IMG/VR virus record: IMGVR_UViG_3300010403_000008
Location: 1 to 54,941 of that record
Length of the DNA: 54,941 nucleotides
Source of the DNA: a virus
Direction: 5' to 3' (one strand)
In this document: positions 1-54,941 of the stretch, piece by piece
Layout of the letters: every line of letters starts with the position of its first letter
Position numbering within the stretch: position 1 is the stretch's first letter
The notes under the pieces: generated by a model
The model's input: the letters and a program-made list of their open reading frames with translations, nothing else
What the model was told of the DNA's origin: nothing
Databases searched by the model: none
Made by a program: the position numbers and the translations under genes

Positions 1-123
1 CGGTCGAATCCGGGTTGGGACCACAAAAAATGCAAATATTTGACCGGGGTGTCGCCAATTCTTTCGCCTTTGTATTTCCCGAAAGGCATCCTGAAATCAT
101 CATTTATCGGGTCTGGAGCTTTA
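1..123. repeat. Left copy of 123-bp terminal direct repeat
   Basis: Bases 1-123 are identical to 54819-54941. This is what a circular or circularly permuted genome looks like when an assembler breaks it at an arbitrary place and leaves an overlap. A true short terminal repeat of the virion DNA cannot be excluded, but the repeat lies inside a coding gene (the DUF3820-like protein reads straight through the joint), which favours an assembly overlap. Confidence 0.93.
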
Positions 124-131
124 ATGATCAT
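1..131 (-). CDS. DUF3820-like protein, N-terminal part (gene crosses contig end)
   Basis: The minus-strand ATG at 131-129 overlaps the stop of the upstream endonuclease gene as ATGA. The protein begins MIKAPDPINDD and then has the DUF3820 signature MPFGKYKG, followed by an acidic DTP and YLHFLW. Read through the circular joint it ends at 54740 and is about 68 residues long, normal for this small family, which is common in phages and bacteria and has no firmly known function. It is incomplete here only because the circle was cut. The first 28 residues closely resemble the N-terminus of the adjacent endonuclease fusion. Confidence 0.72.
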   Translation of the reverse strand, partial: MIIKAPDPINDDFRMPFGKYKGERIGDTPVKYLHFLWSQPGFD

Positions 132-1027
132 GCCGTGATTCCGTTAATGTGATTGATTACTACCGTAGCACACTTGGCAGAATCCGTGTTAATATCATGC
201 TCCCAGAACCTTAAAACCGTGTATCCGTTTTGCTTCAGTGCGGCGTCTCGGTTTCTGTCTTTGGCTTTGATTGCCGCAGTCATTTTGGGATTTTTCTGAT
301 GTCCGCATTGTTCGCAGCAGTGCCAAAAGCATCCATCGCATTCGATGACTATTCCATGTGATGGAATGTAAATATCAACAAGGAACCCAGCCACTGGACA
401 GCTTGAAACATATTGAACTCCAAGCAACGAGAGTTGACGCTGCATCTCGCGCTCAATAGAAGTATTTTTTCTGGAATCGGCCCCTTTGGCGGCAATTGAC
501 TTAATTGTTGATGCGCTCATTTTAGCACGCATTTCTGGAGTGCGCTTATGGTGTCCACATCTATTTAAGCGGGATGCTATGCTGATTTTTGCGCAGTGCT
601 CTGGTGTTCGTATTTTGCCTTTAAGTGCGGCAGCTATTTTGGCTTTATGCTCTGGAGATTTCTTACGACCACGCAATGTCTTGCTGGCGCTTATGGCCCG
701 TTGGGCTTTAGTTCGTTCCAATGATTTTCTGATCTTTTCTATTACATGTGGTGGAACTACTTTGCCAAGATTGGCTGCGCGTAGTTTTGCACGAGCTTCT
801 AAGGTTATTATTTTCCCTTTTTGAGAAATGGAAATTTTGGCCTTAGTCTCTGGAGAATGCTTTCTTCCCATTTGTGAGAAGGCCATTCTTATTTTAGATG
901 CTTCTGAATGTTTCTTCCCAGTCCAATATCCTTTTCTTTTAGGCGTATCCTCCATCCGCTCCATCTTGTAGGGTCCGTAGGGCATCCGGTCATCAGCAGT
1001 CAGTGCTTTAGGGGCAGAGAGAATCAT
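128..1027 (-). CDS. NUMOD3 / Vsr-like (EDxHD) homing-type endonuclease fused to a DUF3820-like N-terminus
   Basis: This 299-residue protein starts at ATG 1027-1025, which overlaps the stop of the previous 33-aa gene as ATGA. An in-frame GTG at 1072 is the alternative start. Residues 1-29 are a DUF3820-type start (ADDRMPYGPYK, then EDTP). Residues about 36-185 hold at least five NUMOD3-type DNA-binding repeats (HSPETKAKIS, KSPEHKAKI, RTPEHCAKIS and others). Residues about 190-282 form a very-short-patch-repair-like nuclease with VDIYIP, IECDGCFWH and KDRNRDAALKQNGYTVLRFW. That places it with the EDxHD homing endonucleases of phages. It probably cuts a phage gene without the insertion and drives its own spread. 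The fusion point is right after the DTP of the DUF3820 part. Confidence 0.82.
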   Translation of the reverse strand: MILSAPKALTADDRMPYGPYKMERMEDTPKRKGYWTGKKHSEASKIRMAFSQMGRKHSPETKAKISISQKGKIITLEARAKLRAANLGKVVPPHVIEKIRKSLERTKAQRAISASKTLRGRKKSPEHKAKIAAALKGKIRTPEHCAKISIASRLNRCGHHKRTPEMRAKMSASTIKSIAAKGADSRKNTSIEREMQRQLSLLGVQYVSSCPVAGFLVDIYIPSHGIVIECDGCFWHCCEQCGHQKNPKMTAAIKAKDRNRDAALKQNGYTVLRFWEHDINTDSAKCATVVINHINGITA

Positions 1028-1125
1028 TTCCGTCTCATCCTTCGTTTCCTGCACTCCATCCTGACCCACCACTTGGGTGGAAGGAGCGGGCCCCAGACAG
1101 TGCGGGGTGTTTCGTAACGATTCAT
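1024..1125 (-). CDS. Tiny basic tryptophan-rich protein (33 aa)
   Basis: The ATG is at 1125-1123 and the TGA overlaps the ATG of the endonuclease fusion as ATGA, the coupling used throughout this strand. The product is MNRYETPRTVWGPLLPPKWW followed by a strongly basic tail with many Arg and Lys. No family is recognised. Because the reading frame of the endonuclease is also open through this stretch, coding status rests on the ATGA junction and the unusual PPKWW composition. Confidence 0.45.
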   Translation of the reverse strand: MNRYETPRTVWGPLLPPKWWVRMECRKRRMRRK

Positions 1126-1178
1126 AAAAGATAAACCGGCAACGTCTCCTGTCCGCTAATGCACTAGCGTCTACAGGT

Positions 1179-1352
1179 CTAACGCGCCGGTAAAGTGTTT
1201 CCAGTCAATTCCAAGTATGCCTGCTCAAACATGGAGATGTCCATACGTGCTTTCACCCTGTACTCGACCAGAAGTGGAATCTCTTTGGCGGTACAGTGAA
1301 TGACGCTCCCGTCCTCCAGCTTGATTCTGGCTCTCTGCTCTCTGTCATTCAT
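1179..1352 (-). CDS. Small hypothetical protein (57 aa)
   Basis: The ATG at 1352-1350 overlaps the stop of the 68-aa gene as ATGA; the stop is TAG at 1181-1179. The product starts MNDREQRARIKLEDGSVIHC and ends LTGNTLPAR. It looks like a short beta-hairpin (IKLEDGSVIHCTAKEIP) followed by a helix. No family is recognised. A frame shifted by one base stays open after this gene toward the endonuclease, with no usual start codon before 1072. Confidence 0.6.
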   Translation of the reverse strand: MNDREQRARIKLEDGSVIHCTAKEIPLLVEYRVKARMDISMFEQAYLELTGNTLPAR

Positions 1353-1555
1353 GCCCCAATGTACTTGTGGAACTGTTCGTTCAAGTTGTGGAATGCCTTC
1401 TTCTGTGCCAGCAGGAGCTTCAGCCTGCGCGTATCCATCATCGCCTTACCTCTAAGGTCATAGTCGGTCTTGAATGCATTACGGGCCTTTTCCCATGTGT
1501 GCAAGGCAGATTGGAGTGATTGGGTGTGGGAGGGAGTTGGTTTGGTTCGTTTCAT
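1349..1555 (-). CDS. Small helical basic protein (68 aa)
   Basis: Starts at ATG 1555, 12 bases after the stop of the zinc-finger gene. It ends in an ATGA overlap with the 57-aa gene. The sequence is helical and Lys/Gln/Leu rich (QSLQSALHTWEKARNAFK, RRLKLLLAQKKAFHNLNEQF), which suggests a short coiled coil or nucleic-acid-binding helix. There is no recognised family. Confidence 0.6.
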   Translation of the reverse strand: MKRTKPTPSHTQSLQSALHTWEKARNAFKTDYDLRGKAMMDTRRLKLLLAQKKAFHNLNEQFHKYIGA

Positions 1556-1567
1556 TTTATGTTCAGT

Positions 1568-1867
1568 TCATTCAGCAGAGTATCCACATTCCCTATCAGC
1601 CTGTTCTTCCCGTTCATCGTGCCTGTCTTCACAGGACTGATGAACGAACTTCCCATTGGGGACTGGATTGTTGCAGTACGCGCACAGGTGAATGGATGCG
1701 GTGGGTTGTTCGGGGGTGAGTGTTTGTTCAGTTTGAAATTCCATAAAGTCACGATAGCAAGCAGGACACACCCTAGCATTGTGTACCCAGTCGATATGGT
1801 ATTCTGTGAAAGATTGGCCACACCAACCACAGTGATGGTCTGATATGGGTTTTGTGGCTGGAATCAT
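1568..1867 (-). CDS. Zinc-ribbon protein with two CxxC pairs (99 aa)
   Basis: The ATG at 1867-1865 overlaps the stop of the upstream 241-aa gene as ATGA. The protein has HCGWCGQSF, then RVCPACYRDF, forming one zinc ribbon (residues about 12-37), and LCAYCNN followed by HQSCEDRHDEREEQADRECG for a possible second site. Such small zinc proteins are common among phage early genes and may bind DNA or host polymerase. The function is not known. Confidence 0.7.
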   Translation of the reverse strand: MIPATKPISDHHCGWCGQSFTEYHIDWVHNARVCPACYRDFMEFQTEQTLTPEQPTASIHLCAYCNNPVPNGKFVHQSCEDRHDEREEQADRECGYSAE

Positions 1868-2589
1868 CGTTCAAATCTCCTTGTACATTCCATTCGTTGC
1901 AGGCATTCAACAACGGATTCGTTGGGTAGCAAGTTCCAGCCACATCCCGTTACCCCACCCTTCCATGATCCACGTTCCGGTCCAACTTCCTCACTGAAAT
2001 TAACCCAAATCGAATCTCGGACCTTCCTGAATGGAGTCCATTTATAGCGTCCGGTCCATCGTTCAACTGTGACTGCTGCCTGAACCTTCTGCTGTTCTCC
2101 ATTTAGCAGCGTATAAGCGTAATTGAATGTGCCAGTGTTCTCTGTCTCTGCCTTCTTTTTAGATTCGTAATCGTCCATGAACTTCTTTCCACAGACATGA
2201 ACCACTCGCTTACGATCCAGAGACAAAACTTCTGACTTTATGTGAACTGTGGTGATGAATGGAATTCCGAATGAGCAGTAAAGATTTCCCCATCTCCAAA
2301 TGAATTCTACCCGATCCATGAAGTAGAATCCCCAACTTCGGCATGAATCATCCCACCTTCGGGTGTCGCGCTTGGTATAAAGCAGGGCAGTGTTCACCCA
2401 TAACCACAGGAATCCAGCAGCCAGTCTGATTTGGGTTCCTGTTGATTCTCGTTCGTCTTCATAGACTTTGAATTCTGGCATCTGCCATCGTTTACGCAGG
2501 CCACATTCAAATGGCTGATCTCCAGTTTTGTGATTTGCGCTCCTGAGACATGCCCCATCAAACCAGAATCGTGTATTTCCAATAGTCAT
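1864..2589 (-). CDS. Conserved phage protein, unknown function (241 aa)
   Basis: I place the start at ATG 2589-2587, which overlaps the ATPase stop as ATGA. A longer open frame to 2760 would run through the conserved end of the ATPase and is not needed. The protein is rich in Trp and aromatic residues (FLWLWVNTALLY, WGFYFMDRVEFIWRWGNLYCSFGIPFIT). It ends with GSWKGGVTGCGWNLLPNESV followed by CLQRMECTRRF, a pattern I associate with a phage protein family of unknown role. The hydrophobic stretches are mixed with charges, so membrane insertion is doubtful. Confidence 0.72.
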   Translation of the reverse strand: MTIGNTRFWFDGACLRSANHKTGDQPFECGLRKRWQMPEFKVYEDERESTGTQIRLAAGFLWLWVNTALLYTKRDTRRWDDSCRSWGFYFMDRVEFIWRWGNLYCSFGIPFITTVHIKSEVLSLDRKRVVHVCGKKFMDDYESKKKAETENTGTFNYAYTLLNGEQQKVQAAVTVERWTGRYKWTPFRKVRDSIWVNFSEEVGPERGSWKGGVTGCGWNLLPNESVVECLQRMECTRRFER

Positions 2590-3260
2590 ATTGCCTGTGG
2601 AATCTTCGGTCTGTATGAGGGCATCCCTGCCAAATCGCACCAGTGCGCCATGTTCATCCGGTCCAGCACCCGATGATCGTACTTGGCTGCAATCATGGGC
2701 TTGTCCAGATTGGTCGTAATGAACAGCCACTTCCCCTGACACATATCCAGTACCCTGCACAACCGTGAAGTCGTTTCCCCCTGCTTGAACCGATCCACTT
2801 CAGCCCCCACATCATCCAGGAATACGATGTGAGCAGTTTTCAGGTCAGTGATTGCATCCTCGAATTCAGCGTTCTTGTCGTGCGAAGAGATGCTTGCCCA
2901 CGCCCCCCGCCACACCGCAGGCACAGTTCCACCCCATCCCCCTAAAGATGCGTCTACGGCCATGCAGGAGAGCGCACGGGCCAGCCTGCGGGAGACGGTG
3001 GATTTGCCTGTGCCAACAGGGCCACTGACAACCAGCCAAGTTCCAGACTTGCGGGTATTGTTCATGGCATTGTGGTAGAACCATGCCCCCCACATGGTCA
3101 GACGATAAACAAGTGGATGATGGCTTTCATCTAGCCTGAAAAGCTTTGTCCGCACTGCTGAATGTACAGTTAATATCTTTGGCTGACATGTCCCAAAACC
3201 AGATTGGGTCTTTACACCCACCACGCTTTGCAATGCTTTGGTGATTTGGGCTGCGTTCAT
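2586..3260 (-). CDS. AAA+ ATPase, DnaC/IstB-type helicase loader candidate
   Basis: The 224-residue protein has a Walker A motif GPVGTGKS at 80-87, a Walker B IVFLDD at 145-150, a sensor-1 TTN at 182-184 and an arginine-finger-like DHRVLDRM at 195-202. This order and size match DnaC-like helicase loaders and the related IstB and Cdc6-type ATPases. In a phage early operon the likely role is to load a host or phage helicase at the origin. The gene is joined on both sides by ATGA overlaps. No phage helicase was recognised, which fits loading of the host enzyme. Confidence 0.8.
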   Translation of the reverse strand: MNAAQITKALQSVVGVKTQSGFGTCQPKILTVHSAVRTKLFRLDESHHPLVYRLTMWGAWFYHNAMNNTRKSGTWLVVSGPVGTGKSTVSRRLARALSCMAVDASLGGWGGTVPAVWRGAWASISSHDKNAEFEDAITDLKTAHIVFLDDVGAEVDRFKQGETTSRLCRVLDMCQGKWLFITTNLDKPMIAAKYDHRVLDRMNMAHWCDLAGMPSYRPKIPQAI

Positions 3261-3502
3261 TGAAGATTGAATTCAGCGGGCCGGGCGCTACTCCGACTGT
3301 GGCTACGTGCGGGACGGTCGTATCGTGCCGCGCTTGCATTGCGCGTTCCGGCATCGAGCCGGACAGCTTGTTCCACCAGGATTAACATTCGGTGGGCCTT
3401 GTTACCGCGTTCCAGTGCCAATCCCTGGACGCCGCTGCATACCTTGGCACGTCTAGATGCGTGTCTGCTTTCCACGCCGCCGCTGAAATTGTTCAAATTC
3501 AC
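3257..3502 (-). CDS. Small basic hypothetical protein (81 aa), GTG start
   Basis: It starts at GTG 3502-3500 in a GTGA overlap with the HTH gene and ends in an ATGA overlap with the ATPase. The coupling on both sides is the main evidence that it is translated. The product is Arg and Ala rich (RASRRAKVCSGVQGLALERG, then RSHSRSSARPAEF near the end) and may be partly disordered. No family is recognised. It could be a replication accessory protein because of its position directly before the loader ATPase. Confidence 0.5.
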   Translation of the reverse strand: MNLNNFSGGVESRHASRRAKVCSGVQGLALERGNKAHRMLILVEQAVRLDAGTRNASAARYDRPARSHSRSSARPAEFNLQ

Positions 3503-3756
3503 GATGGTTCAACCCGTTCTCCATTCTGCACATGCCTGCACGGATGCCCACCCCTGCGACCGGGAAGGGGCACCCCACGCTCCCGCAGCCCGTGCTTCAG
3601 AAGCTTACGCTTGAGGGTGGACACGGACAGCTTCAGTTCGCGGGACACAAGAACCAAGTTGTTCTCGTGCTTGCCCATCAATTCCTTGAGGGTTTCGCAC
3701 TCAACAACCTCAAGCTTGTTGTACTGAAGACCGTTACCGCAGGCGGCACAAATCAT
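3499..3756 (-). CDS. Fis-type helix-turn-helix protein with N-terminal CxxC (85 aa)
   Basis: The N-terminus MICAACGNG carries a CxxC. The centre (residues about 30-57, NLVLVSRELKLSVSTLKRKLLKHGL) fits the Fis-family helix-turn-helix found at the end of NtrC activators. The tail is basic and Gly/Pro rich. It is the first well-formed gene after the palindromic promoter at 3900-3933, so it is a good candidate for an early transcription regulator. Start at ATG 3756 overlaps the stop of the 38-aa gene as ATGA. Confidence 0.7.
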   Translation of the reverse strand: MICAACGNGLQYNKLEVVECETLKELMGKHENNLVLVSRELKLSVSTLKRKLLKHGLRERGVPLPGRRGGHPCRHVQNGERVEPS

Positions 3757-3869
3757 ACGGAGTTGGTGAGCATGGCAGGATTGGGTACCTGAGCAGGGAC
3801 ACGGGTCTTACTGTTGTTCGCAGGTTTACTCGGTTCTTCCCCGGTATTGCGTTTCCGCCACATGCTCAT
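3753..3869 (-). CDS. Tiny hypothetical protein (38 aa), first gene of the leftward operon
   Basis: ATG at 3869-3867, TGA in an ATGA overlap with the HTH gene. The product begins MSMWRKRNTGEEPSKP and is hydrophilic. Its start resembles that of the 39-aa gene at 45917 (MSVWRNKTRPK), and both share the DNA start ATGAGCRTGTGGCGGAA. The two may be a repeated leader peptide or small regulator at the head of early operons. It lies about 30 bases downstream of the promoter palindrome. Confidence 0.55.
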   Translation of the reverse strand: MSMWRKRNTGEEPSKPANNSKTRVPAQVPNPAMLTNSV

Positions 3870-3899
3870 TTTGGGTTATCTTGCTGTGCGTTATTGACC

Positions 3900-3933
3900 G
3901 TGCAAGATTGCACGATTGTTCTTGCTCTGTCAA
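3900..3933 (-). promoter_or_regulatory. Leftward early promoter with GTGCAA-NN-TTGCAC palindrome
   Basis: On the minus strand TTGACA (3933-3928) is followed 18 bases later by a weak AATCTT, placed inside the perfect palindrome GTGCAATCTTGCAC (3913-3900). The same arrangement occurs at 46901, 47952 and 49955, each time just upstream of a minus-strand gene. The palindrome overlaps the expected -10 box, as an operator would. A TTGACC on the plus strand at 3894-3899 could make this a divergent promoter pair. Confidence 0.65.
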
Positions 3934-3957
3934 ATTATTCATGCGATTTATTCACCG

Positions 3958-4143
3958 ATGATTGCATGGAAAGAGATGAACAGGAAGAACGGTTGGCAGT
4001 TTGGCCCTTGGCCCCCGCTGGAAGAAGTGCGTCATGGTGTGAATCGTTTCGTCTGCAAACAGAACCCATTGAACCAAACTCCCGAGCCTGTCAATTCACC
4101 TGAACGAACACCCGTACAAATCATCGTGATTGTTCTGCAATGA
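3958..4143 (+). CDS. Small hypothetical protein (61 aa), first rightward gene
   Basis: The frame ends in an ATGA overlap with the next gene at 4140. Possible starts are a TTG at 3916 and the ATG at 3958 chosen here; the TTG would lie in the palindromic promoter. The product MIAWKEMNRKNGWQFGPWPP continues with LEEVRHGVNRFVCKQNPLN. No family is recognised. Confidence 0.45.
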   Translation: MIAWKEMNRKNGWQFGPWPPLEEVRHGVNRFVCKQNPLNQTPEPVNSPERTPVQIIVIVLQ

Positions 4144-4466
4144 GAAGAATCGCCTCACTGTTTGTACTGGTACTGGCAGCCCTCCCGCTTCAGGCTTCCC
4201 CTGATATGGACAGGTTGTTGGATGCGGTGTGGAAGGCAGAGGGAGGGAAGAAGGCTCGTGTCCCGTACGGCATTACGACAGTACGGGTGAATTCACCCAG
4301 TCATGGTCGTGCGATTGCGCGCAGGACTCTGACTCGTGCGTTGAGTGAACGGCCTGACTTGCCCTGGATTGAAGCGACAGCGCGGGTTTATTGTCCGGTA
4401 GAGGCTGATCCTGTGGGACATCGTAACTGGAAGAAGAACGTATTGCACTTTTACAATAAGCGATGA
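4140..4466 (+). CDS. Small secreted protein, possibly lysozyme-like (108 aa)
   Basis: Residues 1-19 are a classic signal peptide (MRRIASLFVLVLAALPLQAS). The mature part has LLDAVWKAEGGKKARVPYGI and near the end ARVYCPVEADPVGHRNWKKN followed by VLHF. The Glu-Gly followed by a tyrosine/glycine segment and the YCP/NW pattern recall small phage muralytic proteins, but no full lysozyme fold can be seen. If it is a lytic enzyme it would act in the periplasm on peptidoglycan. It may equally be a structural or inhibitory secreted protein. ATGA overlaps link it to both neighbours. Confidence 0.6.
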   Translation: MRRIASLFVLVLAALPLQASPDMDRLLDAVWKAEGGKKARVPYGITTVRVNSPSHGRAIARRTLTRALSERPDLPWIEATARVYCPVEADPVGHRNWKKNVLHFYNKR

Positions 4467-4816
4467 GCAATATTTCGATTGATGAACTCAGACGCAGATT
4501 CCCAAACGCTTCCGCCAGTGTGCTCAAAAGGAATAGCCATGGTCATCAAACGGTGCGGAAGGATCGTGGGCCACAAGAACCGAAAGAAGATTGCGGGCAA
4601 AAGGCTGATCACAGACCCAAGAGTAAAGTCACACATGGAGGCAATTATCCGCAATTTCGAGTCCGAATTACTTTCTTTTATTCCGACAAGCGAAGGATCG
4701 ACTTGGACGGATCAGCAAACACACTCCTTGATTGCCTCTGTAGCGCCGTCAGACGATTCTTGGACCGTTATCCCGGAACTGCACCTGACAGGCAAGCTGT
4801 GCGAAAAAGGGAATGA
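4463..4816 (+). CDS. RusA-like Holliday junction resolvase, frameshifted before the C-terminus
   Basis: The start overlaps the previous stop as ATGA. The N-terminus SIDELRRRFPNASASVLKRN and the catalytic region VRITFFYSDKRRIDLDGSAN followed by TLLDCL match RusA-type resolvases, where the D-x-D and following Asp bind the metal. These enzymes cut branched DNA during recombination or before packaging. After residue 95 the family C-terminus is not found in this frame. It is found in the +1 frame (4743-4850). The last 20 residues here are therefore probably out-of-frame sequence. Confidence 0.6.
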   Translation: MSNISIDELRRRFPNASASVLKRNSHGHQTVRKDRGPQEPKEDCGQKADHRPKSKVTHGGNYPQFRVRITFFYSDKRRIDLDGSANTLLDCLCSAVRRFLDRYPGTAPDRQAVRKRE

Positions 4817-4850
4817 AGGTGCAGAAATAATCATCGAACGAATCCAATGA
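4743..4850 (+). pseudogene. C-terminal segment of the RusA-like gene in the +1 frame
   Basis: This frame encodes APSDDSWTVIPELHLTGK and then GAEIIIERIQ, the usual end of RusA-like proteins (a DD pair, a Lys-containing stretch, then a GxEIxI strand). It ends in an ATGA overlap with the next gene at 4847, just as the first frame begins with one. One gene seems to be split by a single-base shift near 4745-4752. A sequencing indel, a real mutation or programmed +1 frameshifting would all give this picture. The frame is also open upstream to 4479, but that part has no family resemblance. Confidence 0.5.
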
Positions 4851-5086
4851 GAAAAATTTCCAACGAAGAACGGGACAAGATCACAGAGAAGATGGCCAAC
4901 CATTTGGGGGTAGACAACGTAATCATCATTTACGGGGATCATGTGGAGGGGAAGATTGACACGATGATGTGTTGCCATAAAGAGGTTGATTCGTTGAATT
5001 TCGGGGAGAATGCCATCGGGGCATTGCAGACCCTTCTGCGTGGAGTTGATCGTGGCAGGAAGCAGGAACAGACCAAAACTGAATAG
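4847..5086 (+). CDS. Small hypothetical protein (79 aa)
   Basis: Starts in an ATGA overlap with the RusA-like tail. MRKISNEERDKITEKMANHL is helical and charged. Then comes GVDNVIIIYGDHVEGKID, a beta pair, and a helical C-terminus. Similar small cytosolic proteins are frequent in phage early operons. The function is unknown. Confidence 0.65.
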   Translation: MRKISNEERDKITEKMANHLGVDNVIIIYGDHVEGKIDTMMCCHKEVDSLNFGENAIGALQTLLRGVDRGRKQEQTKTE

Positions 5087-5107
5087 GCTTCAAATCCACA
5101 CAGAATC

Positions 5108-5701
5108 ATGCATCTTGATCACATGCGCCTAATTCTGGTGGTTTGGATGGCCCTGATTGCTGTTGTCGCTTGCTCAATGGAATTCAGGGATGTTTACGGG
5201 ATCGTTCACAATACGGATGGGAAGAACGTGATTATAGTTGTGGGCAATACCAACTGCCCTCCACTCGACAACATGATCAGGTTTCAGTTGTCTGGACTGA
5301 TCGAAGACTACCCAGATGTACTAGCTCTTGCTGTATTCCCATGCACGAATTCAGCCCCTGAAGCAGTGAAGGCGTGGCAGGCACGAGTACCTGGTGCGAA
5401 CCGATTCTGTCCTATTGAACTGGACGCCAGAATCCCACACCCATTGCTGACTCAGTGGCAGAACATGGGGTACCCGCAATATGCAGGATTTGTATTCAAT
5501 GGGTCAGGTGAATGCGTTGTGGAGTGGCCTTACTGGAAATCAAGACAGGCCGTCGAAATTCCACTCACCCGCGAATTGAATTCACTACGCATTACTGGCG
5601 GTAGCAATGGGCCTGTGGTATCGTTCAGGCAGACAAAGATTGCATGGAGGGTGATTACGAACAATGGACCAGCCACAACGTATCAACTTGTTTATCCATG
5701 A
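5108..5701 (+). CDS. Secreted or membrane-anchored protein, possibly thioredoxin-like fold (197 aa)
   Basis: Residues about 7-24 are a hydrophobic signal or anchor (LILVVWMALIAVVACSM). The next part, VIIVVGNTNCPPLDNMIRFQ, then a helix and LALAVFPCTNSAPEAVKAW, has the strand-Cys-helix-strand order of thioredoxin-like proteins, but the usual CxxC is absent. It probably acts outside the cytoplasmic membrane. Start could be ATG 5108 or the internal ATG 5123. The stop overlaps the next gene as ATGA. Confidence 0.6.
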   Translation: MHLDHMRLILVVWMALIAVVACSMEFRDVYGIVHNTDGKNVIIVVGNTNCPPLDNMIRFQLSGLIEDYPDVLALAVFPCTNSAPEAVKAWQARVPGANRFCPIELDARIPHPLLTQWQNMGYPQYAGFVFNGSGECVVEWPYWKSRQAVEIPLTRELNSLRITGGSNGPVVSFRQTKIAWRVITNNGPATTYQLVYP

Positions 5702-6006
5702 GAGAGTCAATATCTCCATATTCAATTAGGCCAACCACATCTGGAGGAATGCCTCAGTGTAGGTGTCCTGAGTGTGGATACATTGTGGATTCTGCGAGAT
5801 GCATGGAAACTTCAGCCGAGCCGTCTTCTGGTGATGTTTCTCTGTGTCTTAATTGTGGTAGTGTGAATCAGTTCACAGACATCCTTACCCTGAAAGGGTT
5901 TCCAAACTGGCAAACGGAAGTTGAGCCAGATCAGTTCCGAATGTTAACAGCCGCGATCAATATAATCAGAAAGCGAGGATTGCTACATGCCAAGATTGAG
6001 AAATAG
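5698..6006 (+). CDS. Zinc-ribbon protein (102 aa)
   Basis: The ATG at 5698 overlaps the previous stop as ATGA. CRCPECGYIVD and LCLNCGSVNQ give a two-CxxC zinc ribbon (residues about 20-60), separated by a Ser/Glu-rich loop. The C-terminal part is helical (LTAAINIIRKRGLLHAKIEK). The final 20 bases overlap the next gene. A DNA-binding or structural role is possible; function is not known. Confidence 0.68.
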   Translation: MRESISPYSIRPTTSGGMPQCRCPECGYIVDSARCMETSAEPSSGDVSLCLNCGSVNQFTDILTLKGFPNWQTEVEPDQFRMLTAAINIIRKRGLLHAKIEK

Positions 6007-6721
6007 GGCCAACCTAGTTCCTTACGGGTTTCAATTCTACCAACCTCAAACTCAATGGAGTCTCCCTGTTGACCTGTCCCGTTCCTTTGACGTGACAGTT
6101 CAACAGATTTACGATTATCGGAAAGGCAACCCAGGACTGACTGCACAGCACAACCTGTCACTGGATCGAAACGTGATTGCAGACGAACTGGACAGATTCA
6201 ACGCAGCCAGAATGGTTGCAGGTGGGTGGACGGGGTTTATCACGGAGGACGCCTCGGACCCCAAGATACCTCCGCAACTTTCGATCCCGGCCCGCCTCCA
6301 GCAGCGGGTTCAGGGTGTTGCGGAGGCCGCAGAAAACGCTAAGGCTGCTGCCGTATTGCTGGCTGAATGGCTGGGGGAGGGAGGAATGCCCGTCTCTACT
6401 GAACTGTCGAACAAACGTGCAGCAGTCTGCCTGCATTGCCCACAGAACGTAGACCCACAGTGGATTCAGAAGCTGGAAGCCAAAGCAGCGAAGAAGATCA
6501 TGGCATTGTTGGCATGGAAACATCAACTGTCCCCACCCGTTGAACAGGAAGGGAAGCTCTTGACGTGTCAGGTATGCGATTGCTACCTGCCATTGAAGGT
6601 TGTGGTTCCGTTCAAGCACATCATCAAAGGGACCAGTGCAGAAACGATGGCTGAATTGAAGACCGTGCTGACGAATGCGGGGGAGAAGTGTTGGGTAGTG
6701 ACGGAGGTGGAAGCGAAATGA
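5987..6721 (+). CDS. Phage protein with shared N-domain and C-terminal zinc site (244 aa)
   Basis: Residues 1-80 (YGFQFYQPQTQWSLPVDLSR, then a helix and VIADELDRFNAARMVAGGW) match the N-terminus of the glycosyltransferase fusion at 7776, which has GWKFYQPQTRWELPGNLSF and VADELDEYNAVR. This seems to be a module used by several proteins of this cluster. The C-terminal part has CLHCPQN and CQVCDCYLPLKVVVP, a likely zinc site. It sits first in the sugar-modification cluster and may be an adaptor or regulatory subunit. Confidence 0.6.
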   Translation: MPRLRNRANLVPYGFQFYQPQTQWSLPVDLSRSFDVTVQQIYDYRKGNPGLTAQHNLSLDRNVIADELDRFNAARMVAGGWTGFITEDASDPKIPPQLSIPARLQQRVQGVAEAAENAKAAAVLLAEWLGEGGMPVSTELSNKRAAVCLHCPQNVDPQWIQKLEAKAAKKIMALLAWKHQLSPPVEQEGKLLTCQVCDCYLPLKVVVPFKHIIKGTSAETMAELKTVLTNAGEKCWVVTEVEAK

Positions 6722-6912
6722 GCAGATGTTCAAGATGTGGCAGAACTTGGGCCATGAGTGGAATTAACTGTGGGTGTGAATATGAACGAACCTCAAAGAC
6801 CAACAATCGAAGAACTGGAAAGACTGCTAGCCAGCAACGAGCCTCTGGACATCGAAATTCAGCCAGACGGATCAATCAGATCAGTCCCACATGGAACGGC
6901 AAAGAATGCTGA
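6718..6912 (+). CDS. Small cysteine-rich protein (64 aa), overlapping the next gene
   Basis: Starts in an ATGA overlap. The N-terminus MSRCSRCGRTWAMSGINCGC has a CxxC and a CxC that could bind zinc. The C-terminal two-thirds is basic and read in a frame that overlaps the 58-aa gene at 6782 for its whole remaining length, so only the N-terminal part looks constrained. Confidence 0.4.
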   Translation: MSRCSRCGRTWAMSGINCGCEYERTSKTNNRRTGKTASQQRASGHRNSARRINQISPTWNGKEC

Positions 6913-6958
6913 TGTAAAGCCAGTCACATTCAAATACGCAGTCGCAGAATATTACTGA
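6782..6958 (+). CDS. Small conserved phage protein (58 aa)
   Basis: ATG at 6782; an upstream in-frame ATG at 6758 is possible. The sequence RPTIEELERLLASNEPLDIE followed by IQPDGSIRSVP has the look of a short family often seen in phage genomes next to structural or modification genes. It ends TGA directly before the ATG of the glycosyltransferase at 6959. Function is unknown. Confidence 0.6.
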   Translation: MNEPQRPTIEELERLLASNEPLDIEIQPDGSIRSVPHGTAKNADVKPVTFKYAVAEYY

Positions 6959-7774
6959 ATGAACGTCGTAATTCCTTTCCACAACGGAGACGCGCACTTG
7001 GCTATTGATCTGGTCAAGTGGATTGGGCAATTGGGTGGGATTGGGGATGGGCAATTGTTCATTATTACCGATTCCGCAATCAAGGAAGAACATCTTGTTT
7101 CAATTAGGCAAGCGCTCACTGGTATTCCACCAGAAACGAATTGGGTCGTAAATTCGGATTGGACAGCAGTGATCGGTTGGCCACAGGGATCGAATTCGTT
7201 ACTCAGAATGGCCCTGTCTGGTTTGGGTGGACGAATCAAAGGCCATTGGATCTGGCTTGAACCAGACGCAATCCCGCTCAAGCGTGGGTGGCTGGACGCA
7301 ATCCGTAAGGAATACGCAGCCTGTGGGAAGCGGTACATGGGGAATGTGTACGTCTGCGACAACCCACAACTGCCCAACAGGCTGATGTCTGGGATCGGGG
7401 TGTATCCGGCTGATGCGAAGGAAGAGTTGGAGCATTTCACCACAACCCAGTACGCGTGGGATGTTGAGGCTGCACGATTCCTGGTTGAGAACTGTGCCCA
7501 CACCAAACTAATTCATCACTTCTGGGGGATTATGGGAATGCCCCCCACTTTCGCTGCTGCTCGCACACCTGAATCCCAGCCCAATACGTTCACGCTGGAA
7601 TCAATTCACAAGGATGCCGTGATCTTCCACAGGAATAAGGATGGGACGCTGCTGGAATTGTTGAAACGGTTGAATTCAATGACTGTTCCTATACCAGAGG
7701 TTGAGACTCTTGCACCCATCAAGAACGATGCTGAGTTGATTGCGAAGATCAGGAGTTCGGTGGAAGATTGGTAG
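6959..7774 (+). CDS. GT-A-like glycosyltransferase (271 aa)
   Basis: The N-terminus MNVVIPFHNGDAHLAIDLVK is a Rossmann-type strand followed by the first helix of GT-A glycosyltransferases. WIWLEPDAIPLKRGWLDAI in the middle is the usual place of the metal- and nucleotide-sugar-binding acidic motif. Near the end come IHHFWG and VIFHRNKDGTLLELL, shared in form with the paralogue at 7776. It probably transfers a sugar to phage or host surface structures. The neighbours are two more transferases and two methyltransferases, a typical surface- or virion-glycan cluster. Confidence 0.7.
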   Translation: MNVVIPFHNGDAHLAIDLVKWIGQLGGIGDGQLFIITDSAIKEEHLVSIRQALTGIPPETNWVVNSDWTAVIGWPQGSNSLLRMALSGLGGRIKGHWIWLEPDAIPLKRGWLDAIRKEYAACGKRYMGNVYVCDNPQLPNRLMSGIGVYPADAKEELEHFTTTQYAWDVEAARFLVENCAHTKLIHHFWGIMGMPPTFAAARTPESQPNTFTLESIHKDAVIFHRNKDGTLLELLKRLNSMTVPIPEVETLAPIKNDAELIAKIRSSVEDW

Positions 7775-7775
7775 T

Positions 7776-8834
7776 ATGGCCCGTCTTAAATCCAGACACG
7801 AATTCCCCCCAAATGGCTGGAAGTTTTACCAACCCCAAACCAGATGGGAATTGCCCGGCAACCTGTCGTTCAATGGGGCCGTGCTAGAGATTATCCAGCA
7901 TCGCACAACACACGCTGGTTTCCTGCATCAGTACAAGCTGTCTTGTGATTACAACACGGTGGCTGATGAACTGGATGAATACAATGCAGTCAGGTGCCTG
8001 AATGCCGGGCATCTGCATTTCCTGTCTGATTGCACGCAGTCTAATGACTATGCCCCCACAGGCGAAAGAACGTGGGTTTCTGACGATGTATCAAGCGGGG
8101 CTAAACGAAGGGATGTGGGCAATCTGATTACGGTAGCCCTTCCGTTTTGCAGGAAGGACGCTGGATTGATGTTCAAGCAGATTTCGTGGATGGGTGAATT
8201 GGGCGGTGCCAGAGATCATCATGCCGTCATCGCTTTCGATCACGATACCCCACAACCCGATGTGGCACGAATTGGGGATATTGCGAAGGTAGTGTTCAGA
8301 TCAGTCAGCATCTTCAACTATTCCAATCCTCCAAATACTCACGTCACATTTGCTTCCAAGCACGCATTCAACCTGATTGCTGGGTTCATGGAGAACGAAA
8401 TTAAGACTCCGTGGATTTGGTGGGAAGCAGACATGACGGCACTGAAGCCAGGGTTCATGTCGATTCTTCAGAACGCATACGAACGGGCAGGAAGGGCTTT
8501 CTTTGGGCCAATCGTGCCACAGATGGGGCATATGAATGGGACAGCCGTTTATCCACCCAACACGTACTCACTTTGCCCCAGTCTCAGGGTTAAAAATAAC
8601 GATGCGTTCGATACTGGCATGAATGGAGAACAGTCAGCGCAAAGGGCAGATGCCAGTCCGTTGATTTACCACGTCTGGTGCATGGATGGGGGCAGGTTCC
8701 ACCCTCACGGACACGGGGAGGTTCCTCACAACATCACCCCACAATTACTGAATCAGGTTCCAGCACAGGCTGTGGCCTTTCACCGTTGCAAGGATGACTC
8801 AATCATCAGACTCTTGCGAGCCAGAAACAAATAA
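7776..8834 (+). CDS. Fusion of shared N-domain with GT-A-like glycosyltransferase (352 aa)
   Basis: I choose the ATG at 7776, just after the stop of the previous gene. Residues 1-80 are the same module as in the 244-aa protein at 5987. From about residue 110 there is a glycosyltransferase part similar to the 6959 product (ITVALPFCRKDAGLMFKQIS, WIWWEADMTALKPGF, PLIYHVWCMDGG, AVAFHRCKDDSIIRLL). The EADM segment replaces a standard DxD. The gene arose by joining a cluster-specific module to a transferase. It probably works with its neighbours on the same glycan. Confidence 0.7.
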   Translation: MARLKSRHEFPPNGWKFYQPQTRWELPGNLSFNGAVLEIIQHRTTHAGFLHQYKLSCDYNTVADELDEYNAVRCLNAGHLHFLSDCTQSNDYAPTGERTWVSDDVSSGAKRRDVGNLITVALPFCRKDAGLMFKQISWMGELGGARDHHAVIAFDHDTPQPDVARIGDIAKVVFRSVSIFNYSNPPNTHVTFASKHAFNLIAGFMENEIKTPWIWWEADMTALKPGFMSILQNAYERAGRAFFGPIVPQMGHMNGTAVYPPNTYSLCPSLRVKNNDAFDTGMNGEQSAQRADASPLIYHVWCMDGGRFHPHGHGEVPHNITPQLLNQVPAQAVAFHRCKDDSIIRLLRARNK

Positions 8835-8836
8835 TC

Positions 8837-9628
8837 ATGGAAATCGTTATCGTCACATTCGCCAGAGACTTCTCGTATTTGGAATACTGCCTCAAATCCA
8901 TCGACAAGTTTGCCAGTGGGTTTGAAGTGGTGACAATTATGATTCCCGTCAATGATCTTCCGATTCTCCTTGGACTGACTGGACCCTGGAACATCAAGAC
9001 TCCTGTTCGTATCAGAACAATGAATGAGTGGCCCGGGGCCGGATTCCTGCATCACATGTACATGGTGATGACTACGGATGAGTGGAGGACCGGAAAGAGT
9101 CCATACATTGCGCACATTGACGCAGACTGTTGTTTTACTGATCCGGTGACACCAAACGATTACATGCGTGATGGGAAGCCGATTCTGAGGTACGAAGAAT
9201 TCAACAGCCTGTGTGCAAGGCATCCTGCCCACATGGAGTGGTTTAATTGTACGTCACAGTGCCTTCCATTCCCAGTGAAGTACGAGACAATGCGTGCCCA
9301 TCCCGCCGTTTACCATGTTGATACGTACGCCCGTGCTCGGGAACGAATGAGGGAGAAGACAGGCGAGGAAGTGAACACGTACATTATGAGGCAGAAGAAC
9401 TCGTACCCGCAAACGTTCTGTGAATTCGTGACGTTGGGGAATGTGGCGATGCACGATCAACAGCATCTCTACACCCCAGTCAGGCAGAATGGAGATTGCC
9501 CAGACCCAGACAACAAAGTGATTCAGTTCCATGCCCCTGATCCCGTTCATTTGCCACAGGACATCTGGATTAAGGGAAGACAGCAGGTGATTGTTCCACT
9601 GGAAGTAATTCAAAAACTAGGACTCTAA
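8837..9628 (+). CDS. Glycosyltransferase-like protein (263 aa)
   Basis: MEIVIVTFARDFSYLEYCLK is the start of a GT-A-like fold, with two hydrophobic strands and the helix between. YIAHIDADCCFTDPVTPNDY gives a DAD motif at about residues 95-97, the expected metal and sugar-nucleotide site. The C-terminal part (VIQFHAPDPVHLPQDIWIKG) continues a domain of the kind found in DUF6492-type transferases. The gene begins two bases after the previous stop. Confidence 0.68.
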   Translation: MEIVIVTFARDFSYLEYCLKSIDKFASGFEVVTIMIPVNDLPILLGLTGPWNIKTPVRIRTMNEWPGAGFLHHMYMVMTTDEWRTGKSPYIAHIDADCCFTDPVTPNDYMRDGKPILRYEEFNSLCARHPAHMEWFNCTSQCLPFPVKYETMRAHPAVYHVDTYARARERMREKTGEEVNTYIMRQKNSYPQTFCEFVTLGNVAMHDQQHLYTPVRQNGDCPDPDNKVIQFHAPDPVHLPQDIWIKGRQQVIVPLEVIQKLGL

Positions 9629-10192
9629 ATGAGCATTGAAATCAATCATCGGGAAGCTCTTGGGTTTTGGTTGAACAGGATCAAGAATCGTCCTGGCCAC
9701 ATTCTTGAGATGGCTGAGATTGGCTGTGCTCATGGGGGGTTCGCCAAGACTGTTTTGAGGCAGTGGAGGGGTGAACGGTACTGGATGGTTGATCCGTGGG
9801 CTGTGCAGGACAAGGAAGTGTATAAAGAGAACCAACCCACTCAGGAACAGTACGATCAGCAGTTTAGAGAGTGCGAAGAATTGTCTGAACGAGACACCCG
9901 TGTTCGTATCATTAGAGACACGTCAACGGAAGCAGCCAAGCAGTTCCAAACCAGTCAACTTGTCTGTGTCTATATTGATGCGAACCACAGCTATCGTTCA
10001 GCGATGGAGGATATGGATGCGTGGTGGGACAAGGTTCAACCCGGAGGAATTATGGGTGGGCACGATTTCAGAATGAAGACAGACGAAGGATGGTTCTGTG
10101 AAGTTGAGGAAGCGGTAAAAAGGTGGGCAATGGAACACAATGTCCCGTTCACCGTCACCCCCTGTACTAGTTGGTGGATCATTAAGCCGTAA
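9629..10192 (+). CDS. SAM-dependent methyltransferase (187 aa)
   Basis: ILEMAEIGCAHGGFAKTVL holds the glycine-rich motif I of class I methyltransferases. YWMVDPW gives the acidic residue after strand 2, LVCVYIDANHSYRSAMEDMD is the motif around strand 4, and PGGIMGGHDF follows strand 5. This layout matches the Methyltransf_24 type often found in glycan clusters. The target is likely a sugar made by the neighbouring transferases. An N-terminal MSIEINHREALGFWLNR is helical. Confidence 0.78.
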   Translation: MSIEINHREALGFWLNRIKNRPGHILEMAEIGCAHGGFAKTVLRQWRGERYWMVDPWAVQDKEVYKENQPTQEQYDQQFRECEELSERDTRVRIIRDTSTEAAKQFQTSQLVCVYIDANHSYRSAMEDMDAWWDKVQPGGIMGGHDFRMKTDEGWFCEVEEAVKRWAMEHNVPFTVTPCTSWWIIKP

Positions 10193-10195
10193 ATC

Positions 10196-10936
10196 ATGGA
10201 TCACGAGGCCATAACAGCAGTTATCACCAGAGATGGACCATGGGGAACTGGTGTGAATCCAAACCCGTACGCCAAACAGCAGGCAGAATGGGAAAGGCGC
10301 ATTCAGTTCGCTAAAGATCGTGCCCACATCACTGATAAAATCACTTCGTTATTCGAGCCTCGTTACATCACTCCACCAGAAACCAGTGAGTTGATTGAAT
10401 CGCTGGTGACAGCCTCCGATTCAAGAAAGATATTGGAGGTTGGGACGTACACTGGATTTACCACATTGCACATTCTGCGAGCCTTGGTAGGCAAATCGGG
10501 GGCCAAGTTCATCAGCATAGACGCGAGACCAGCATTCGATGCCACATGGTGGGAGCCGTGGTATCCGACTATGGAATTCATAAATGGCTGGACGCCTGCC
10601 ATCCTGTCTGATCCCAGAATTCAAGCTCATGCCCCATACGATCTTGTGTTTGTGGACAGCGATCATTCTGTAGAGCATACGCAAAAGGAACTTGAAGCGC
10701 TGTGGCCACTCACCAAAGTAGGAACCATCTTCCTATTTCACGATGTGCCAGAATGGAAGTCCCCGCAGGATCGTGCTGCCCATCCTGTCCGCACGATGCT
10801 GTTGGAGAATGTGGCTCCTGGCAGGTTCTACGGTTTAATCGTGCCCACCTGTGAGCAGTTGGATTGTCTGGACGCTTGGGGACCGGGCTATCCCAAGGAA
10901 TGCAATCCTCACTTGGGGATATTCATACGTAGATGA
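10196..10936 (+). CDS. SAM-dependent methyltransferase (246 aa)
   Basis: ILEVGTYTGFTTLHILRAL is motif I, FISIDARPAF carries the acidic SAM-ribose contact, YDLVFVDSDHSVEHTQKELE is motif IV and VGTIFLFHDVPEW follows. The protein belongs to the Methyltransf_24/O-methyltransferase type like the preceding gene but with a longer N-terminus. The two may act on different positions of one glycan. The stop overlaps the next start as ATGA. Confidence 0.8.
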   Translation: MDHEAITAVITRDGPWGTGVNPNPYAKQQAEWERRIQFAKDRAHITDKITSLFEPRYITPPETSELIESLVTASDSRKILEVGTYTGFTTLHILRALVGKSGAKFISIDARPAFDATWWEPWYPTMEFINGWTPAILSDPRIQAHAPYDLVFVDSDHSVEHTQKELEALWPLTKVGTIFLFHDVPEWKSPQDRAAHPVRTMLLENVAPGRFYGLIVPTCEQLDCLDAWGPGYPKECNPHLGIFIRR

Positions 10937-11523
10937 CATGCGTCTCGTCATATCGTCCATTTGGCAAGTTCCCAGACATTGACCGGAACCAGATCATTTC
11001 CAAACACAGTTGGGAATCGGTCTTTGGTGGGATCGTTTACCTGAACCAATTCAACGTGCAGCTTTGGTCTGAACACACCACATTCACAGGCACAACCAAA
11101 CGCCCACGTATGAGTGAATTGTTCCTCACTGCTGCGTTATTGGGTGGGGTTGTGGCAGTCTTGAATTCTGACATCGTGATTGGGAATGGGTGTTCTCACT
11201 TCCTTGAAAGTACTATAAGGAACGGGAATGCCTGTGGATTCTCCTTTCGTTACGAGTTTGATCCTGTAGCGATGAATTTGGAATCAGCCAGACAGGTTGA
11301 TTCTGGGTTGGATTTCTTCATTGCAAATCCAGGAGTTTGGTACAAGACATTCAATGCCTGCCCTGAACGATTCATCATTGGGAATGGGGAATGGGACTCG
11401 TGGTTATTTGAGTACTGGAAAAGGAAGTACGGGAGATTCTGTGTTAACTTCACTGATCGTAAACTGGTATTCCATCCCAAGCACGGCGACAGGGAAAGGG
11501 AAGTTGACCCAGTACTAGCGTAG
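10933..11523 (+). CDS. Glycosyltransferase-like protein, short (196 aa)
   Basis: The strand pattern and the segment VVAVLNSDIVIGNG (an NSD in the place of a DxD, residues about 75-88) resemble GT-A transferases. IANPGVWYKTFNACPERFIIGNG and WDSWLFEYWK are like the substrate-binding half of such enzymes. It lacks the first Rossmann strand seen in the other three. It starts in an ATGA overlap with the methyltransferase and ends the sugar cluster. Confidence 0.55.
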   Translation: MTCVSSYRPFGKFPDIDRNQIISKHSWESVFGGIVYLNQFNVQLWSEHTTFTGTTKRPRMSELFLTAALLGGVVAVLNSDIVIGNGCSHFLESTIRNGNACGFSFRYEFDPVAMNLESARQVDSGLDFFIANPGVWYKTFNACPERFIIGNGEWDSWLFEYWKRKYGRFCVNFTDRKLVFHPKHGDREREVDPVLA

Positions 11524-11539
11524 GCGTAAGGATACACTC

Positions 11540-13873
11540 ATGGCAAAATTTACCAGTGCAGCCTTTGTTGAGGATACCGTCTGGACCATGCGTTTGGGGG
11601 ACTACCCCCGCTCCCTGAACCGTGCCCGTATCAACGATCTGTTCAATGGGGTTGCCCCATTCACGGCTGAATCAATCAAGGCGACCAATTCAGTCACCAA
11701 CGTCAATTTCCTTGAGTCAACCAAACTGGCCCAAGATGCGCGTGGGCAAGGGATTGGGGCACTGACCAAACCAGTCAACTACTTCACAATTACGGAGGTT
11801 GATCGTGGGCCAAAGCACAAACGCAAGGGCTTTGCCTCCACGATCACGAAGTTGATCAATCGCAAGGCGATGAAGAACAGCCTGCCTTATTACGAATCCC
11901 TGCGCTCAGTCGTAGCGAACGTAGTACTGCATGGGATTGGGCCAGTCATTTGGGATGACATGGAAAGCTGGTGCCCGAATGCGTTAGGGGTGGAGGATGT
12001 GCTTGTCCCAAGCAACACGAAGCTGACGATGCGGGATATTCCGTTCTTTGCCATCTTCAGGCCATATACAGCATTGCAATTGTACAGGCTCACTCACGGA
12101 CCCAAAGTTGATCCTGGTTGGAACATGAAGCTGGTGAACGCCTGCATTGAGGACGCAGACAGAAGGATCATTGATTTCGGTGTCCCGTACTCAGACCTGT
12201 ACTGCCCGGAAAAGCTGGCTGAACGGATGAAGGCTGACAGTGGGCTGTATTCGGCTGATTCAGTCCCAACGATTGATGCGTGGGATTTCTTCTTTTACGA
12301 TGATGAGGATGGGGAAGCGGGCTGGAGACGCAGGGTAGTACTGGATGCGAACTGGCAGTTGGGAACAGGTGGATTGGCTGGGTATTCAGGAACCAAGTCT
12401 ATTCAAGGGATGCGAACAAAGGTCGATACGAAAGGTGATTTTCTTTATGATTCAGGTGATCGGGTATATGCCGAAAAGATCAGTCAAATCGTTCACTTCC
12501 AATTCGGGGACCTGTCATCCGTCGCCCCATTTCGATACCATTCTGTTCGTTCCCTTGGGTTCCTCATGTACGCAGTTTGCCACTTGCAAAACAGATTACG
12601 ATGCAAGTTCAACGACTCATTATTTGAGCACATGCTTCAGTACTTCAGGGTTCGTTCATTGGAGGATTACGAGCGCACACTCAAGATCAACCTGATTGAG
12701 AAGGGGGTGATTGATGAGACAGTGCAGTTCATCCCGAACAACGAACGTTGGCAGGTGGATGCTGGACTGATTCAGATGGGCTTGGCTCAGAATCGGGACA
12801 TTATGGCCAGTAACAGCAGTTCCTACGTTCAGCAGAATCAGTTTGGAGGGAACCAGCCTGAGAAAACCGCAACCCAAATCATGGCTGAAGTGAACAATAA
12901 CACAGCCTTAATCAGTGCAGCCTTGGGGCAACAGTACATGTACCAGAAGTTTCAGTACATGGAGATATGCAGGCGGTTCTGCAAAGAGAATTCCCGTGAT
13001 CCAGATGTTAGAAAGTTCAGGTTGGAAGCACTGAAGTCAGGAATCCCTGAAGATGTACTTGATCCAGATTGCTGGGAACTTGAACCAGACAAGACGATGG
13101 GGGCTGGGAACAAGACATTGGAGATGGCGATTGCTGACAAGTTGATGAGTGTTCGTAATCTGTTCGATCCAGAACCTCAGCGTGACATCCTGCGTGATTA
13201 TACGCTGGCTGTGACTGATGATCCTGGACGCACGGAACGACTCGTCCCAGAGCAACCTGTGCTCGTTACGGATGCGGTGCATGATGCGCAGATTGCGGCT
13301 GCATCACTGATGATGGGGATGAAGGTGGATGTGAAGGCTGGGATGAATCACATCGAGTACATCGAAACGATGCTGGGGCAGATTGGATTGATCCTGCAAC
13401 AGATTCAAGCGTTTGGTAATATGGCCCGACCACAACAACTGGTTGGGATTGAGAACATGGTTGGGCATGTTGCCAAACACATTGCCATACTGGCTCAGGA
13501 CAAGAACGAGAAACAGCGGGTCAAGCAGTACGGGGATGCGATTGGGCAGATAATGAATCAGGTGAAGATGTACCAGCAACGATTGGTGCAGGCTCAACAG
13601 GCTGCACAGGCGCAGAACGGTCAGCCCAGAATGAGTCCTGAAGAAGCTGCGAAGGTGCAGGCGATCAATGCGCAGACACAGGCGAAGATTGAGGCCAGTG
13701 CCAAGAGCAACGCACAGAAGACAGCCCAGAGACAGACCCAGTTTGAGATTACGATGCAACAGGATGCACAGAAGCACGCTGCTGACATGGAGCAGCAGGC
13801 TAATCAGGCGCTTCTGAAGACCGGTCAAGAGGCCCTTAAAGCGGAAGCACAGCAAAATGGACCAACCGAGTAA
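11540..13873 (+). CDS. Portal protein (777 aa)
   Basis: This is the first large structural gene, with a good AAGGA ribosome site about 10 bases before ATG 11540. Length, the early helical region, an internal alpha/beta part and the long Gln-rich helical C-terminus (about residues 640-770, many QAQ and KVQAINAQTQAK) agree with podovirus-like portal proteins. The portal dodecamer sits at one capsid vertex and is the port for DNA entry and exit. Scaffold and capsid genes follow. The assignment rests on size, composition and gene order, without a single diagnostic motif. Confidence 0.72.
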   Translation: MAKFTSAAFVEDTVWTMRLGDYPRSLNRARINDLFNGVAPFTAESIKATNSVTNVNFLESTKLAQDARGQGIGALTKPVNYFTITEVDRGPKHKRKGFASTITKLINRKAMKNSLPYYESLRSVVANVVLHGIGPVIWDDMESWCPNALGVEDVLVPSNTKLTMRDIPFFAIFRPYTALQLYRLTHGPKVDPGWNMKLVNACIEDADRRIIDFGVPYSDLYCPEKLAERMKADSGLYSADSVPTIDAWDFFFYDDEDGEAGWRRRVVLDANWQLGTGGLAGYSGTKSIQGMRTKVDTKGDFLYDSGDRVYAEKISQIVHFQFGDLSSVAPFRYHSVRSLGFLMYAVCHLQNRLRCKFNDSLFEHMLQYFRVRSLEDYERTLKINLIEKGVIDETVQFIPNNERWQVDAGLIQMGLAQNRDIMASNSSSYVQQNQFGGNQPEKTATQIMAEVNNNTALISAALGQQYMYQKFQYMEICRRFCKENSRDPDVRKFRLEALKSGIPEDVLDPDCWELEPDKTMGAGNKTLEMAIADKLMSVRNLFDPEPQRDILRDYTLAVTDDPGRTERLVPEQPVLVTDAVHDAQIAAASLMMGMKVDVKAGMNHIEYIETMLGQIGLILQQIQAFGNMARPQQLVGIENMVGHVAKHIAILAQDKNEKQRVKQYGDAIGQIMNQVKMYQQRLVQAQQAAQAQNGQPRMSPEEAAKVQAINAQTQAKIEASAKSNAQKTAQRQTQFEITMQQDAQKHAADMEQQANQALLKTGQEALKAEAQQNGPTE

Positions 13874-14048
13874 AATGCAGGTGATCGTTGATAGGGCTAT
13901 TGAGGCCAATCTTAAAGGCAATGCTCATGAGGCGATAAACGAACTCATTGAAGCCGTGAAACTGCTTTCAAGGGCACAACAGCAGGTAATGGGTGACATT
14001 TCAGATAGAAGCTTTAGCAACACAAGCACACCAATTGGAAGCAAATGA
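13857..14048 (+). CDS. Small helical protein overlapping the portal end (63 aa)
   Basis: ATG 13857 lies inside the last 17 bases of the portal gene. MQVIVDRAIEANLKGNAHEA followed by INELIEAVKLLSRAQQQVMG is one or two amphipathic helices. It may be a head-assembly accessory. The stop overlaps the next gene as ATGA. Confidence 0.65.
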   Translation: MDQPSKMQVIVDRAIEANLKGNAHEAINELIEAVKLLSRAQQQVMGDISDRSFSNTSTPIGSK

Positions 14049-14317
14049 GTCCCAGAACCAAACTACTGAATAATAAACCCTTGGCTGATAAAGTCAGGGA
14101 CATGGTGGATGGGGAAGTATTCGATACGGCTGCTGATGCGGCTTTGTTGCAGTACATCGAAGAACTTCCAAGTGTTGATTCTATGGATAGATACGCCATA
14201 AAGGCTGCCCAAATTGATGGAGCCAAAGGATTTCTTAAACTCTTCAGGAGAATTGCAGATGCCACCACACCCAGACAGAAAGCAGGATTGCCTGACAACC
14301 TAGACTTCAAAGCATGA
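14045..14317 (+). CDS. Small conserved phage protein (90 aa)
   Basis: The gene is coupled by ATGA overlaps to both neighbours. The protein is helical (LADKVRDMVDGEVFDTAADA, then ALLQYIEELPSVDSMDRYAI and GAKGFLKLFRRI). It lies between portal and scaffold, a place often used for head-assembly or internal proteins. Function is unknown. Confidence 0.65.
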   Translation: MSPRTKLLNNKPLADKVRDMVDGEVFDTAADAALLQYIEELPSVDSMDRYAIKAAQIDGAKGFLKLFRRIADATTPRQKAGLPDNLDFKA

Positions 14318-14673
14318 ACAGAAGAGGCTTCATAACGGAAATCTCAATAGGATTGTCTGCGCTAGTTTTTACGCCAAGGCTGATTCAGGCGAGTTGGAAA
14401 CAGCTTCCAGTCCAGAAGTTATGGACCCCTCATTGGGCGTTTCTTTCAGACAGATGGTTTCGAGCACGGCAAGTAGCATTCCATACAGAAAGAGGGTATC
14501 CGCTTAGTGAATTACTCCTTCAGGCACCGAGTTTTAATCGTGGAAATGACCCTGTTTTCTTGCGGCACAGCTTTTACGAGGAAATGTATCCAGTCGTTAA
14601 GGCTGCGAGTGGAATCATCGTAGAGCCATTTGAACACATGCCTGCAAATTGGAAACCAAGTTGTGATTTATGA
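14314..14673 (+). CDS. Exported protein with twin-arginine-like leader (119 aa)
   Basis: The N-terminus NRRGFITEISIGLSALVFTP contains RRGF followed by a moderately hydrophobic core and a plausible cleavage after IQA. This resembles a Tat signal, which would be unusual for a phage head-region gene. The remaining 95 residues (WAFLSDRWFRARQVAFHTER, then YPVVKAASGIIVEPFEHMP) have no recognised family. Coupled by ATGA overlaps on both sides. Confidence 0.55.
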   Translation: MNRRGFITEISIGLSALVFTPRLIQASWKQLPVQKLWTPHWAFLSDRWFRARQVAFHTERGYPLSELLLQAPSFNRGNDPVFLRHSFYEEMYPVVKAASGIIVEPFEHMPANWKPSCDL

Positions 14674-14774
14674 AAAGAGGAGCAGGAACGATCACTGTAT
14701 TCAGACTTCCAAGCGCCCGAACCGGTCCTCAACTTTGGCTTGAGGGTTGCGTGATCGTTCCCATAAATCCATAA
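14670..14774 (+). CDS. Tiny hypothetical protein (34 aa)
   Basis: The ATG overlaps the previous stop as ATGA and the frame ends TAA at 14772-14774. The product is MKRGAGTITVFRLPSARTGP followed by QLWLEGCVIVPINP. There is no recognised family. The translation-coupling junction is the only strong support. It ends 28 bases before the scaffold start. Confidence 0.4.
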   Translation: MKRGAGTITVFRLPSARTGPQLWLEGCVIVPINP

Positions 14775-14802
14775 TCCATGATAGCTTAAATTGCAAATTA
14801 TT

Positions 14803-16092
14803 ATGCCCGAATCCGCTACCGCCTCACCCCCACCCCCTGCCCCCGACTTCACCCCCCTGCCTGTCCAGCAAGACTCCAGCAGTGGTTCTGCCCCACCGAT
14901 TGTGCCGTCAGCATCCCCTCGTGAGATTGATGTTGGAAAAGCTTCAGGCGGGGCCAAGCAGGACAAGACGGGTTCGGGGATGGATGATTCGATGAGTGAT
15001 TTGGACAGGCTGTTTGCGGAGACGGAGGCAAAGCCGGAAAAGCCCGCTGGTAACGCGAAGGATGAGAAGAAGCAGTCTGACCAGTCTGGGGACGAAAAGC
15101 CTGCTGGTGAGGCAGCAGACGCCAAGGAAGAGGGGTCTGGTGAGAAGTCTGGGGAGGACAAGACTGGGAACGGAAAGGCTGTCAGTGCCCCTGAATTGAG
15201 GAAGGCGTACGAGGCCCTGAAGAAAGAGGCTGCTGAACTGAGGGAGAAAGTGAAGTCCCGTGGTCCATCCGAGGATCAGGTGAAGGAATTGCAGACGTTT
15301 AAGGAACAGTACGAATCTGAGTACAAGCGTAGGCAGGAATTGGAAAAGGAATTGGCACAGAGCGCGTACGAACGATCCCCAGAATTCAATGAGAAGCACG
15401 CTGGCCCGTTCCGTAATGCGTACCAGAACGCTCGTAATCGCATTGCACAGTTCAAGGTGACTGACAGTGAAGGGGCAACCAGACAGGCGAGTCCTGATGA
15501 TTTTGATGCGATCATGCAGATTGGGGATGATATGCAGGCAGCAACGGCTGCACGGGAACTGTTCGGGGATACGGTGGGACCGATTGTGATGATGCAGCGG
15601 GAGAAGGTGCAGGAATTGCATGGGTCAATGCAGAAAGCGATTGCAGATGCAGAAACCAACTTCACCAAACACCAGCAGGAACAGAAGGTGATGTCAGAGC
15701 GCAAGCAGGCGCATTTGAACAAGCTGTGGACGACGCTAAATACGGGTGCAGCCGAGAAGTACCCCCAACTGTTCAAGCCTGTGGATGGGGACGAAAAGGG
15801 CAATGAATTGCTTCAGAGAGGATTTGAGCTTGTAGATAAAGTGTTCATGGATGGGAGCCAAATGGACCCTGAAGAGACGATTAAACTGCACAGTCAAGTG
15901 CGCAACAGGGCAGCAGCGTTTGGGAGACTGGTGTACCAGAACCGTACGATGAGTGAGAAGATTGCTGCACTGGAGAAGGAGTTGAACGCCTTTAAGGATA
16001 GTGCCCCGAAGAATGGGGATGGGAGAGCGGGGAAGAAGGGGGAGGGGGAATTGTTTGGGGAGGATGCATTGGAGAAGTATGTTGATCGGTAG
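14803..16092 (+). CDS. Scaffold-like head assembly protein (429 aa)
   Basis: I choose ATG 14803 (MPESATASPPPPAPDF) over a TTG four codons earlier. The first 130 residues are Pro/Ser/Asp/Lys rich and likely disordered. From about 130 to 400 the protein is highly charged and helical with coiled-coil stretches (AYEALKKEAAELREKVK, KRRQELEKELAQ, TMSEKIAALEKELNAF). This composition and the place between portal and capsid fit a scaffolding protein that shapes the procapsid and is then lost. It may carry other roles. Confidence 0.66.
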   Translation: MPESATASPPPPAPDFTPLPVQQDSSSGSAPPIVPSASPREIDVGKASGGAKQDKTGSGMDDSMSDLDRLFAETEAKPEKPAGNAKDEKKQSDQSGDEKPAGEAADAKEEGSGEKSGEDKTGNGKAVSAPELRKAYEALKKEAAELREKVKSRGPSEDQVKELQTFKEQYESEYKRRQELEKELAQSAYERSPEFNEKHAGPFRNAYQNARNRIAQFKVTDSEGATRQASPDDFDAIMQIGDDMQAATAARELFGDTVGPIVMMQREKVQELHGSMQKAIADAETNFTKHQQEQKVMSERKQAHLNKLWTTLNTGAAEKYPQLFKPVDGDEKGNELLQRGFELVDKVFMDGSQMDPEETIKLHSQVRNRAAAFGRLVYQNRTMSEKIAALEKELNAFKDSAPKNGDGRAGKKGEGELFGEDALEKYVDR

Positions 16093-16096
16093 GTTG

Positions 16097-16501
16097 TTAC
16101 GATTTGCTGTCATCGTTATGGCGATTCATTACGGCAAATGAGTCTTCCATATCGTTCGTGATTGAATCAAGTTCGCTGAACCATTGAATTAGGTCACGAT
16201 TCCATACCCATTGCTCCCCCTTAAGGTCTCCAGTCACGAGTCTGGCTCGTCCGTTAATGTCTCCGCTGACTTCATTTACAATCCAACAACAGAAGCGTCT
16301 TGATGGAAGACTTCTGCCCTTAAGCACACTGGGATTGAAATAGAAATCACCAGAATTGCTCTTTTTAATAATGGCTGCTATTTCTTCAGGTGTTTTGTTC
16401 CAAAGCTTCTTCTCATCTTCAAAGAAGTTGGATAGCATTTTCAATTTCTTTTGTGCATGTATAAGGCTTCGTTTTACGTCTTTTGATTTATGGGTTTTCA
16501 T
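16097..16501 (-). CDS. Hypothetical protein of the inserted leftward cassette (134 aa)
   Basis: Starts at ATG 16501 inside the last 14 bases of the upstream zinc-protein gene. The N-terminal third is very Lys rich and helical (KDVKRSLIHAQKKLKMLSNF). The rest (NGRARLVTGDLKGEQWVWNR, LIQWFSELDSITNDMEDSF) has no recognised family. It converges with the scaffold gene, leaving 4 bases between stops. Confidence 0.58.
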   Translation of the reverse strand: MKTHKSKDVKRSLIHAQKKLKMLSNFFEDEKKLWNKTPEEIAAIIKKSNSGDFYFNPSVLKGRSLPSRRFCCWIVNEVSGDINGRARLVTGDLKGEQWVWNRDLIQWFSELDSITNDMEDSFAVMNRHNDDSKS

Positions 16502-17165
16502 TGGTTGTAAAATTTCGTGCGATCAGATCAAACCGTTCCCTTCCCTCCCGATTGCCAATTAGCTGCCATCCCCTCCATGTCATTCGATGTCCATTGACTA
16601 TACTAACAAGACCATAAGTAGCGGCACATGAAATTGAGCTTTTGTATTTCTTTCCGGGTCTCCAGTTCAGGGTTTCTGGCGGAAACAGGTCAGGATTCAT
16701 GTGAACGAATCTGGTGATGTTTTTCACATAATGAATAACCCCACTGGGGTCTCTTAAAAAGCATTCTCTGGCCCTGATGTGATTTGGACTATAGCGTTTA
16801 GATTGTGGTGTGTTTCTAATCTTTCCAAGATGCAGTTCTCTTGTGCGAATCCTATTCTTTTCAGACTGAACAGCGGCCAGCCATTTCGATTCATCCCTGA
16901 ACAAGATTGGGCTGTGTCCTTTTTCCCGTTGTTGTATCCCGTGATACAGATAGGCACATTCTCTTGAGCAAGAGATATTACTTCTTGTCTTCCATGTGGT
17001 TTGGAATGTTTTACCGCATTGTACGCATACCTTTTCCTTGTCGTTTATTCGGATGGAGTTTCCGGCACACTGGGTTGAGCAATACTTTCTCCACGAATGA
17101 TTTGGTTTCTCAAGCCATTCCTTTCCGCATTTCTTACAGGTTAATGTGATACGTTTTGGTCTCAT
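16488..17165 (-). CDS. Zinc-finger / NUMOD-like DNA-binding protein, homing-element relic candidate (225 aa)
   Basis: I place the start at ATG 17165 (MRPKRITL); the frame is open to an ATG at 17252. Two zinc units of the C-x2-C...C-x3-C kind follow (LTCKKCGKEWLEKPNHSWRK then YCSTQC; VCVQCGKTFQTTW then SCSREC). The C-terminal half (FLRDPSGVIHYVKNITRFVH, then a GL and HRMTWRGWQLIG) matches the helix-turn-helix modules found with phage homing endonucleases. No GIY-YIG, HNH or Vsr catalytic part is visible. It may be a DNA-binding remnant or a regulator. Confidence 0.6.
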   Translation of the reverse strand: MRPKRITLTCKKCGKEWLEKPNHSWRKYCSTQCAGNSIRINDKEKVCVQCGKTFQTTWKTRSNISCSRECAYLYHGIQQREKGHSPILFRDESKWLAAVQSEKNRIRTRELHLGKIRNTPQSKRYSPNHIRARECFLRDPSGVIHYVKNITRFVHMNPDLFPPETLNWRPGKKYKSSISCAATYGLVSIVNGHRMTWRGWQLIGNREGRERFDLIARNFTTNENP

Positions 17166-17233
17166 AATGAGAACCTGCATAATGTGGGATGTATGCGGGC
17201 ACGCATTTGGGGTTTGAGGAGATGGAGGGTCAT
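17162..17233 (-). CDS. Possible 23-residue linking peptide
   Basis: An ATG at 17233-17231 overlaps the stop of the 174-aa gene as ATGA, and its own TGA overlaps the ATG at 17165 as ATGA. The peptide is MTLHLLKPQMRARIHPTLCR and three further residues. It is so short that chance cannot be excluded. Its value may be to carry ribosomes from one gene to the next. Confidence 0.25.
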   Translation of the reverse strand: MTLHLLKPQMRARIHPTLCRFSL

Positions 17234-17754
17234 GTGCTGGTTCCGTTTTCAATCTGTCTCAGTCCAGACTTGATCGACTCTTCTGCCGTCAGCCTGCGTT
17301 TAGCTGCCTCCGTAGCTGCTTCTAACGTATTGAGTGATCGTTTAGATGTTGCCATCGCAATCACTCCATGACTGCTGAACTGAGCGTGGAATTTGATTCG
17401 TTCTTCGTTCGTCATTTTATCCGGGTCTGCATCCTTGACCAACATTCTTCGGATGGTTCGTCTTGAGAGCCTGTGAATTCGTCTGGTTGCATCTGCTCCA
17501 ACCATGTGAAATTCACCAGCCTTCAGCCTGCGAATTCCTTGACCCCGCACATGGGCGAAATACTTCCCCGTCTCACGCTGAACGATTAGGATTGCACGAG
17601 ACAGAATCCATGCGTGTTTCTTGAACAATTCACGTCCCGGTGTCAGTGCCTGCAATTCAGCCCTTGTGATCAATTCGTGATGCTCAATCTTGTTTAGGTA
17701 TCGAGCGATGGTCACGGAATCAATGTTGGCCTGATGTGGGATTGCTGACTGCAT
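17230..17754 (-). CDS. Conserved phage protein, helical, possible nucleic-acid binding (174 aa)
   Basis: ATG 17754 lies right after the long pentamer array on this strand. The protein reads VTIARYLNKIEHHELITRAE, then ALTPGR, ILSRAILIVQRETGKYFAHV followed by GQGIRRLKAGEF, and a basic RRIHRLSRRTIRRML. This order recalls a phage family with a winged-helix-like N-part and Arg-rich middle whose function is not known. It may work with the RAMP-like protein encoded upstream, as both are in the same cassette and share the arrays. Confidence 0.62.
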   Translation of the reverse strand: MQSAIPHQANIDSVTIARYLNKIEHHELITRAELQALTPGRELFKKHAWILSRAILIVQRETGKYFAHVRGQGIRRLKAGEFHMVGADATRRIHRLSRRTIRRMLVKDADPDKMTNEERIKFHAQFSSHGVIAMATSKRSLNTLEAATEAAKRRLTAEESIKSGLRQIENGTST

Positions 17755-18230
17755 AAAATAGAGTGGTGTGTGGTGATTTGACTTGGGGTTATGTGCAGTG
17801 CGGTAGCTTGACGTGATCTGATTTGCGGTGCTGTGGGTTACTGTGTATTGGATTGCCGTGGCGTGAAGTGGCGTGCGTTTGATTGAGTTAGTGTGGCTTG
17901 CAGTGTTTTGGTGTGACGTGGAGAGAAATTGGCCCCTAAAGATGGTGTGTTGTGTCGTGCGTTGTTGTGACTTGATTTAGGGTGCAGTGGAATGCTGTGG
18001 GTTGCAGTGTAATGTTGTGACTTATCGTGCTGTGGTTTTGAGTGGAGTGGCGTGACTTGGGATGTAGTGTGGAGAAATTAAACAGCACGCAATGGGGGAT
18101 GGTGTGGAGTGTTGTGAGTTGGCGTGTCTTGTGTTGGCACGAATTGCGGTGTCGTGTTTTGATTTAGCGTGCAGTGTTTTGAAGTGTTGTGTGTTGCGGT
18201 GCCTTGTTGTGTCCTGATGTGTTTTGGTGA
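17755..18230. repeat. Pentanucleotide-periodic array, three blocks (NNKTG units)
   Basis: The whole gap between two minus-strand genes is built of five-base units with T, nearly always TG, at a fixed place: 32 units at 17761-17920, 26 at 17941-18070 and 26 at 18096-18225. Of these 84 units 83 have the fixed T and 74 have TG; the base before T is mostly G or T, and the other two bases vary. Two short spacers (17921-17940 and 18071-18095) both contain GGAGA followed by AAATT and shift the phase. On the transcribed minus strand the pattern is CAMNN. No open frame spans it. Confidence 0.9.
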
Positions 18231-18791
18231 TTAAATTCGTTCTAACTTGGACACTTCAAATCGACCATTAGTTCCGCCCTTCTCAGCACGGAACTGGCCC
18301 AACCCAATGAACATCCCCGCATGGTCCAAATGCTCCCGTAAAATCTTCTCGTCAATCGCATCATCCAGAACGGCGATTGTAACGGTGGTCTTCCATGAAG
18401 TCAGGGTTGGGATGCAGCGAGCAACCCGCTTTCCTGAGCCTCGTATCCCGTCTGAGTTGGCGTTGATCCAGATTGGCTTGGCATCAGCACGAGTCATCCC
18501 AAGGTCCGCATCGTCCATCACGAGTAGGCCGCTCTCGAACAGCTTCGTATAGGTTCGTTTACCCTTACCCGGAACCTGTCTGCCAAGATGCTTGGCTGCT
18601 GCACAGATGCAGAACTTCAGAGCCATAGCTGGAATGATGCACCTACCAGCCTCGTTTACGCGAAGCTTTTCGAGGTAGCAGCGAACTTCAAAATCTTCGT
18701 GGGTTTCGCGGTCTGCGCGTTTGGACGTGAATGGAGCGCCTCCCCCTAACGGGGTGACGGATTGTAAGGTTACTCGGAATTTGTTTAACAT
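18231..18791 (-). CDS. RAMP-like phage protein between two pentamer arrays (186 aa)
   Basis: The order is a first strand FRVTLQSVTPL, then GRCIIPAMALKFCICAAAKH in the middle, KPIWIN, a basic region with IPTLTSWKTTVTIAVLDDAI, a helix EHLDHAGMFIGLGQFRAEKG and a last strand GRFEVSKLERI. The glycine-rich GxGxFR followed by a GRF strand is reminiscent of RAMP/Cas7-type RNA-binding folds and of a widespread phage family of unknown function. That is an inference from pattern only. Both ends touch the five-base arrays: the ATG lies at the edge of one, the stop at the edge of the other. Confidence 0.65.
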   Translation of the reverse strand: MLNKFRVTLQSVTPLGGGAPFTSKRADRETHEDFEVRCYLEKLRVNEAGRCIIPAMALKFCICAAAKHLGRQVPGKGKRTYTKLFESGLLVMDDADLGMTRADAKPIWINANSDGIRGSGKRVARCIPTLTSWKTTVTIAVLDDAIDEKILREHLDHAGMFIGLGQFRAEKGGTNGRFEVSKLERI

Positions 18792-18910
18792 GATGGAGTG
18801 ATGTGGTGTGTTTTGGTGTGCCGTGTCTTGATGTGTCGTGTGGTGTCTTGAATTGCAGTGAAGTGAGGTAGGTTGGTTTGCTGTGCAATGGTTTGTGTTG
18901 TCGTGTCGTT
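18791..18910. repeat. Second pentanucleotide-periodic array (24 NNKTG units)
   Basis: Twenty-four consecutive five-base units in a single phase, all with T at position 4 and 22 with TG at positions 4-5. It begins at the ATG of the RAMP-like gene and therefore forms its 5' leader on the minus strand as CAMNN repeats. Its composition is G and T rich on the plus strand, like the longer array downstream of the gene. Confidence 0.88.
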
Positions 18911-18914
18911 TCGG

Positions 18915-19043
18915 GTCCGGTTAGACCGGACAAAAAGTCCGCTCAGGTGAAAGACCAGATCGAATGGGGCTGGTCCGGTTTCCCGGAACTGAGCGGACCG
19001 AAAGTCCAAAGTGTCAGTCTTGCGCCATTCGACCGGCTTTCAC
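18915..19043. other. Multi-stem structured element between array and capsid promoter
   Basis: A perfect hairpin (GTCCGGT, loop TAG, ACCGGAC; 18915-18931) is followed by a 10-bp outer stem GTCCGCTCAG (18937-18946) with CTGAGCGGAC (18989-18998). Inside it lie GACCAG/CTGGTC (18953-18958, 18970-18975) and CCGG/CCGG (18975-18986), giving a three-way-junction layout. The inner loop TCGAATGG (18960-18967) can also pair with CCATTCGA (19025-19032), and GTGAAAG (18947-18953) with CTTTCAC (19037-19043). It may be a structured RNA, an origin or a protein-binding site. There is no T-run for a terminator. Confidence 0.6.
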
Positions 19044-19103
19044 ACCAGTCACGGACGAGCGGACAATCCACCACTACCAGATGTTTGTCAAATTGAAATC
19101 CGT

Positions 19104-19132
19104 TTGACTTTTACTTTACCGATAATTATTGT
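19104..19132 (+). promoter_or_regulatory. Candidate late promoter for capsid operon
   Basis: TTGACT at 19104-19109 is separated by 17 bases from TATTGT at 19127-19132, a sigma70-like arrangement in an AT-rich patch. It lies about 175 bases before the capsid gene, within the only long plus-strand intergenic region of the structural module. The leader that follows contains small hairpins, including GAACC/GGTTC and CTCTC/GAGAG. Confidence 0.5.
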
Positions 19133-19308
19133 GCAAAACAGCTAGGCGTAATTGGCTTTCACTAGCGGCCATCACCTGTCGTTCGGGGTGGAATAAACAA
19201 TCGAACTACAGCGTAGCGGTATGGGAACCAGAAGGTTCGCTGTTCTTCAAAAGAATCCCCAACGGAATCTCTCACGTACGAGAGAAAAACTTTTAACGAA
19301 GAACTAAA

Positions 19309-20640
19309 ATGGCTAGTACACTTTCCTGTGGGGCATTTACTCAGTACCTCGTCGATCAGCTACCTGTTTATGATAAGTTGATTTTGGAGGACATTCGTCC
19401 GATGGACGGTTGGATCGGACATGTTAAGACGGGTACGTTCGAGGCGTACTCGGGCACAGAGCATACTCTGGACCGTTTCAATCACGTGTACCCGGATACA
19501 ACCAAGGCTTGGTCCCGAACTCAGGCCAGTAATTGCATCGGAACTCCTTGTGACAAAACGGAATACTGCATTGGGTGGGGTGCGACAAGAATCACTTATT
19601 TTTTGGAAGAGCAAAGTTGGGCGACGCCATTACTTTGTTTCGATCAGGAAATGCACATCACAAAAGCAAGAGAAAATTTCCGATATATTATCGGAGGAAT
19701 TCTCAAGCCCGCCACTTCGACCATCATGTCGAACTTCCTGCGTCGTCGTGCCCTCACGATTGGCACGGGCAAGAAGTGGGTGGCCAATGCCACAATGTCT
19801 GATTTCGTGCCCACCTGGGTCACTGTAGGCGGTTCTGAACTGTATCTGGACGTGACTGTGGAACCCACTTCCCGGCTCACTCCACAAATGCTTCAGCGTC
19901 GTGTGTCCCCACTCATGCTGATGGGCTATTTCGGGAAGAACCCGTTCGGGGACCGCAAATCCATTCCTTTGATCGAACTGGTCACTGGCATGGAAACTCT
20001 GTGGGACTTGGACAAGCAGGTCTGCGACAGCAACATCTCTGGCGCATGGCGGTTCACAGAATGGACGGCAGCCAACGAGTACTGGCGGTACGGCTTCAAC
20101 GGGCAGTTGGGCAACTACGCAACCCGTGCAGACCCAATGGAGATGCGGTTCAACCGTGTTGGTCCCGTGGCTGGTGGCAAGATTCGTTTCCAGTTCATCC
20201 AGCCCTACGTGAACGTCGCATCCAGTGGGGCTGGTGGTGCCCCCGGTCTCAAGTCGATTGAGAATGAAGACTGGCAGAATGCTCGTTACTCCATCAGCTT
20301 CATCTGGCACAAGATGGCGATGGAAGCACTGGTCGCAGACGCAACCCCGGTCAATCCCGAAATGCCATTCTCGTCCCGTAACTTCGGTGGACGCTGGCAG
20401 TTCGTGAAGGACAACCTGGGTGCGTGTGAGGACGGGACAGTCATTGAGAACAAGCGCGGGAACAAGGGTCAGTTCATCAGCGACTTCAAGCTGTCGATCA
20501 GACCCATGTACACCGAATTCGCGGAAGCGATCTTCCACATGCGCAATCGGGCCTGCATCACGATCTGCCCTCCGTGTGGCACTGATCCTGGGTATCCGAC
20601 TCAGAGCTACAACAGTTGCAATCCTGACTGCACACCGTAA
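19309..20640 (+). CDS. Major capsid protein (443 aa)
   Basis: This is a single-copy gene with its own promoter and long leader, placed after portal and scaffold as expected for the capsid subunit. The sequence is balanced in alpha and beta with many aromatic residues (WRFTEWTAANEYWRYGFNG, YSISFIWHKMAMEALV) and ends in a Cys-rich tail (ICPPCGTDPGYPTQSYNSC). Length 443 fits an HK97-type capsid protein of a podovirus-like phage. No diagnostic motif exists, so the call is by position, size and codon bias toward C- and G-ending codons, unlike its neighbours. Confidence 0.75.
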   Translation: MASTLSCGAFTQYLVDQLPVYDKLILEDIRPMDGWIGHVKTGTFEAYSGTEHTLDRFNHVYPDTTKAWSRTQASNCIGTPCDKTEYCIGWGATRITYFLEEQSWATPLLCFDQEMHITKARENFRYIIGGILKPATSTIMSNFLRRRALTIGTGKKWVANATMSDFVPTWVTVGGSELYLDVTVEPTSRLTPQMLQRRVSPLMLMGYFGKNPFGDRKSIPLIELVTGMETLWDLDKQVCDSNISGAWRFTEWTAANEYWRYGFNGQLGNYATRADPMEMRFNRVGPVAGGKIRFQFIQPYVNVASSGAGGAPGLKSIENEDWQNARYSISFIWHKMAMEALVADATPVNPEMPFSSRNFGGRWQFVKDNLGACEDGTVIENKRGNKGQFISDFKLSIRPMYTEFAEAIFHMRNRACITICPPCGTDPGYPTQSYNSCNPDCTP

Positions 20641-20670
20641 TCATCCGTCTGGGTTGATAGTAATTGGGAG

Positions 20671-20730
20671 GCTGGCTGTTTCGATGAGCAGCCAGCTTCC
20701 TTAATTCGCTCCGAGAGCAATCTTGGAGCG
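20671..20730 (+). terminator. Two hairpins after the capsid gene
   Basis: GCTGGCTG (20671-20678) pairs with CAGCCAGC (20689-20696), followed by TTCCTTAATT. A second stem is CGCTCC (20707-20712) with GGAGCG (20725-20730). The first could be a weak terminator or an mRNA-stabilising 3' structure that gives high capsid mRNA levels. There is no long T-run. Confidence 0.45.
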
Positions 20731-20759
20731 CGGATTGAAACATTTGAAAGGCACACAAT

Positions 20760-21125
20760 ATGCCAGTAATTTACGGGAATAATCACAAGGAGAGTGACGA
20801 TGACGGTTACTCGGATGATTCAGGGATGGATTCCAAGGACGGGATGGCCAAGGAGGACAATGATGATTCAGCATCTGCGTTGCTGCCCAAATCAGTTCTT
20901 GGGGATCACAAGCTTAAGCCCGGAGATCAGGTCATTCTGGAAGTGGTCCACATTTATGAGGATGAAGTGGAAGTGAAGTACGGGAAGAAGAACAAGAAGG
21001 ACAAGGATAAGGACGATTCTGACGAGAACGAAGACAAGCCTGATCGTAATGACGATGACGATAATTCAGCAGGCAGTCAGATGGACATGTCTCAGAAGCA
21101 ACTGAGTGGCTTGATGGACGAATAA
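20760..21125 (+). CDS. Acidic head protein, possible decoration or head-stabilising factor (121 aa)
   Basis: The N-terminal 40 residues and the C-terminal 45 are extremely acidic (SDDDGYSDDSGMDSKDG, KDDSDENEDKPDRNDDDDN). The middle (SVLGDHKLKPGDQVILEVVH, then EVEVKYGKKNKKDK) is a small beta-barrel-like segment. It follows the capsid gene directly, a usual place for decoration proteins. The role is inferred from position. Confidence 0.6.
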   Translation: MPVIYGNNHKESDDDGYSDDSGMDSKDGMAKEDNDDSASALLPKSVLGDHKLKPGDQVILEVVHIYEDEVEVKYGKKNKKDKDKDDSDENEDKPDRNDDDDNSAGSQMDMSQKQLSGLMDE

Positions 21126-21127
21126 TC

Positions 21128-21682
21128 ATGGCAATCGCCTGCGATGCTGCCTCGTTGATGCTCAATGCCGCCTGTATTACTGAGTGCATTGCGCATGGGC
21201 AGGCGAACGCAATCAAGACCCAGCTTCTGGCTGACATTGCGGGTGGTTCTCAGGACCCGGGCACCCTCCTAGACGCTGCCCGCTGTTTCCTTTGCCTGAC
21301 CCGTACACAACTACTGGCCATTCGCGTTTACCTGCTGGCCATTCTATCCGGTACGTCTCCCACATCTCAGGCGATACAGGATCAATCGTGTTGCCTGCAA
21401 AATTGTCTGACCATTGGTCAGTTGAGTCTAATCCAGATTTACATTCTGGCAGTCAAGGCTGGTGAGTCTCCTAATGGCAATCTCCTCGATCCTGCCCGTT
21501 GCTTCCTTTCCTGCCTGATGGGGATTCAGAATGATGCGATCCAGACCTACCTTCTGGCTGTGATTGCGGGTGGTTCGACTGACCAGCAAGCCCTTCTATC
21601 ACTCGCTTCCTGTATTCTGGAATGCCTGTCTGGAGAGCAGTTGCTGGCTGCTGAGACGGTCCTAATGTGTCTTTGGGTTTAA
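21128..21682 (+). CDS. Cys-rich helical repeat protein, first of tandem pair (184 aa)
   Basis: The protein is made of five helical repeats of about 37 residues. Each has the form DxAxCFxxCL, then Q-x3-AI-x2-YLLAxxAGxS and a loop ending LL. Examples are DAARCFLCLTRTQLLAIRVY and DPARCFLSCLMGIQNDAIQT. Two Cys per repeat could bind metal or form disulfides. It is a structural protein candidate in the head-to-fibre region and paralogous to the next gene. Confidence 0.62.
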   Translation: MAIACDAASLMLNAACITECIAHGQANAIKTQLLADIAGGSQDPGTLLDAARCFLCLTRTQLLAIRVYLLAILSGTSPTSQAIQDQSCCLQNCLTIGQLSLIQIYILAVKAGESPNGNLLDPARCFLSCLMGIQNDAIQTYLLAVIAGGSTDQQALLSLASCILECLSGEQLLAAETVLMCLWV

Positions 21683-21685
21683 GAT

Positions 21686-22327
21686 ATGCCATTTGAATGC
21701 GATGCAGCCTCACTGGTAGAAGCAGGGTGTTGCGTTTCCTGTTTGGAAGGGGGTCAGCTACAGGCAATCAAGACCCATCTGCTGGCCCAAATCGCAGGAG
21801 TCCCAACAAACATCGCTTCCCTGCTTGAAGCAGCCAGTTGTTTCTTCTGTCTGACCAGTCAACAATTGGCAGCAATCAGGGTGTGGCTTCTGGCTGACTT
21901 GGGTGGGATTGAACAGGACCCACAGGCGATCATGGATGAAACATGCTGCCTGTTGCAGTGCTTGTCCAAATTTCAAGCACTGTCTGCCCAAGTCGCAATC
22001 CTGGCTGAAATCAATGGGGACGATCCAAACAACGTTGCTGGGATGTTCAATGCTTGTTGTGAACTCTCTTGTCTGTCTGGAATTCAAAACGATGCGGTCC
22101 AAACTTATTTGGTGGCAGTTGCTGCGGGTGGTAGCACAGATGCAATCGAACTATTCGGGAATGCATCATGCGTTTATACATGTCTTTCACCGGGCCAGAT
22201 GGTGTATGCTGAAACAGCGATGATGTGTGCATGGTCAAACAATCTGGGTGGAACGTTCTTCAGGATCACTGACGATTTGGAACGAAGAATTACTGACGAA
22301 CTGGATAACAGGATTTGGAGAAATTGA
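21686..22327 (+). CDS. Cys-rich helical repeat protein, second of tandem pair (213 aa)
   Basis: Same five-repeat architecture as the preceding gene (EAASCFFCLTSQQLAAIRVW, NACCELSCLSGIQNDAVQTY), with the fourth repeat especially well kept (GIQNDA, TYL and AAGGSTD in both). A C-terminal extension of about 25 residues (GGTFFRITDDLERRITDELD) is missing from the first copy. The pair arose by gene duplication. The function is unknown, probably virion-associated. Confidence 0.62.
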   Translation: MPFECDAASLVEAGCCVSCLEGGQLQAIKTHLLAQIAGVPTNIASLLEAASCFFCLTSQQLAAIRVWLLADLGGIEQDPQAIMDETCCLLQCLSKFQALSAQVAILAEINGDDPNNVAGMFNACCELSCLSGIQNDAVQTYLVAVAAGGSTDAIELFGNASCVYTCLSPGQMVYAETAMMCAWSNNLGGTFFRITDDLERRITDELDNRIWRN

Positions 22328-22330
22328 TTT

Positions 22331-24307
22331 ATGGCTGATAAAAGAATCCAAGACCTGACAGCGGCAGTATCGGTGGCATTGACTGATCTGTTTGAAATCT
22401 CTCAGGGTGGAGTGGCCAGCAGGAAAGCCACAGGTAGCCAGATTCAGACATCATTTACCGGCAAACAGGATGCCCTTGGATTCACCCCTGAAAACGTAGC
22501 AAACAAATCCATTGATGGGACTCTTGCTGCCAATTCAGACACCCTCTACTCCAGCCAGAAGGCGGTAAAGACGTACGTAGACAACAGTGTTGCTGCTACT
22601 GCCCCATTCGTTGACACCACATCCATCGTAAAAGGTAGTGCGGATGGGACCAAACAACTGCGCTTCGAGGTTGACGGGTTCACAGCCGGAGCTACCAGAA
22701 TCGCTACCCCTCCCAACCAGAACTTCACGATGGCTGGGATTGATGTTGCGAACGTGTTCTCAAGTGGTCAGACGTTCACCCCAGCAACGAATACGATTGC
22801 ACTCAATATTACGGGAGTCACCGTAACAGCCGCTTCCAGCCAGACCTTCTCTCGCATTGTGGGGACGTGGAACACGACTGGCACTCCGGCAGCGATGCTG
22901 ATTAACATTACTGACACCGCCAGCAATGCTGCCTCAACTTTTATCGAATGCCAGATTTCAGGAAACCAAGTATTCTCGATTGGCAAGACTGGCTCTCTTA
23001 ATTTCGTTTATAATGTTCGCCAGACGTTCAATCCCGGTGCCAACAATTCAGGACTCAATGTGGGTTCTGTGGCCGGCGATCCTGGCACATTGGTAAACGG
23101 GGACTTGTGGTACGAATCTGGAGCCAATGAACTTCATGCCAGAATTAACGGTGTGACAGTAGCCCTGGGGGCAGGTGGCGGTGGTTCCCCCCCATTTACT
23201 GACGCGACAGCAATCATCAAGGGGAGCGCAGATGCTACAAAACTACTGCGTATTGAAGTGGATGGGTTCACTGCTGCTACGACTCGTGTAGCTACCCCAC
23301 CAAATCAAGATTTCACGATAGCTGGTCTGGAAGTTCAGCAGACATTCACGAAGCGCCAGACAATTACTCCACCAGTAGATACGGCTGGATTGGTTATTTC
23401 AGGCGCATCAATTACTGGGGCAGACTTTAGCAACATCCTTGATTTGGCTGGTACTTGGAATACTACGGGTGCCCCAAGGGGGATTAAGCTTAACATCACT
23501 CATGTTGCTAGTGATGCGGCTTCACAGTTGCTAGACCTTCAGGTTGGTGGGAATACCATGTTTGGGGTGGATGTTACTGGATTTGCAGCAATATCAGGGG
23601 GCATCCTTTCTGGGGCATCCATTACCATAAATCCAGGGACATTAAATATTACCCCTGTTGTTAATACGTCTGCCTTGATCGTGTCAGGGTATTCGCTTAC
23701 GGGAGCAAATACACAGCCTGTCTTTAACTTGTCTGGAACATGGAATACTAGCGGGGCACCGACCGGGATAAGTCTTAACATTACCAATACTGCATCAAGT
23801 GTATCTTCTAGGTTAATTGATTTGCGAGTTGGAGGAATAACGTTCTTCAACGTAGACAGGCTTGGAAACCTTGAAACAGCATCTGGAATCAATGCCGCTG
23901 TTGGAAATTTCACAGTCGCCTCAGACGGCTCATTCCAAGCCGCCGGTGGTCCGTTCGCTGTGGATGTTTCGTCTAATTTGACGATTAACAGCATTCTTAC
24001 TTTCAATAGTTCTGGATTAACATTAACGGATAATGGCGCTGGACTTCTTATATCAAGTAATGCTATCTCACTTAACAATAATCTGATCAATGATGTAGCT
24101 GAACCAGTTTCACCGTCTGATGCTGCTACAAAAAACTACGTAGATAGCGTAGCGTCACTATCTGGATCAGGTTCACCGGAAGGGTCCGTAACAGCTTCGG
24201 TCGGAAAATCCTATCTGGACATTTCAAATACTGACAACCCAGGACTTTGGTACAAGGCAACCGGATCAGGAAACACAGGTTGGAGGAACCTAATTGCAGC
24301 AGGATAA
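22331..24307 (+). CDS. Tail fibre-like protein (658 aa)
   Basis: The N-terminus MADKRIQDLTAAVSVALTDL followed by FEISQGG and SSQKAVKTYVDN is common in phage tail-fibre proteins. The body has two long and one shorter similar repeat blocks, with GSADGTKQLRFEVDGFTAGA matched later by GSADATKLLRIEVDGFTAAT, and repeated VGTWNTTGTP / LAGTWNTTGAP / LSGTWNTSGAP. The C-terminus (SYLDISNTDNPGLWYKATGS then a WRNL end) is a fibre-tip type segment. It probably binds the host surface. Repeats suggest an extended beta-structured shaft. Confidence 0.68.
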   Translation: MADKRIQDLTAAVSVALTDLFEISQGGVASRKATGSQIQTSFTGKQDALGFTPENVANKSIDGTLAANSDTLYSSQKAVKTYVDNSVAATAPFVDTTSIVKGSADGTKQLRFEVDGFTAGATRIATPPNQNFTMAGIDVANVFSSGQTFTPATNTIALNITGVTVTAASSQTFSRIVGTWNTTGTPAAMLINITDTASNAASTFIECQISGNQVFSIGKTGSLNFVYNVRQTFNPGANNSGLNVGSVAGDPGTLVNGDLWYESGANELHARINGVTVALGAGGGGSPPFTDATAIIKGSADATKLLRIEVDGFTAATTRVATPPNQDFTIAGLEVQQTFTKRQTITPPVDTAGLVISGASITGADFSNILDLAGTWNTTGAPRGIKLNITHVASDAASQLLDLQVGGNTMFGVDVTGFAAISGGILSGASITINPGTLNITPVVNTSALIVSGYSLTGANTQPVFNLSGTWNTSGAPTGISLNITNTASSVSSRLIDLRVGGITFFNVDRLGNLETASGINAAVGNFTVASDGSFQAAGGPFAVDVSSNLTINSILTFNSSGLTLTDNGAGLLISSNAISLNNNLINDVAEPVSPSDAATKNYVDSVASLSGSGSPEGSVTASVGKSYLDISNTDNPGLWYKATGSGNTGWRNLIAAG

Positions 24308-24308
24308 C

Positions 24309-25655
24309 ATGAAAACATTTCTGGCACTTTTACTGACAGTAGTTGGTGTTTCAGCGCAGCCGTTGTTGCGCAGTGAATTAACCACTAACAATCCCCCATC
24401 TGGAATATTCTGGACCAACAGCATTTTCTCGGACTTGAGCTTTCTATCATTGGCGGACGGAAATGTGCCATCATGGAACTCAGCAGCCAAGAAATGGACC
24501 AATGTGGTTCCATCTTCTGGTGGTTCAACGCAGATGGTGGCTGCTGCAATAGGGGCATTGACTGTAACAAATATAGGGGTTGGGACAGCATTTCCAGATG
24601 CCGCTGGAGGGATAGGACTAAAGGGAACAAATAGTGGATTTCTTTTTGCTAATTCAGCTACTCCAAACTTAATCACGTACACCAACGGTCAACTGTTAAT
24701 TGCTCAAACCAATCAAGCAGGATTCAGCAATTTTCTGGCAGGGTATTCGTTGACTCTATCCAATGGATGGCCCGCCGCGACAAACACAATCGCCTCTATG
24801 TTCATGCGGTTTGCGGTCAATGCGTTTCAGACTGGCACAGGTGCTACAAATGCAAACCAATTTGCGGAGTATGGGTACATACCGAATATCACTGCGGTCG
24901 GCACTACCAATGGAGAATGGTTATGGATTACGAGATCACTCCAAAACGGGATTCCGTCGACAAATATGATATTAACATCCTCTGGGGCCGTAACAACATT
25001 TGGAGGAATCACCGCATCTAGTGGAAGCATAGTCGCTACTGGTGGAAGCTTGGCTGCATTAAACGGGAGTGTTCAACCCGGTTCCGGTTCTGCCACCGGG
25101 GTTGGTATATTCTTCGGAGGGTCAACGACAAAGCTGAAAAGTGCGGTCGATGGAATCCTGCTCATTCAAAACGCAGCCAATGCTGATGCCTTTGGCATAT
25201 CATTCGGCGGCACAAGTCAATCTAACGGTTTACTCAGAACAATATCTTCCAGCACCGGCAACTCCAATATGGTTTGGGAGTTGCGCTCCGGTAACACCAA
25301 TCAATATGGCATATTGACTGTCGGGGAATTGCGCGCGACGAATTCAATATCGCTTACCAATGGCGCGTTAATTGTGGGTCCTTCTGGTGCCGCTGTGACG
25401 AATATCCTGTCAGCTTCGGCAACACTGGATTTCCCTAGCACACTTGCGCAGACCGATTCTGATTTACCGATCACTGTTACCGGGGCGGCTCCTGGGGACA
25501 CTGTTCAGTTGGGAACTCCGACAATACCGTTAACAGGATCAACCTACACAGCCTTTGCATCAAATGACACTGTGTTTGTTCGCTTCAGCGTCTATGGGCT
25601 TGCGGCGAAAGACCCGGCAAGTGGGACATTCAAGGTGATCGTGACAAAGTTCTAA
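24309..25655 (+). CDS. Fibre-like protein with N-terminal signal peptide (448 aa)
   Basis: I choose ATG 24309 (MKTFLALLLTVVGVSAQPLL), one base after the previous stop. This N-terminus is a clear Sec-type signal, which is unusual for a virion protein. The rest is Gly/Ser/Thr/Asn rich beta-structure with TNT and GGSL-like patches. A C-terminal domain (ITVTGAAPGDTVQLGTP ... FVRFSVYGLAAKDPASGTFK) resembles a tail-protein ending seen in other phages. It might be exported and displayed, or the signal could be a tail attachment helix. Confidence 0.55.
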   Translation: MKTFLALLLTVVGVSAQPLLRSELTTNNPPSGIFWTNSIFSDLSFLSLADGNVPSWNSAAKKWTNVVPSSGGSTQMVAAAIGALTVTNIGVGTAFPDAAGGIGLKGTNSGFLFANSATPNLITYTNGQLLIAQTNQAGFSNFLAGYSLTLSNGWPAATNTIASMFMRFAVNAFQTGTGATNANQFAEYGYIPNITAVGTTNGEWLWITRSLQNGIPSTNMILTSSGAVTTFGGITASSGSIVATGGSLAALNGSVQPGSGSATGVGIFFGGSTTKLKSAVDGILLIQNAANADAFGISFGGTSQSNGLLRTISSSTGNSNMVWELRSGNTNQYGILTVGELRATNSISLTNGALIVGPSGAAVTNILSASATLDFPSTLAQTDSDLPITVTGAAPGDTVQLGTPTIPLTGSTYTAFASNDTVFVRFSVYGLAAKDPASGTFKVIVTKF

Positions 25656-25660
25656 CAATT

Positions 25661-25933
25661 ATGACATACGAAACAACAGAACAGCAGGATTTCGATCTGC
25701 GTGATTACGCAGCGATTCTAAATGTTGGCAAAGGGGCAGAGCCGCCTGAGCCGATAGATCAATTGTTCACACGCCTCGTGAATGAGTTTATGAACGAGAT
25801 AAGCAGAAAGGTTTCAGTTCAAAAGAAAGAGGAAGTTAAAGCCAAGATTGACACGCTTAACTCTGAAACTCTTGCTGCCATTGTTGCCATTATAGATAAC
25901 GCTGCTATCGGGGGAGGGTTGGTGGTGCCATGA
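25661..25933 (+). CDS. Small helical protein before the holin candidate (90 aa)
   Basis: The protein is hydrophilic and helical (DYAAILNVGKG, RLVNEFMNEISRKVSVQKKE, TLAAIVAIIDNAAIGGG). It has no recognised family. Its stop overlaps the next gene as ATGA, so the two are translated together. Confidence 0.62.
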   Translation: MTYETTEQQDFDLRDYAAILNVGKGAEPPEPIDQLFTRLVNEFMNEISRKVSVQKKEEVKAKIDTLNSETLAAIVAIIDNAAIGGGLVVP

Positions 25934-26148
25934 AATTATGGATCACAAATCTTGGACCATTCGGCACTGGGATTCAAACCATCGCCTGCCTGTATGGTTT
26001 CAAGTCTCTTTACGATGCTCACAATATTGGTGGGGATGCGCCCAACCTAAAGCTGGTAATGGCACTTGCGGCAGTGGGTGGGATGTTGTCTATTATTGGT
26101 AAACTGATCAGTCACAAAGAAACATCCACAAACGATGCCCAAAACTAA
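25930..26148 (+). CDS. Small membrane protein, holin candidate (72 aa)
   Basis: Two hydrophobic segments are visible: FGTGIQTIACLYGFKSLY at about 12-29 and LKLVMALAAVGGMLSIIGKL at about 40-60, with a charged C-terminus. Size and topology fit a small class II holin that would open the membrane at the end of infection. Another small two-span protein lies at 52581, so the holin cannot be chosen with certainty. Confidence 0.5.
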   Translation: MKLWITNLGPFGTGIQTIACLYGFKSLYDAHNIGGDAPNLKLVMALAAVGGMLSIIGKLISHKETSTNDAQN

Positions 26149-26311
26149 AACCATCACGTTTACTGAACAGGAACTTCAGGTATGGGAAACGCTCTGTGAT
26201 CATGCCCTGAAGTCAGGGGGAACGAAGCTGGCCCATTCTGTGGTGTACTTCGTGCAGAAGTTCAATGAAATCCCATTTGTAGAAACACCCGATCCGCCCA
26301 AACCAAAATAA
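26135..26311 (+). CDS. Small hypothetical protein (58 aa)
   Basis: ATG 26135 lies 14 bases before the end of the holin-like gene. The product MPKTKTITFTEQELQVWETL, then helix ALKSGGTKLAHSVVYFVQKF and a Pro-rich end, looks like a compact helical protein. It has no recognised family. It is supported by good fit in the gap between two genes and reasonable codon use. Confidence 0.55.
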   Translation: MPKTKTITFTEQELQVWETLCDHALKSGGTKLAHSVVYFVQKFNEIPFVETPDPPKPK

Positions 26312-26314
26312 ATT

Positions 26315-26902
26315 ATGAGCACACAAATTCTACCCATTGGTGAAATCATACTGACGAACGAACGTGGATTAATTGGGGCTGGGTACGATTACCAGCTTCG
26401 CAGTGGACCAGGGAATGCATTTGATACAGGATCGTTTGGACTTCCCATTTCAGACATTCGCAGACTGCGCTTCGATCACTGTTTCATCATCACCCCGGAA
26501 TCAATCCCATGGGTACCAGACGTGGAGGATTTGAAGGGATTCTTTCATTTCGTTCTGTCCAGTGAAGAGGGGGAGATCGTTACTGATGTTAAGAAGGACT
26601 TCTCGATTGATCCCAAATCGGACTTCTCCCACATCGTTCATTACATTGAGGGGCACAACCCGTGGTACAACATCCCAGCCGAACACGATAAAACCCCTGA
26701 TGGGAAGTACACCTTGACCTGTTTCGTGAATCCATTGCTGGTTGTGTGCCAGCCAGTCAGTTTCTTCCTTGAAATCATGGGGGAGAACATTTGGATGTAT
26801 GCTGCCCCAGTGCGGTCTGCTGCATTCCTCGTCCCGTTCCGTGAGGGCGTTGTGACGCGAGAGATGCTAAATCCTGCTGCCCCACCTCCAAAACCCGCTT
26901 GA
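26315..26902 (+). CDS. Hypothetical structural-region protein (195 aa)
   Basis: Beta-rich protein with the recognisable segments FDTGSFGLPISDIRRLRFDH, IIHP-like VHYIEGHNPWYNIP and LEIMGENIWMYAAPVRS. No family is recognised. It is the last gene before the strong terminator, so it closes the capsid-to-fibre operon. Confidence 0.62.
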   Translation: MSTQILPIGEIILTNERGLIGAGYDYQLRSGPGNAFDTGSFGLPISDIRRLRFDHCFIITPESIPWVPDVEDLKGFFHFVLSSEEGEIVTDVKKDFSIDPKSDFSHIVHYIEGHNPWYNIPAEHDKTPDGKYTLTCFVNPLLVVCQPVSFFLEIMGENIWMYAAPVRSAAFLVPFREGVVTREMLNPAAPPPKPA

Positions 26903-26956
26903 CGGGCACGCAAGAGCGAATTTAGGGTGTCTGCGTACAGAGTCCCAAGAGTCCAT

Positions 26957-26995
26957 GGGCTGTCAGTTCGGTGGAACTGGCAGCCCTTTTTGTTT
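26957..26995. terminator. Strong bidirectional terminator
   Basis: GGGCTGTCAGTTC (26957-26969), loop GGTG, GAACTGGCAGCCC (26974-26986) forms a 13-pair stem with one G-T wobble, followed by TTTTTGTTT on the plus strand. It ends the rightward capsid-fibre operon and lies at the 3' end of the leftward terminase gene, whose stop overlaps its T-run. Confidence 0.85.
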
Positions 26996-29945
26996 ACGCT
27001 GAGTAGTTCAGTGCCCCCGCATGATGCAGATCAAGCGCCTTCTTCCTGAGCGTGTCCTTCCAGTCGTCATTCTGGGGCTTCTGTGGGGCAGCAACGGAGC
27101 GTAGCTGGAAGCCCTTTTGTCTGGCCCCTTCGATCAGTGTGGCGAGCCAGTCCATCAAGTCTGGGGACCTTCCCATTCGTTCCTTGGTTTTTATCTTAGG
27201 CTCAATTTCGATCCTGTTTCCAGCAACCATTGTCCACTCCCTGGTCATCCCATCCTCCAAAACGTCTTCAGTCAGGCCCCTAAATTGGCCAGCCTCCATA
27301 GCGTACCGGGTCATAAACCACAGTTCGGTCACAAATTTACTGAAATGTTCGTCACATCTCTTTGGTCGCATCTTGCGTTCAGACTCATCATAAATCTGAA
27401 GCTCTGTAGAGACGGGCCTTGATGTGGGCTTTCCCCCAAACTCCAGAGGATTTACGAATGGACTCCAGATACGGGAGAATGCGGTCCCAAGGGACCCCCT
27501 CCCGGTGGCGTCGTAGAATACGTGATTGGCTGGAATCCCCGCTTCAATGCACGCCTCCCTGACAAACATTACGATCTGATCTTCCGGCTCTGTATCTGTG
27601 CCAGCTTTAACTGGAATAATAACATGCGGCATCATGTGGATAATCAGGTCGCCATTGGCATCCAATCCAAACGAACCCCATCCTCCAACACAGCGATCTC
27701 CTCCAACTTCTCCGTATGCTGCATCCACTGCGTAGATTTTAGTCTGCCTATCATCTTTCCAAGCGACTTCCTCAAACGCCTTGAACTTGATTGCGATATT
27801 TCGTGTGAATATCCTGCGTCCGTTAAGCCCTGCCTTCCTGACACCCTTACATTGACTCCAGAACTGGAGACTGTCCCGACCATAGAAAGCAGCAACGGAT
27901 TCAATGCTTTTGGAATTTATCATCCAAGGGTACTTCGTTGGCTGATCTTTGGGATAATCCTCATTTGGAGAATCTGTGCCAACAAGATTAACCGTTCTGC
28001 CGTTCTCAAAACGATTATCCCAAACTGTTGTCTTGGTGATTTCCCCTTCGGTTCCCCAACCATTTTTAGGTTCAGAGATGCGGTCCAACGGATCACCGAT
28101 ACCAAGTGGATTCCCAACGAATACCCCTTTGAAGTCGTGTCCTTCGCCAGTGCCGGAGTTAAGGTTGGCTAATGCATCCAAGTAGCCAGCCTTCATTAAC
28201 TGCGATTCGTCTCCTAGTAGTCTCCTTCTTTTTTGTTTAATCCCCACGTACTTCCCTAATCCCTGCCATGAACCGCCAGAGGACATGCACGGGATGCAGT
28301 TGTGAACTACGACTCCATTTACGCTGTACGATGGGTGATTGTCAACCGAGAGATTGTAGACGCGATGTCCTGAATCACTAAATCCAACTCTTCCCTCACT
28401 CTTGTTTTCGAGAACCTCAACACTTGCCACCCAAGCGTGTTTAGTTCTTCCGTTCTCTTCGCGTCCGCCTTTCGCTTGAATGCTATCCGATGAATCCCAC
28501 CGTCGATTTCGACTGCCAGTTTCAGCCACGGGAACGCTATGTCTATTTCGTAAAAATGCCGAACGTTTTTTCTGGTTCTCCTGCCCGTCATTACTCTGAA
28601 ATGAAGTTCTGCTCCGATGAATGCTGAGGCGATTGCCTGTTCCTCTTTGGTGATTTTCAGATGATCTTCCCCGCTCTTGCGATCCCTGTTTTTCCATCTG
28701 CAAGATTCTCCGCAAAATCTCGTCCGAAACCTCGTCTTGGAAAGAATTATCGAGATGAATGGTTCCGCACATTCCTCGCATTTCCTTTGTTCTGGAAGCA
28801 TCTGGCAGAATTTCGTGCAGAACAGTTGGTTCGGGTGAGCCTGAAATGCTTTTCCGCAATGAGCACAGTTCTGCGTCGTTCGCTTTGGTCCAAGCCCATT
28901 TGCTGCTGCCCAACGACTCGCGCATGTTGTGCTGCAAAATCTGCCCCAATGTGGTGGGCGACTTGGTTTTGGTTTTACTGGTCTGTAAATTGCCTGACAG
29001 AATTCGCATGGTCTTTCTGGAAGCCTGTCTCGACAAAGAGCAGAGCAATGTTTCCTGTTTGGGTATCCTGGTCCGAGTGGTTGGTTGCAAGAGGCGCAGA
29101 GTTTCATGTATTGAGAACACCCTATCGTAAGTCTTTAACTTACTCGCGTCAACCCATCCTCTGCGTGTAAAGAACGGATGCTCAGGTGTGCAATCTATGG
29201 TTCTCCCATCCGATAACGTTACCCTTACTAACTCTCTGGCAATACTGCATTGTATTTCTGTTACTTTACCGATACCGAAAGCATTTAACACTTCTTCTCC
29301 AGGACTGATCGTTTCGATTGATTTTTTTCCTGACGGAGTATCGACTTGAGTTCCCGCCACAAAACAAATAATCCCCTTTCTTAAATCCCTAGTCTCCCCC
29401 TCAATAAGATTGTCGGTACAAATCGCGTGCTTACTATCGAGCAGATGCCCCGGAAGGGATGGGTAGCGATCTTTCGCCTGCTTGAACATATTCTTCATGT
29501 CACCCCAAACACGAAGCTCCAACCCACGAACGTCTGTGGACGAAACAAGAATGAGTGTGTTGTGGGGGAATGCGAAGTAGTCAGTCAATGCGTAACGCGT
29601 TAATGCACAATGAGTTTTTCCGCTATCTCGCGGGCCTAGCACAGCTAGGATTGTGCTTTTAAGCGTCTCCTCTAAAATCAAATCGCTCCATCTATGATGG
29701 GCGTCTTTAGGCCATAAAAGTTGCATCAGACGCTTGTAGTGGAAAAAATCCCCCATCCCCAATGTTTGACCTTGTTTCCCCTTCCAGCTTCCGCCCTTAC
29801 GTATGCAGTATAGCTCGATTTCAATTGCATCCATAACTGGCGGAAACGAAAGCCCGTACAGGTTTTTCTTCGCTTTCGGATTCCGCTTTGGGCCGCTGAA
29901 ACGTGGCACTGTGGGGTCGTTCGGATTCGCTGGATTTTCGCTCAT
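26994..29945 (-). CDS. terL: Large terminase subunit containing an intein (983 aa precursor, about 627 aa after splicing)
   Basis: The terminase cuts concatemeric phage DNA and pumps it into the procapsid. Walker A GPRDSGKT is at 104-111 and Walker B RRLLGDE ends at 580. The RNase H-like nuclease begins IYAVDAAYGE with Asp741 and continues with VFYDATGRGS and a final SPDLMDWLATLIEG. An intein sits between Ile193 and Cys550, so the splice junction joins GII to CIPCMSSGGSWQG. The gene runs opposite to both neighbouring structural operons and ends at the terminator at 26957-26995. It starts 44 bases from the divergent tail gene at 29990. Confidence 0.88.
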   Translation of the reverse strand: MSENPANPNDPTVPRFSGPKRNPKAKKNLYGLSFPPVMDAIEIELYCIRKGGSWKGKQGQTLGMGDFFHYKRLMQLLWPKDAHHRWSDLILEETLKSTILAVLGPRDSGKTHCALTRYALTDYFAFPHNTLILVSSTDVRGLELRVWGDMKNMFKQAKDRYPSLPGHLLDSKHAICTDNLIEGETRDLRKGIICFVAGTQVDTPSGKKSIETISPGEEVLNAFGIGKVTEIQCSIARELVRVTLSDGRTIDCTPEHPFFTRRGWVDASKLKTYDRVFSIHETLRLLQPTTRTRIPKQETLLCSLSRQASRKTMRILSGNLQTSKTKTKSPTTLGQILQHNMRESLGSSKWAWTKANDAELCSLRKSISGSPEPTVLHEILPDASRTKEMRGMCGTIHLDNSFQDEVSDEILRRILQMEKQGSQERGRSSENHQRGTGNRLSIHRSRTSFQSNDGQENQKKRSAFLRNRHSVPVAETGSRNRRWDSSDSIQAKGGREENGRTKHAWVASVEVLENKSEGRVGFSDSGHRVYNLSVDNHPSYSVNGVVVHNCIPCMSSGGSWQGLGKYVGIKQKRRRLLGDESQLMKAGYLDALANLNSGTGEGHDFKGVFVGNPLGIGDPLDRISEPKNGWGTEGEITKTTVWDNRFENGRTVNLVGTDSPNEDYPKDQPTKYPWMINSKSIESVAAFYGRDSLQFWSQCKGVRKAGLNGRRIFTRNIAIKFKAFEEVAWKDDRQTKIYAVDAAYGEVGGDRCVGGWGSFGLDANGDLIIHMMPHVIIPVKAGTDTEPEDQIVMFVREACIEAGIPANHVFYDATGRGSLGTAFSRIWSPFVNPLEFGGKPTSRPVSTELQIYDESERKMRPKRCDEHFSKFVTELWFMTRYAMEAGQFRGLTEDVLEDGMTREWTMVAGNRIEIEPKIKTKERMGRSPDLMDWLATLIEGARQKGFQLRSVAAPQKPQNDDWKDTLRKKALDLHHAGALNYSA
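28299..29366 (-). other. Intein within the large terminase (residues 194-549)
   Basis: Block A is CFVAGTQVDTPSGKKSIETI with Cys194 as nucleophile, block B is DCTPEHPFFT (T-x2-H), and blocks F and G are VYNLSVDNHPSYSVNG and VVVHN followed by Cys550. All residues needed for splicing are present. Between about residues 281 and 525 the in-frame sequence is Arg/Ser/Lys/Gln/Thr rich and looks like no known endonuclease. It overlaps a real endonuclease gene in another frame. The intein should act as a splicing mini-intein with a long insert. Confidence 0.85.
28319..29107 (-). CDS. Zinc-ribbon Vsr/DUF559-like homing endonuclease nested out of frame in the intein (262 aa)
   Basis: The gene lies wholly inside the intein coding region but is read in a frame shifted by one base. 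Residues 1-140 contain at least four C-x2-C zinc units (LCASCNQ, PCEFCQA, NCAHCGKAF, KCEECAEPF). Residues about 155-250 form a Vsr/DUF559-type nuclease: FYEIDIAFPWLKLAVEIDGG, then IH, ADAKRTEELNTLGWQVLRFS. The EID and IEDG-like acidic residues are where the family has its catalytic site. Its last 15 codons also encode intein block F. It should make the intein mobile. Confidence 0.8.
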   Translation of the reverse strand: MKLCASCNQPLGPGYPNRKHCSALCRDRLPERPCEFCQAIYRPVKPKPSRPPHWGRFCSTTCASRWAAANGLGPKRTTQNCAHCGKAFQAHPNQLFCTKFCQMLPEQRKCEECAEPFISIILSKTRFRTRFCGESCRWKNRDRKSGEDHLKITKEEQAIASAFIGAELHFRVMTGRRTRKNVRHFYEIDIAFPWLKLAVEIDGGIHRIAFKRKADAKRTEELNTLGWQVLRFSKTRVREELDLVIQDIASTISRLTITHRTA

Positions 29946-29989
29946 GCCGGGGGTAGTCTGTGTTCCGTTAACGGTAAACTTTACTGATT

Positions 29990-31759
29990 ATGGCCCAAGC
30001 CACCAACGGAACCCGTGTCACAGACGGGTCTACCACGTTTGAGGGTGGAATTGACAGTGGGCGCATCCCAACGATTGCTTCTCAGTCTAATCCACAAGGG
30101 CTTGCTCGCAACGAATTATCATGGGCAACCAACGCAACCATGCGTGGTGGGGGTATTTCCCCACGGGCAGGCTGGAAGCGATTAACCAAGATCAAGAGTG
30201 CCCCTGGACTGTTTCAGGGAGGACAGATTTACGAGCCTGATTTCGCGTTCCCATACCTGATGGTGGACATTTCAGGGCGAACCTACCAGATCAGGGTGGA
30301 TACAGACAACAGCGTTCACGATGTGACTGGCCCAGCCATGCCTGCCAATGAGGTTCAGCACTGGATCAGGCAGGGGGAACAGTTCTTAATCACTCAGGAT
30401 GGCGTATCTGAACCACGAGTTTGGGATGGGGTTCAACGACGCTTGATCAGCGCCATGGGTGGTGTCCCACCCTACCTGCCCATCGGTCAACCCATGGATT
30501 ACTTCATGGGCAGAATGTGGGTTGCGTTTGGCCGGGAGTACATGGCGGGAGATATTGTGTTCGGTCCTTCAGGAACTGCCCCGTATCAGAAAAGGGATGC
30601 GATCCTTCACAGCACCGAGAACACGTACTTGTCTGGGGGAGGGAACTTCATTGTCCCTACGGTTGCTGGAAACATTCGTTCACTGGACCATACGGCCAAC
30701 ATGGACACACAGCTTGGTGAAGGGCAGCTATACATCTCAACCAGACGAGCCATTTACACATTGAACGTTCCCCCAACCAGGGCAGCTTGGTCAATGCTTT
30801 CAGAACCATTACAGCGCATTGTCCAGAGACAGTTCGGTGTGACATCGGATCGTTCAGTTGCTCCTGTCAATGGAGACTTGTTTTACCAGTCAATCGACGG
30901 AGTAAGGTCCCTCTTGATTGCAATTCGTGACTACCAGCAATGGGGACAGTCAGCAATCAGCCGCGAACTGAACAGGGTCCTTCAATTCAATGATCGTTCA
31001 CTTTCAAGATTCGGAACAGGAATCAACTTCAACAACCGGATGCTTCAGTCTGTTCTCCCAAAGCAGACTGCTGCTGGCGTAATTCATCAGGGAATCGTTG
31101 CCCTTGACTTCGACCTGATCAGCAATCTTGGGAGCAAGCTGTCCCCCGTGTGGGAGGGGATGTCTGAGGGGTTGCAGATTCTTCAGATGTGGAGTGCGGA
31201 CTTTGGTGGTCTGGAACGAGCATTTGCAGCCATCGTTTCCCAGAACCCACTGACTCTTGGGGACATTGAACTTTGGGAACTGACTCAACAGGACAACTTC
31301 GATGAAGATGACAGGCGTATTCAGTGGTACATCGAAACCCCTGCCTATACCTGGGGCACTCAGTTCAGTCTGAAGAAGCTTGATTCTGCTGAAATCTGGA
31401 TTGATCGGTTGATTGGGAAGGTGGAATTCAAGGTTCAGTTCAGGGTGGATCAAGACCCATGTTGGTACGACTGGTTTGAATGGGAGGAATGCAATGCGCG
31501 TACTTCATGCGAACTGGCTAGTGATCCAGTCTGCTACCCTGAAGACACATTCTGTCCTGGGTATCGCGCAACAATGACACTACCGAACCCTCCCGTTCAT
31601 GCAGGACACGGAAACAATCGACCCATCAATATTGGATACCAGTTCCAAATGCGTATCTTTATCAAAGGCTACTGTCGAATCAGGGGCATACTGGTTCACG
31701 CACAGCCACGGGATAAGGCCCCGTTTGAGGGAATCGTTACAGAAAGCTTTGTCCCATGA
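29990..31759 (+). CDS. Beta-propeller-like tail nozzle / tubular protein candidate (589 aa)
   Basis: Repeated beta segments with YLMVDISGRTYQIRVDTDN, EPRVWDGVQRRLISAM, LYISTRRAIYTLNVPP and DLFYQSIDGVRSLLIAI are typical of propeller-fold tail tubular (nozzle) proteins of podoviruses. The place at the head of the tail operon fits. It starts about 45 bases from the divergent terminase. The stop overlaps the next start as ATGA. Confidence 0.62.
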   Translation: MAQATNGTRVTDGSTTFEGGIDSGRIPTIASQSNPQGLARNELSWATNATMRGGGISPRAGWKRLTKIKSAPGLFQGGQIYEPDFAFPYLMVDISGRTYQIRVDTDNSVHDVTGPAMPANEVQHWIRQGEQFLITQDGVSEPRVWDGVQRRLISAMGGVPPYLPIGQPMDYFMGRMWVAFGREYMAGDIVFGPSGTAPYQKRDAILHSTENTYLSGGGNFIVPTVAGNIRSLDHTANMDTQLGEGQLYISTRRAIYTLNVPPTRAAWSMLSEPLQRIVQRQFGVTSDRSVAPVNGDLFYQSIDGVRSLLIAIRDYQQWGQSAISRELNRVLQFNDRSLSRFGTGINFNNRMLQSVLPKQTAAGVIHQGIVALDFDLISNLGSKLSPVWEGMSEGLQILQMWSADFGGLERAFAAIVSQNPLTLGDIELWELTQQDNFDEDDRRIQWYIETPAYTWGTQFSLKKLDSAEIWIDRLIGKVEFKVQFRVDQDPCWYDWFEWEECNARTSCELASDPVCYPEDTFCPGYRATMTLPNPPVHAGHGNNRPINIGYQFQMRIFIKGYCRIRGILVHAQPRDKAPFEGIVTESFVP

Positions 31760-33498
31760 CAATTAGGCCCTGCAACGAATTTATAGACTGCGAGTGTTCG
31801 GATAATCCGTTCATCAACACGAGCGCGGAAGCACCTGACCCAAACCTGTTCTTTGCCAGAAAGTATTATGCAAATAATCCCTCACTGAATGAGAATGATT
31901 CGTGGTACGAACGATCATCTTGTTTGGGAACATGCTTCTCTGAAGTCTCTCAACAAGATGCTGAAGACTGCGCTTTGCGTAATGCCCAACTCTGCACTTG
32001 GGACCCAGTTCGGCCAGAACTGACACTTCTGTCTGATGATCCCCCATCAACCCCTCGTTCAAACATCTTTGGGAATGCAGCCGTATCGTGCAGTTCTCCC
32101 TGCCCCACAGGACCAGACTTCACATTCACGGTTCCTGCCAATACGTTTTACGCACTGACTCAGCAGGAGGCTGATGCAATCGCTCAGTCGATCTGTGATT
32201 ACAGGGCGCTGGTATTCAGGATGTGTTCTGGAGTGCCCCCTGAGCCTCCCATCTGTGACGTTACGATCACGAGCGTAATGCCGCCCACATTCACACAGGA
32301 TGCAGAGGTTGGAGACAGTGTGGCGATGGGGGTGACATTCAATTACACCGGGACTGAATCAGCAGTCTTCCTGTGGTACAAGGATGGGGTCCCATACGTC
32401 ACGACCCAAAATCCAAGCCTTACTTTGGATGATGTGCAGACATTCGATGCCGGGGTTTATCAGTTGCACATTCTGATTCCTCATTGTCCACCCGTACTGT
32501 CTCCGAATCTTACGCTAAACGTACTGTCCTGTTCCCAGACTGGTTCCCCAATCCCTGATCCATTATTTGATATAGACCAAACCCCGCAGGATTTGGGAAG
32601 CTTTGTCACCCCTCCCAATACGAGTGTTCCAGTTGGAAGCTTCCCACCCGGAAGTTTTGAGATTACGTACGAGGAAGGGGCATACGGACACACCCTTGGG
32701 ACAAACCCGTGCCCACTGGACCCATTCGCATACCATCAGGGATTCAATAGTTTTGTTGCTGTTGGGTTTCAGATTACTCAGCTATTGGGCTGGTTTGGAC
32801 AAACCTGCGCAGCAACAACTGGAGCAATTACTACGCAGATTATGGGTGGTGGTGGTCCACTAAATGAAACAGTGGACCATGAAGGCGGAAGTGCTTCGTT
32901 TGTCAGTTCTGGTCAGGATGGGGTTCCGGGTGCCCCCAATCCTACGTGGCACGTTGTTTACACCCCTTCACCCCCTCCAGACACAGCCCAATTTCAGATT
33001 GAAGATGTGGCTGAAATACTTCCCAAGCTGGCCCATCCAGACTGGACAGATAGTCCACTGATTCCAGTTTGGGATGGTAAATTTGCAGGAACCGGAGCCG
33101 ATCTTATTGCTCCAGACCAAATTGTTAGGTATGGAATCAGTGCCTCTAGTGCTTGTTCTGATGCGAAAAGACTTGGCAATAAAAAGACTGCCGAGACATT
33201 GGTTGAAGGTCCACGGACAGGACAAGAAATAGCAGATACAATAGATGGGACGGGGGACCCTGATACGGCAGGACTTGGGGCAGCCCTTTTGGCAAGTGGG
33301 ATGCTGGTTGCAACAGACAAGTACTGGTGGTTCCAGGCTTGGGACTGCTGTCATGGTGCAGGAGGGGTCGAATGCGTTCCTCATTTTTACGGATGGCTGG
33401 GTGTGAAAGAGTACGGTGCAGACATTGACGGCAATTACAGAAAGATTTACGGGCCACACCCGGAGTCTCCTGACTGTATAACAATAACAGAACTTTGA
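31756..33498 (+). CDS. Tail or virion protein with Ig-like domain (580 aa)
   Basis: The first 160 residues are Cys rich (CNEFIDCECSDNPFIN, CLGTCFSEV, CALRNAQLC). Residues about 175-265 are Ig-like: AVFLWYKDGVPYVTTQNPSL followed by DAGVYQLHILIPHC, the DxGxY signature of Ig folds used in phage adhesion. The C-terminal part ends in a WGF-like YWWFQAWDCCHGAGGVECVP. It may decorate the tail and bind surface carbohydrate. Confidence 0.6.
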   Translation: MTIRPCNEFIDCECSDNPFINTSAEAPDPNLFFARKYYANNPSLNENDSWYERSSCLGTCFSEVSQQDAEDCALRNAQLCTWDPVRPELTLLSDDPPSTPRSNIFGNAAVSCSSPCPTGPDFTFTVPANTFYALTQQEADAIAQSICDYRALVFRMCSGVPPEPPICDVTITSVMPPTFTQDAEVGDSVAMGVTFNYTGTESAVFLWYKDGVPYVTTQNPSLTLDDVQTFDAGVYQLHILIPHCPPVLSPNLTLNVLSCSQTGSPIPDPLFDIDQTPQDLGSFVTPPNTSVPVGSFPPGSFEITYEEGAYGHTLGTNPCPLDPFAYHQGFNSFVAVGFQITQLLGWFGQTCAATTGAITTQIMGGGGPLNETVDHEGGSASFVSSGQDGVPGAPNPTWHVVYTPSPPPDTAQFQIEDVAEILPKLAHPDWTDSPLIPVWDGKFAGTGADLIAPDQIVRYGISASSACSDAKRLGNKKTAETLVEGPRTGQEIADTIDGTGDPDTAGLGAALLASGMLVATDKYWWFQAWDCCHGAGGVECVPHFYGWLGVKEYGADIDGNYRKIYGPHPESPDCITITEL

Positions 33499-33500
33499 TT

Positions 33501-33872
33501 ATGCCAGACTTCGTTAAAATGCCAGATGGTTCACTGATCATGGTCGGGACACCTAAGGCCCAACCTTCAGCATGGGAACGATTCAAGGCGACAGTGCGTG
33601 CCATCCCTGATCGTTTCAGTCCCAAGCCTGCCCCATGGTGGATCGAACAGCCACGACCCGTGCCTGTTCAGGCACGAGAACCAATGATACAGGTTCCCGT
33701 GATGCAGCAGACTGCCCAACAACTACTGGCCCCGTCTCCCGGTGCTGCCCCTGTGAATGATTTCGAGGAAGCTGAGAAGGAAGCGAATAAGCGTGCAGCC
33801 ATCGTGAAGCAGCTTGGGGATGTTCCTCGAAACATGCTGGCCAATGAATTCTTTGTAGGAAGAGAACGATGA
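33501..33872 (+). CDS. Small tail-region protein (123 aa)
   Basis: ATG 33501 follows the previous stop by two bases. The middle is Pro/Gln rich (KPAPWWIEQPRPVPVQAREP) and the C-terminus helical (DFEEAEKEANKRAAIVKQLG). PxxWWIEQ recalls the PLPWWIAQ in the protein at 35712. The role is unknown; its stop overlaps the next gene as ATGA. Confidence 0.6.
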   Translation: MPDFVKMPDGSLIMVGTPKAQPSAWERFKATVRAIPDRFSPKPAPWWIEQPRPVPVQAREPMIQVPVMQQTAQQLLAPSPGAAPVNDFEEAEKEANKRAAIVKQLGDVPRNMLANEFFVGRER

Positions 33873-34918
33873 GAACCAACTTCGCAGCAGTCCGTGCATC
33901 CCGTATTCCTCAGGCTCTTGGAAAGGACTCCAAAGACGGACCATCGCTGGCATCGTACGTGAATGAAGCGCAGATTCGTTTGCTACAGGCTGCTGGTGAG
34001 GCTGGTTGGTGGGGGACATGGGCACGAATGGCATTCACAGTCAGTCAAGATGATCCTTTCATTACGGTCCCACGGGAAGTGGCCAGACTGATTGACGTGG
34101 ATGTCTGTCGCACTCCTGTCCCCATTCAGAACCAGTTTTACGAATTCCTTCAGTTCGGGGTGGGAGAACAGCGTGTTTTGCCAGAAGCCAACAGAAGCAG
34201 CGCGTGTCCAGTTGGGGTGTACGATCGGGGTGAATTCCCCACGTTCAAAGACATCACTTCTGGCAGCATGGTACGGGTCTACATGACGAATCCCGCAGAC
34301 AATACGAAACGAATCTTCTTCAGTGGAACCAACTCCGCAGGGCTTCCAATCTACACGATTAATGGAGGGAATCAGGTCAATGGGTTCTTCCTCAATCTGG
34401 ATTCCACCCAACCATTCGTTGAGTACATGGTTCCCATTGGTCAACTGACAGCTATTGCCAAGGACATTACGTACGGACCCGTGCAGGTGTTTGAAGTCAG
34501 TCTTGATACAGGAGAACAGACCCTGATTGCCGTACTTGCTCCTGGGGAAACGACTGCTTCGTACCGTCGTTACTTCCTTCAGAACCTTCCCAAGCGATGC
34601 TGTGAATGCAATCTGGACATGGCCACCACACCCATTCAGGTTTCTGCCTTGGCCAAACTGGAGATGATTCCAGTCGCTGTGGATACGGACTACCTGTTGA
34701 TCGGGAACATTCCCGCACTCAAAGAGGAATGCCTGTCAGTCAGGTATTCAGAGATGGATACGGATGAAGCGATGCGAATGTCGGAGTTCAAGCACAAGAA
34801 AGCGATCAGGCTCTTGAATCAGGAATTGATTCATTATTTAGGCAAACAACAGCCAGCCATTGGATTCAAGCCATTCGGGTGCGACACTCTTGAACGGGTT
34901 GCCCTGCAAATGATTTAA
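33869..34918 (+). CDS. Head-tail connector / tail structural protein (349 aa)
   Basis: The N-terminal region (SYVNEAQIRLLQAAGEAGWW, GTWARMAFTV, FITVPREVARLIDVDVCRTP, IQNQFYEFLQFGVGEQ) fits a conserved podovirus structural family that sits near the tail tube or adaptor. The C-terminal half is alpha/beta with YSEMDTDEAMRMSEFKHKKA. I infer a connector or tail-tube role from this pattern and from its place among tail genes. Confidence 0.6.
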   Translation: MRTNFAAVRASRIPQALGKDSKDGPSLASYVNEAQIRLLQAAGEAGWWGTWARMAFTVSQDDPFITVPREVARLIDVDVCRTPVPIQNQFYEFLQFGVGEQRVLPEANRSSACPVGVYDRGEFPTFKDITSGSMVRVYMTNPADNTKRIFFSGTNSAGLPIYTINGGNQVNGFFLNLDSTQPFVEYMVPIGQLTAIAKDITYGPVQVFEVSLDTGEQTLIAVLAPGETTASYRRYFLQNLPKRCCECNLDMATTPIQVSALAKLEMIPVAVDTDYLLIGNIPALKEECLSVRYSEMDTDEAMRMSEFKHKKAIRLLNQELIHYLGKQQPAIGFKPFGCDTLERVALQMI

Positions 34919-34921
34919 CTT

Positions 34922-35722
34922 ATGGCCACTACCCCTCTCGATTACATCCCCAAGATTAACACTGGCGTGAACGCTGGTGGATTGCCACCCGCACTCCTTA
35001 AACAAACTGCTGCCAGCCTGTCTGGCGCACTGCGGGGTGAACTGCCAGAGGATGTGCAGAATCTCCTGATGCAGCAGGCAGCCGAGTATGGGGTTGCTTC
35101 TGGAATGCCGGGCAGTCAGTTCCAGTCGTACCGTGGGTTGCGCAACTTGGGCCTGACCAGTCTGGATAGAATCAGGGGAGCAGAGGGAATCCTTGGGAAT
35201 CAGTTTATCAATCCAGCACAGGCACAGGAGATCAATTTGCGCGCAGGTACAACCAGAGCAGGACTTGCCCAAGCTGGCCTTGAACTGGCACAGCAGAAGG
35301 AACTGGAACAGGAGAAGCTGGCACAACAGGGGACCCTGACTCGTGAACAGCTTGCGAATCAGGCTTCCATTGCTTCAGCAGGGGAGGCTGGCCAGAATTA
35401 CCGGGCATCCCTTGGACTTGCTGCCAGTGCAGCAAATGCTGCTGCCAATAGGGGAGGCAGTCACGGTGGGGCTGGTATAAATATCAGTGGAGGAACCGGA
35501 AGCGGTGTCGCCTACACTCCCGGTGGAACCGGGCCAGTTGGTGGTATTTCGTACGGTTCTCCATCTGCTGGATTTGATTGGGCTGGATATTACAATGCCA
35601 CAGGATTAAGCCCGGGAGCAGGTACTACCTATGGTTCCAATGGTGTTCCAACTTATGACAATTCGTACGATGATAGTGGGTTCACGAACTACGATGATGT
35701 GATTGACTATTATGGCTACTGA
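34922..35722 (+). CDS. Internal virion / tail-associated protein with Gly-rich C-terminus (266 aa)
   Basis: Residues 1-175 are helical and Ala/Gln/Leu rich (AQEINLRAGTTRAGLAQAGL, then LAQQKELEQEKLAQQGTLTR), probably a long coiled helix. The last 90 are Gly/Ser/Tyr/Asp rich (GGSHGGAGINISGGTGSG, YDNSYDDSGFTNYDDVIDYY). Such proteins are ejected with the DNA in podoviruses. The end overlaps the next start. Confidence 0.6.
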   Translation: MATTPLDYIPKINTGVNAGGLPPALLKQTAASLSGALRGELPEDVQNLLMQQAAEYGVASGMPGSQFQSYRGLRNLGLTSLDRIRGAEGILGNQFINPAQAQEINLRAGTTRAGLAQAGLELAQQKELEQEKLAQQGTLTREQLANQASIASAGEAGQNYRASLGLAASAANAAANRGGSHGGAGINISGGTGSGVAYTPGGTGPVGGISYGSPSAGFDWAGYYNATGLSPGAGTTYGSNGVPTYDNSYDDSGFTNYDDVIDYYGY

Positions 35723-36647
35723 ACCTGGAGATACGGTTTACAATCCCAACTCATTGAGAATCGTTGGGCGGGGTGCTGACTCTTCGATTCCAGAAGGGTT
35801 CATCAGGGTCAATGACCAGCTTCAACGTTCTCAGGCAGCCCCACAACCATTGCCGTGGTGGATTGCGCAGGCTGACGAAGAAGCAGAGGCTCGTAGGATT
35901 CGTGATGAAGCCCAACGTCAGGCCAACATCGAAGAACAAGACCCAACCGGACAAGCAGCAAGGGGGATTGAACGGGCAATGCAGTTGGAGGGGGCGTTGG
36001 GTTTCGATGCAGACAGGAAGCGCGGTGTTCCCATTCAGGAAGCACTGATGAAGTGGGCACCCAAGATGTACTTCAGGAATCCAGCAGCAGTCGCAAGAAT
36101 CTCAAGGGACTTTACCCAATCTCAGCCCTTCACCCCTACCGAAACAGAAGTGGGTGGACAGCGATTGATTCAGGTGTCCCCTCGTCAATTCAGGTTCCCC
36201 CCACAACAGCAACCTGCTGTTGATGTTAATGCCCCCATTCCTGCTGTTGAAGTTAGGAGTCCCAGTGGGGAAGTATTGGGCCATGCAGTTCGTGGGAGTA
36301 GTGGGGCGATCCATCCCATGTCCAAGACCAAGGACAATCAGCAACTCTCGCCCTCACAGAAGTTGCAGGTTATGCGTGCTCAACTTACTCAGTTGAATGA
36401 TCAGCTAAAATACGCTTTGGGAAATCCAGAACTTAAAAAGTCACTAACCGAAAAGCGTGATGCAGTAATGGAATCTATTTCAGAACTTTCTCCCAGCAAA
36501 TCCAAGGCTGATTCCGCTCCTGCCAAACAATCTGCTCCCGACAAATCAGAAGCACGCAAGGAAGCTGAAGCATTGATCAAGAGCAGACCTAGAATCGCTG
36601 ATCAAGTACGTGCCCGATTCAAGCAGACGTACGGAGAGGATCTGTAA
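35712..36647 (+). CDS. Internal virion-type protein (311 aa)
   Basis: ATG 35712 lies within the end of the previous gene; a TTG at 35703 is possible. The protein is charged and partly disordered (PLPWWIAQADEEAEARRIRD, a middle with many Gln and Pro, and a helical Lys/Ser/Ala-rich C-terminus). It sits just before the giant internal virion protein and shares PxPWWI with the 33501 product. The two might interact with the same partner. Confidence 0.58.
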   Translation: MATEPGDTVYNPNSLRIVGRGADSSIPEGFIRVNDQLQRSQAAPQPLPWWIAQADEEAEARRIRDEAQRQANIEEQDPTGQAARGIERAMQLEGALGFDADRKRGVPIQEALMKWAPKMYFRNPAAVARISRDFTQSQPFTPTETEVGGQRLIQVSPRQFRFPPQQQPAVDVNAPIPAVEVRSPSGEVLGHAVRGSSGAIHPMSKTKDNQQLSPSQKLQVMRAQLTQLNDQLKYALGNPELKKSLTEKRDAVMESISELSPSKSKADSAPAKQSAPDKSEARKEAEALIKSRPRIADQVRARFKQTYGEDL

Positions 36648-39600
36648 TGCCTACTGGTTTGTTCGATGATTTGGTAGAGACGGAAGAACCCAAGCCTTCC
36701 GAAACAAAGGGGTTATACGATGATTTGGTTGATCGGGATGAGGGCACAACACTTTCTGGTAAATACTTTCCCCCCGAGGAACGTAAGGGTGTTACGTACG
36801 AGGGACATTACTACCCATCCATCTATGAGATGGAAAAGGAAAGGGAAACACAGGTTCGCAAAACACTTCCCAAGGGAGCATTCCAGCATTTCAGGGAAGG
36901 GGTAACGAAGGGATTCGCTGGCTCTGCTGCAACAGGTGGATACGTCCTGACTCAATCAGATGACAAGCTGAAGAGCCTGCTTCTGTCTGAGCAAGAGAAA
37001 CTAAAAGCTTCTGAAGGTGAACCCACCCTGACAGAGAAGGCTTCTGAGATTGCTGGTAATTTGCTGGGGGCAGGAATCACTTCTGTTGCAGGTCAATTGG
37101 CAGGTGGTGGGAAACCAGCACTGGCTGCACAGTTCGGATTACAGTCTGCGGGAGATTCATTTCTCAAGGCCGGATTGAGGGCCATGGCAGAAGGCAAGAC
37201 CCCTGACGAAGCAGTCAAGATTGCCCGGCAAGTAGCGATTGCGGGTGCAGGGATTGGGGCAGTTGAGGGGACAGTGGTTCCCACAGGTGGACTTGGGTCT
37301 GCTGGCCAGATTGCCAAGACAGCAGGTGCAGGTGGAGCGATCTTTGGCGGGGGTGCAATTGCCAGGAACGTTGCTGAACGAGCAGCAGGACTAAAGACCC
37401 CCATCATGGAGGGGGTGCCGCAGGCAGGATTATTCGGGGCAGCTTTCCCCGTCGCTTTAGGGGGAGCCGGTGCGGCAGCCAGGGCATTACTACGCAAGGG
37501 TGCCAGAACACCAGCACCGGCCCTGCCCGAGCCAATCTCTGAACCCATTGCCCCCACAGAACCAATCCCACAGGTAACACAGGAAGCCTCAATTCCAGCA
37601 CCAGAAGGCTTCCCACCGCTTCCAAGGCGTGAACCCTCGGGATTGACGATGGTTGAAGCCCCGACGCAGCCACAGCCATCCAGAGGCGAAATAAAGGCTA
37701 CTCCCGCATTGCTTGAACAACTGCCTCCCGGGAAGTTGACTGAAGTACCAGTCAGTGAACTGCTTAAACAACCAGTTGAACGTGGCCCATCACTGGCAGC
37801 GGTAGAGGAATTGGGTCAGTCCATTCGCAGGCGTACTGATTTCGAGAAGGCTCGGGCTGAAACAGTCTCCCAACAACACGAGGCAATTGTTCACCCCGAC
37901 AAGCCATTGACCGATAATCAGCTTGGTTTGATCGAAGACAGCCTTCGCAAAGCAATCCTTGAGAACCAGATTCCCGGGGAGCGTCCTGGGTTCATTGCTG
38001 GTAGTGGATTGGAGAAGTGGGCCGATGATGTCCTGTCCTCTGACCTTCGTGGAAGAATGTCCATCAATCCTGTGGATATTTTAACCAAGGACATTGCAGC
38101 GTTAACGATAAAGGGAGCCAGCGTACTGGAACGTGGGATCAGGGATTACCCAGCATGGTCTGCTGAGATGTCCAAGTTGTACGGGGAGGAGTTCAAACCA
38201 ATTTTACGCAAGGTCTATATGCAGTCCTTGCAAGTGAAAGGAGCAAATGCCCTACAGCGAGAAACAGCGCAGGTTCTTCAACCTTTGCGCGAACAACCCG
38301 GAGAAGGCCAAGGGCAAGTGCCCGTCCAAGAAAGAGTCAGAGAAGCTGGCCCACGAAGCGAACAGCCTGTACAACCGGGAGAAACCGGACAAGCGCAAGT
38401 TCCACTGACTGAGATACTTAACAAGCCAGTGCAAGAGATTGCTGCTGCCTACGAAAGCATCCCACCTGATCAAATCGCCAGCTACGGTGTAGAGAACTTC
38501 AACCGTGCCATAGGGGAAAAGGCAAGTACGCCTGAAGACATTGCTGCCTTAAAGGCGATGGCTGAATCGCACAGTGCCAGAATCAACCAGCTTAAGAAGG
38601 ATGGCAATTTCCCTGAAGCAATGAGGCTGTCAGGATTCCAGCCAATGGAGGCGTACAAGTTTGCAGTTGAGAAAGGCCAAACGAAAGGGGGTGGTACTCC
38701 TGAAAAAGCGCAAGAAACGAAAGAAGCTGTACTGACCCAACCCCAACCTGCTTCCCGTGGCATTGCAGCTTCAGCCCGGGAAGCCTTGGGTTCTGGGATT
38801 GTTCCACGTGGAACAGGCGGGTTCGTTCGCCTGCCTGAAGGGACTGAACAGACCATCCTTGGGACTGCTGGTAAACTGGCTGGCAGGTCTGCCCCACGTA
38901 CTTCTGCTGCCTCAGAACAATCAGGAAATGCCCTAGTGCGTTATGCCTCAAGCCATATCGCAGCCAAACCCATTGCCAGGGTGATGGCAACTGAAGTTCT
39001 GGGTGGGAATGCTGCCCCTGAATTCAGTGAACGGTTGGGGGCCGTGCTGGTTGAGGACAGGCTGAGAGCAATCCGTGATTCGTTTGAGCGTAATGGGCAG
39101 ACCAAACAAGCCGGAGAGGTTGGTTCCGTTATCGGTAAAGATTGGTCTCCTTTGAAGACTGAGGCTGATTTCGAGGCTGCCCTGTCTGACCCAGCCATTC
39201 AACACGCCATCGAAGTACACAAGGCCACAGTTCAGCCCGAAGCACAGAGGATGCATGAAGTCACAGAAGGGGTCGTAGCGGGTCCAGGATTGCGTACAGG
39301 CGCGTTTGTCAACCTGAAGGCAGTTCTGGAGGATCAGCCCGAAGGAACGTTCTCAGGGGCATTCAGGGGCAATCTGGAGAACCCCCGCCATCTCAAGACC
39401 AAGTTCGGGCAGAAGGCAACAGGTACGGCGCAGGAGTACGAACTGGATTACCGGACGTTGGCAGAGCGAATGATGGAGGCGAATTACGCTGAATCAACCA
39501 AGCGTGAACTACATCAACAACTTGTGGCAGATGGGTTAGCCAAGCTTGGAGTGCCGGGTGATTCAGCCCCACTGTTTCATGGGCAGAAAGGCCAACGATT

Positions 39601-41221
39601 CACGATTGAGCGTAGAGGTGGGAAGGTTGAACACCTGTGGGTTGATCCCAAGATTGCGGGAGAATACAGGCAGGCGATCAATACCGATGGACCCATTGGG
39701 GAATCGGCTGCTTCGGTCGCAGCCAACCTGCTCAACAAGATTCAGTTGGCTGGTCCCACAGATGCGGTGTGGCACACAGCCAACATGATCAGTTCGATTG
39801 CTGGCTCTCAAGGGGGGAAGACCTTGCTCACCGATTTAGCCCGCAAATTCCCGGGAGTAAATATCATTGATGCAATTGGGAGGGTTGTCCTGAAAGCTCG
39901 TCAGGTATCAAATGATCCCGAAATACAGAATCAGTTGGCTGAAATCGCCAAGATCGGGGCATTACGTGGGGAAGGTCCTCCAACCCCGGTTCGTGCCAGA
40001 TTCGACCCAAGACGAATCAGTGATGCTACCCACAACGCACTGCTGGTGATTGATCGGGCGGGCAGGTTGGTTCGTGACGACTTGTACCAGAACCTTGTTT
40101 CCCGTGGCTTGGTTGACGCTAGTGAGGCTGGAAGGCGCGAGTGGATCAATCAGATGGGTCAGTACAATTCACGGCTCATGGGGCAATTTGAGCGCATTAT
40201 GAAGGAGTCTGGTCTGGCCCCGTTTATCGTGGCTGGTCGTAACTTCAATCGTCAGGCGATGCGCAGGCTGTCCCTGTCACCCGGGGTGAAGGCAGCCAAC
40301 CTGCAATCTGCTGCCTTGATGCGTGGGGTGGAATTGTTCGGGACAGCAGCAACCCTGTTTCTGATCCCAGCTACCATCAACTTCCTTACGACAGGTAACG
40401 TGAATGGCAGGCCCGGAACCAAGTTCGGTCAGATTGACACAGGTAAGGATTCTGGGGGCAAGCACATCGTCATTGATCCTGCTCAATGGATTGGGATTAG
40501 GCGCGGGTTGCGTATCACAGGAGCACAATCAACGATTGAGGGGATTCGTGAGGGGAAACCCATGCAGGAGATTCGCAATGAAGCGATCAGGGATGTGATT
40601 GGTGGATTGATCCATCCATGGGCAGGCCCTGCCGTCCATGCCGCCTCAACTGCCGGGACTGGATATTCCCCCACGCTGTGGAAGGAATCCAAGAATCCGA
40701 AAGACTTCGGTGAGAACGGACTGGCTGCATTGAAGCAGTTGAATCCAACCATTGGCGCATTGTTCGAGGGACACGAACAGCCAGGGACAACTCCCGCAGG
40801 CAGGGCTGGAATGTCACTGGCTGGTGCGGGTGGGGTGAAACTGGTTTCTCCTGTCACAGCCTCACAGCAAGTCGGAAATATGGTTCGCAAATGGATGAGT
40901 CTTTCTAAGGTGCCAGAGATTCGCAAACGATACGATCAGAAACAGCAACAGAATTTTGGTGAGAGCAAGTATAAATCAATTCGTGATGCCTTAAAAGCTG
41001 GAGACAACAAGGCAGCTAAAAATGCTTATGAAGAACTCTTAAAAAGAGTTCCAGAGCATAGAATTTGGAAGGCTTTTGAACCAAAGCCATCATTTACAGG
41101 ATCAGATGTATTGGAACCAATGTTTGTCGATTCCCTTTCAGCCAAAAATCTTGCTATCTACAATCAGGCGCAAGAGGAACGTCAGGCCATGTGGCAAAAG
41201 TTTCAGACGGCTGTGAAATAA
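36647..41221 (+). CDS. Giant internal virion / ejection protein (1,524 aa)
   Basis: N-terminus MPTGLFDDLVETEEPKPSET, then KGLYDDLVDRDE, a tandem GLxDDLV signal of this protein class. Residues about 100-320 are rich in Gly and Ala with possible membrane-active helices (AGAGIGAVEGTVVPTGGLGS). From 330 to 700 it is charged. From about 980 to 1300 it is helical (AANLLNKIQLAGPTDAVWHT, GLAPFIVAGRNFNRQAMRRL), as in large phage polyvalent or ejection proteins. It starts by a TAATG overlap. It is probably packed in the head and released with the DNA to open a channel. Confidence 0.65.
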   Translation: MPTGLFDDLVETEEPKPSETKGLYDDLVDRDEGTTLSGKYFPPEERKGVTYEGHYYPSIYEMEKERETQVRKTLPKGAFQHFREGVTKGFAGSAATGGYVLTQSDDKLKSLLLSEQEKLKASEGEPTLTEKASEIAGNLLGAGITSVAGQLAGGGKPALAAQFGLQSAGDSFLKAGLRAMAEGKTPDEAVKIARQVAIAGAGIGAVEGTVVPTGGLGSAGQIAKTAGAGGAIFGGGAIARNVAERAAGLKTPIMEGVPQAGLFGAAFPVALGGAGAAARALLRKGARTPAPALPEPISEPIAPTEPIPQVTQEASIPAPEGFPPLPRREPSGLTMVEAPTQPQPSRGEIKATPALLEQLPPGKLTEVPVSELLKQPVERGPSLAAVEELGQSIRRRTDFEKARAETVSQQHEAIVHPDKPLTDNQLGLIEDSLRKAILENQIPGERPGFIAGSGLEKWADDVLSSDLRGRMSINPVDILTKDIAALTIKGASVLERGIRDYPAWSAEMSKLYGEEFKPILRKVYMQSLQVKGANALQRETAQVLQPLREQPGEGQGQVPVQERVREAGPRSEQPVQPGETGQAQVPLTEILNKPVQEIAAAYESIPPDQIASYGVENFNRAIGEKASTPEDIAALKAMAESHSARINQLKKDGNFPEAMRLSGFQPMEAYKFAVEKGQTKGGGTPEKAQETKEAVLTQPQPASRGIAASAREALGSGIVPRGTGGFVRLPEGTEQTILGTAGKLAGRSAPRTSAASEQSGNALVRYASSHIAAKPIARVMATEVLGGNAAPEFSERLGAVLVEDRLRAIRDSFERNGQTKQAGEVGSVIGKDWSPLKTEADFEAALSDPAIQHAIEVHKATVQPEAQRMHEVTEGVVAGPGLRTGAFVNLKAVLEDQPEGTFSGAFRGNLENPRHLKTKFGQKATGTAQEYELDYRTLAERMMEANYAESTKRELHQQLVADGLAKLGVPGDSAPLFHGQKGQRFTIERRGGKVEHLWVDPKIAGEYRQAINTDGPIGESAASVAANLLNKIQLAGPTDAVWHTANMISSIAGSQGGKTLLTDLARKFPGVNIIDAIGRVVLKARQVSNDPEIQNQLAEIAKIGALRGEGPPTPVRARFDPRRISDATHNALLVIDRAGRLVRDDLYQNLVSRGLVDASEAGRREWINQMGQYNSRLMGQFERIMKESGLAPFIVAGRNFNRQAMRRLSLSPGVKAANLQSAALMRGVELFGTAATLFLIPATINFLTTGNVNGRPGTKFGQIDTGKDSGGKHIVIDPAQWIGIRRGLRITGAQSTIEGIREGKPMQEIRNEAIRDVIGGLIHPWAGPAVHAASTAGTGYSPTLWKESKNPKDFGENGLAALKQLNPTIGALFEGHEQPGTTPAGRAGMSLAGAGGVKLVSPVTASQQVGNMVRKWMSLSKVPEIRKRYDQKQQQNFGESKYKSIRDALKAGDNKAAKNAYEELLKRVPEHRIWKAFEPKPSFTGSDVLEPMFVDSLSAKNLAIYNQAQEERQAMWQKFQTAVK

Positions 41222-41341
41222 TCAATCCCTGCTCGATACGATCCAGTCCAGCGTGATCAGTCCAAGAGCCAGTGCAGCAGTTCCCATCAGTACAATGATT
41301 CGCCACACTTCCCCATTGATGTCCACGTTAAAGATCATCAT
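41222..41341 (-). CDS. Small single-span membrane protein (39 aa)
   Basis: ATG 41341 overlaps the stop of the secreted protein as ATGA. The protein is MMIFNVDINGEVWR followed by a membrane helix IIVLMGTAALALGLITLDWI and a short charged end. It may anchor or accompany the secreted protein. Its stop abuts the stop of the converging giant virion gene without a gap. Confidence 0.55.
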   Translation of the reverse strand: MMIFNVDINGEVWRIIVLMGTAALALGLITLDWIVSSRD

Positions 41342-42270
41342 TGCCTGATTTGGTAGAATGCTGATCCACGTACTGATTCCTGATCTTCCCACTCCCCAAT
41401 CGCTTCCTCCCCAATCGTCAGTTCCCCTACCCGACTCCACGGACCAGCCAGTGAGGCTGACTTGTCGATCCCATGTTTGTCCCCCGTAATCCCAAGCATC
41501 GTAATCTTTGGTCCCTTCGATCCCATCGTAATGCCAGCAGGACTCCCGACCATGCTGGGTGATCCCGTAGCGGGTGGGATGGAGGCAAGTGGGGGCCAGA
41601 GGTTGCAAGACTCCCCACACGTAATGCAGTGGTCAAAGTCCATGCAGAACAGAAATCCTCCCAGTCTGCGAGGAAGTGGAAGGATGATGTCTTCGCCAGG
41701 ATGGATAGTACTTTTGGTCAATGTCAGCCAAGGTTCACTGCGCTGTTCAGGTACCCGCCATAGACTCACGACAGTAGCAGTAATGTTTGTTGGGAGTGAA
41801 CAGTACTGCGTGTCTCGTGCGTGCCAGCGAATCAGTGCGTCGCTGGTCCTGATCCTGAACCATGACGAACCATCAGAGTAATTTCGCATGGCAATCCCTT
41901 GAGCGAACGATTCCTCGAATGTGGTCCATGCTCGTGTTGGGTCAGGGACTGTCCAGTTGGTACTTAATGGCCAGCCTGAATCGTATTCAACCGTAGTACT
42001 TCCACCAGTCAGCATAAAACGCGGTCCACCTGCTGTGGAGCATTTGCTGGTGATGACTTGCTGTGTAAGGCCAAGAGAATCGAACGTAGTGGAGACTTCG
42101 GTGAGGTTGGTAACGTCACGCAACTGCTGGTTGCGCCAGAAGGTGGGGGTATTATTTGGATTCGTCCATTTATCCACATGAGTCCCACGAGCGGGCCATG
42201 CTTGAGGTTGGGCACTTGCGATCAGGGGGATGGTCAAGGTGAGAAGTGCCAGGAGACGAGTTGATTTCAT
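41338..42270 (-). CDS. Secreted accessory protein with Verrucomicrobiota-like C-terminus (310 aa)
   Basis: Signal peptide MKSTRLLALLTLTIPLIASA, then a beta-rich body with several Trp and a Cys cluster (CMDFDHCITCGESC). The last 50 residues, SLAGPWSRVGELTIGE ... VRGSAFYQIRQ, match the end (GPW-x-V ... FYxI) often found on secreted proteins of Verrucomicrobiota. It was probably taken from such a host. It lies on the opposite strand from the tail genes and may alter the cell surface. Confidence 0.58.
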   Translation of the reverse strand: MKSTRLLALLTLTIPLIASAQPQAWPARGTHVDKWTNPNNTPTFWRNQQLRDVTNLTEVSTTFDSLGLTQQVITSKCSTAGGPRFMLTGGSTTVEYDSGWPLSTNWTVPDPTRAWTTFEESFAQGIAMRNYSDGSSWFRIRTSDALIRWHARDTQYCSLPTNITATVVSLWRVPEQRSEPWLTLTKSTIHPGEDIILPLPRRLGGFLFCMDFDHCITCGESCNLWPPLASIPPATGSPSMVGSPAGITMGSKGPKITMLGITGDKHGIDKSASLAGPWSRVGELTIGEEAIGEWEDQESVRGSAFYQIRQ

Positions 42271-42315
42271 TGTATTACATACGTTTTGTTTGATGGTTCG
42301 GTACTGTAGGGGGAA

Positions 42316-42639
42316 TCATTCAGGAATCTGGTTCAGAAGGGTTTCGATCATCTCCCCAAGATCATCCAGGCTTTCGATGGTCTGACTAGTGTCCACCGAT
42401 TGATCAGCATACACCGCCCGTATCGCATCCATGGCAGCCTGAACTAATTCGTGATGCTTCACCCAATGATCGTGTCTGGGGTCCGTGGAAACGACAAGCA
42501 TGGTTTTTTTACCAACCTGCCTTGCGACTGGAGGTTTGGGATGTTTGCCCCTGTAAATACGGCAGTAGAGGGTGTGTGGGGCAATCCCGAGCATCCTGCT
42601 TTCGAGGAATAGCCATTCCTTGAAAGGCATTGAAGTCAT
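42316..42639 (-). CDS. Probable HTH DNA-binding protein (107 aa)
   Basis: FKEWLFLESRMLGIAPHTLY followed by CRIYRGKHPKPPVAR is a helix-turn-helix like that of small phage regulators. The C-terminus is acidic and helical (DTSQTIESLDDLGEMIETLL). It is the last gene of the early leftward operon and starts in an ATGA overlap. Confidence 0.58.
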   Translation of the reverse strand: MTSMPFKEWLFLESRMLGIAPHTLYCRIYRGKHPKPPVARQVGKKTMLVVSTDPRHDHWVKHHELVQAAMDAIRAVYADQSVDTSQTIESLDDLGEMIETLLNQIPE

Positions 42640-42887
42640 GCGGGTTTGGCAGGCAGAACAGCCATCTTCTTGATCTCTGTTTTTGGCATCCTCAGAATCT
42701 CAGACAGAAGGACAATTGCTTCTGGCCCCTTCTCTCTCCTTAAAACAATTCCACCCATTGGATGAATCGTTTTAATCCACCACGGGCCATGAAATGCCTT
42801 CCTGCCACTATTGAATCGGTCTATAGCCAACCAGACTTTATCACCCGGGAAGGCATTTGTGACGTAGAATTCCTTTGGGTAGTTCAT
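42636..42887 (-). CDS. Small conserved phage protein (83 aa)
   Basis: Coupled by ATGA overlaps on both sides. Sequence AFPGDKVWLAIDRFNSGRKA and IKTIHPMGGIVLRREKGPEA has alternating strands, suggesting a small beta-barrel. No family recognised. Confidence 0.62.
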   Translation of the reverse strand: MNYPKEFYVTNAFPGDKVWLAIDRFNSGRKAFHGPWWIKTIHPMGGIVLRREKGPEAIVLLSEILRMPKTEIKKMAVLPAKPA

Positions 42888-43300
42888 TGTGCCCAGCTTG
42901 GGACTGGAATCCCATAACGTTTAGCCTTGGCCAGCTTGGAATACACAGCCACAACCGGAAGGCCAGAGACGAATGCGGCTGACTTCGCATCCTTGGCTGA
43001 CAGGATGGGCTGCATCTTTTCCTCGAATTGTTCGAGCATGTATTCAGCAATAATTGTCCGTGGATCAGTTGTCATGACTTCCGAAGTACGCAGGATGAAC
43101 TGTTCCCCATTGTGCATCAGCTTCGCCATGCCTCCAGGATAAATCCCAATCAGCTTCATTGGACTGCGGGGAAACTTGCCCTTAGTATCGCACACTTCGG
43201 GATGGATGTAGACTGGTTTGGTTACTGGCTTCGCATCTTCACCCTGCGCTGACAGAAAGTACTTTTCCTGAAATGTGGACGGAACTTCGTGTAATTTCAT
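42884..43300 (-). CDS. Conserved early protein (138 aa)
   Basis: Mixed alpha/beta protein (VYIHPEVCDTKGKFPRSPMK, then LIGIYPGGMAKLMHNGEQFI and a helical TTDPRTIIAEYMLEQFEEKM). It is coupled to the PD-(D/E)XK nuclease by an ATGA overlap and may be its partner. The function is unknown. Confidence 0.62.
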   Translation of the reverse strand: MKLHEVPSTFQEKYFLSAQGEDAKPVTKPVYIHPEVCDTKGKFPRSPMKLIGIYPGGMAKLMHNGEQFILRTSEVMTTDPRTIIAEYMLEQFEEKMQPILSAKDAKSAAFVSGLPVVAVYSKLAKAKRYGIPVPSWAQ

Positions 43301-44076
43301 ACAACCCTCGGATCAAACCCATCCCTCAAGTATCTCCACAACCCAAACGCCTGCTGGAATGCTTCGTAGTAGTACGATTGTTCGCGAGGCCAGATGTGGG
43401 TGTAGAGTCTTCCCTTGGACAATTCATTGGTGGAGATGATGACAGACATTAGTTTGGGTGGCACCGGAAACGATTCTGCGTAGGCAGCCAACTGCATCGC
43501 CCACTCATCGTAGAAGTTGGGCTTGTCTTTTACGTCCTGACTCTTGAAGTCGAAGACGAACCCGTTTTCGTTAAAAACCCCACCCAAGTCCAAAGTCCCT
43601 GCGTACCCCAATCGCTCAGAACCGATTGTCATTTCAGTCCCCATTGCCTTTATCCCGTCCTTGAATTTCATCCACTCACCCATGTACGGCTGCATATCAT
43701 CACCCACAGGCTGCCCCTGTAATGAACCCGCAATCGCAGCATGAATACGGGTGCCCAAATCAGCAGCCTTCTCCCTGTGCTGGTCAGAATCCAATTCAAC
43801 CCGCAATGCGAATGAGTCCAGGTCTTCACCTTCGATTCGTGGAAGAGTCAGGGCTGACTGCAATACTTGGTTCAGCTTGTATCGCTCAAGCACTGGCTTG
43901 TGAATGACTTTTAGAATTTCAGTAACAGATGGCAGCAGTCCGAATTTCTTGGCCTCTCGTAATGTGGGGGCTTTATCTCCTACCCCATCTGCCTTCTTGA
44001 CCGTCCAAACAGGGGACAACTGCCCATTACCGATGGGTTTGTACCATTTGGGGGCTTTGGCGTTGAAGAGTTTCAT
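43297..44076 (-). CDS. PD-(D/E)XK nuclease, RecB/Cas4-like exonuclease candidate (259 aa)
   Basis: The active-site set of this superfamily is visible: GTRIHAAI with His112, YAGTLDLGGVF with Asp163, FVFDFKSQD with Asp176 and Lys178, and a motif IV Gln (QLAAYAESF) near 195. Phage members of this class act as recombination exonucleases or process host DNA. Its neighbours are an SSB-like protein and a cold-shock protein, which support a role in phage recombination or replication. ATGA overlaps on both sides. Confidence 0.76.
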   Translation of the reverse strand: MKLFNAKAPKWYKPIGNGQLSPVWTVKKADGVGDKAPTLREAKKFGLLPSVTEILKVIHKPVLERYKLNQVLQSALTLPRIEGEDLDSFALRVELDSDQHREKAADLGTRIHAAIAGSLQGQPVGDDMQPYMGEWMKFKDGIKAMGTEMTIGSERLGYAGTLDLGGVFNENGFVFDFKSQDVKDKPNFYDEWAMQLAAYAESFPVPPKLMSVIISTNELSKGRLYTHIWPREQSYYYEAFQQAFGLWRYLRDGFDPRVV

Positions 44077-44510
44077 TCAGCGGGCGGTGTTACTTCTGAT
44101 GTGGAAAACAATTTCTCAAACTGATCCTTTAGCTTTGGGAAAACCCGGACCAGTTCAGCTTTATACTCATCACTGAGTTCCTTTAGCCTTCCGGTTTTTA
44201 CTTTCTCAAAGTCAGCCTTCCATTTGTCTGGTACTTTGAAGACGTACGTGGCGTAGGTACAATCGTACGAATCATCGAATGTTGTCACAAAGTTTGGATC
44301 AACATAAAGTAATTCCTCTCCATAGCCTTGCCCCCTGTTTCCACCACCTACACGGGTATAGACATGGATGAAGTCATCATATTCCTCATGCTCTTTATCG
44401 CGCAGGAAACAATCTCTGTACCTTGGATATTCGTCTGGATGCCTTCCCAGCATCGGGAGAACAAAGAATGTGGCTGGACTAACCCCATTGATTATGTTGT
44501 ACAGGCTCAT
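44073..44510 (-). CDS. Conserved phage protein (145 aa)
   Basis: FFVLPMLGRHPDEYPRYRDC followed by DDFIHVYTRVGGGNRGQGYG and DCTYATYVFKVPDKWKADFE is a pattern I associate with phage early regions, without known function. It has a helical C-terminus. It is linked by ATGA overlaps to the cold-shock gene and the nuclease. Confidence 0.65.
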   Translation of the reverse strand: MSLYNIINGVSPATFFVLPMLGRHPDEYPRYRDCFLRDKEHEEYDDFIHVYTRVGGGNRGQGYGEELLYVDPNFVTTFDDSYDCTYATYVFKVPDKWKADFEKVKTGRLKELSDEYKAELVRVFPKLKDQFEKLFSTSEVTPPAE

Positions 44511-44779
44511 ATCGGTGTCACATTCATCGCAGCCAACCCCTTCTCATTCTCAATGGGGGTGAACAGGACTCGGGTTCCGGTCTTTATAGTCTTGTACGGT
44601 TTCTTGCCTGTTTTTGTGAAACCATTCGTAATCACATTCAGTTGGGAATGATGGAAGAACCTGTCTTGCGCTTTGTCTGAGGAATCACAGCCTTCAGGGG
44701 TGATGAACCCGTACCCTTTGACTGTCATGTAGAACTTCACTGTTCCTGTTTGGACTCTTCCATTTGGTTCAGAATGGAA
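44507..44779 (-). CDS. Cold-shock domain protein (90 aa)
   Basis: TGTVKFYMTVKGYGFITPEG is the CspA-type signature with an altered GKVKWF motif, followed by DRFFHHSQL, where the usual FVH is FFH. The remaining strands (RVLFTPIENEKGLAAMNVTP) complete the OB fold. It would bind single-stranded RNA or DNA. The start at 44779 overlaps the end of the SSB-like gene; an earlier in-frame start at 44812 is less likely. Confidence 0.78.
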   Translation of the reverse strand, partial: FHSEPNGRVQTGTVKFYMTVKGYGFITPEGCDSSDKAQDRFFHHSQLNVITNGFTKTGKKPYKTIKTGTRVLFTPIENEKGLAAMNVTPI

Positions 44780-45590
44780 CATCGTCTTCTCCTTTAGCGG
44801 GCTGTGAGTCAATAAATGCCTGAATAGATGCCATCACATTATCGAACTGCGGCTTGGTTGCAGGACAGTATTGCAATGGCAATTCGTCTAGTGGCTGATC
44901 ATTCCCCAATGCTCCCAATGAATTGAAGTACTTGGCAGCATTCTCTTTGATGGGCAGGAGTAGGGCCAGGAACTTGTCCTTCTGTTCCTGGGTTGCGATC
45001 TTGCCCGTAATCCCCAAAGCCCCCTCACGGTACAGTTCATCGGTTTTGGGGAGCGGGCCAGCAGATTGGGAGGCAATGCGGCCCCCAGCGTTATCCGTGC
45101 TGGGCTGGGCCTGTTGGGGGGCAGGCTGTTTAGCCGCACTGCCAGATTGTTTGGGTTGGGTAGGGTCTTTGCGCTTGTAGTAGCCAGACGGGCGTACCCG
45201 TTCATTGCATGGCATCGCAAGGTCAACATTCGCGTACACCTTGCCAGACTCTTTCGTGCTGTGAGAAACGAAGACGCTGGCTGGCTTGAGCAGGAAATCG
45301 TCAAGGTCGATTGCTTCCCCTTCCTTGATTTGTACTCCTCCACGCCACTTCGACAGGAAGGGGCCTAGGCTACCCTTCTCGTTTAACGTGGCTGTGAACA
45401 TACGAGCCACAATGAACGGTCTTCCATCGTCCATTAGTGCATCAGGCAACTCCCAATAGAACCTGACCTTATGTTGCATCTTGCCCCCGAACCCGGTCTG
45501 CATCCCAAGGTCTACAATGTCCACGCACACAGCTTTGTGCAGACCAGCAGGGGCGGGTACGAAGTCTCTGTTTTCGTTAACGAGTTTCAT
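44769..45590 (-). CDS. Phage SSB-like protein (DUF669-type, 273 aa)
   Basis: The N-terminal 130 residues form an OB-fold-like domain (PAPAGLHKAVCVDIVDLGMQ, RFYWELPDALMDDGRPFIVA, KPASVFVSHSTKESGKVYAN), as in phage single-strand-binding proteins of the DUF669 type. The middle is Pro/Gln/Ala rich. The end is SQPAKGEDDVPF, the acidic tip with final DDVPF that recruits other proteins in bacterial SSBs. It likely coats single strands during replication and recombination next to the RecB-like nuclease. Confidence 0.7.
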   Translation of the reverse strand: MKLVNENRDFVPAPAGLHKAVCVDIVDLGMQTGFGGKMQHKVRFYWELPDALMDDGRPFIVARMFTATLNEKGSLGPFLSKWRGGVQIKEGEAIDLDDFLLKPASVFVSHSTKESGKVYANVDLAMPCNERVRPSGYYKRKDPTQPKQSGSAAKQPAPQQAQPSTDNAGGRIASQSAGPLPKTDELYREGALGITGKIATQEQKDKFLALLLPIKENAAKYFNSLGALGNDQPLDELPLQYCPATKPQFDNVMASIQAFIDSQPAKGEDDVPF

Positions 45591-45594
45591 TCAG

Positions 45595-45801
45595 TTAGGA
45601 TTGTTTGCTTGAACCATTTGATGATTTGAACAGAAGCCCAGACAGAATGGACAGGCCAAGAGCTTGCAACCATGAGATTGTTTTAAGTCCAAAGATTGCA
45701 GGCATGAGCCAATTCCACAGCAGCCAGACCGGAATACTGACCAGTGCGGCAATGATGACAACGAGTCCAACGACTCCGATTCCGACGATTAGGTGTTTCA
45801 T
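45595..45801 (-). CDS. Small membrane protein with two spans (68 aa)
   Basis: Hydrophobic segments LIVGIGVVGLVVIIAALVSI (about 4-30) and a second around residues 36-58, with a short charged tail KSSNGSSKQS. It may be an early membrane protein or superinfection factor. Start overlaps the preceding gene as ATGA. Confidence 0.58.
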   Translation of the reverse strand: MKHLIVGIGVVGLVVIIAALVSIPVWLLWNWLMPAIFGLKTISWLQALGLSILSGLLFKSSNGSSKQS

Positions 45802-45917
45802 TTGAGATTAGATGAGCGCGGTAGAGAATTGCACTCTACACTGTGAGTTTTGTGGTACGTATATAAATCACAAGCTTCGCCACACTTAGGCCGCGTCTTA
45901 TTCCGCCACACGCTCAT
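45798..45917 (-). CDS. Small Cys/Arg-rich protein (39 aa)
   Basis: ATG 45917 is chosen because the first codons match those of the 38-aa gene at 3869 (MSVWRNK vs MSMWRKR). The product MSVWRNKTRPKCGEACDLYT ends NSLPRSSNLK. An in-frame ATG at 46001 would add 28 residues that are read through a long inverted repeat. Stop overlaps the next gene as ATGA. Confidence 0.45.
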   Translation of the reverse strand: MSVWRNKTRPKCGEACDLYTYHKTHSVECNSLPRSSNLK

Positions 45918-45925
45918 AATTAAAA

Positions 45926-45988
45926 CGCATCCGCAGGCATCGCTTGCGAAGTGATGTGCCGTGTGGAATGCCCGGCCCTGCGAATGCG
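45926..45988. other. Inverted repeat with inner hairpin upstream of the 39-aa gene
   Basis: CGCATCCGCAGG (45926-45937) can pair with CCTGCGAATGCG (45977-45988) with one mismatch. Inside lies a second hairpin CATC-G-CTT/AAG-T-GATG (45938-45956). It sits just before ATG 45917 on the minus strand, where it could control translation or transcription of the following genes. Confidence 0.5.
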
Positions 45989-46004
45989 TAAAGTGATTCA
46001 TTGA

Positions 46005-46568
46005 TTAACAGGAGCAGGTGAATGCCTCGAAATATGAGGCATCAATCTTTTGTCCAAGAACAATGCTTAGATGCTCGAACAATTCTTCAGCATCTTCAAC
46101 GTCAGCAAGTTCGTGGCAGTCTGATCCTTTGTAATAAATCCAGCGTTCGCGCTTCACGTAGCGCATGAATTCTGAATATCCGTTATCGTGGCTGTCTGCC
46201 CAATGTGGGCAATGCCTTCTCACATAGCCTTCCAGCCATTGCTTGGATGCAGCCATTTCATCTGAAGGTTCAGATGGCTTTGGCGTGTCTGTGGCTGGGA
46301 ACGCAGGATGCACCCACTCATGGCGAAGGGATGTGATGGTTTTGGGGTAGAGACAAAGCCAGAAGGATTCACCTTGCTTTACTCTGGCCTTAAGGAAGGG
46401 GTCAACAATTCCAATCGAATCTGAAGACGCGAAGGCAATTCCATTCTCCAATCGTACATGTTCACCAGCCTCCAAAGCCTCTCCCGCCACTGCCGGAGCC
46501 ACAGCGATATGAATCGCATCCCTTCCAGGATTGCCTGTAATGAGTTGACCCAAATTCGTTTCACTCAT
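46005..46568 (-). CDS. Conserved phage protein (187 aa)
   Basis: The N-terminus NPGRDAIHIAVAPAVAGEAL followed by EAGEHVRLENGIA has the look of a conserved phage protein, and its end (IYYKGSDCHELADVEDAEEL) is acidic. WLEGYVRRHCPHW and WIYYKG indicate a helical-beta body. Function is unknown. It begins in an ATGA overlap. Confidence 0.65.
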   Translation of the reverse strand: MSETNLGQLITGNPGRDAIHIAVAPAVAGEALEAGEHVRLENGIAFASSDSIGIVDPFLKARVKQGESFWLCLYPKTITSLRHEWVHPAFPATDTPKPSEPSDEMAASKQWLEGYVRRHCPHWADSHDNGYSEFMRYVKRERWIYYKGSDCHELADVEDAEELFEHLSIVLGQKIDASYFEAFTCSC

Positions 46569-46858
46569 GCCCCACCCCCATTCAACAGCTTGGCTGCCTT
46601 CTCCCTGTGCGTTTTGGCCTGTGCTTCCAGTTCTTCAGCAGTGCGAATCATCCCAGAAGCTGTTTGCTGTCTGTCTGGCAAGCGACTGACTGCCTCAGCG
46701 ATTGATCCAGACACCCCACACTGCCCAGTCTCGTTCCACGCTGCCACATAATCCCCCACCAAATCACAGTTGACCCGCATTGAAAGGGAAGTGAGTCCGT
46801 TCTGCTTTGCCTGCTCCTTCAAATACTCAAATACCGCTGCTTCGTTGATACTGCTCAT
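46565..46858 (-). CDS. Small conserved early protein (97 aa)
   Basis: ATG 46858 (MSSINEAAVFEYLKEQAKQN) is chosen because it lies about 40 bases below a promoter; a longer start at 46912 would fall in the promoter. RVNCDLVGDYVAAWNETGQC and RTAEELEAQAKTHREKAAKL follow. Function is unknown. Confidence 0.62.
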   Translation of the reverse strand: MSSINEAAVFEYLKEQAKQNGLTSLSMRVNCDLVGDYVAAWNETGQCGVSGSIAEAVSRLPDRQQTASGMIRTAEELEAQAKTHREKAAKLLNGGGA

Positions 46859-46900
46859 GCTTCGTTGGTTGGATTGTACTGCTTCTGCTTCGCTTGCTAT

Positions 46901-46931
46901 GCAATGTTGCACGGTCAGGATTGGATGTCAA
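46901..46931 (-). promoter_or_regulatory. Leftward early promoter with palindrome
   Basis: On the minus strand TTGACA (46931-46926) is 17 bases before AACATT (46908-46903). The latter lies in GTGCAACATTGCAT, a copy of the palindrome GTGCAANNTTGCAC with one changed end base. It precedes the gene at 46858. Confidence 0.65.
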
Positions 46932-47112
46932 GTGCCCGCTTAAAGGCAATAGCTGCCCGGCAATGGCTTTCGTAGTTAAAGCCCTTTGGCTTGGTGTTTA
47001 GCCACTTCTCAAGGGCATCATCGTCCAATTTGAGGCTCATTCCAATCAGTTGACCCGCTACCAGAATCGCGTTCTGAACTTCGGGTTGTGTCTTGTCTTC
47101 TTTGTCTGGCAT
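46915..47112 (-). CDS. Small hypothetical protein (65 aa)
   Basis: MPDKEDKTQPEVQNAILVAG then KLDDDALEKWLNTKPKGFNY and a helical end. Its stop lies in the next promoter region. It is preceded by the leader motif at 47122-47175. No family is recognised. Confidence 0.55.
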   Translation of the reverse strand: MPDKEDKTQPEVQNAILVAGQLIGMSLKLDDDALEKWLNTKPKGFNYESHCRAAIAFKRALDIQS

Positions 47113-47121
47113 GGGTCGTAT

Positions 47122-47175
47122 TCGCTCTAGGACTGCGCTGGGGGCGTTTTGTTTACTTGGGGGTGTCTGGGGACG
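47122..47175 (-). promoter_or_regulatory. Duplicated leader/promoter motif (copy 1)
   Basis: The plus-strand sequence GGGGGCGTTTT (47140-47150), six variable bases, TTGGG, TGTC and GGGGA is repeated at 48497-48534 with the same order. The flanking bases toward the gene (CG-x-TCTA-x-GA) also match. In both places it lies just upstream of a minus-strand ATG (47112 and 48463), so it is probably a promoter or operator of a second class. Confidence 0.5.
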
Positions 47176-47228
47176 GGTTGTGGGTTAAAGTGGCTGTAGG
47201 GCGATTCTGGGAGGCAAGGCGTTCATGT

Positions 47229-47525
47229 TTACGGGCAACCAGCTTCACGATGGCCGCTTTGGCCTTCTGTCCCGTCAACCAGCGGCATGTTCAGAGTAGC
47301 CCCACCGAACCCTTGGAATCCGTCTCTGGGGCTGGTTGTGTTCTGTGGGTTGTTAGTAACGTAAACATTCTCCGCAGCGTGGGGGCAATCAGCTACCAGC
47401 CAAGTGCGGCCAGACTTGCCAACGTGCTTGTGGTACTTCTGGCTGACTGCTTCAGCTTGACCGGAGAACATGCTATAGCTGTCAGTCACGAATTCACCGG
47501 GTTTTGCGATATAGGGTTGTTTCAT
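47229..47525 (-). CDS. Small conserved phage protein (98 aa)
   Basis: Start at ATG 47525. MKQPYIAKPGEFVTDSYSMF, then WLVADCPHAAENVYVTNNPQ and GFQGFGGATLNMPLVDGTEG look like a compact beta-rich phage protein family. Function unknown. It overlaps nothing and is followed by the motif at 47122. Confidence 0.6.
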   Translation of the reverse strand: MKQPYIAKPGEFVTDSYSMFSGQAEAVSQKYHKHVGKSGRTWLVADCPHAAENVYVTNNPQNTTSPRDGFQGFGGATLNMPLVDGTEGQSGHREAGCP

Positions 47526-47538
47526 GGGAATTAAATGC

Positions 47539-47554
47539 GGGGCCTCCCTGCCCC
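47539..47554 (-). other. GC-rich hairpin before the 98-aa gene
   Basis: GGGGC and GCCCC (47539-47543, 47550-47554) flank a six-base loop. On the minus strand the stem is followed by GCATTTAATT. This could be a weak terminator between the 111-aa and 98-aa genes or a translational control element. Confidence 0.35.
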
Positions 47555-47571
47555 TTGTAGGAGCCGATGGT

Positions 47572-47907
47572 TTAGTCGGCAGAGTCGGGAGCGGGTTGTT
47601 CCTGGGAAATCTCTTCCAGCATATTCTCTGCAATCTCATGCCAATTGACTTCAGACAATGCTGCCCCCATCAAGTCAGCCCAGAACCCTTCCGTGCATGG
47701 GTTGGATTCCTCGAAATGATCCTTGAGGGATGCAGCGAGAAAGCAGGAAGCATCCAGTTTCCTGTCATCATCATCCTTGCCCGTTCGGTCCCATGCTTCC
47801 TGCGCTTGTTCAGCCCAGTACGCTTGGGATGATTCTTCGTTGTCGATCCAGAGGGAAACCAACCACGATTCGTAGTTGTACCAGCCGTTATATTCCTTGT
47901 GCGTCAT
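47572..47907 (-). CDS. Conserved phage protein, NYESW-type (111 aa)
   Basis: MTHKEYNGWYNYESWLVSLW followed by IDNEESSQAYWAEQAQEAWD has the NYExW ... WxDN beginning of a small family frequent in phages and plasmids. An acidic helical body with a NWHEIAENML end follows. Function unknown. It is the first gene below the promoter at 47952. Confidence 0.68.
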   Translation of the reverse strand: MTHKEYNGWYNYESWLVSLWIDNEESSQAYWAEQAQEAWDRTGKDDDDRKLDASCFLAASLKDHFEESNPCTEGFWADLMGAALSEVNWHEIAENMLEEISQEQPAPDSAD

Positions 47908-47951
47908 ACTTCGTTACTTCGTTTATGGGTTGCTGTTGTTGTGTACTACCT

Positions 47952-47984
47952 GTGCAACATTGCACGGGCAAGAATGGATGTCAA
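47952..47984 (-). promoter_or_regulatory. Leftward early promoter with perfect palindrome
   Basis: On the minus strand TTGACA (47984-47979), 17 bases, then AATGTT within the perfect palindrome GTGCAATGTTGCAC (47965-47952). It lies about 45 bases above ATG 47907 and inside the end of the previous gene. Confidence 0.7.
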
Positions 47985-48205
47985 GGGGTGGGTTCGTGTT
48001 TGTTTCTGCGTAATTCTTGTGGGATGGGTTTGGACCATCGGCCCTTTCGCCAGATACGCCACTGGCCATTGGGGAGCAATCGCCAGGATGAACACCAGCA
48101 GCCGTGCGTACGTTCGCGGTACCACTTGGGGCACGCCTTGTCTGTCTTTCGCAGGGGCGAACTGGGCATGATGTAGGTGCAATTCAAGTGATGGAATCCG
48201 ATCAT
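47981..48205 (-). CDS. Small basic Trp-rich protein (74 aa)
   Basis: Starts at ATG 48205, with an alternative at ATG 48169 (MPSSPLRKTDKACPKWYRER). The remainder WRLLPNGQWRIWRKGRWSKP is basic and Trp rich, like short nucleic-acid-binding proteins of phage early regions. Another frame is open over the same stretch but looks less natural. Function unknown. Confidence 0.5.
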   Translation of the reverse strand: MIGFHHLNCTYIMPSSPLRKTDKACPKWYRERTHGCWCSSWRLLPNGQWRIWRKGRWSKPIPQELRRNKHEPTP

Positions 48206-48211
48206 GTGGGG

Positions 48212-48463
48212 TTATACGTTGGCATTCTTGCAAACCTGAATGACTTCAGCAACGGTGCGTTCTGGTCTGTCATTCCATTCAACGATTCCTTCTCCACCGA
48301 TTGCTTCGTCAATTAAATCAATCACTTCGTTGCGTGCGGGGACGGGGTAATTAAGACACCAGCCGTACAGGCAAAATGCGGTGCGACCGTCAGGCAATCC
48401 CTTCTCAATTGTTTTCTGGCACCATAAATCAGGAGCCTGTGACAGTATTTCGTGAATCTTCAT
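48212..48463 (-). CDS. DUF6197-like conserved protein (83 aa)
   Basis: WCQKTIEKGLPDGRTAFCLY followed by GW and later IVEWNDRPERTVAEVIQVCK fits a small family with a fixed FCLYGxL and a WND-x-P-x-RT-x2-EV end, found in phages and actinobacteria as DUF6197-like proteins. Function unknown. The start is directly below the second copy of the leader motif. Confidence 0.6.
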   Translation of the reverse strand: MKIHEILSQAPDLWCQKTIEKGLPDGRTAFCLYGWCLNYPVPARNEVIDLIDEAIGGEGIVEWNDRPERTVAEVIQVCKNANV

Positions 48464-48476
48464 GGGTATGCCCCGT

Positions 48477-48534
48477 AATCGTTCTACGATGGCTGTGGGG
48501 GCGTTTTAGGGGGTTGGGTGGTGTCAGGGGATGG
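48477..48534 (-). promoter_or_regulatory. Duplicated leader/promoter motif (copy 2)
   Basis: This copy matches 47122-47175: GGGGGCGTTTT (48497-48507), then TTGGG, TGTC and GGGGATGG up to 48534, plus the shared CGTTCTACGATGGC near the gene. It fills most of the gap between two minus-strand genes. No T-run or stem makes it look like a terminator. Confidence 0.5.
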
Positions 48535-48564
48535 TTTGCCAGAACAGGATGCGTGTACGGGGCT

Positions 48565-48807
48565 TCACAGGCAAAAATCGCAGAGTTCTTCGGTTGTAAA
48601 GGCTTGGGCATCATGTTGGCCTACACGACAGCCAAAGAATGCCTGTCCTGTTGTCAGGAATCCCTGAACCACGTAGAGAATCTCAACGTATTGCCCCGTA
48701 CTTCGCAGGCGAGCCGTGCGGTACATGTGGGCTTTGTCTTTGATTTCGTCCCAAGTGGGGCAGAAGCAGGGACAAGAGTCGATGGGGAGGGTGAGCATGG
48801 AGTTCAT
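48565..48807 (-). CDS. Small Cys-containing early protein (80 aa)
   Basis: LPIDSCPCFCPTWDEIKDKA then RSTGQYVEILYVVQGFLTTG and a final ELCDFCL give a CxCxC and CxxC pattern that could bind metal. No recognised family. Coupled by ATGA overlap to the gene upstream. Confidence 0.6.
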   Translation of the reverse strand: MNSMLTLPIDSCPCFCPTWDEIKDKAHMYRTARLRSTGQYVEILYVVQGFLTTGQAFFGCRVGQHDAQAFTTEELCDFCL

Positions 48808-49121
48808 GCCTTTGTTGCGTCTAGTTCAGAGTCAGTCAGTTTGTCTTCAGGACGAATCAGGTAGAATCCCCCCGACTGCCATACGACAACGGAGTCAGGC
48901 GGTCTTCCATCGGTGATGATGGTGGCGTAATAATCCCCTGCCAGTTTGGGCATGATTGCCCCATCCCGCATGAATTCTCCCCCGTACTGATTGGAAATCC
49001 AGGAATCAATCAGGGATTCAAGGTCGAGGGGTGTTTCGTCAGAGATGGGGACTATGTACTTCTGACCGGAAGCACATTCTTCAACGAACAAGTATTGATC
49101 GGGCCAAGGTTCAAAGCTCAT
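48804..49121 (-). CDS. Small acidic early protein (105 aa)
   Basis: MSFEPWPDQYLFVEECASGQ, then LIDSWISNQYGGEFMRDGAI and IITDGRPPDSVVVWQSGGFY. A beta-rich acidic protein without recognised family, coupled by ATGA overlaps on both sides. Acidic early phage proteins often act as inhibitors or DNA mimics; there is no direct sign here. Confidence 0.6.
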   Translation of the reverse strand: MSFEPWPDQYLFVEECASGQKYIVPISDETPLDLESLIDSWISNQYGGEFMRDGAIMPKLAGDYYATIITDGRPPDSVVVWQSGGFYLIRPEDKLTDSELDATKA

Positions 49122-49360
49122 ACGGCAAAGAAGGAATACCCGCCATTATCGCAAAGCATGGCGCGTACGGGTTTATCGTGAATTGAGGGATGGGACAGAC
49201 GGTAGAGCAGGATTTCCTGGGGGCAATCTTCGTTGCCGTCCATGATGGCGAAGGATTGGAAGTCGGGGATGGGATTGGCGTTATTCCAGTTCTTTTGCGC
49301 AAGGTGCGTATCACGCAACCAGGAGCAATCGTCGGGAGTGTTGAGAAAGGTTTGAGTCAT
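49118..49360 (-). CDS. Small early protein (80 aa)
   Basis: MTQTFLNTPDDCSWLRDTHL, then SFAIMDGNEDCPQEILLYRL and a C-terminus DNGGYSFFAV. It has no known family. ATGA overlaps connect it to both neighbours, so it is part of one translational unit from 49916 to 48565. Confidence 0.6.
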   Translation of the reverse strand: MTQTFLNTPDDCSWLRDTHLAQKNWNNANPIPDFQSFAIMDGNEDCPQEILLYRLSHPSIHDKPVRAMLCDNGGYSFFAV

Positions 49361-49629
49361 ACAGCCTGCTGAGTGTGGGAGTTGAAAAGCTTATGGGCTT
49401 GTTGAATGGCGAATTGGGTTGTGATGTACCCGTGGGAATCAAAGACACGGGAGACAAGGGAGTGAATAGAATCCCAGTCAATTCCCCGAGCATCGGTGAC
49501 AGTATTGTTTTCGACAACAATTCCCGCAATCGAGTACCCGTCTGAGTCCAGCAATTGCCAGCAATTGACGGGTACGGGAATGAAGCCTGGAATCGTGTAG
49601 GAAAGGCCAAGGTGGATTTTGGTTTTCAT
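49357..49629 (-). CDS. Small early protein (90 aa)
   Basis: The product runs MKTKIHLGLSYTIPGFIPVP, then WQLLDSDGYSIAGIVVENNT and a helical end with FAIQQAHKLFNSHTQQAV. The function is unknown. ATGA overlaps on both sides. Confidence 0.6.
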   Translation of the reverse strand: MKTKIHLGLSYTIPGFIPVPVNCWQLLDSDGYSIAGIVVENNTVTDARGIDWDSIHSLVSRVFDSHGYITTQFAIQQAHKLFNSHTQQAV

Positions 49630-49916
49630 GCTTTGAATTTCTTGGGGAATTTCTGTTTAAGGAAAGCGATTGTGGGGTGAGAGGCTCCGATCATGTCTTC
49701 ACAGAAGGCGTTTAGTTCGTGCGTATCACAGTCAGCCTGTCTGCCGTTCAATTGGAATTCGACTAAATCCCCATTGGTTACTGAGAATTCAACGTAAAGT
49801 CGATTGTCAGATAGGGTAGAGCAGGGCCATGAACTACCGTTCCTGTGCGCCCAATCGTACGTTTCCTGTGTGGAGAACTGGAATCCAGCGAAACAGCCTT
49901 TATTGTAAACTTTCAT
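49626..49916 (-). CDS. Small early protein, first of leftward early operon (96 aa)
   Basis: ATG 49916 lies about 40 bases below the promoter palindrome; a longer frame to 50048 would run through the promoter. MKVYNKGCFAGFQFSTQETY, WPCSTLSDNRLYVEFSVTNG and a basic KQKFPKKFKA end. No family is recognised. Confidence 0.62.
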   Translation of the reverse strand: MKVYNKGCFAGFQFSTQETYDWAHRNGSSWPCSTLSDNRLYVEFSVTNGDLVEFQLNGRQADCDTHELNAFCEDMIGASHPTIAFLKQKFPKKFKA

Positions 49917-49954
49917 GCCTTGTCTTCGGTTGATTCTGTTAAATACTTTAACCC

Positions 49955-49987
49955 GTCCAATCTTGCACAGGCAAGAATGATTGTCAA
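49955..49987 (-). promoter_or_regulatory. Leftward early promoter with imperfect palindrome
   Basis: TTGACA on the minus strand (49987-49982), 17 bases, AAGATT in GTGCAAGATTGGAC (49968-49955), which differs at one base from the palindrome of the other three promoters. It heads the longest early operon and is placed at the divide between the leftward early genes and the rightward gene at 50034. Confidence 0.65.
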
Positions 49988-50033
49988 GTGAGGGATTGCA
50001 GAAGTGTGCAAATATGCATACCATGTTGAGAAC

Positions 50034-50435
50034 ATGGCAGAACCACAACGGGAAGCAGAGGACGACGATGAAGAAGATTCAGACGAAGTGGGGCCAGCGA
50101 ACGGATTAAACGGAACCACAGAGCGAGCAGAGAGGGTAAAGCCGGGAAGGAGAACGAGTCTGCATCAAGTATATGAAATGCAAAGGGATGCATTCTTGAT
50201 AAGTAAGAAGCTGGCCGGAACCCTGACTGCACCAGTCGATTCTTCTGAGAAGCTTTCCAATGACGATCTAGCCAGACTATCGTCTGCATTCAGTTCTGTA
50301 TCAGGTGTATGGACTAAATTGCAGGACACTAAGCGTGAGATACGTGGTAAGGGTAAGGTTATGCCAGTACCTGCTAAACAGCCCACTCCCAAACGTACTT
50401 CCTTCGACATAGACGAACAGCCTGCTACTCCGTAG
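50034..50435 (+). CDS. Acidic/basic small protein, small terminase or regulator candidate (133 aa)
   Basis: The N-terminus MAEPQREAEDDDEEDSDEVG is very acidic. The middle (SLHQVYEMQRDAFLISKKLA, LARLSSAFSSVSGVWTKLQD) is helical, and the end Lys/Pro rich (KGKVMPVPAKQPTPKRTS). No terminase small subunit was found elsewhere, and its size and helical core next to a candidate origin would suit one, but this is a guess. A GTG or ATG start at 50004 is possible. Confidence 0.5.
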   Translation: MAEPQREAEDDDEEDSDEVGPANGLNGTTERAERVKPGRRTSLHQVYEMQRDAFLISKKLAGTLTAPVDSSEKLSNDDLARLSSAFSSVSGVWTKLQDTKREIRGKGKVMPVPAKQPTPKRTSFDIDEQPATP

Positions 50436-51042
50436 TTCCTTCCCGTCTTACTCCAGGTAATTCCACGACAGACTTCTAGCGTACTTCCCTCCGTCTGCTG
50501 TGCCGTACTAGTACGTACCACTAACGATTCCACGCTCGCTAACGCGAGTTACTCCCACCACGCACCCAACGAGGGAGTAGGCTGACAACGTATAGTCCAT
50601 GCTTGGCGTACCTACTATCAGGCGTAATTATTACGAAAGGAATCTCTTTTATACGGTCAGACCGTCCCTACGGGGTGGAGGGGTGGGAGGGGAATTTGAA
50701 TGGTGGTAGTAAGGAAGGGACCCTATTTATTCTTTTTCTTTCTTAATCCATAATACGATTTCCTTCCTACAAACTGCTTTCCTTTTCTCTCCCCAAATTC
50801 CTTCTCAATTATCCCCAAAGTACTTCCTAATTTCTTCCCAAACGAATCAGGCTTCTACCAGAATCAATCTGAATGAAATTATCCCCAAATCACGTACTAG
50901 TACGTACTGGTACGGATCAGGGGGATTTCTTGTTTTCAAAGCCTTAGGAGTCGGGAACCCTATGAATCTGTCTCTGACTCTGTATGTGTGCATTTTGATA
51001 ACAAATGTTGACAGACTGTAACGAATGAGGTAAATGGTTTAG
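50436..51042. other. 600-bp non-coding region, candidate replication origin
   Basis: No gene is seen here. It contains two copies of GTACTAGTACGTAC (50505-50518 and 50894-50907), two TTATCCCCA boxes that resemble DnaA boxes (50809-50817 and 50879-50887, both within ATTATCCCCAAA), a hairpin CTCGC/GCGAG (around 50532-50545), and a strongly pyrimidine-rich stretch at about 50725-50835. Position beside the replication-type gene at 51043 supports an origin. Confidence 0.5.
51008..51036 (+). promoter_or_regulatory. Candidate promoter for the replication gene
   Basis: TTGACA (51008-51013), 17 bases, TAAATG (51031-51036), then ATG 51043 only seven bases later. Transcription would start almost at the ATG, so the mRNA may be leaderless. 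A GAGG at 51027-51030 is a weak ribosome site if a more upstream promoter is used. Confidence 0.5.
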
Positions 51043-51486
51043 ATGATTGGATTTACCAAGCTGTTTGGGACGATAATCGCATCCTCAATCTGGGACCTTC
51101 CGCACGCAACGAGGGTTGTTTGGATCACAATGCTGGCGCTAAAGGATCGGGACCACATGGTCAGAGCCACGGAGAAGGCATTGGCCTTGATGTCAAGAGT
51201 GACTGATGATGAGGCCAGGATTGCTCTGGAGGCGTTTTCATCCCCAGACCCAGCCTCTCGTACTTCTGAGTTTGAGGGCCGTCGTATTAAGGCTGTGGAG
51301 GGAGGATGGCTGATTCTTAATGGGGAGAAGTACCGCAAGCTTCTCTCAGCCGCAGAGCGCAAGGAGTATAATCGGGTCAAACAAGCCGAGTATCGCAAGC
51401 GTAAAAAGACAATCGAACATGATGGGGCGTGTGCGGGGGCAACTCAGGCGATCAACGAAGGGTTCGCTCGCTACAACAAAGAATGA
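51043..51486 (+). CDS. Winged-helix replication/initiator-type phage protein (147 aa)
   Basis: MIGFTKLFGTIIASSIWDLP, then ATRVVWITMLALKDRDHMVR, and DDEARIALEAFSSPDPASRT followed by EFEGRRIKAVEGGWLILNGE match the start of a phage family related to replisome organisers, with a winged helix in residues about 1-100. The C-terminal part is basic (NRVKQAEYRKRKK). It lies directly after the candidate origin and probably binds it. Stop overlaps the HNH gene as ATGA. Confidence 0.68.
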   Translation: MIGFTKLFGTIIASSIWDLPHATRVVWITMLALKDRDHMVRATEKALALMSRVTDDEARIALEAFSSPDPASRTSEFEGRRIKAVEGGWLILNGEKYRKLLSAAERKEYNRVKQAEYRKRKKTIEHDGACAGATQAINEGFARYNKE

Positions 51487-51926
51487 CCAAACGACAAAAG
51501 GAGTACCAGTTGTTTCTGGAAAGCGATTGGTGGAAGATGTTCAGGGTTCGAGCCTTGGCGTATTATGCCGGACATTGCTCGAAGTGTCTTTCCAAACAAC
51601 AGATTCACGTTCATCACATTCGATACCCGTATCCATGGACAAAAACGACACTACAGGATGTTGTTTTGCTTTGTCACAAATGCCACGAGTGGGTTCATAA
51701 GGATGAATGCCATATACTGTCTGGCTTAACCTCGAAGCAGTGGCGCTTCATCCAGAAACAAAAGGATAAGAAAATTCGTAAGAGAATTAAGAATCGAATG
51801 CAGAAGATGCTAAAAAGACTGAACAAGAAAAGGAGTCAGAATTATCAGCATCATCAGCTTACGCACAACAGGAAGGCACAGGATCAGTGGCCCAGAGACA
51901 AGTGGCATCCTACCATTCACTACTAA
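51483..51926 (+). CDS. HNH endonuclease (147 aa)
   Basis: ATG 51483 overlaps the previous stop as ATGA. The HNH core is CSKCLSKQQIHVHHIRYPYP, then LQDVVLLCHKCHEWVHK, with two zinc CxxC pairs and the catalytic His-His. The N-terminus LFLESDWWKMFRVRALAYYA is typical of phage HNH proteins. The C-terminus is very Lys rich. Phage HNH proteins act in DNA packaging or as free-standing homing enzymes; either fits here. Confidence 0.8.
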   Translation: MTKRQKEYQLFLESDWWKMFRVRALAYYAGHCSKCLSKQQIHVHHIRYPYPWTKTTLQDVVLLCHKCHEWVHKDECHILSGLTSKQWRFIQKQKDKKIRKRIKNRMQKMLKRLNKKRSQNYQHHQLTHNRKAQDQWPRDKWHPTIHY

Positions 51927-51943
51927 ACCTCACCACGCCCATC

Positions 51944-52159
51944 CTAGAGCGAAGTTTTAGGAGCAGATCGTTCTAAAGCTGCCCTGGCCTTCCTGAAATC
52001 ACCCATCGTAACGATTAGCGTGATCGGAAAGCTGTCTGGCATCTTTTCATTCCACTCCCGTCTGGATTGAGAGGTTCTTCCGCTTTCTTCAAGAAAGCGT
52101 TCAAACACATCAACGAATGGCAGCAGTGCGTTGTACAGTTGATCTTTTTCGTTCATCAC
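51944..52159 (-). CDS. Small hypothetical protein (71 aa)
   Basis: MMNEKDQLYNALLPFVDVFE then a helical RREWNEKMPDSFPITLIVTM and DFRKARAALERSA. There is no recognised family. The start overlaps the previous gene as ATGA and it converges with the HNH gene at a distance of 17 bases. Confidence 0.58.
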   Translation of the reverse strand: MMNEKDQLYNALLPFVDVFERFLEESGRTSQSRREWNEKMPDSFPITLIVTMGDFRKARAALERSAPKTSL

Positions 52160-52359
52160 GACTTCCCATCCCTCAAATCAATAATCTCCTGCTGTATTCG
52201 TTCCATGCATTTCCTGACCACCCTCAAGTCAATCTTAACGACATCATTGTGGGCATGAGTCCCTTCCAAATCAGTCTCAAATGCAGTCAGTGCCAGTCCA
52301 ATCTTGTGGACATGATACATGAGCAGTTTGGCGGTGTGGTCGTTTAGGGGTGGGTTCAT
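52156..52359 (-). CDS. Small helical protein (67 aa)
   Basis: ATG 52359 is two bases after the stop of the preceding gene. MNPPLNDHTAKLLMYHVHKI then VVKIDLRVVRKCMERIQQEI is helical and could form a coiled coil. Function unknown. Confidence 0.55.
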   Translation of the reverse strand: MNPPLNDHTAKLLMYHVHKIGLALTAFETDLEGTHAHNDVVKIDLRVVRKCMERIQQEIIDLRDGKS

Positions 52360-52361
52360 AA

Positions 52362-52538
52362 TTACCACCTGTCCAATTCTCGTTCGTACGCTTCTCTAGC
52401 TGATTCATGCGCACTGTCACGATAGTCTCGCTGGAGTTCACGAAGCTCCTTCCACATCTGATCTTTGGTGATTCTACCCTCAGCTTCGGCTTTGATGATT
52501 GCCTCTTCTTCTTTTTCGTATTGATTCATTGGATTCAT
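52362..52538 (-). CDS. Small charged coiled-coil protein (58 aa)
   Basis: ATG 52538 (or 52529) to TAA 52362. The product MNPMNQYEKEEEAIIKAEAE, then GRITKDQMWKELRELQRDY and an Arg/Glu-rich end, is a single long charged helix. It fits exactly between the gene at 52359 and the plus-strand gene at 52581. Function unknown. Confidence 0.55.
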   Translation of the reverse strand: MNPMNQYEKEEEAIIKAEAEGRITKDQMWKELRELQRDYRDSAHESAREAYERELDRW

Positions 52539-52580
52539 GGCTTGGTTGACTATTTCTAAGGATTGTGTTCAGTTTCTTCC

Positions 52581-52739
52581 ATGAGCTTCGCCCTCTTGTT
52601 CGCTGTTCTGATGATTCTGTGGTTCATTTGGGGCATTCTTCCCAATCCTCCCCAACAAGCACGGGTTAATCATGTGTTGCTGTTCGTTCTCATCCTCTTG
52701 TTGGGCTGGAAGTGCTTTGGTCCCCTGGTTCATCCCTGA
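52581..52739 (+). CDS. Small membrane protein, possible holin/antiholin (52 aa)
   Basis: ATG 52581, TGA 52737-52739. Two hydrophobic segments (FALLFAVLMILWFIWGIL at 3-20 and VLLFVLILLLGW at 30-41) flank a short loop. It lies beside a lipoprotein gene and a coiled-coil membrane protein, suggesting a lysis module, but the genes are on different strands. Confidence 0.5.
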   Translation: MSFALLFAVLMILWFIWGILPNPPQQARVNHVLLFVLILLLGWKCFGPLVHP

Positions 52740-52740
52740 A

Positions 52741-53103
52741 TCACAGCCCACCCTTCATCCCTTTCACTCCACCCTTGGCCATTCCTTCAGCAGCCTCTTT
52801 CAACAGTTCGGCCATTCCTTTCAAGAACACAGCCATCGTGGCTGCCCCTCCATCATTGGCATACCCTCCCAGCGAGAACGTCCCATTCGTATTGAATTCC
52901 AGCCCCTGTAACTGCACGGCCTGGCCAGACGATAATCGGTCCAGGGATGCGTTGTGTTTGTTGGTTCCGTAAAACACGTTGGTCTGCCCATTGACCACCA
53001 GCACGTACGGTACGACTGACTCACGTACGACTTTTACTTTGGTAGATGTTTGGCAGGCAGTCAGCAGGAGCAGTGGGAGGAACTTGATGATGTGTATTTT
53101 CAT
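52741..53103 (-). CDS. Lipoprotein, possible outer-membrane spanin-like (120 aa)
   Basis: MKIHIIKFLPLLLLTACQTS has a lipobox LTAC for lipid attachment at Cys17. The remainder is Gly/Ala/Asn rich, with KAMAELLKEAAEGMAK-like helices near the end. Such small lipoproteins may be outer spanins or accessory envelope proteins. The stop nearly touches the converging gene at 52739. Confidence 0.62.
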   Translation of the reverse strand: MKIHIIKFLPLLLLTACQTSTKVKVVRESVVPYVLVVNGQTNVFYGTNKHNASLDRLSSGQAVQLQGLEFNTNGTFSLGGYANDGGAATMAVFLKGMAELLKEAAEGMAKGGVKGMKGGL

Positions 53104-53126
53104 GGGGTACAGGCTATCATACTAAA

Positions 53127-53513
53127 ATGGATTCAAAGAACGAATTACTGGCCATCATGGATGAACGGGAGAAGCGGTACAATGAGCGCCACGCTGCATT
53201 GGAGAAGTCTTTCCTGCTGGCCATGTCCAGTGCAGACAAAGCCGTGCAAAAGGCAGAGACAGCCATTGAGCGACGTTTGGAGGGGGTTAATGAGTTCAGG
53301 GCAACCTTGGCTGACCAGCAGCGATTGCTCATGCCCAGGGCTGAAGTCGAAGTCATCGTCAATTCCATGAATGAGCGAATTGGGGAACTAAAGCGACAGA
53401 TCGACACCCTCCAGTCTGAAAGACAGGGGATCAAGGGAGGATGGGGGTACGCAGTGGGGGTGGTAGGGTTTGTTCTGTTGATCCTGTCACTCATGCGATT
53501 CATGGTGAAGTGA
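53127..53513 (+). CDS. Coiled-coil protein with C-terminal membrane anchor (128 aa)
   Basis: Residues 1-100 are heptad-rich helix (ELLAIMDEREKRYNERHAAL, then MNERIGELKRQIDTLQSERQ). The C-terminus YAVGVVGFVLLILSLMRFMV is a membrane span. It begins 23 bases from the divergent lipoprotein. This topology resembles phage envelope proteins of lysis or superinfection control. It could work with the lipoprotein. Confidence 0.62.
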   Translation: MDSKNELLAIMDEREKRYNERHAALEKSFLLAMSSADKAVQKAETAIERRLEGVNEFRATLADQQRLLMPRAEVEVIVNSMNERIGELKRQIDTLQSERQGIKGGWGYAVGVVGFVLLILSLMRFMVK

Positions 53514-53814
53514 TTGGGGTTTTGATCAGAACGTTGGTGTCAATTGGTCCGAACTGTTGGTAAAACGTGTGCTCGAATCGTTGAGGGGATGATCCACCGG
53601 GAATTCTGTACATCCAGATCAGGGTGTGATTGCTCACTACTTGTGGATGATGTAGGATGTAGGGAGGCTCGATGCCATTGGGATAAAACTTGCCCACTGA
53701 AATCAGGTTGGTCTTTGCCTCAATCACCACGTTTACCCCGTTCGTAATGGCAGGCATTGTTTCCTGTCCACAGGCCAGTCCCACCCAGCAAAACAACAGA
53801 AGGAATATTCTCAT
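53500..53814 (-). CDS. Small lipoprotein (104 aa)
   Basis: ATG 53814: MRIFLLLFCWVGLACGQETM carries a lipobox (GLAC) and signal peptide. The mature part is beta rich (VVIEAKTNLISVGKFYPNGI, THTFYQQFGP-like). An in-frame start further upstream would hide the signal. Two lipoproteins and a coiled-coil membrane protein are clustered here. It ends overlapping the plus-strand gene at 53513. Confidence 0.58.
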   Translation of the reverse strand: MRIFLLLFCWVGLACGQETMPAITNGVNVVIEAKTNLISVGKFYPNGIEPPYILHHPQVVSNHTLIWMYRIPGGSSPQRFEHTFYQQFGPIDTNVLIKTPITSP

Positions 53815-53905
53815 AATGTGAGAGGGACAGTGAGGGATCATGGCGCACATGCTTCCCAGCCAAGGGTTGTACGTGTAGTCGCTCCCCCTCACCATCCCAA
53901 AAGAT

Positions 53906-54226
53906 TCACTTGGGTTCAGGCGTGCCAGCAACCAGTCCAAGGTTCTTGGCCCGTGCCCCTTCCACAGTCAGTTTGATTGTGTCTGAAACCTCTTCCCTGC
54001 CTTCTCCCAGGTCAGCGTCCGCCGTTACCATGTAAACTGTATCACCGGGATCGTCGGAGGAAATCAGGTAGGCACTCATTCCATCTTCAGCCACTTCCAG
54101 CTTTGAGAATCCACTGACGATTTCCCATACAGGCTTGCCATCAAGCTTTGCTGGCTTTTCAGTGCCGGTGATTGGGGCCAGTGTTGCCTTTACCTTTTCT
54201 TCATTTGTTATCGTTTTTTCGATCAT
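53906..54226 (-). CDS. Small acidic beta-rich protein (106 aa)
   Basis: MIEKTITNEEKVKATLAPIT then KPVWEIVSGFSKLEVAEDGM, DPGDTVYMVTADADLGEGRE and a DTIKLTVEGARA end. It looks like an Ig-like or small beta-sandwich, as in some phage decoration proteins. Function unknown. The start overlaps the previous stop as ATGA. Confidence 0.62.
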   Translation of the reverse strand: MIEKTITNEEKVKATLAPITGTEKPAKLDGKPVWEIVSGFSKLEVAEDGMSAYLISSDDPGDTVYMVTADADLGEGREEVSDTIKLTVEGARAKNLGLVAGTPEPK

Positions 54227-54465
54227 GTCCGTTTTTGTCCTTCATCCGGGGTTTTGGGTTCAGGCGTACCCACTTGTGGGTTTAACCTGACTTTGGGCTT
54301 CCGGTTCAAGCCCCAAAGTATCCATGCCATGATAGCTAACGGAACCAGCAAGAGGAAGAGGGGAATGAGGATGGTCATATCAGTGTAAATGATTGCCGTC
54401 AGTATGCCAATCAATGGGGCCAGAGTCATATACAGCACGATCCGGCATTCACGATCTAAGCTCAT
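54223..54465 (-). CDS. Small membrane protein with two spans (80 aa)
   Basis: VLYMTLAPLIGILTAIIYTD and ILIPLFLLLVPLAIMAWILW are two membrane helices with a short loop; the C-terminus is basic and Pro rich. It ends PEPKTPDEGQKRT, echoing the PEPK end of the next gene. The gene is joined to both neighbours by ATGA. Confidence 0.6.
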   Translation of the reverse strand: MSLDRECRIVLYMTLAPLIGILTAIIYTDMTILIPLFLLLVPLAIMAWILWGLNRKPKVRLNPQVGTPEPKTPDEGQKRT

Positions 54466-54749
54466 GGCAACTCCTTCAGGTTGTCGGCGGCGGTGAGGAT
54501 GGCGCGCTTCGCCATGATTGCGCCCTCCCTAATAAGGTAGACATGCCCCGATGCGCTTGGCCCAGCAAGTCCCGCCGCGTGCCTCATCCCGGCGCGGAAG
54601 GCGTCGAGTTGGATGTTGCGAATATCGGTGGACGTGACAATGGAGACATTTCGCTCTGCGAGTTCAATCGGGCCGCTCAACGTGGGATGTGTGGTGAAGC
54701 CAAGAATCATCATCCACTCTTCTGCTGGTCGTGGCTTGCTCACGTCCAT
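54462..54749 (-). CDS. Small hypothetical protein (95 aa)
   Basis: ATG 54749 (MDVSKPRPAEEWMMILGFTT) overlaps the end of the DUF3820-like gene by ten bases. Then AERNVSIVTSTDIRNIQLDA and a helical end AKRAILTAADNLKELP follow. The open frame extends upstream to 54842, but that part is the DUF3820 gene in another frame. No family is recognised. Confidence 0.6.
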   Translation of the reverse strand: MDVSKPRPAEEWMMILGFTTHPTLSGPIELAERNVSIVTSTDIRNIQLDAFRAGMRHAAGLAGPSASGHVYLIREGAIMAKRAILTAADNLKELP

Positions 54750-54941
54750 ATCAAATCCGTATTCTCTGTCTCCAGTGCAGACAGGTTGTTTTGGATGTAA
54801 AGACCCACCGGACTCTTGCGGTCGAATCCGGGTTGGGACCACAAAAAATGCAAATATTTGACCGGGGTGTCGCCAATTCTTTCGCCTTTGTATTTCCCGA
54901 AAGGCATCCTGAAATCATCATTTATCGGGTCTGGAGCTTTA
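54740..54941 (-). CDS. DUF3820-like protein, C-terminal part (gene crosses contig end)
   Basis: This is the same gene as 1-131, seen at the other end of the linear contig. From the repeat it continues YLHFLWSQPGFDRKSPVGLY and stops TGA at 54742-54740. Together the two parts give one intact protein of about 68 residues. The repeated 123 bases belong to both ends, so only one gene exists. Confidence 0.7.
   Translation of the reverse strand, partial: KAPDPINDDFRMPFGKYKGERIGDTPVKYLHFLWSQPGFDRKSPVGLYIQNNLSALETENTDLIWT
54819..54941. repeat. Right copy of 123-bp terminal direct repeat
   Basis: This is the exact second copy of bases 1-123. Joining the copies gives a 54,818-bp circle and restores one uninterrupted minus-strand gene running from 131 through the joint to 54740. 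Confidence 0.93.

Follow-up and report, generated by a model that had tools for sequence, protein, structure and literature searches.

A phage NUMOD3/Vsr-like nuclease gene that opens with a truncated DUF3820 start beside an intact DUF3820 gene, and its possible insertion after codon 29

Endonuclease genes beside their targets in fungal mitochondria and phages

Free-standing homing endonucleases have to insert without killing the gene that they target, and the answers known from phages are introns, inteins and intergenic positions. The replacement of a gene end is known from fungal mitochondria, in which mobile ORFs (mORFs) have been described for atp6 of Allomyces and for atp6, atp9, cox2 and nad3 of Glomus (PMC3630166). 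According to the accessible part of that account, the endonuclease gene of an mORF adjoins a gene with a second, divergent copy of one of its ends, and the affected gene stays functional as a hybrid (PMC3630166).

In T4-like phages, the seg and mob genes are free-standing nuclease genes located close to their targets, and several of the free-standing nuclease genes of these phages are promoter-less cassettes that make use of upstream promoters (PMC2988022). They are presented as intergenic insertions, and the capture of a gene start is not mentioned in the available portion of the source (PMC2988022); nor is the capture of a target-gene start described in the corresponding portion of an account of the HNH nucleases of Skunavirus (PMC12724721). 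A chimeric homing-type nuclease has been described in phage ICP1 (Odn, Gp88), the N-terminal part of which comes from another gene and contributes a whole DNA-binding domain that directs the cutting (PMC8263062). No phage nuclease with a captured target-gene start was found in the open-access literature, which was accessible mostly at the level of abstracts and provides limited evidence on this point.

The locus described here belongs to a phage contig of 54,941 nucleotides (IMG/VR record IMGVR_UViG_3300010403_000008), the whole of which is called the window in what follows. The contig is circular, with an end repeat of 123 bases (54819–54941 = 1–123) and a unit of 54,818 bases, and the intact DUF3820 gene, whose product has 69 residues, runs across the joint (Table 1).

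Table 1. Position of the features of the nuclease–DUF3820 locus in the window.
Feature	Position	Strand	Content or basis
Nuclease ORF, 299 aa (P0001)	128..1027	minus	putative captured DUF3820 start + NUMOD3 array + DUF559/Vsr-like nuclease domain
Putative captured start, nuclease codons 1–29, ends after DTP	941..1027	minus	homology to DUF3820 start; GC/codon-usage change
NUMOD3 array, first part (residues 39–104)	716..913	minus	positions worked out from codon numbers
DUF559/Vsr-like nuclease domain (residues 186–299)	131..472	minus	Pfam + alignment
Intact DUF3820 (PF12843, QSregVF_b) gene, first part	131 to 1	minus	Pfam, local profile
Intact DUF3820 gene, last part across circular joint	54740..54818 (read 54818 to 54740)	minus	end repeat
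ATGA overlap, nuclease stop / DUF3820 start	128..131	minus	sequence
33-aa ORF (MNRYET...), upstream of nuclease, ATGA overlap with nuclease start	1024..1125	minus	read from sequence

As in the fungal mORFs, an endonuclease ORF carries a duplicated and divergent piece of the adjacent gene, which here corresponds to its 5' end. In the fungal cases it is the 3' end that is duplicated, a foreign C-terminus having been inserted and the native remnant left behind, whereas in the window phage it is the 5' end, which the nuclease carries as a fusion; moreover, the fungal nucleases are of the LAGLIDADG and GIY-YIG types, in another host world, while the window nuclease belongs to a different family (PMC3630166). 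The window nuclease shares with seg and mob the free-standing condition and, unlike them as far as they are described, carries what looks like a captured gene start (PMC2988022). With Odn it shares an N-terminal part that appears to come from another gene, although this part is only the start of half a domain and not a complete DNA-binding domain (PMC8263062).

By domain criteria, the nuclease is a putative NUMOD3/Vsr-like homing endonuclease: the ORF matches the Pfam models of NUMOD3, in three stretches (52.9 bits, cut-off 20.4; E 3.5e-14), and DUF559 (40.2 bits, cut-off 20.6; E 3.5e-10), remains below the cut-offs of Vsr (21.3 vs. 27) and MTES_1575 (30 vs. 38.2), keeps the motifs of the DUF559/Vsr-type family in an alignment and matches homing endonucleases of PHROG (E 3.7e-15). 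Its Pfam matches are restricted to NUMOD3, DUF559, MTES_1575 and Vsr, with no intein splicing domain among them. The predicted structure of the nuclease (pLDDT 44, from two sequences) was left unused. Elsewhere in the window, the ORF of the terminase large subunit (26994–29945, minus strand) contains an apparent intein, recognized by eye in the translation, inside which lies a DUF559 nuclease ORF (28319–29107, minus strand; E 1.5e-12) in another frame of the same strand, an arrangement in which a homing nuclease would overlap the reading frame of the apparent intein itself.

The shared start of the nuclease and DUF3820

Residues 1–29 of the nuclease align with residues 1–29 of the DUF3820 protein without a gap, with 16 of the 29 identical, and the alignment ends after DTP. 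The local score between the two starts is 84, whereas none of 20,000 shuffles exceeded 46 and the best-scoring unrelated ORF in the window reaches 39. In a search of its own genome, the full-length nuclease picks out the DUF3820 start (E 3.5e-5). A DUF3820 profile, which was built from 52 of 79 loci (L003–L081; hand-picked, partly to drop near-identical rows, and with the window and its relative L001 excluded) and is biased toward the motif MPFGKYKG, the pattern by which the loci had partly been fetched, yields E values of 2.4e-4 for the nuclease start of the window and 1.5e-6 for that of L001, the next of 866 ORFs being at E 2.5; the intact DUF3820 genes reach approximately 7e-20 with the same profile (6.9e-20 for the gene of the window). 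With the Pfam model, the isolated start of the window nuclease scores 13.3 bits (E 0.08), below the cut-off of 22, so that a profile of phage members, together with the relative, is needed. The results of the shuffles, the own-genome search and the profile indicate that the resemblance is not due to chance and that it survives profile comparison. The nuclease start, homologous to the local profile, classes as a truncated half of DUF3820 and not as a member domain.

A preliminary description of this DNA had reported that the nuclease opens with a DUF3820-type start of 29 residues that breaks off after DTP, that an intact DUF3820 gene adjoins it through an ATGA overlap and that the two DNA copies of the start differ much. 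Both ORFs are found as described, and the two 87-base copies are 56% identical in the window and 62% in L001; the alignment itself also stands, although its extent on the DUF3820 side, given as 28 residues, is better put at 29. The same description had named two observations that would speak against it, namely the loss of the resemblance in a profile comparison and the occurrence of the same N-terminus in related nucleases away from DUF3820 genes. The first is contradicted by the E values above and, regarding the second, there is no DUF3820 match in 109 other loci of Vsr-type nucleases. The set from which this number comes includes 110 loci (30 GTDB genomes and 80 from IMG/VR, the best 80 of 155 relatives), and the only one that matches DUF3820, L134, is the relative L001 again; the proposal that DUF3820 is a standard module of the Vsr-type nuclease family is rejected on these grounds. 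When the nuclease starts were compared with the other ORFs of their own loci, only L134 stood out (score 92, control maximum 41), and the best match of any other locus was 10 above its control. This comparison covered 58 of the 80 viral loci (the best 80 of 155), the N-terminus of the remaining 22 being too short, and it differs from a survey of phage homing nucleases at large because many of the loci are probably ordinary Vsr repair enzymes.

The intact DUF3820 gene is above the Pfam cut-off (28.9 bits vs. 22; E 1.1e-6) and its product contains the core residues MPFGKYKG...P..YL, of which MPFGKYKG is the most conserved stretch of the family; the break falls just behind it. A structural model of the DUF3820 protein (pLDDT 85), for which a Foldseek search gave no matches, predicts helices at residues 30–38, 47–54 and 56–62, which places the break after codon 29 at the start of helix 1 and all three helices downstream. 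Since the 29 residues would hold none of these helices, the piece appears to be a captured start rather than a domain. It also lacks several residues that all 39 proteins of a DUF3820 alignment share (alignment A7, 38 of the 79 loci plus the L001 copy), namely F17, K19 and G22 in the window and K19 and Y20 in L001; the invariance is overstated because MPFGKYKG was itself a pattern with which some of the proteins had been retrieved. Such losses are to be expected if the piece no longer works as DUF3820.

These properties bear on the idea that the nuclease borrowed the DUF3820 start as a functional module for the binding of a partner or of DNA, as in Odn of ICP1. The start is kept in two phages under mild constraint (see below), and there is precedent for phage nucleases with N-terminal parts of foreign origin (PMC8263062). 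Nevertheless, a module of 29 residues with none of the three modelled helices, with motif residues lost and without a counterpart in 109 related loci seems decidedly improbable. In several other phage contigs (L037, L042, L054, L057, L059, L065, L066, L069, L075 and L077), the DUF3820-type motif is located at the C-terminus of an ORF of 460–550 residues and not in a small free protein.

The relative L001 and the step at codon 29

The relative L001 is an IMG/VR contig of 12.6 kb with a DNA identity of 80–92% in the aligned stretches around the nuclease. Its gene order is the same, i.e., a nuclease with the start MILSAPKALTADDRMPFGPFKGERMKDTP followed by DUF3820, and the proteins are close to those of the window: the nuclease is 79% identical and the DUF3820 protein has the same 69 residues plus one. 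Thus, the fused N-terminus, whose conservation in other members had been proposed as a check, is kept in the sole relative found. The 33-residue ORF upstream of the nuclease, possibly a leader, is also kept in L001, but approximately 190 bases away from the nuclease. At both borders of the block formed by the two genes, start codon of the nuclease to stop codon of DUF3820, the two phages differ in length: upstream there is a stretch of approximately 190 bases with a small ORF that only L001 has (L001 4813–5000), and downstream a stretch with an ORF of 95 residues that only the window has (54465–54749). Hence, the edges of the block appear to be places where insertion or loss has occurred repeatedly. 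Another stretch of L001 (3205–3329, plus strand) matches the Rfam tRNA model over 125 bases (37.7 bits), more than an ordinary tRNA would span; in the window, no tRNA is detected by ARAGORN.

Between the window and L001, the DUF3820 gene is 96% identical in DNA with a dN/dS of 0.03, and the nuclease start is 86% identical, with seven synonymous and five nonsynonymous changes and a dN/dS of 0.17. The intact gene is under strong constraint; the start is under some, mild constraint, as judged from only 12 changes. In the rest of the nuclease, the DNA identity is 93% for residues 105–185 and 89% for residues 186–299. The NUMOD3 region of residues 39–104 (L001 5115–5312) reaches 51%, vs. 86–93% in its flanks, a pattern that would fit an exchange of the DNA-recognition part.

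The comparison of the two copies is relevant to another possible origin, a partial duplication of the start of one and the same gene, with the nuclease between the copies and the upstream copy decaying free of constraint. The conserved DUF3820 residues that the upstream copy has lost agree with such a decay. However, this copy scores slightly higher against three further DUF3820 proteins (L012, L036 and L006) than against its neighbour gene, which ranks 4 of 53; it keeps the family-consensus residues LT.D that are absent from the neighbour and is under the mild constraint mentioned above, all of which renders a partial duplication improbable.

The composition of the nuclease gene changes along its first codons. 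Codons 1–29 have a GC content of 55% and a GC3 of 62% in the window (54% and 55% in L001), near those of eleven large phage genes (51.8% and 53%), and codons 30–60 have a GC content of 37.6% in both phages, with a GC3 of 29% in the window and 19% in L001. A codon-usage score in which phage genes are set against the nuclease body from the respective other phage has its maximum precisely at codon 29, in the window and in L001 alike, where phage-like usage gives way to nuclease-like usage (codon-order shuffles, first 29 codons: P 1e-4 in the window and 1.6e-3 in L001). When the score is trained instead with the DUF559 ORF located within the terminase gene, the maximum moves to codon 122, and an untrained GC change-point is weak, falling at codons 28–29 in three of four scans with P values of 0.39, 0.025, 0.68 and 0.14, one of them significant. 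The putative join after codon 29 is well supported by homology; the composition supports it and does not prove it.

The fact that both copies end at DTP could suggest an alternative first exon, the upstream start being spliced to the remainder of DUF3820, since a splice between the two DTP sites would leave the frame intact. Against this, no Rfam family is over the threshold in the window, no intron family is found in L001 and the interval is almost wholly coding, which leaves no room for a ribozyme core; splicing of this kind is extremely improbable. Group I/II intron and intein readings were rejected, given that neither a catalytic RNA core (Rfam) nor a splicing domain (Pfam) was detected, and the earlier characterization of the arrangement as one without intron or intein agrees with these results.

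Possible histories of the locus and their meaning

The reading that we prefer, with a probability of roughly 60%, is that a NUMOD3/Vsr-like nuclease gene inserted in a native DUF3820 gene after codon 29 and that the complete DUF3820 gene behind it preserves the function. A free-standing homing endonuclease gene would have entered the native gene after the codons for DTP and would have been joined in frame to its start, so that the nuclease would use the start codon of DUF3820; the function would have been kept by the complete gene located directly behind. This gene may have been brought whole beside the nuclease, as an allele that the nuclease does not cut, or it may have been rebuilt by joining a replacement start to the native remainder. 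Given the ATGA overlap, the translation of DUF3820 is probably coupled to that of the nuclease, in which case the nuclease would be linked to a gene under constraint. We infer the insertion by homing, a cut site near codon 29, the coupling and the resistance of the present DUF3820 allele from the arrangement of the genes; a possible takeover of the DUF3820 translation signals by the nuclease fits its position.

An insertion into a DUF3820 gene had already been proposed in the preliminary description, and it is backed by the profile homology, the conservation of the start in L001 and the switch in codon usage. Against it, the searches with the nuclease, DUF3820, the neighbouring ATPase, the upstream and downstream genes, the terminase and patterns of the nuclease start turned up no close relative with an uninterrupted DUF3820 gene, and the region behind the intact gene shows no leftover 3' part of a displaced DUF3820 gene. 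The nuclease, the ATPase, the upstream gene, the downstream gene and the start patterns each returned only L001, and the DUF3820 search (best 80 of 129) returned 79 further loci whose only gene in common with the window is DUF3820. Of 13 records examined, L001 and 12 found through the terminase, these 12, mostly fragments, have neither the nuclease nor the DUF3820 gene. Among the INPHARED phages, neither DUF3820 (at E 0.01) nor the 777-residue structural protein has a match, and a 50-residue query that includes the nuclease start gives weak matches only, one of them annotated as DUF3820.

The further claim that a full copy remained when the element inserted is only one of at least three possible histories, which differ in whether the intact gene is a replacement gene, the product of a replacement start or an old tandem paralogue. 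In the last of them, the nuclease would have inserted in the first of two side-by-side DUF3820 genes, the 3' part of which was subsequently lost, and no replacement would have been brought. The same final gene order results, and the two copies are indeed old and divergent (56–62% DNA identity). On the other hand, the 79 loci L003–L081 (from the best 80 of 129) contain no second separate DUF3820 ORF, the relative (L001/L002) being left apart, and a displaced 3' remnant is not seen behind the intact gene; old tandem paralogues are therefore regarded as unlikely.

The locus would be a true 5'-end mirror of the fungal mORFs if the insertion at codon 29 took the native start and a replacement start behind the nuclease rebuilt the gene, a version that we put forward only tentatively, as possible. 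In that case, the element would need neither an intron nor an intein, and its loss would be difficult, given that translation of the rebuilt gene passes through it. If the preferred reading is true, a phage nuclease that carries the start of the gene it disrupted, followed by that gene in restored form, would represent a further route of insertion, in which the insertion point is marked in the sequence itself. It would also provide a simple rule to search for such elements, which is to look for nucleases with an N-terminus that resembles the N-terminus of the next gene.

Follow-up and report, generated by a model that had tools for sequence, protein, structure and literature searches.

The 54,941-nucleotide stretch of viral DNA analysed here (the whole of IMG/VR record IMGVR_UViG_3300010403_000008, hereafter the window) contains a locus that is, with a probability of about 0.93, a phage-borne VIPR system, in which guide arrays and a small RAMP protein would read target DNA by a code that skips one base and, helped by an accessory protein, repress a gene of a rival phage. 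VIPR (Viral Interference Programmable Repeat) has been described in SUSP1 and, as type II, in P. fulva (bioRxiv 2026.04.26.720920, PMC13142463), and combines a small RAMP protein encoded by the phage with accessory vap genes and with guide RNAs built from GGY/NN pentanucleotides (PMC13142463). The NN pairs of these guides recognise double-stranded DNA and pass over one base of the target, usually the wobble base, and rival phages and satellites are repressed; published vrRNAs show 9-16 repeats and a structured 3' tail (PMC13142463). The window locus shows two genes and four arrays, all on the minus strand:

18794..18909, minus strand: array B1, predicted vrRNA upstream of vipr, 22-23 CAMNN units
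18231..18791, minus strand: vipr gene, 186 aa, predicted RAMP/Cas7-fold protein, phrog_4652 (AlphaFold, Foldseek and family profile)
18096..18229, minus strand: array B2, directly 3' of the vipr stop codon, 26 CAMNN units
17943..18072, minus strand: array B3, 26 CAMNN units
17759..17923, minus strand: array B4, reaching the start of the candidate vap gene, 32 CAMNN units
17230..17754, minus strand: candidate vap gene, 174 aa, winged-helix-like DNA-binding fold (family context, structure matches and hhalign)

The arrays contain 106 five-base units on the minus strand, grouped in four blocks, and each unit, read on the gene strand, is CAM followed by NN. Unit position 2 shows a fixed A (T on the plus strand) in 105 of the 106 units, positions 1-2 show CA (TG on the plus strand) in 95, position 3 is A or C in 97, and positions 4-5 are free. 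The initial annotation, made from the sequence alone, had counted 108 units, 107 with the fixed base and 96 with the dinucleotide, which is essentially right. It had also placed the block ends at start and stop codons, and the blocks do adjoin both genes at their start codons, and 18231-18791 also at its stop codon. Identity at lag 5 is 0.476 in 17755-18230, against 0.309 +/- 0.021 in 2,000 dinucleotide-preserving shuffles (z 7.8), and 0.614 in 18792-18910, against 0.337 +/- 0.045 (z 6.1), so that shuffles of the same composition do not give the periodicity; no comparable five-base periodicity was found elsewhere in the window. As first proposed, the array is neither a microsatellite nor a CRISPR; it shows no constant repeat, and no other cas-like gene was found in the locus. 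Rfam gave no known RNA and no hammerhead at the locus, and the predicted folding of the array RNAs is no better than that of shuffles; nor could a structured 3' tail be recognised in them. Each of the window's long blocks may be one long guide or a tandem of several. Two other contigs, L071 (3712-4062) and L083 (6876-7181 and 5970-6279), carry arrays of 60-70 CAC/NN units without a break, far above reported vrRNA lengths.

Two short spacers separate B2 from B3 and B3 from B4. The initial annotation had described them as GGAGA...AAATT; they are real, and are copies of an element conserved 5' of the arrays in relatives. On the gene strand, both read AATTTCTC(T)C:

18071..18079, minus strand: AATTTCTCC, copy right at the 5' end of array B3, kept in front of arrays in relatives as well
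17920..17930, minus strand: AATTTCTCTCC, copy right at the 5' end of array B4, likewise kept in front of arrays in relatives

TTTYY lies within 20 nt 5' of the array in 36 of 58 blocks, with a background of 6%, and in L066, L076 and L087 the TTTYYC element splits the arrays into blocks of 10-16 units. The element precedes the first block after a gene and is absent from the gap that separates the final block from the following start codon, and because of this placement it is read as a putative leader or processing site. The same features bear on another reading, in which the arrays are unstructured CA-rich leaders that only aid translation or transcript stability of both genes. Blocks ending at start codons and array RNA predicted to be nearly unstructured would suit such leaders; however, arrays also follow genes, the conserved element divides the arrays of relatives into repeated blocks, and the decodable target held by the arrays (see below) argues strongly against this reading, which is left with a negligible probability.

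The 186-aa protein is, by profile and structure prediction, a single-domain RAMP homolog of the Vipr family. Its AlphaFold model (pLDDT 90) shows Csm3/Cas7 of type III and VII CRISPR effectors as the best Foldseek matches (E about 1e-7). A profile of 26 family members matches 36pp_D, the solved structure of the SUSP1 Vipr protein, with E 7e-30, and a profile restricted to the CAC clade matches it with E 3.8e-6. Alignment of the family by hhalign to the Felixounavirus and LESphi2 homologs reaches 96-98%, and all 26 members match a single PHROG, phrog_4652.

An IMG/VR scan for eleven in-phase CA dinucleotides gave at least 80 loci, and among the matches listed about 30 diverse viral loci, the window and sister loci included, show long arrays of non-identical units. 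In a similar scan of cellular genomes, none of the 80 loci fetched passed the unit-diversity filter. Relatives of the 186-aa gene nearly always adjoin the arrays in the viral contigs among the matches listed, iterated profile searches place them in most array contigs, and a search of whole records found one in 18 of 25 array contigs. No relative was found at E 0.01 in the other seven records: L021, L056, L100, L103, L115, L119 and G022. G022 contains a relative of the 174-aa gene; the other six are candidates for fragments, for a divergent Vipr or for orphan arrays. The association of the arrays with the 186-aa gene family, suggested earlier for this locus, is thus seen in many viruses, and relatives that carry the genes do have arrays. 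Named phages with a family member show five-base arrays on the vipr strand in all seven loci examined: GGY/NN arrays in two Felixounavirus loci, LESphi2, Trine and LittleE, and GCA/NN arrays in phiHSIC and Vibrio phage 1.266.O. The triplet of the window's clade is CAC (CAM in the window) and other clades show GCA or ACA, each followed by NN, which suggests that triplet and Vipr protein co-vary across the CAC, GCA, ACA and GGY clades. In L006, L093 and L110 the ACA/NN-type arrays and the vipr-family gene lie on opposite strands, in contrast to the remaining loci checked. The VIPR preprint, which distinguishes seven types, also mentions 'a related consensus' (fig. S17, PMC13142463), and the CAC/NN motif may already be recorded in its supplement.

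The free positions 4-5 of each unit were decoded by reading them against candidate targets at skips of 0-4 bases. The clearest match comes from a sister contig, L002 (locus at 2917-3558), whose Vipr is 92% identical to that of the window. The upstream array of L002 contains 12 guide units, which match a third phage, L257/L267, in its 443-aa gene (L257 4286-4321) at 24 of 24 positions with a skip of one, and the skipped base is the wobble base. Other skips give 14-16 matches to L257/L267, and the maximum in 3,000 unit shuffles against L267 is 20. Three further terminal units show no match (24/30 for all 15 units) and look like a terminal element. The same array matches its own 443-aa gene at 20 of 24 positions and that of the window at 22 of 24, the four mismatches to its own gene are all matches in the rival L257/L267, and no perfect site was found in the window or in the L002 contig. 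Array B1 of the window also shows a match, in an overlapping stretch of the same gene and in a different register:

19606..19674, plus strand: imperfect match of B1 inside the phage's own 443-aa gene (19309-20640), 34/46, skip at the wobble base

In 1,500 shuffles, the B1 score shows a mean of 25.6, an SD of 1.0 and a maximum of 31, and the match is seen only with the NN positions and only at skip 1. Since B1 scores 29-34 on homologs of the 443-aa gene, with no perfect target among those compared, its exact target is probably another relative outside the collection. A pool scan of 59 arrays over 4 Mb, which left out loci fetched by target patterns and counted homologous target genes separately, found 12 guide-target pairs of at least 18/20 at skip 1, against 3, 6 and 5 pairs at skips 0, 2 and 3, respectively, and the only 20/20 pair is at skip 1. 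These sequence matches indicate that the NN pairs recognise their target with a skip of one nucleotide. Exact 8-9-unit scans of IMG/VR with B1-B4 gave only chance matches, none extending past the seed, and did not find targets of B2, B3 or B4. The B2 guide, read as codons, resembled a Cro/CI helix-turn-helix, a candidate dropped when Pfam and tblastn gave it no support.

The initial annotation had taken the arrays for a scaffold bound by one protein subunit per unit. One unit per subunit is plausible given the RAMP/Cas7 fold, but the informative NN pair was missed, and the locus is, as far as the matches tell, a programmable recognition system rather than a mere scaffold, in which the NN pairs spell the target with a one-base skip. 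A code-free version, in which the RAMP protein uses the arrays as an RNA or DNA scaffold (in packaging, condensation or autoregulation) and the variable positions drift, accounts for the regular five-base units, the conserved triplet and the RNA-binding fold; drift, however, is not expected to make two independent arrays spell one gene region at skip 1, one of them at 24/24 in a rival, and this reading is strongly disfavoured and very improbable. Self-regulation, in which the upstream array tunes the phage's own adjacent 443-aa gene rather than attacking rivals, draws on the matches of B1 (34/46) and of the sister array (20/24), each to its own adjacent gene. It is unlikely, though less so than the scaffold, because the sister array is perfect for the copy of another phage and imperfect for its own, every mismatch to its own gene being a match in the rival, and B1 matches other homologs no worse than its own gene.

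The 443-aa gene is encoded divergently next to the vipr locus and is conserved in related phages L257-L264 (58-98% identical). It shows no match of note in phage records, PHROG or PDB, and is possibly a structural gene. The genome of rival phage L267 follows the window colinearly, with 75-92% DNA identity over long stretches, but contains neither vipr nor arrays, and other small genes occupy its counterpart of window 16091-18929; VIPR thus sits in an accessory slot beside the targeted gene. A long, very stable stem-loop on the minus strand of the window (18912-19050; -61.8 kcal/mol, z -4.5), whose sequence is kept in L002 and in the VIPR-less L267, marks the edge of this slot. A conserved stretch of about 52 bases after gene ends in the slot (window 17182-17233; L267 13714-13763 and 13987-14037) may mark cassette boundaries. 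Between the window and its sister the genes align while the NN content of the arrays, in the best register, is at or barely above chance, so that the guides turn over and the pattern persists. The fuller reading of these loci is a VIPR type coded by CAC, which differs in constant triplet, array length and leader element from the types studied by experiment. Its guides would be fully replaced between phages with 92% identical Vipr, and two independent ones would still converge on one stretch of the same gene in sister phages, one of the two being perfect for a rival and mismatched to itself; taken as a whole, we consider its chances evenly balanced.

The 174-aa protein looks like a winged-helix-like accessory protein, although the statistics are weak: the structural model shows winged-helix matches with weak E values and probabilities of up to 0.9. 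Its family adjoins vipr in CAC-type loci, with relatives in at least 10 contigs, and the neighbour of vipr in Mycobacterium phage LittleE is related to it by hhalign (96%). An HNH endonuclease-like gene on the minus strand of the window (16488-17252) overlaps the end of the accessory gene and is absent from this place in L002.

In the VIPR mechanism proposed for the window, the four arrays would be transcribed from the minus strand into vrRNAs of CAM/NN pentanucleotides, and copies of the 186-aa RAMP protein would bind along this RNA, probably one per pentamer. Vipr would keep the constant triplet away from pairing and present each NN pair, and the NN pairs would read double-stranded DNA, leaving out one base of the target from pair to pair, in coding targets the wobble base. 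The complex would repress its target gene in a related phage that is a competitor, aided by the 174-aa DNA-binding accessory protein. Transcription, RNP assembly and repression we infer from the preprint on other VIPR types. The CAM triplet, the long blocks, the lack of a recognised 3' tail, the failure of the scans to find targets of B2-B4 and the lack of a perfect one for B1 weigh against this reading.

The gapped, RNA-guided code that a single preprint described a few months ago is supported here by sequence alone, and its range is extended from GGY to another constant triplet, CAC. The locus and its sister give a natural phage-versus-phage case, in which a guide matches a sister phage in full but shows mismatches to the genome that encodes it. 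If triplet and Vipr co-vary, the recognition code between protein and RNA could be put to the test, as could guide acquisition. The findings on CAC-type VIPR bear on the origin of CRISPR RAMPs.

Among known systems, the TRAP protein with its (G/U)AG-repeat RNA shares one short repeat per subunit at a spacing of about 5 nt; its fold is unrelated and a target code is absent. The RAMPs of Class 1 CRISPR-Cas (Csm3/Cas7) share the fold and the logic of a guide-binding backbone, whereas the window locus shows no repeats and spacers, and its pairing is gapped in 5-nt RNA steps. Published VIPR is the closest system: both are phage-borne, with one small RAMP protein of a homologous family whose gene is flanked by pentanucleotide arrays with a hypervariable NN, a small DNA-binding-like accessory gene, a one-nucleotide-skip code on the wobble base and a rival mobile element as target. 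The window differs from it in several features: the triplet is CAM and not GGY, the blocks contain 22-32 units and not 9-16 repeats, a TTTYYC element precedes the arrays, and a structured 3' tail was not recognised.
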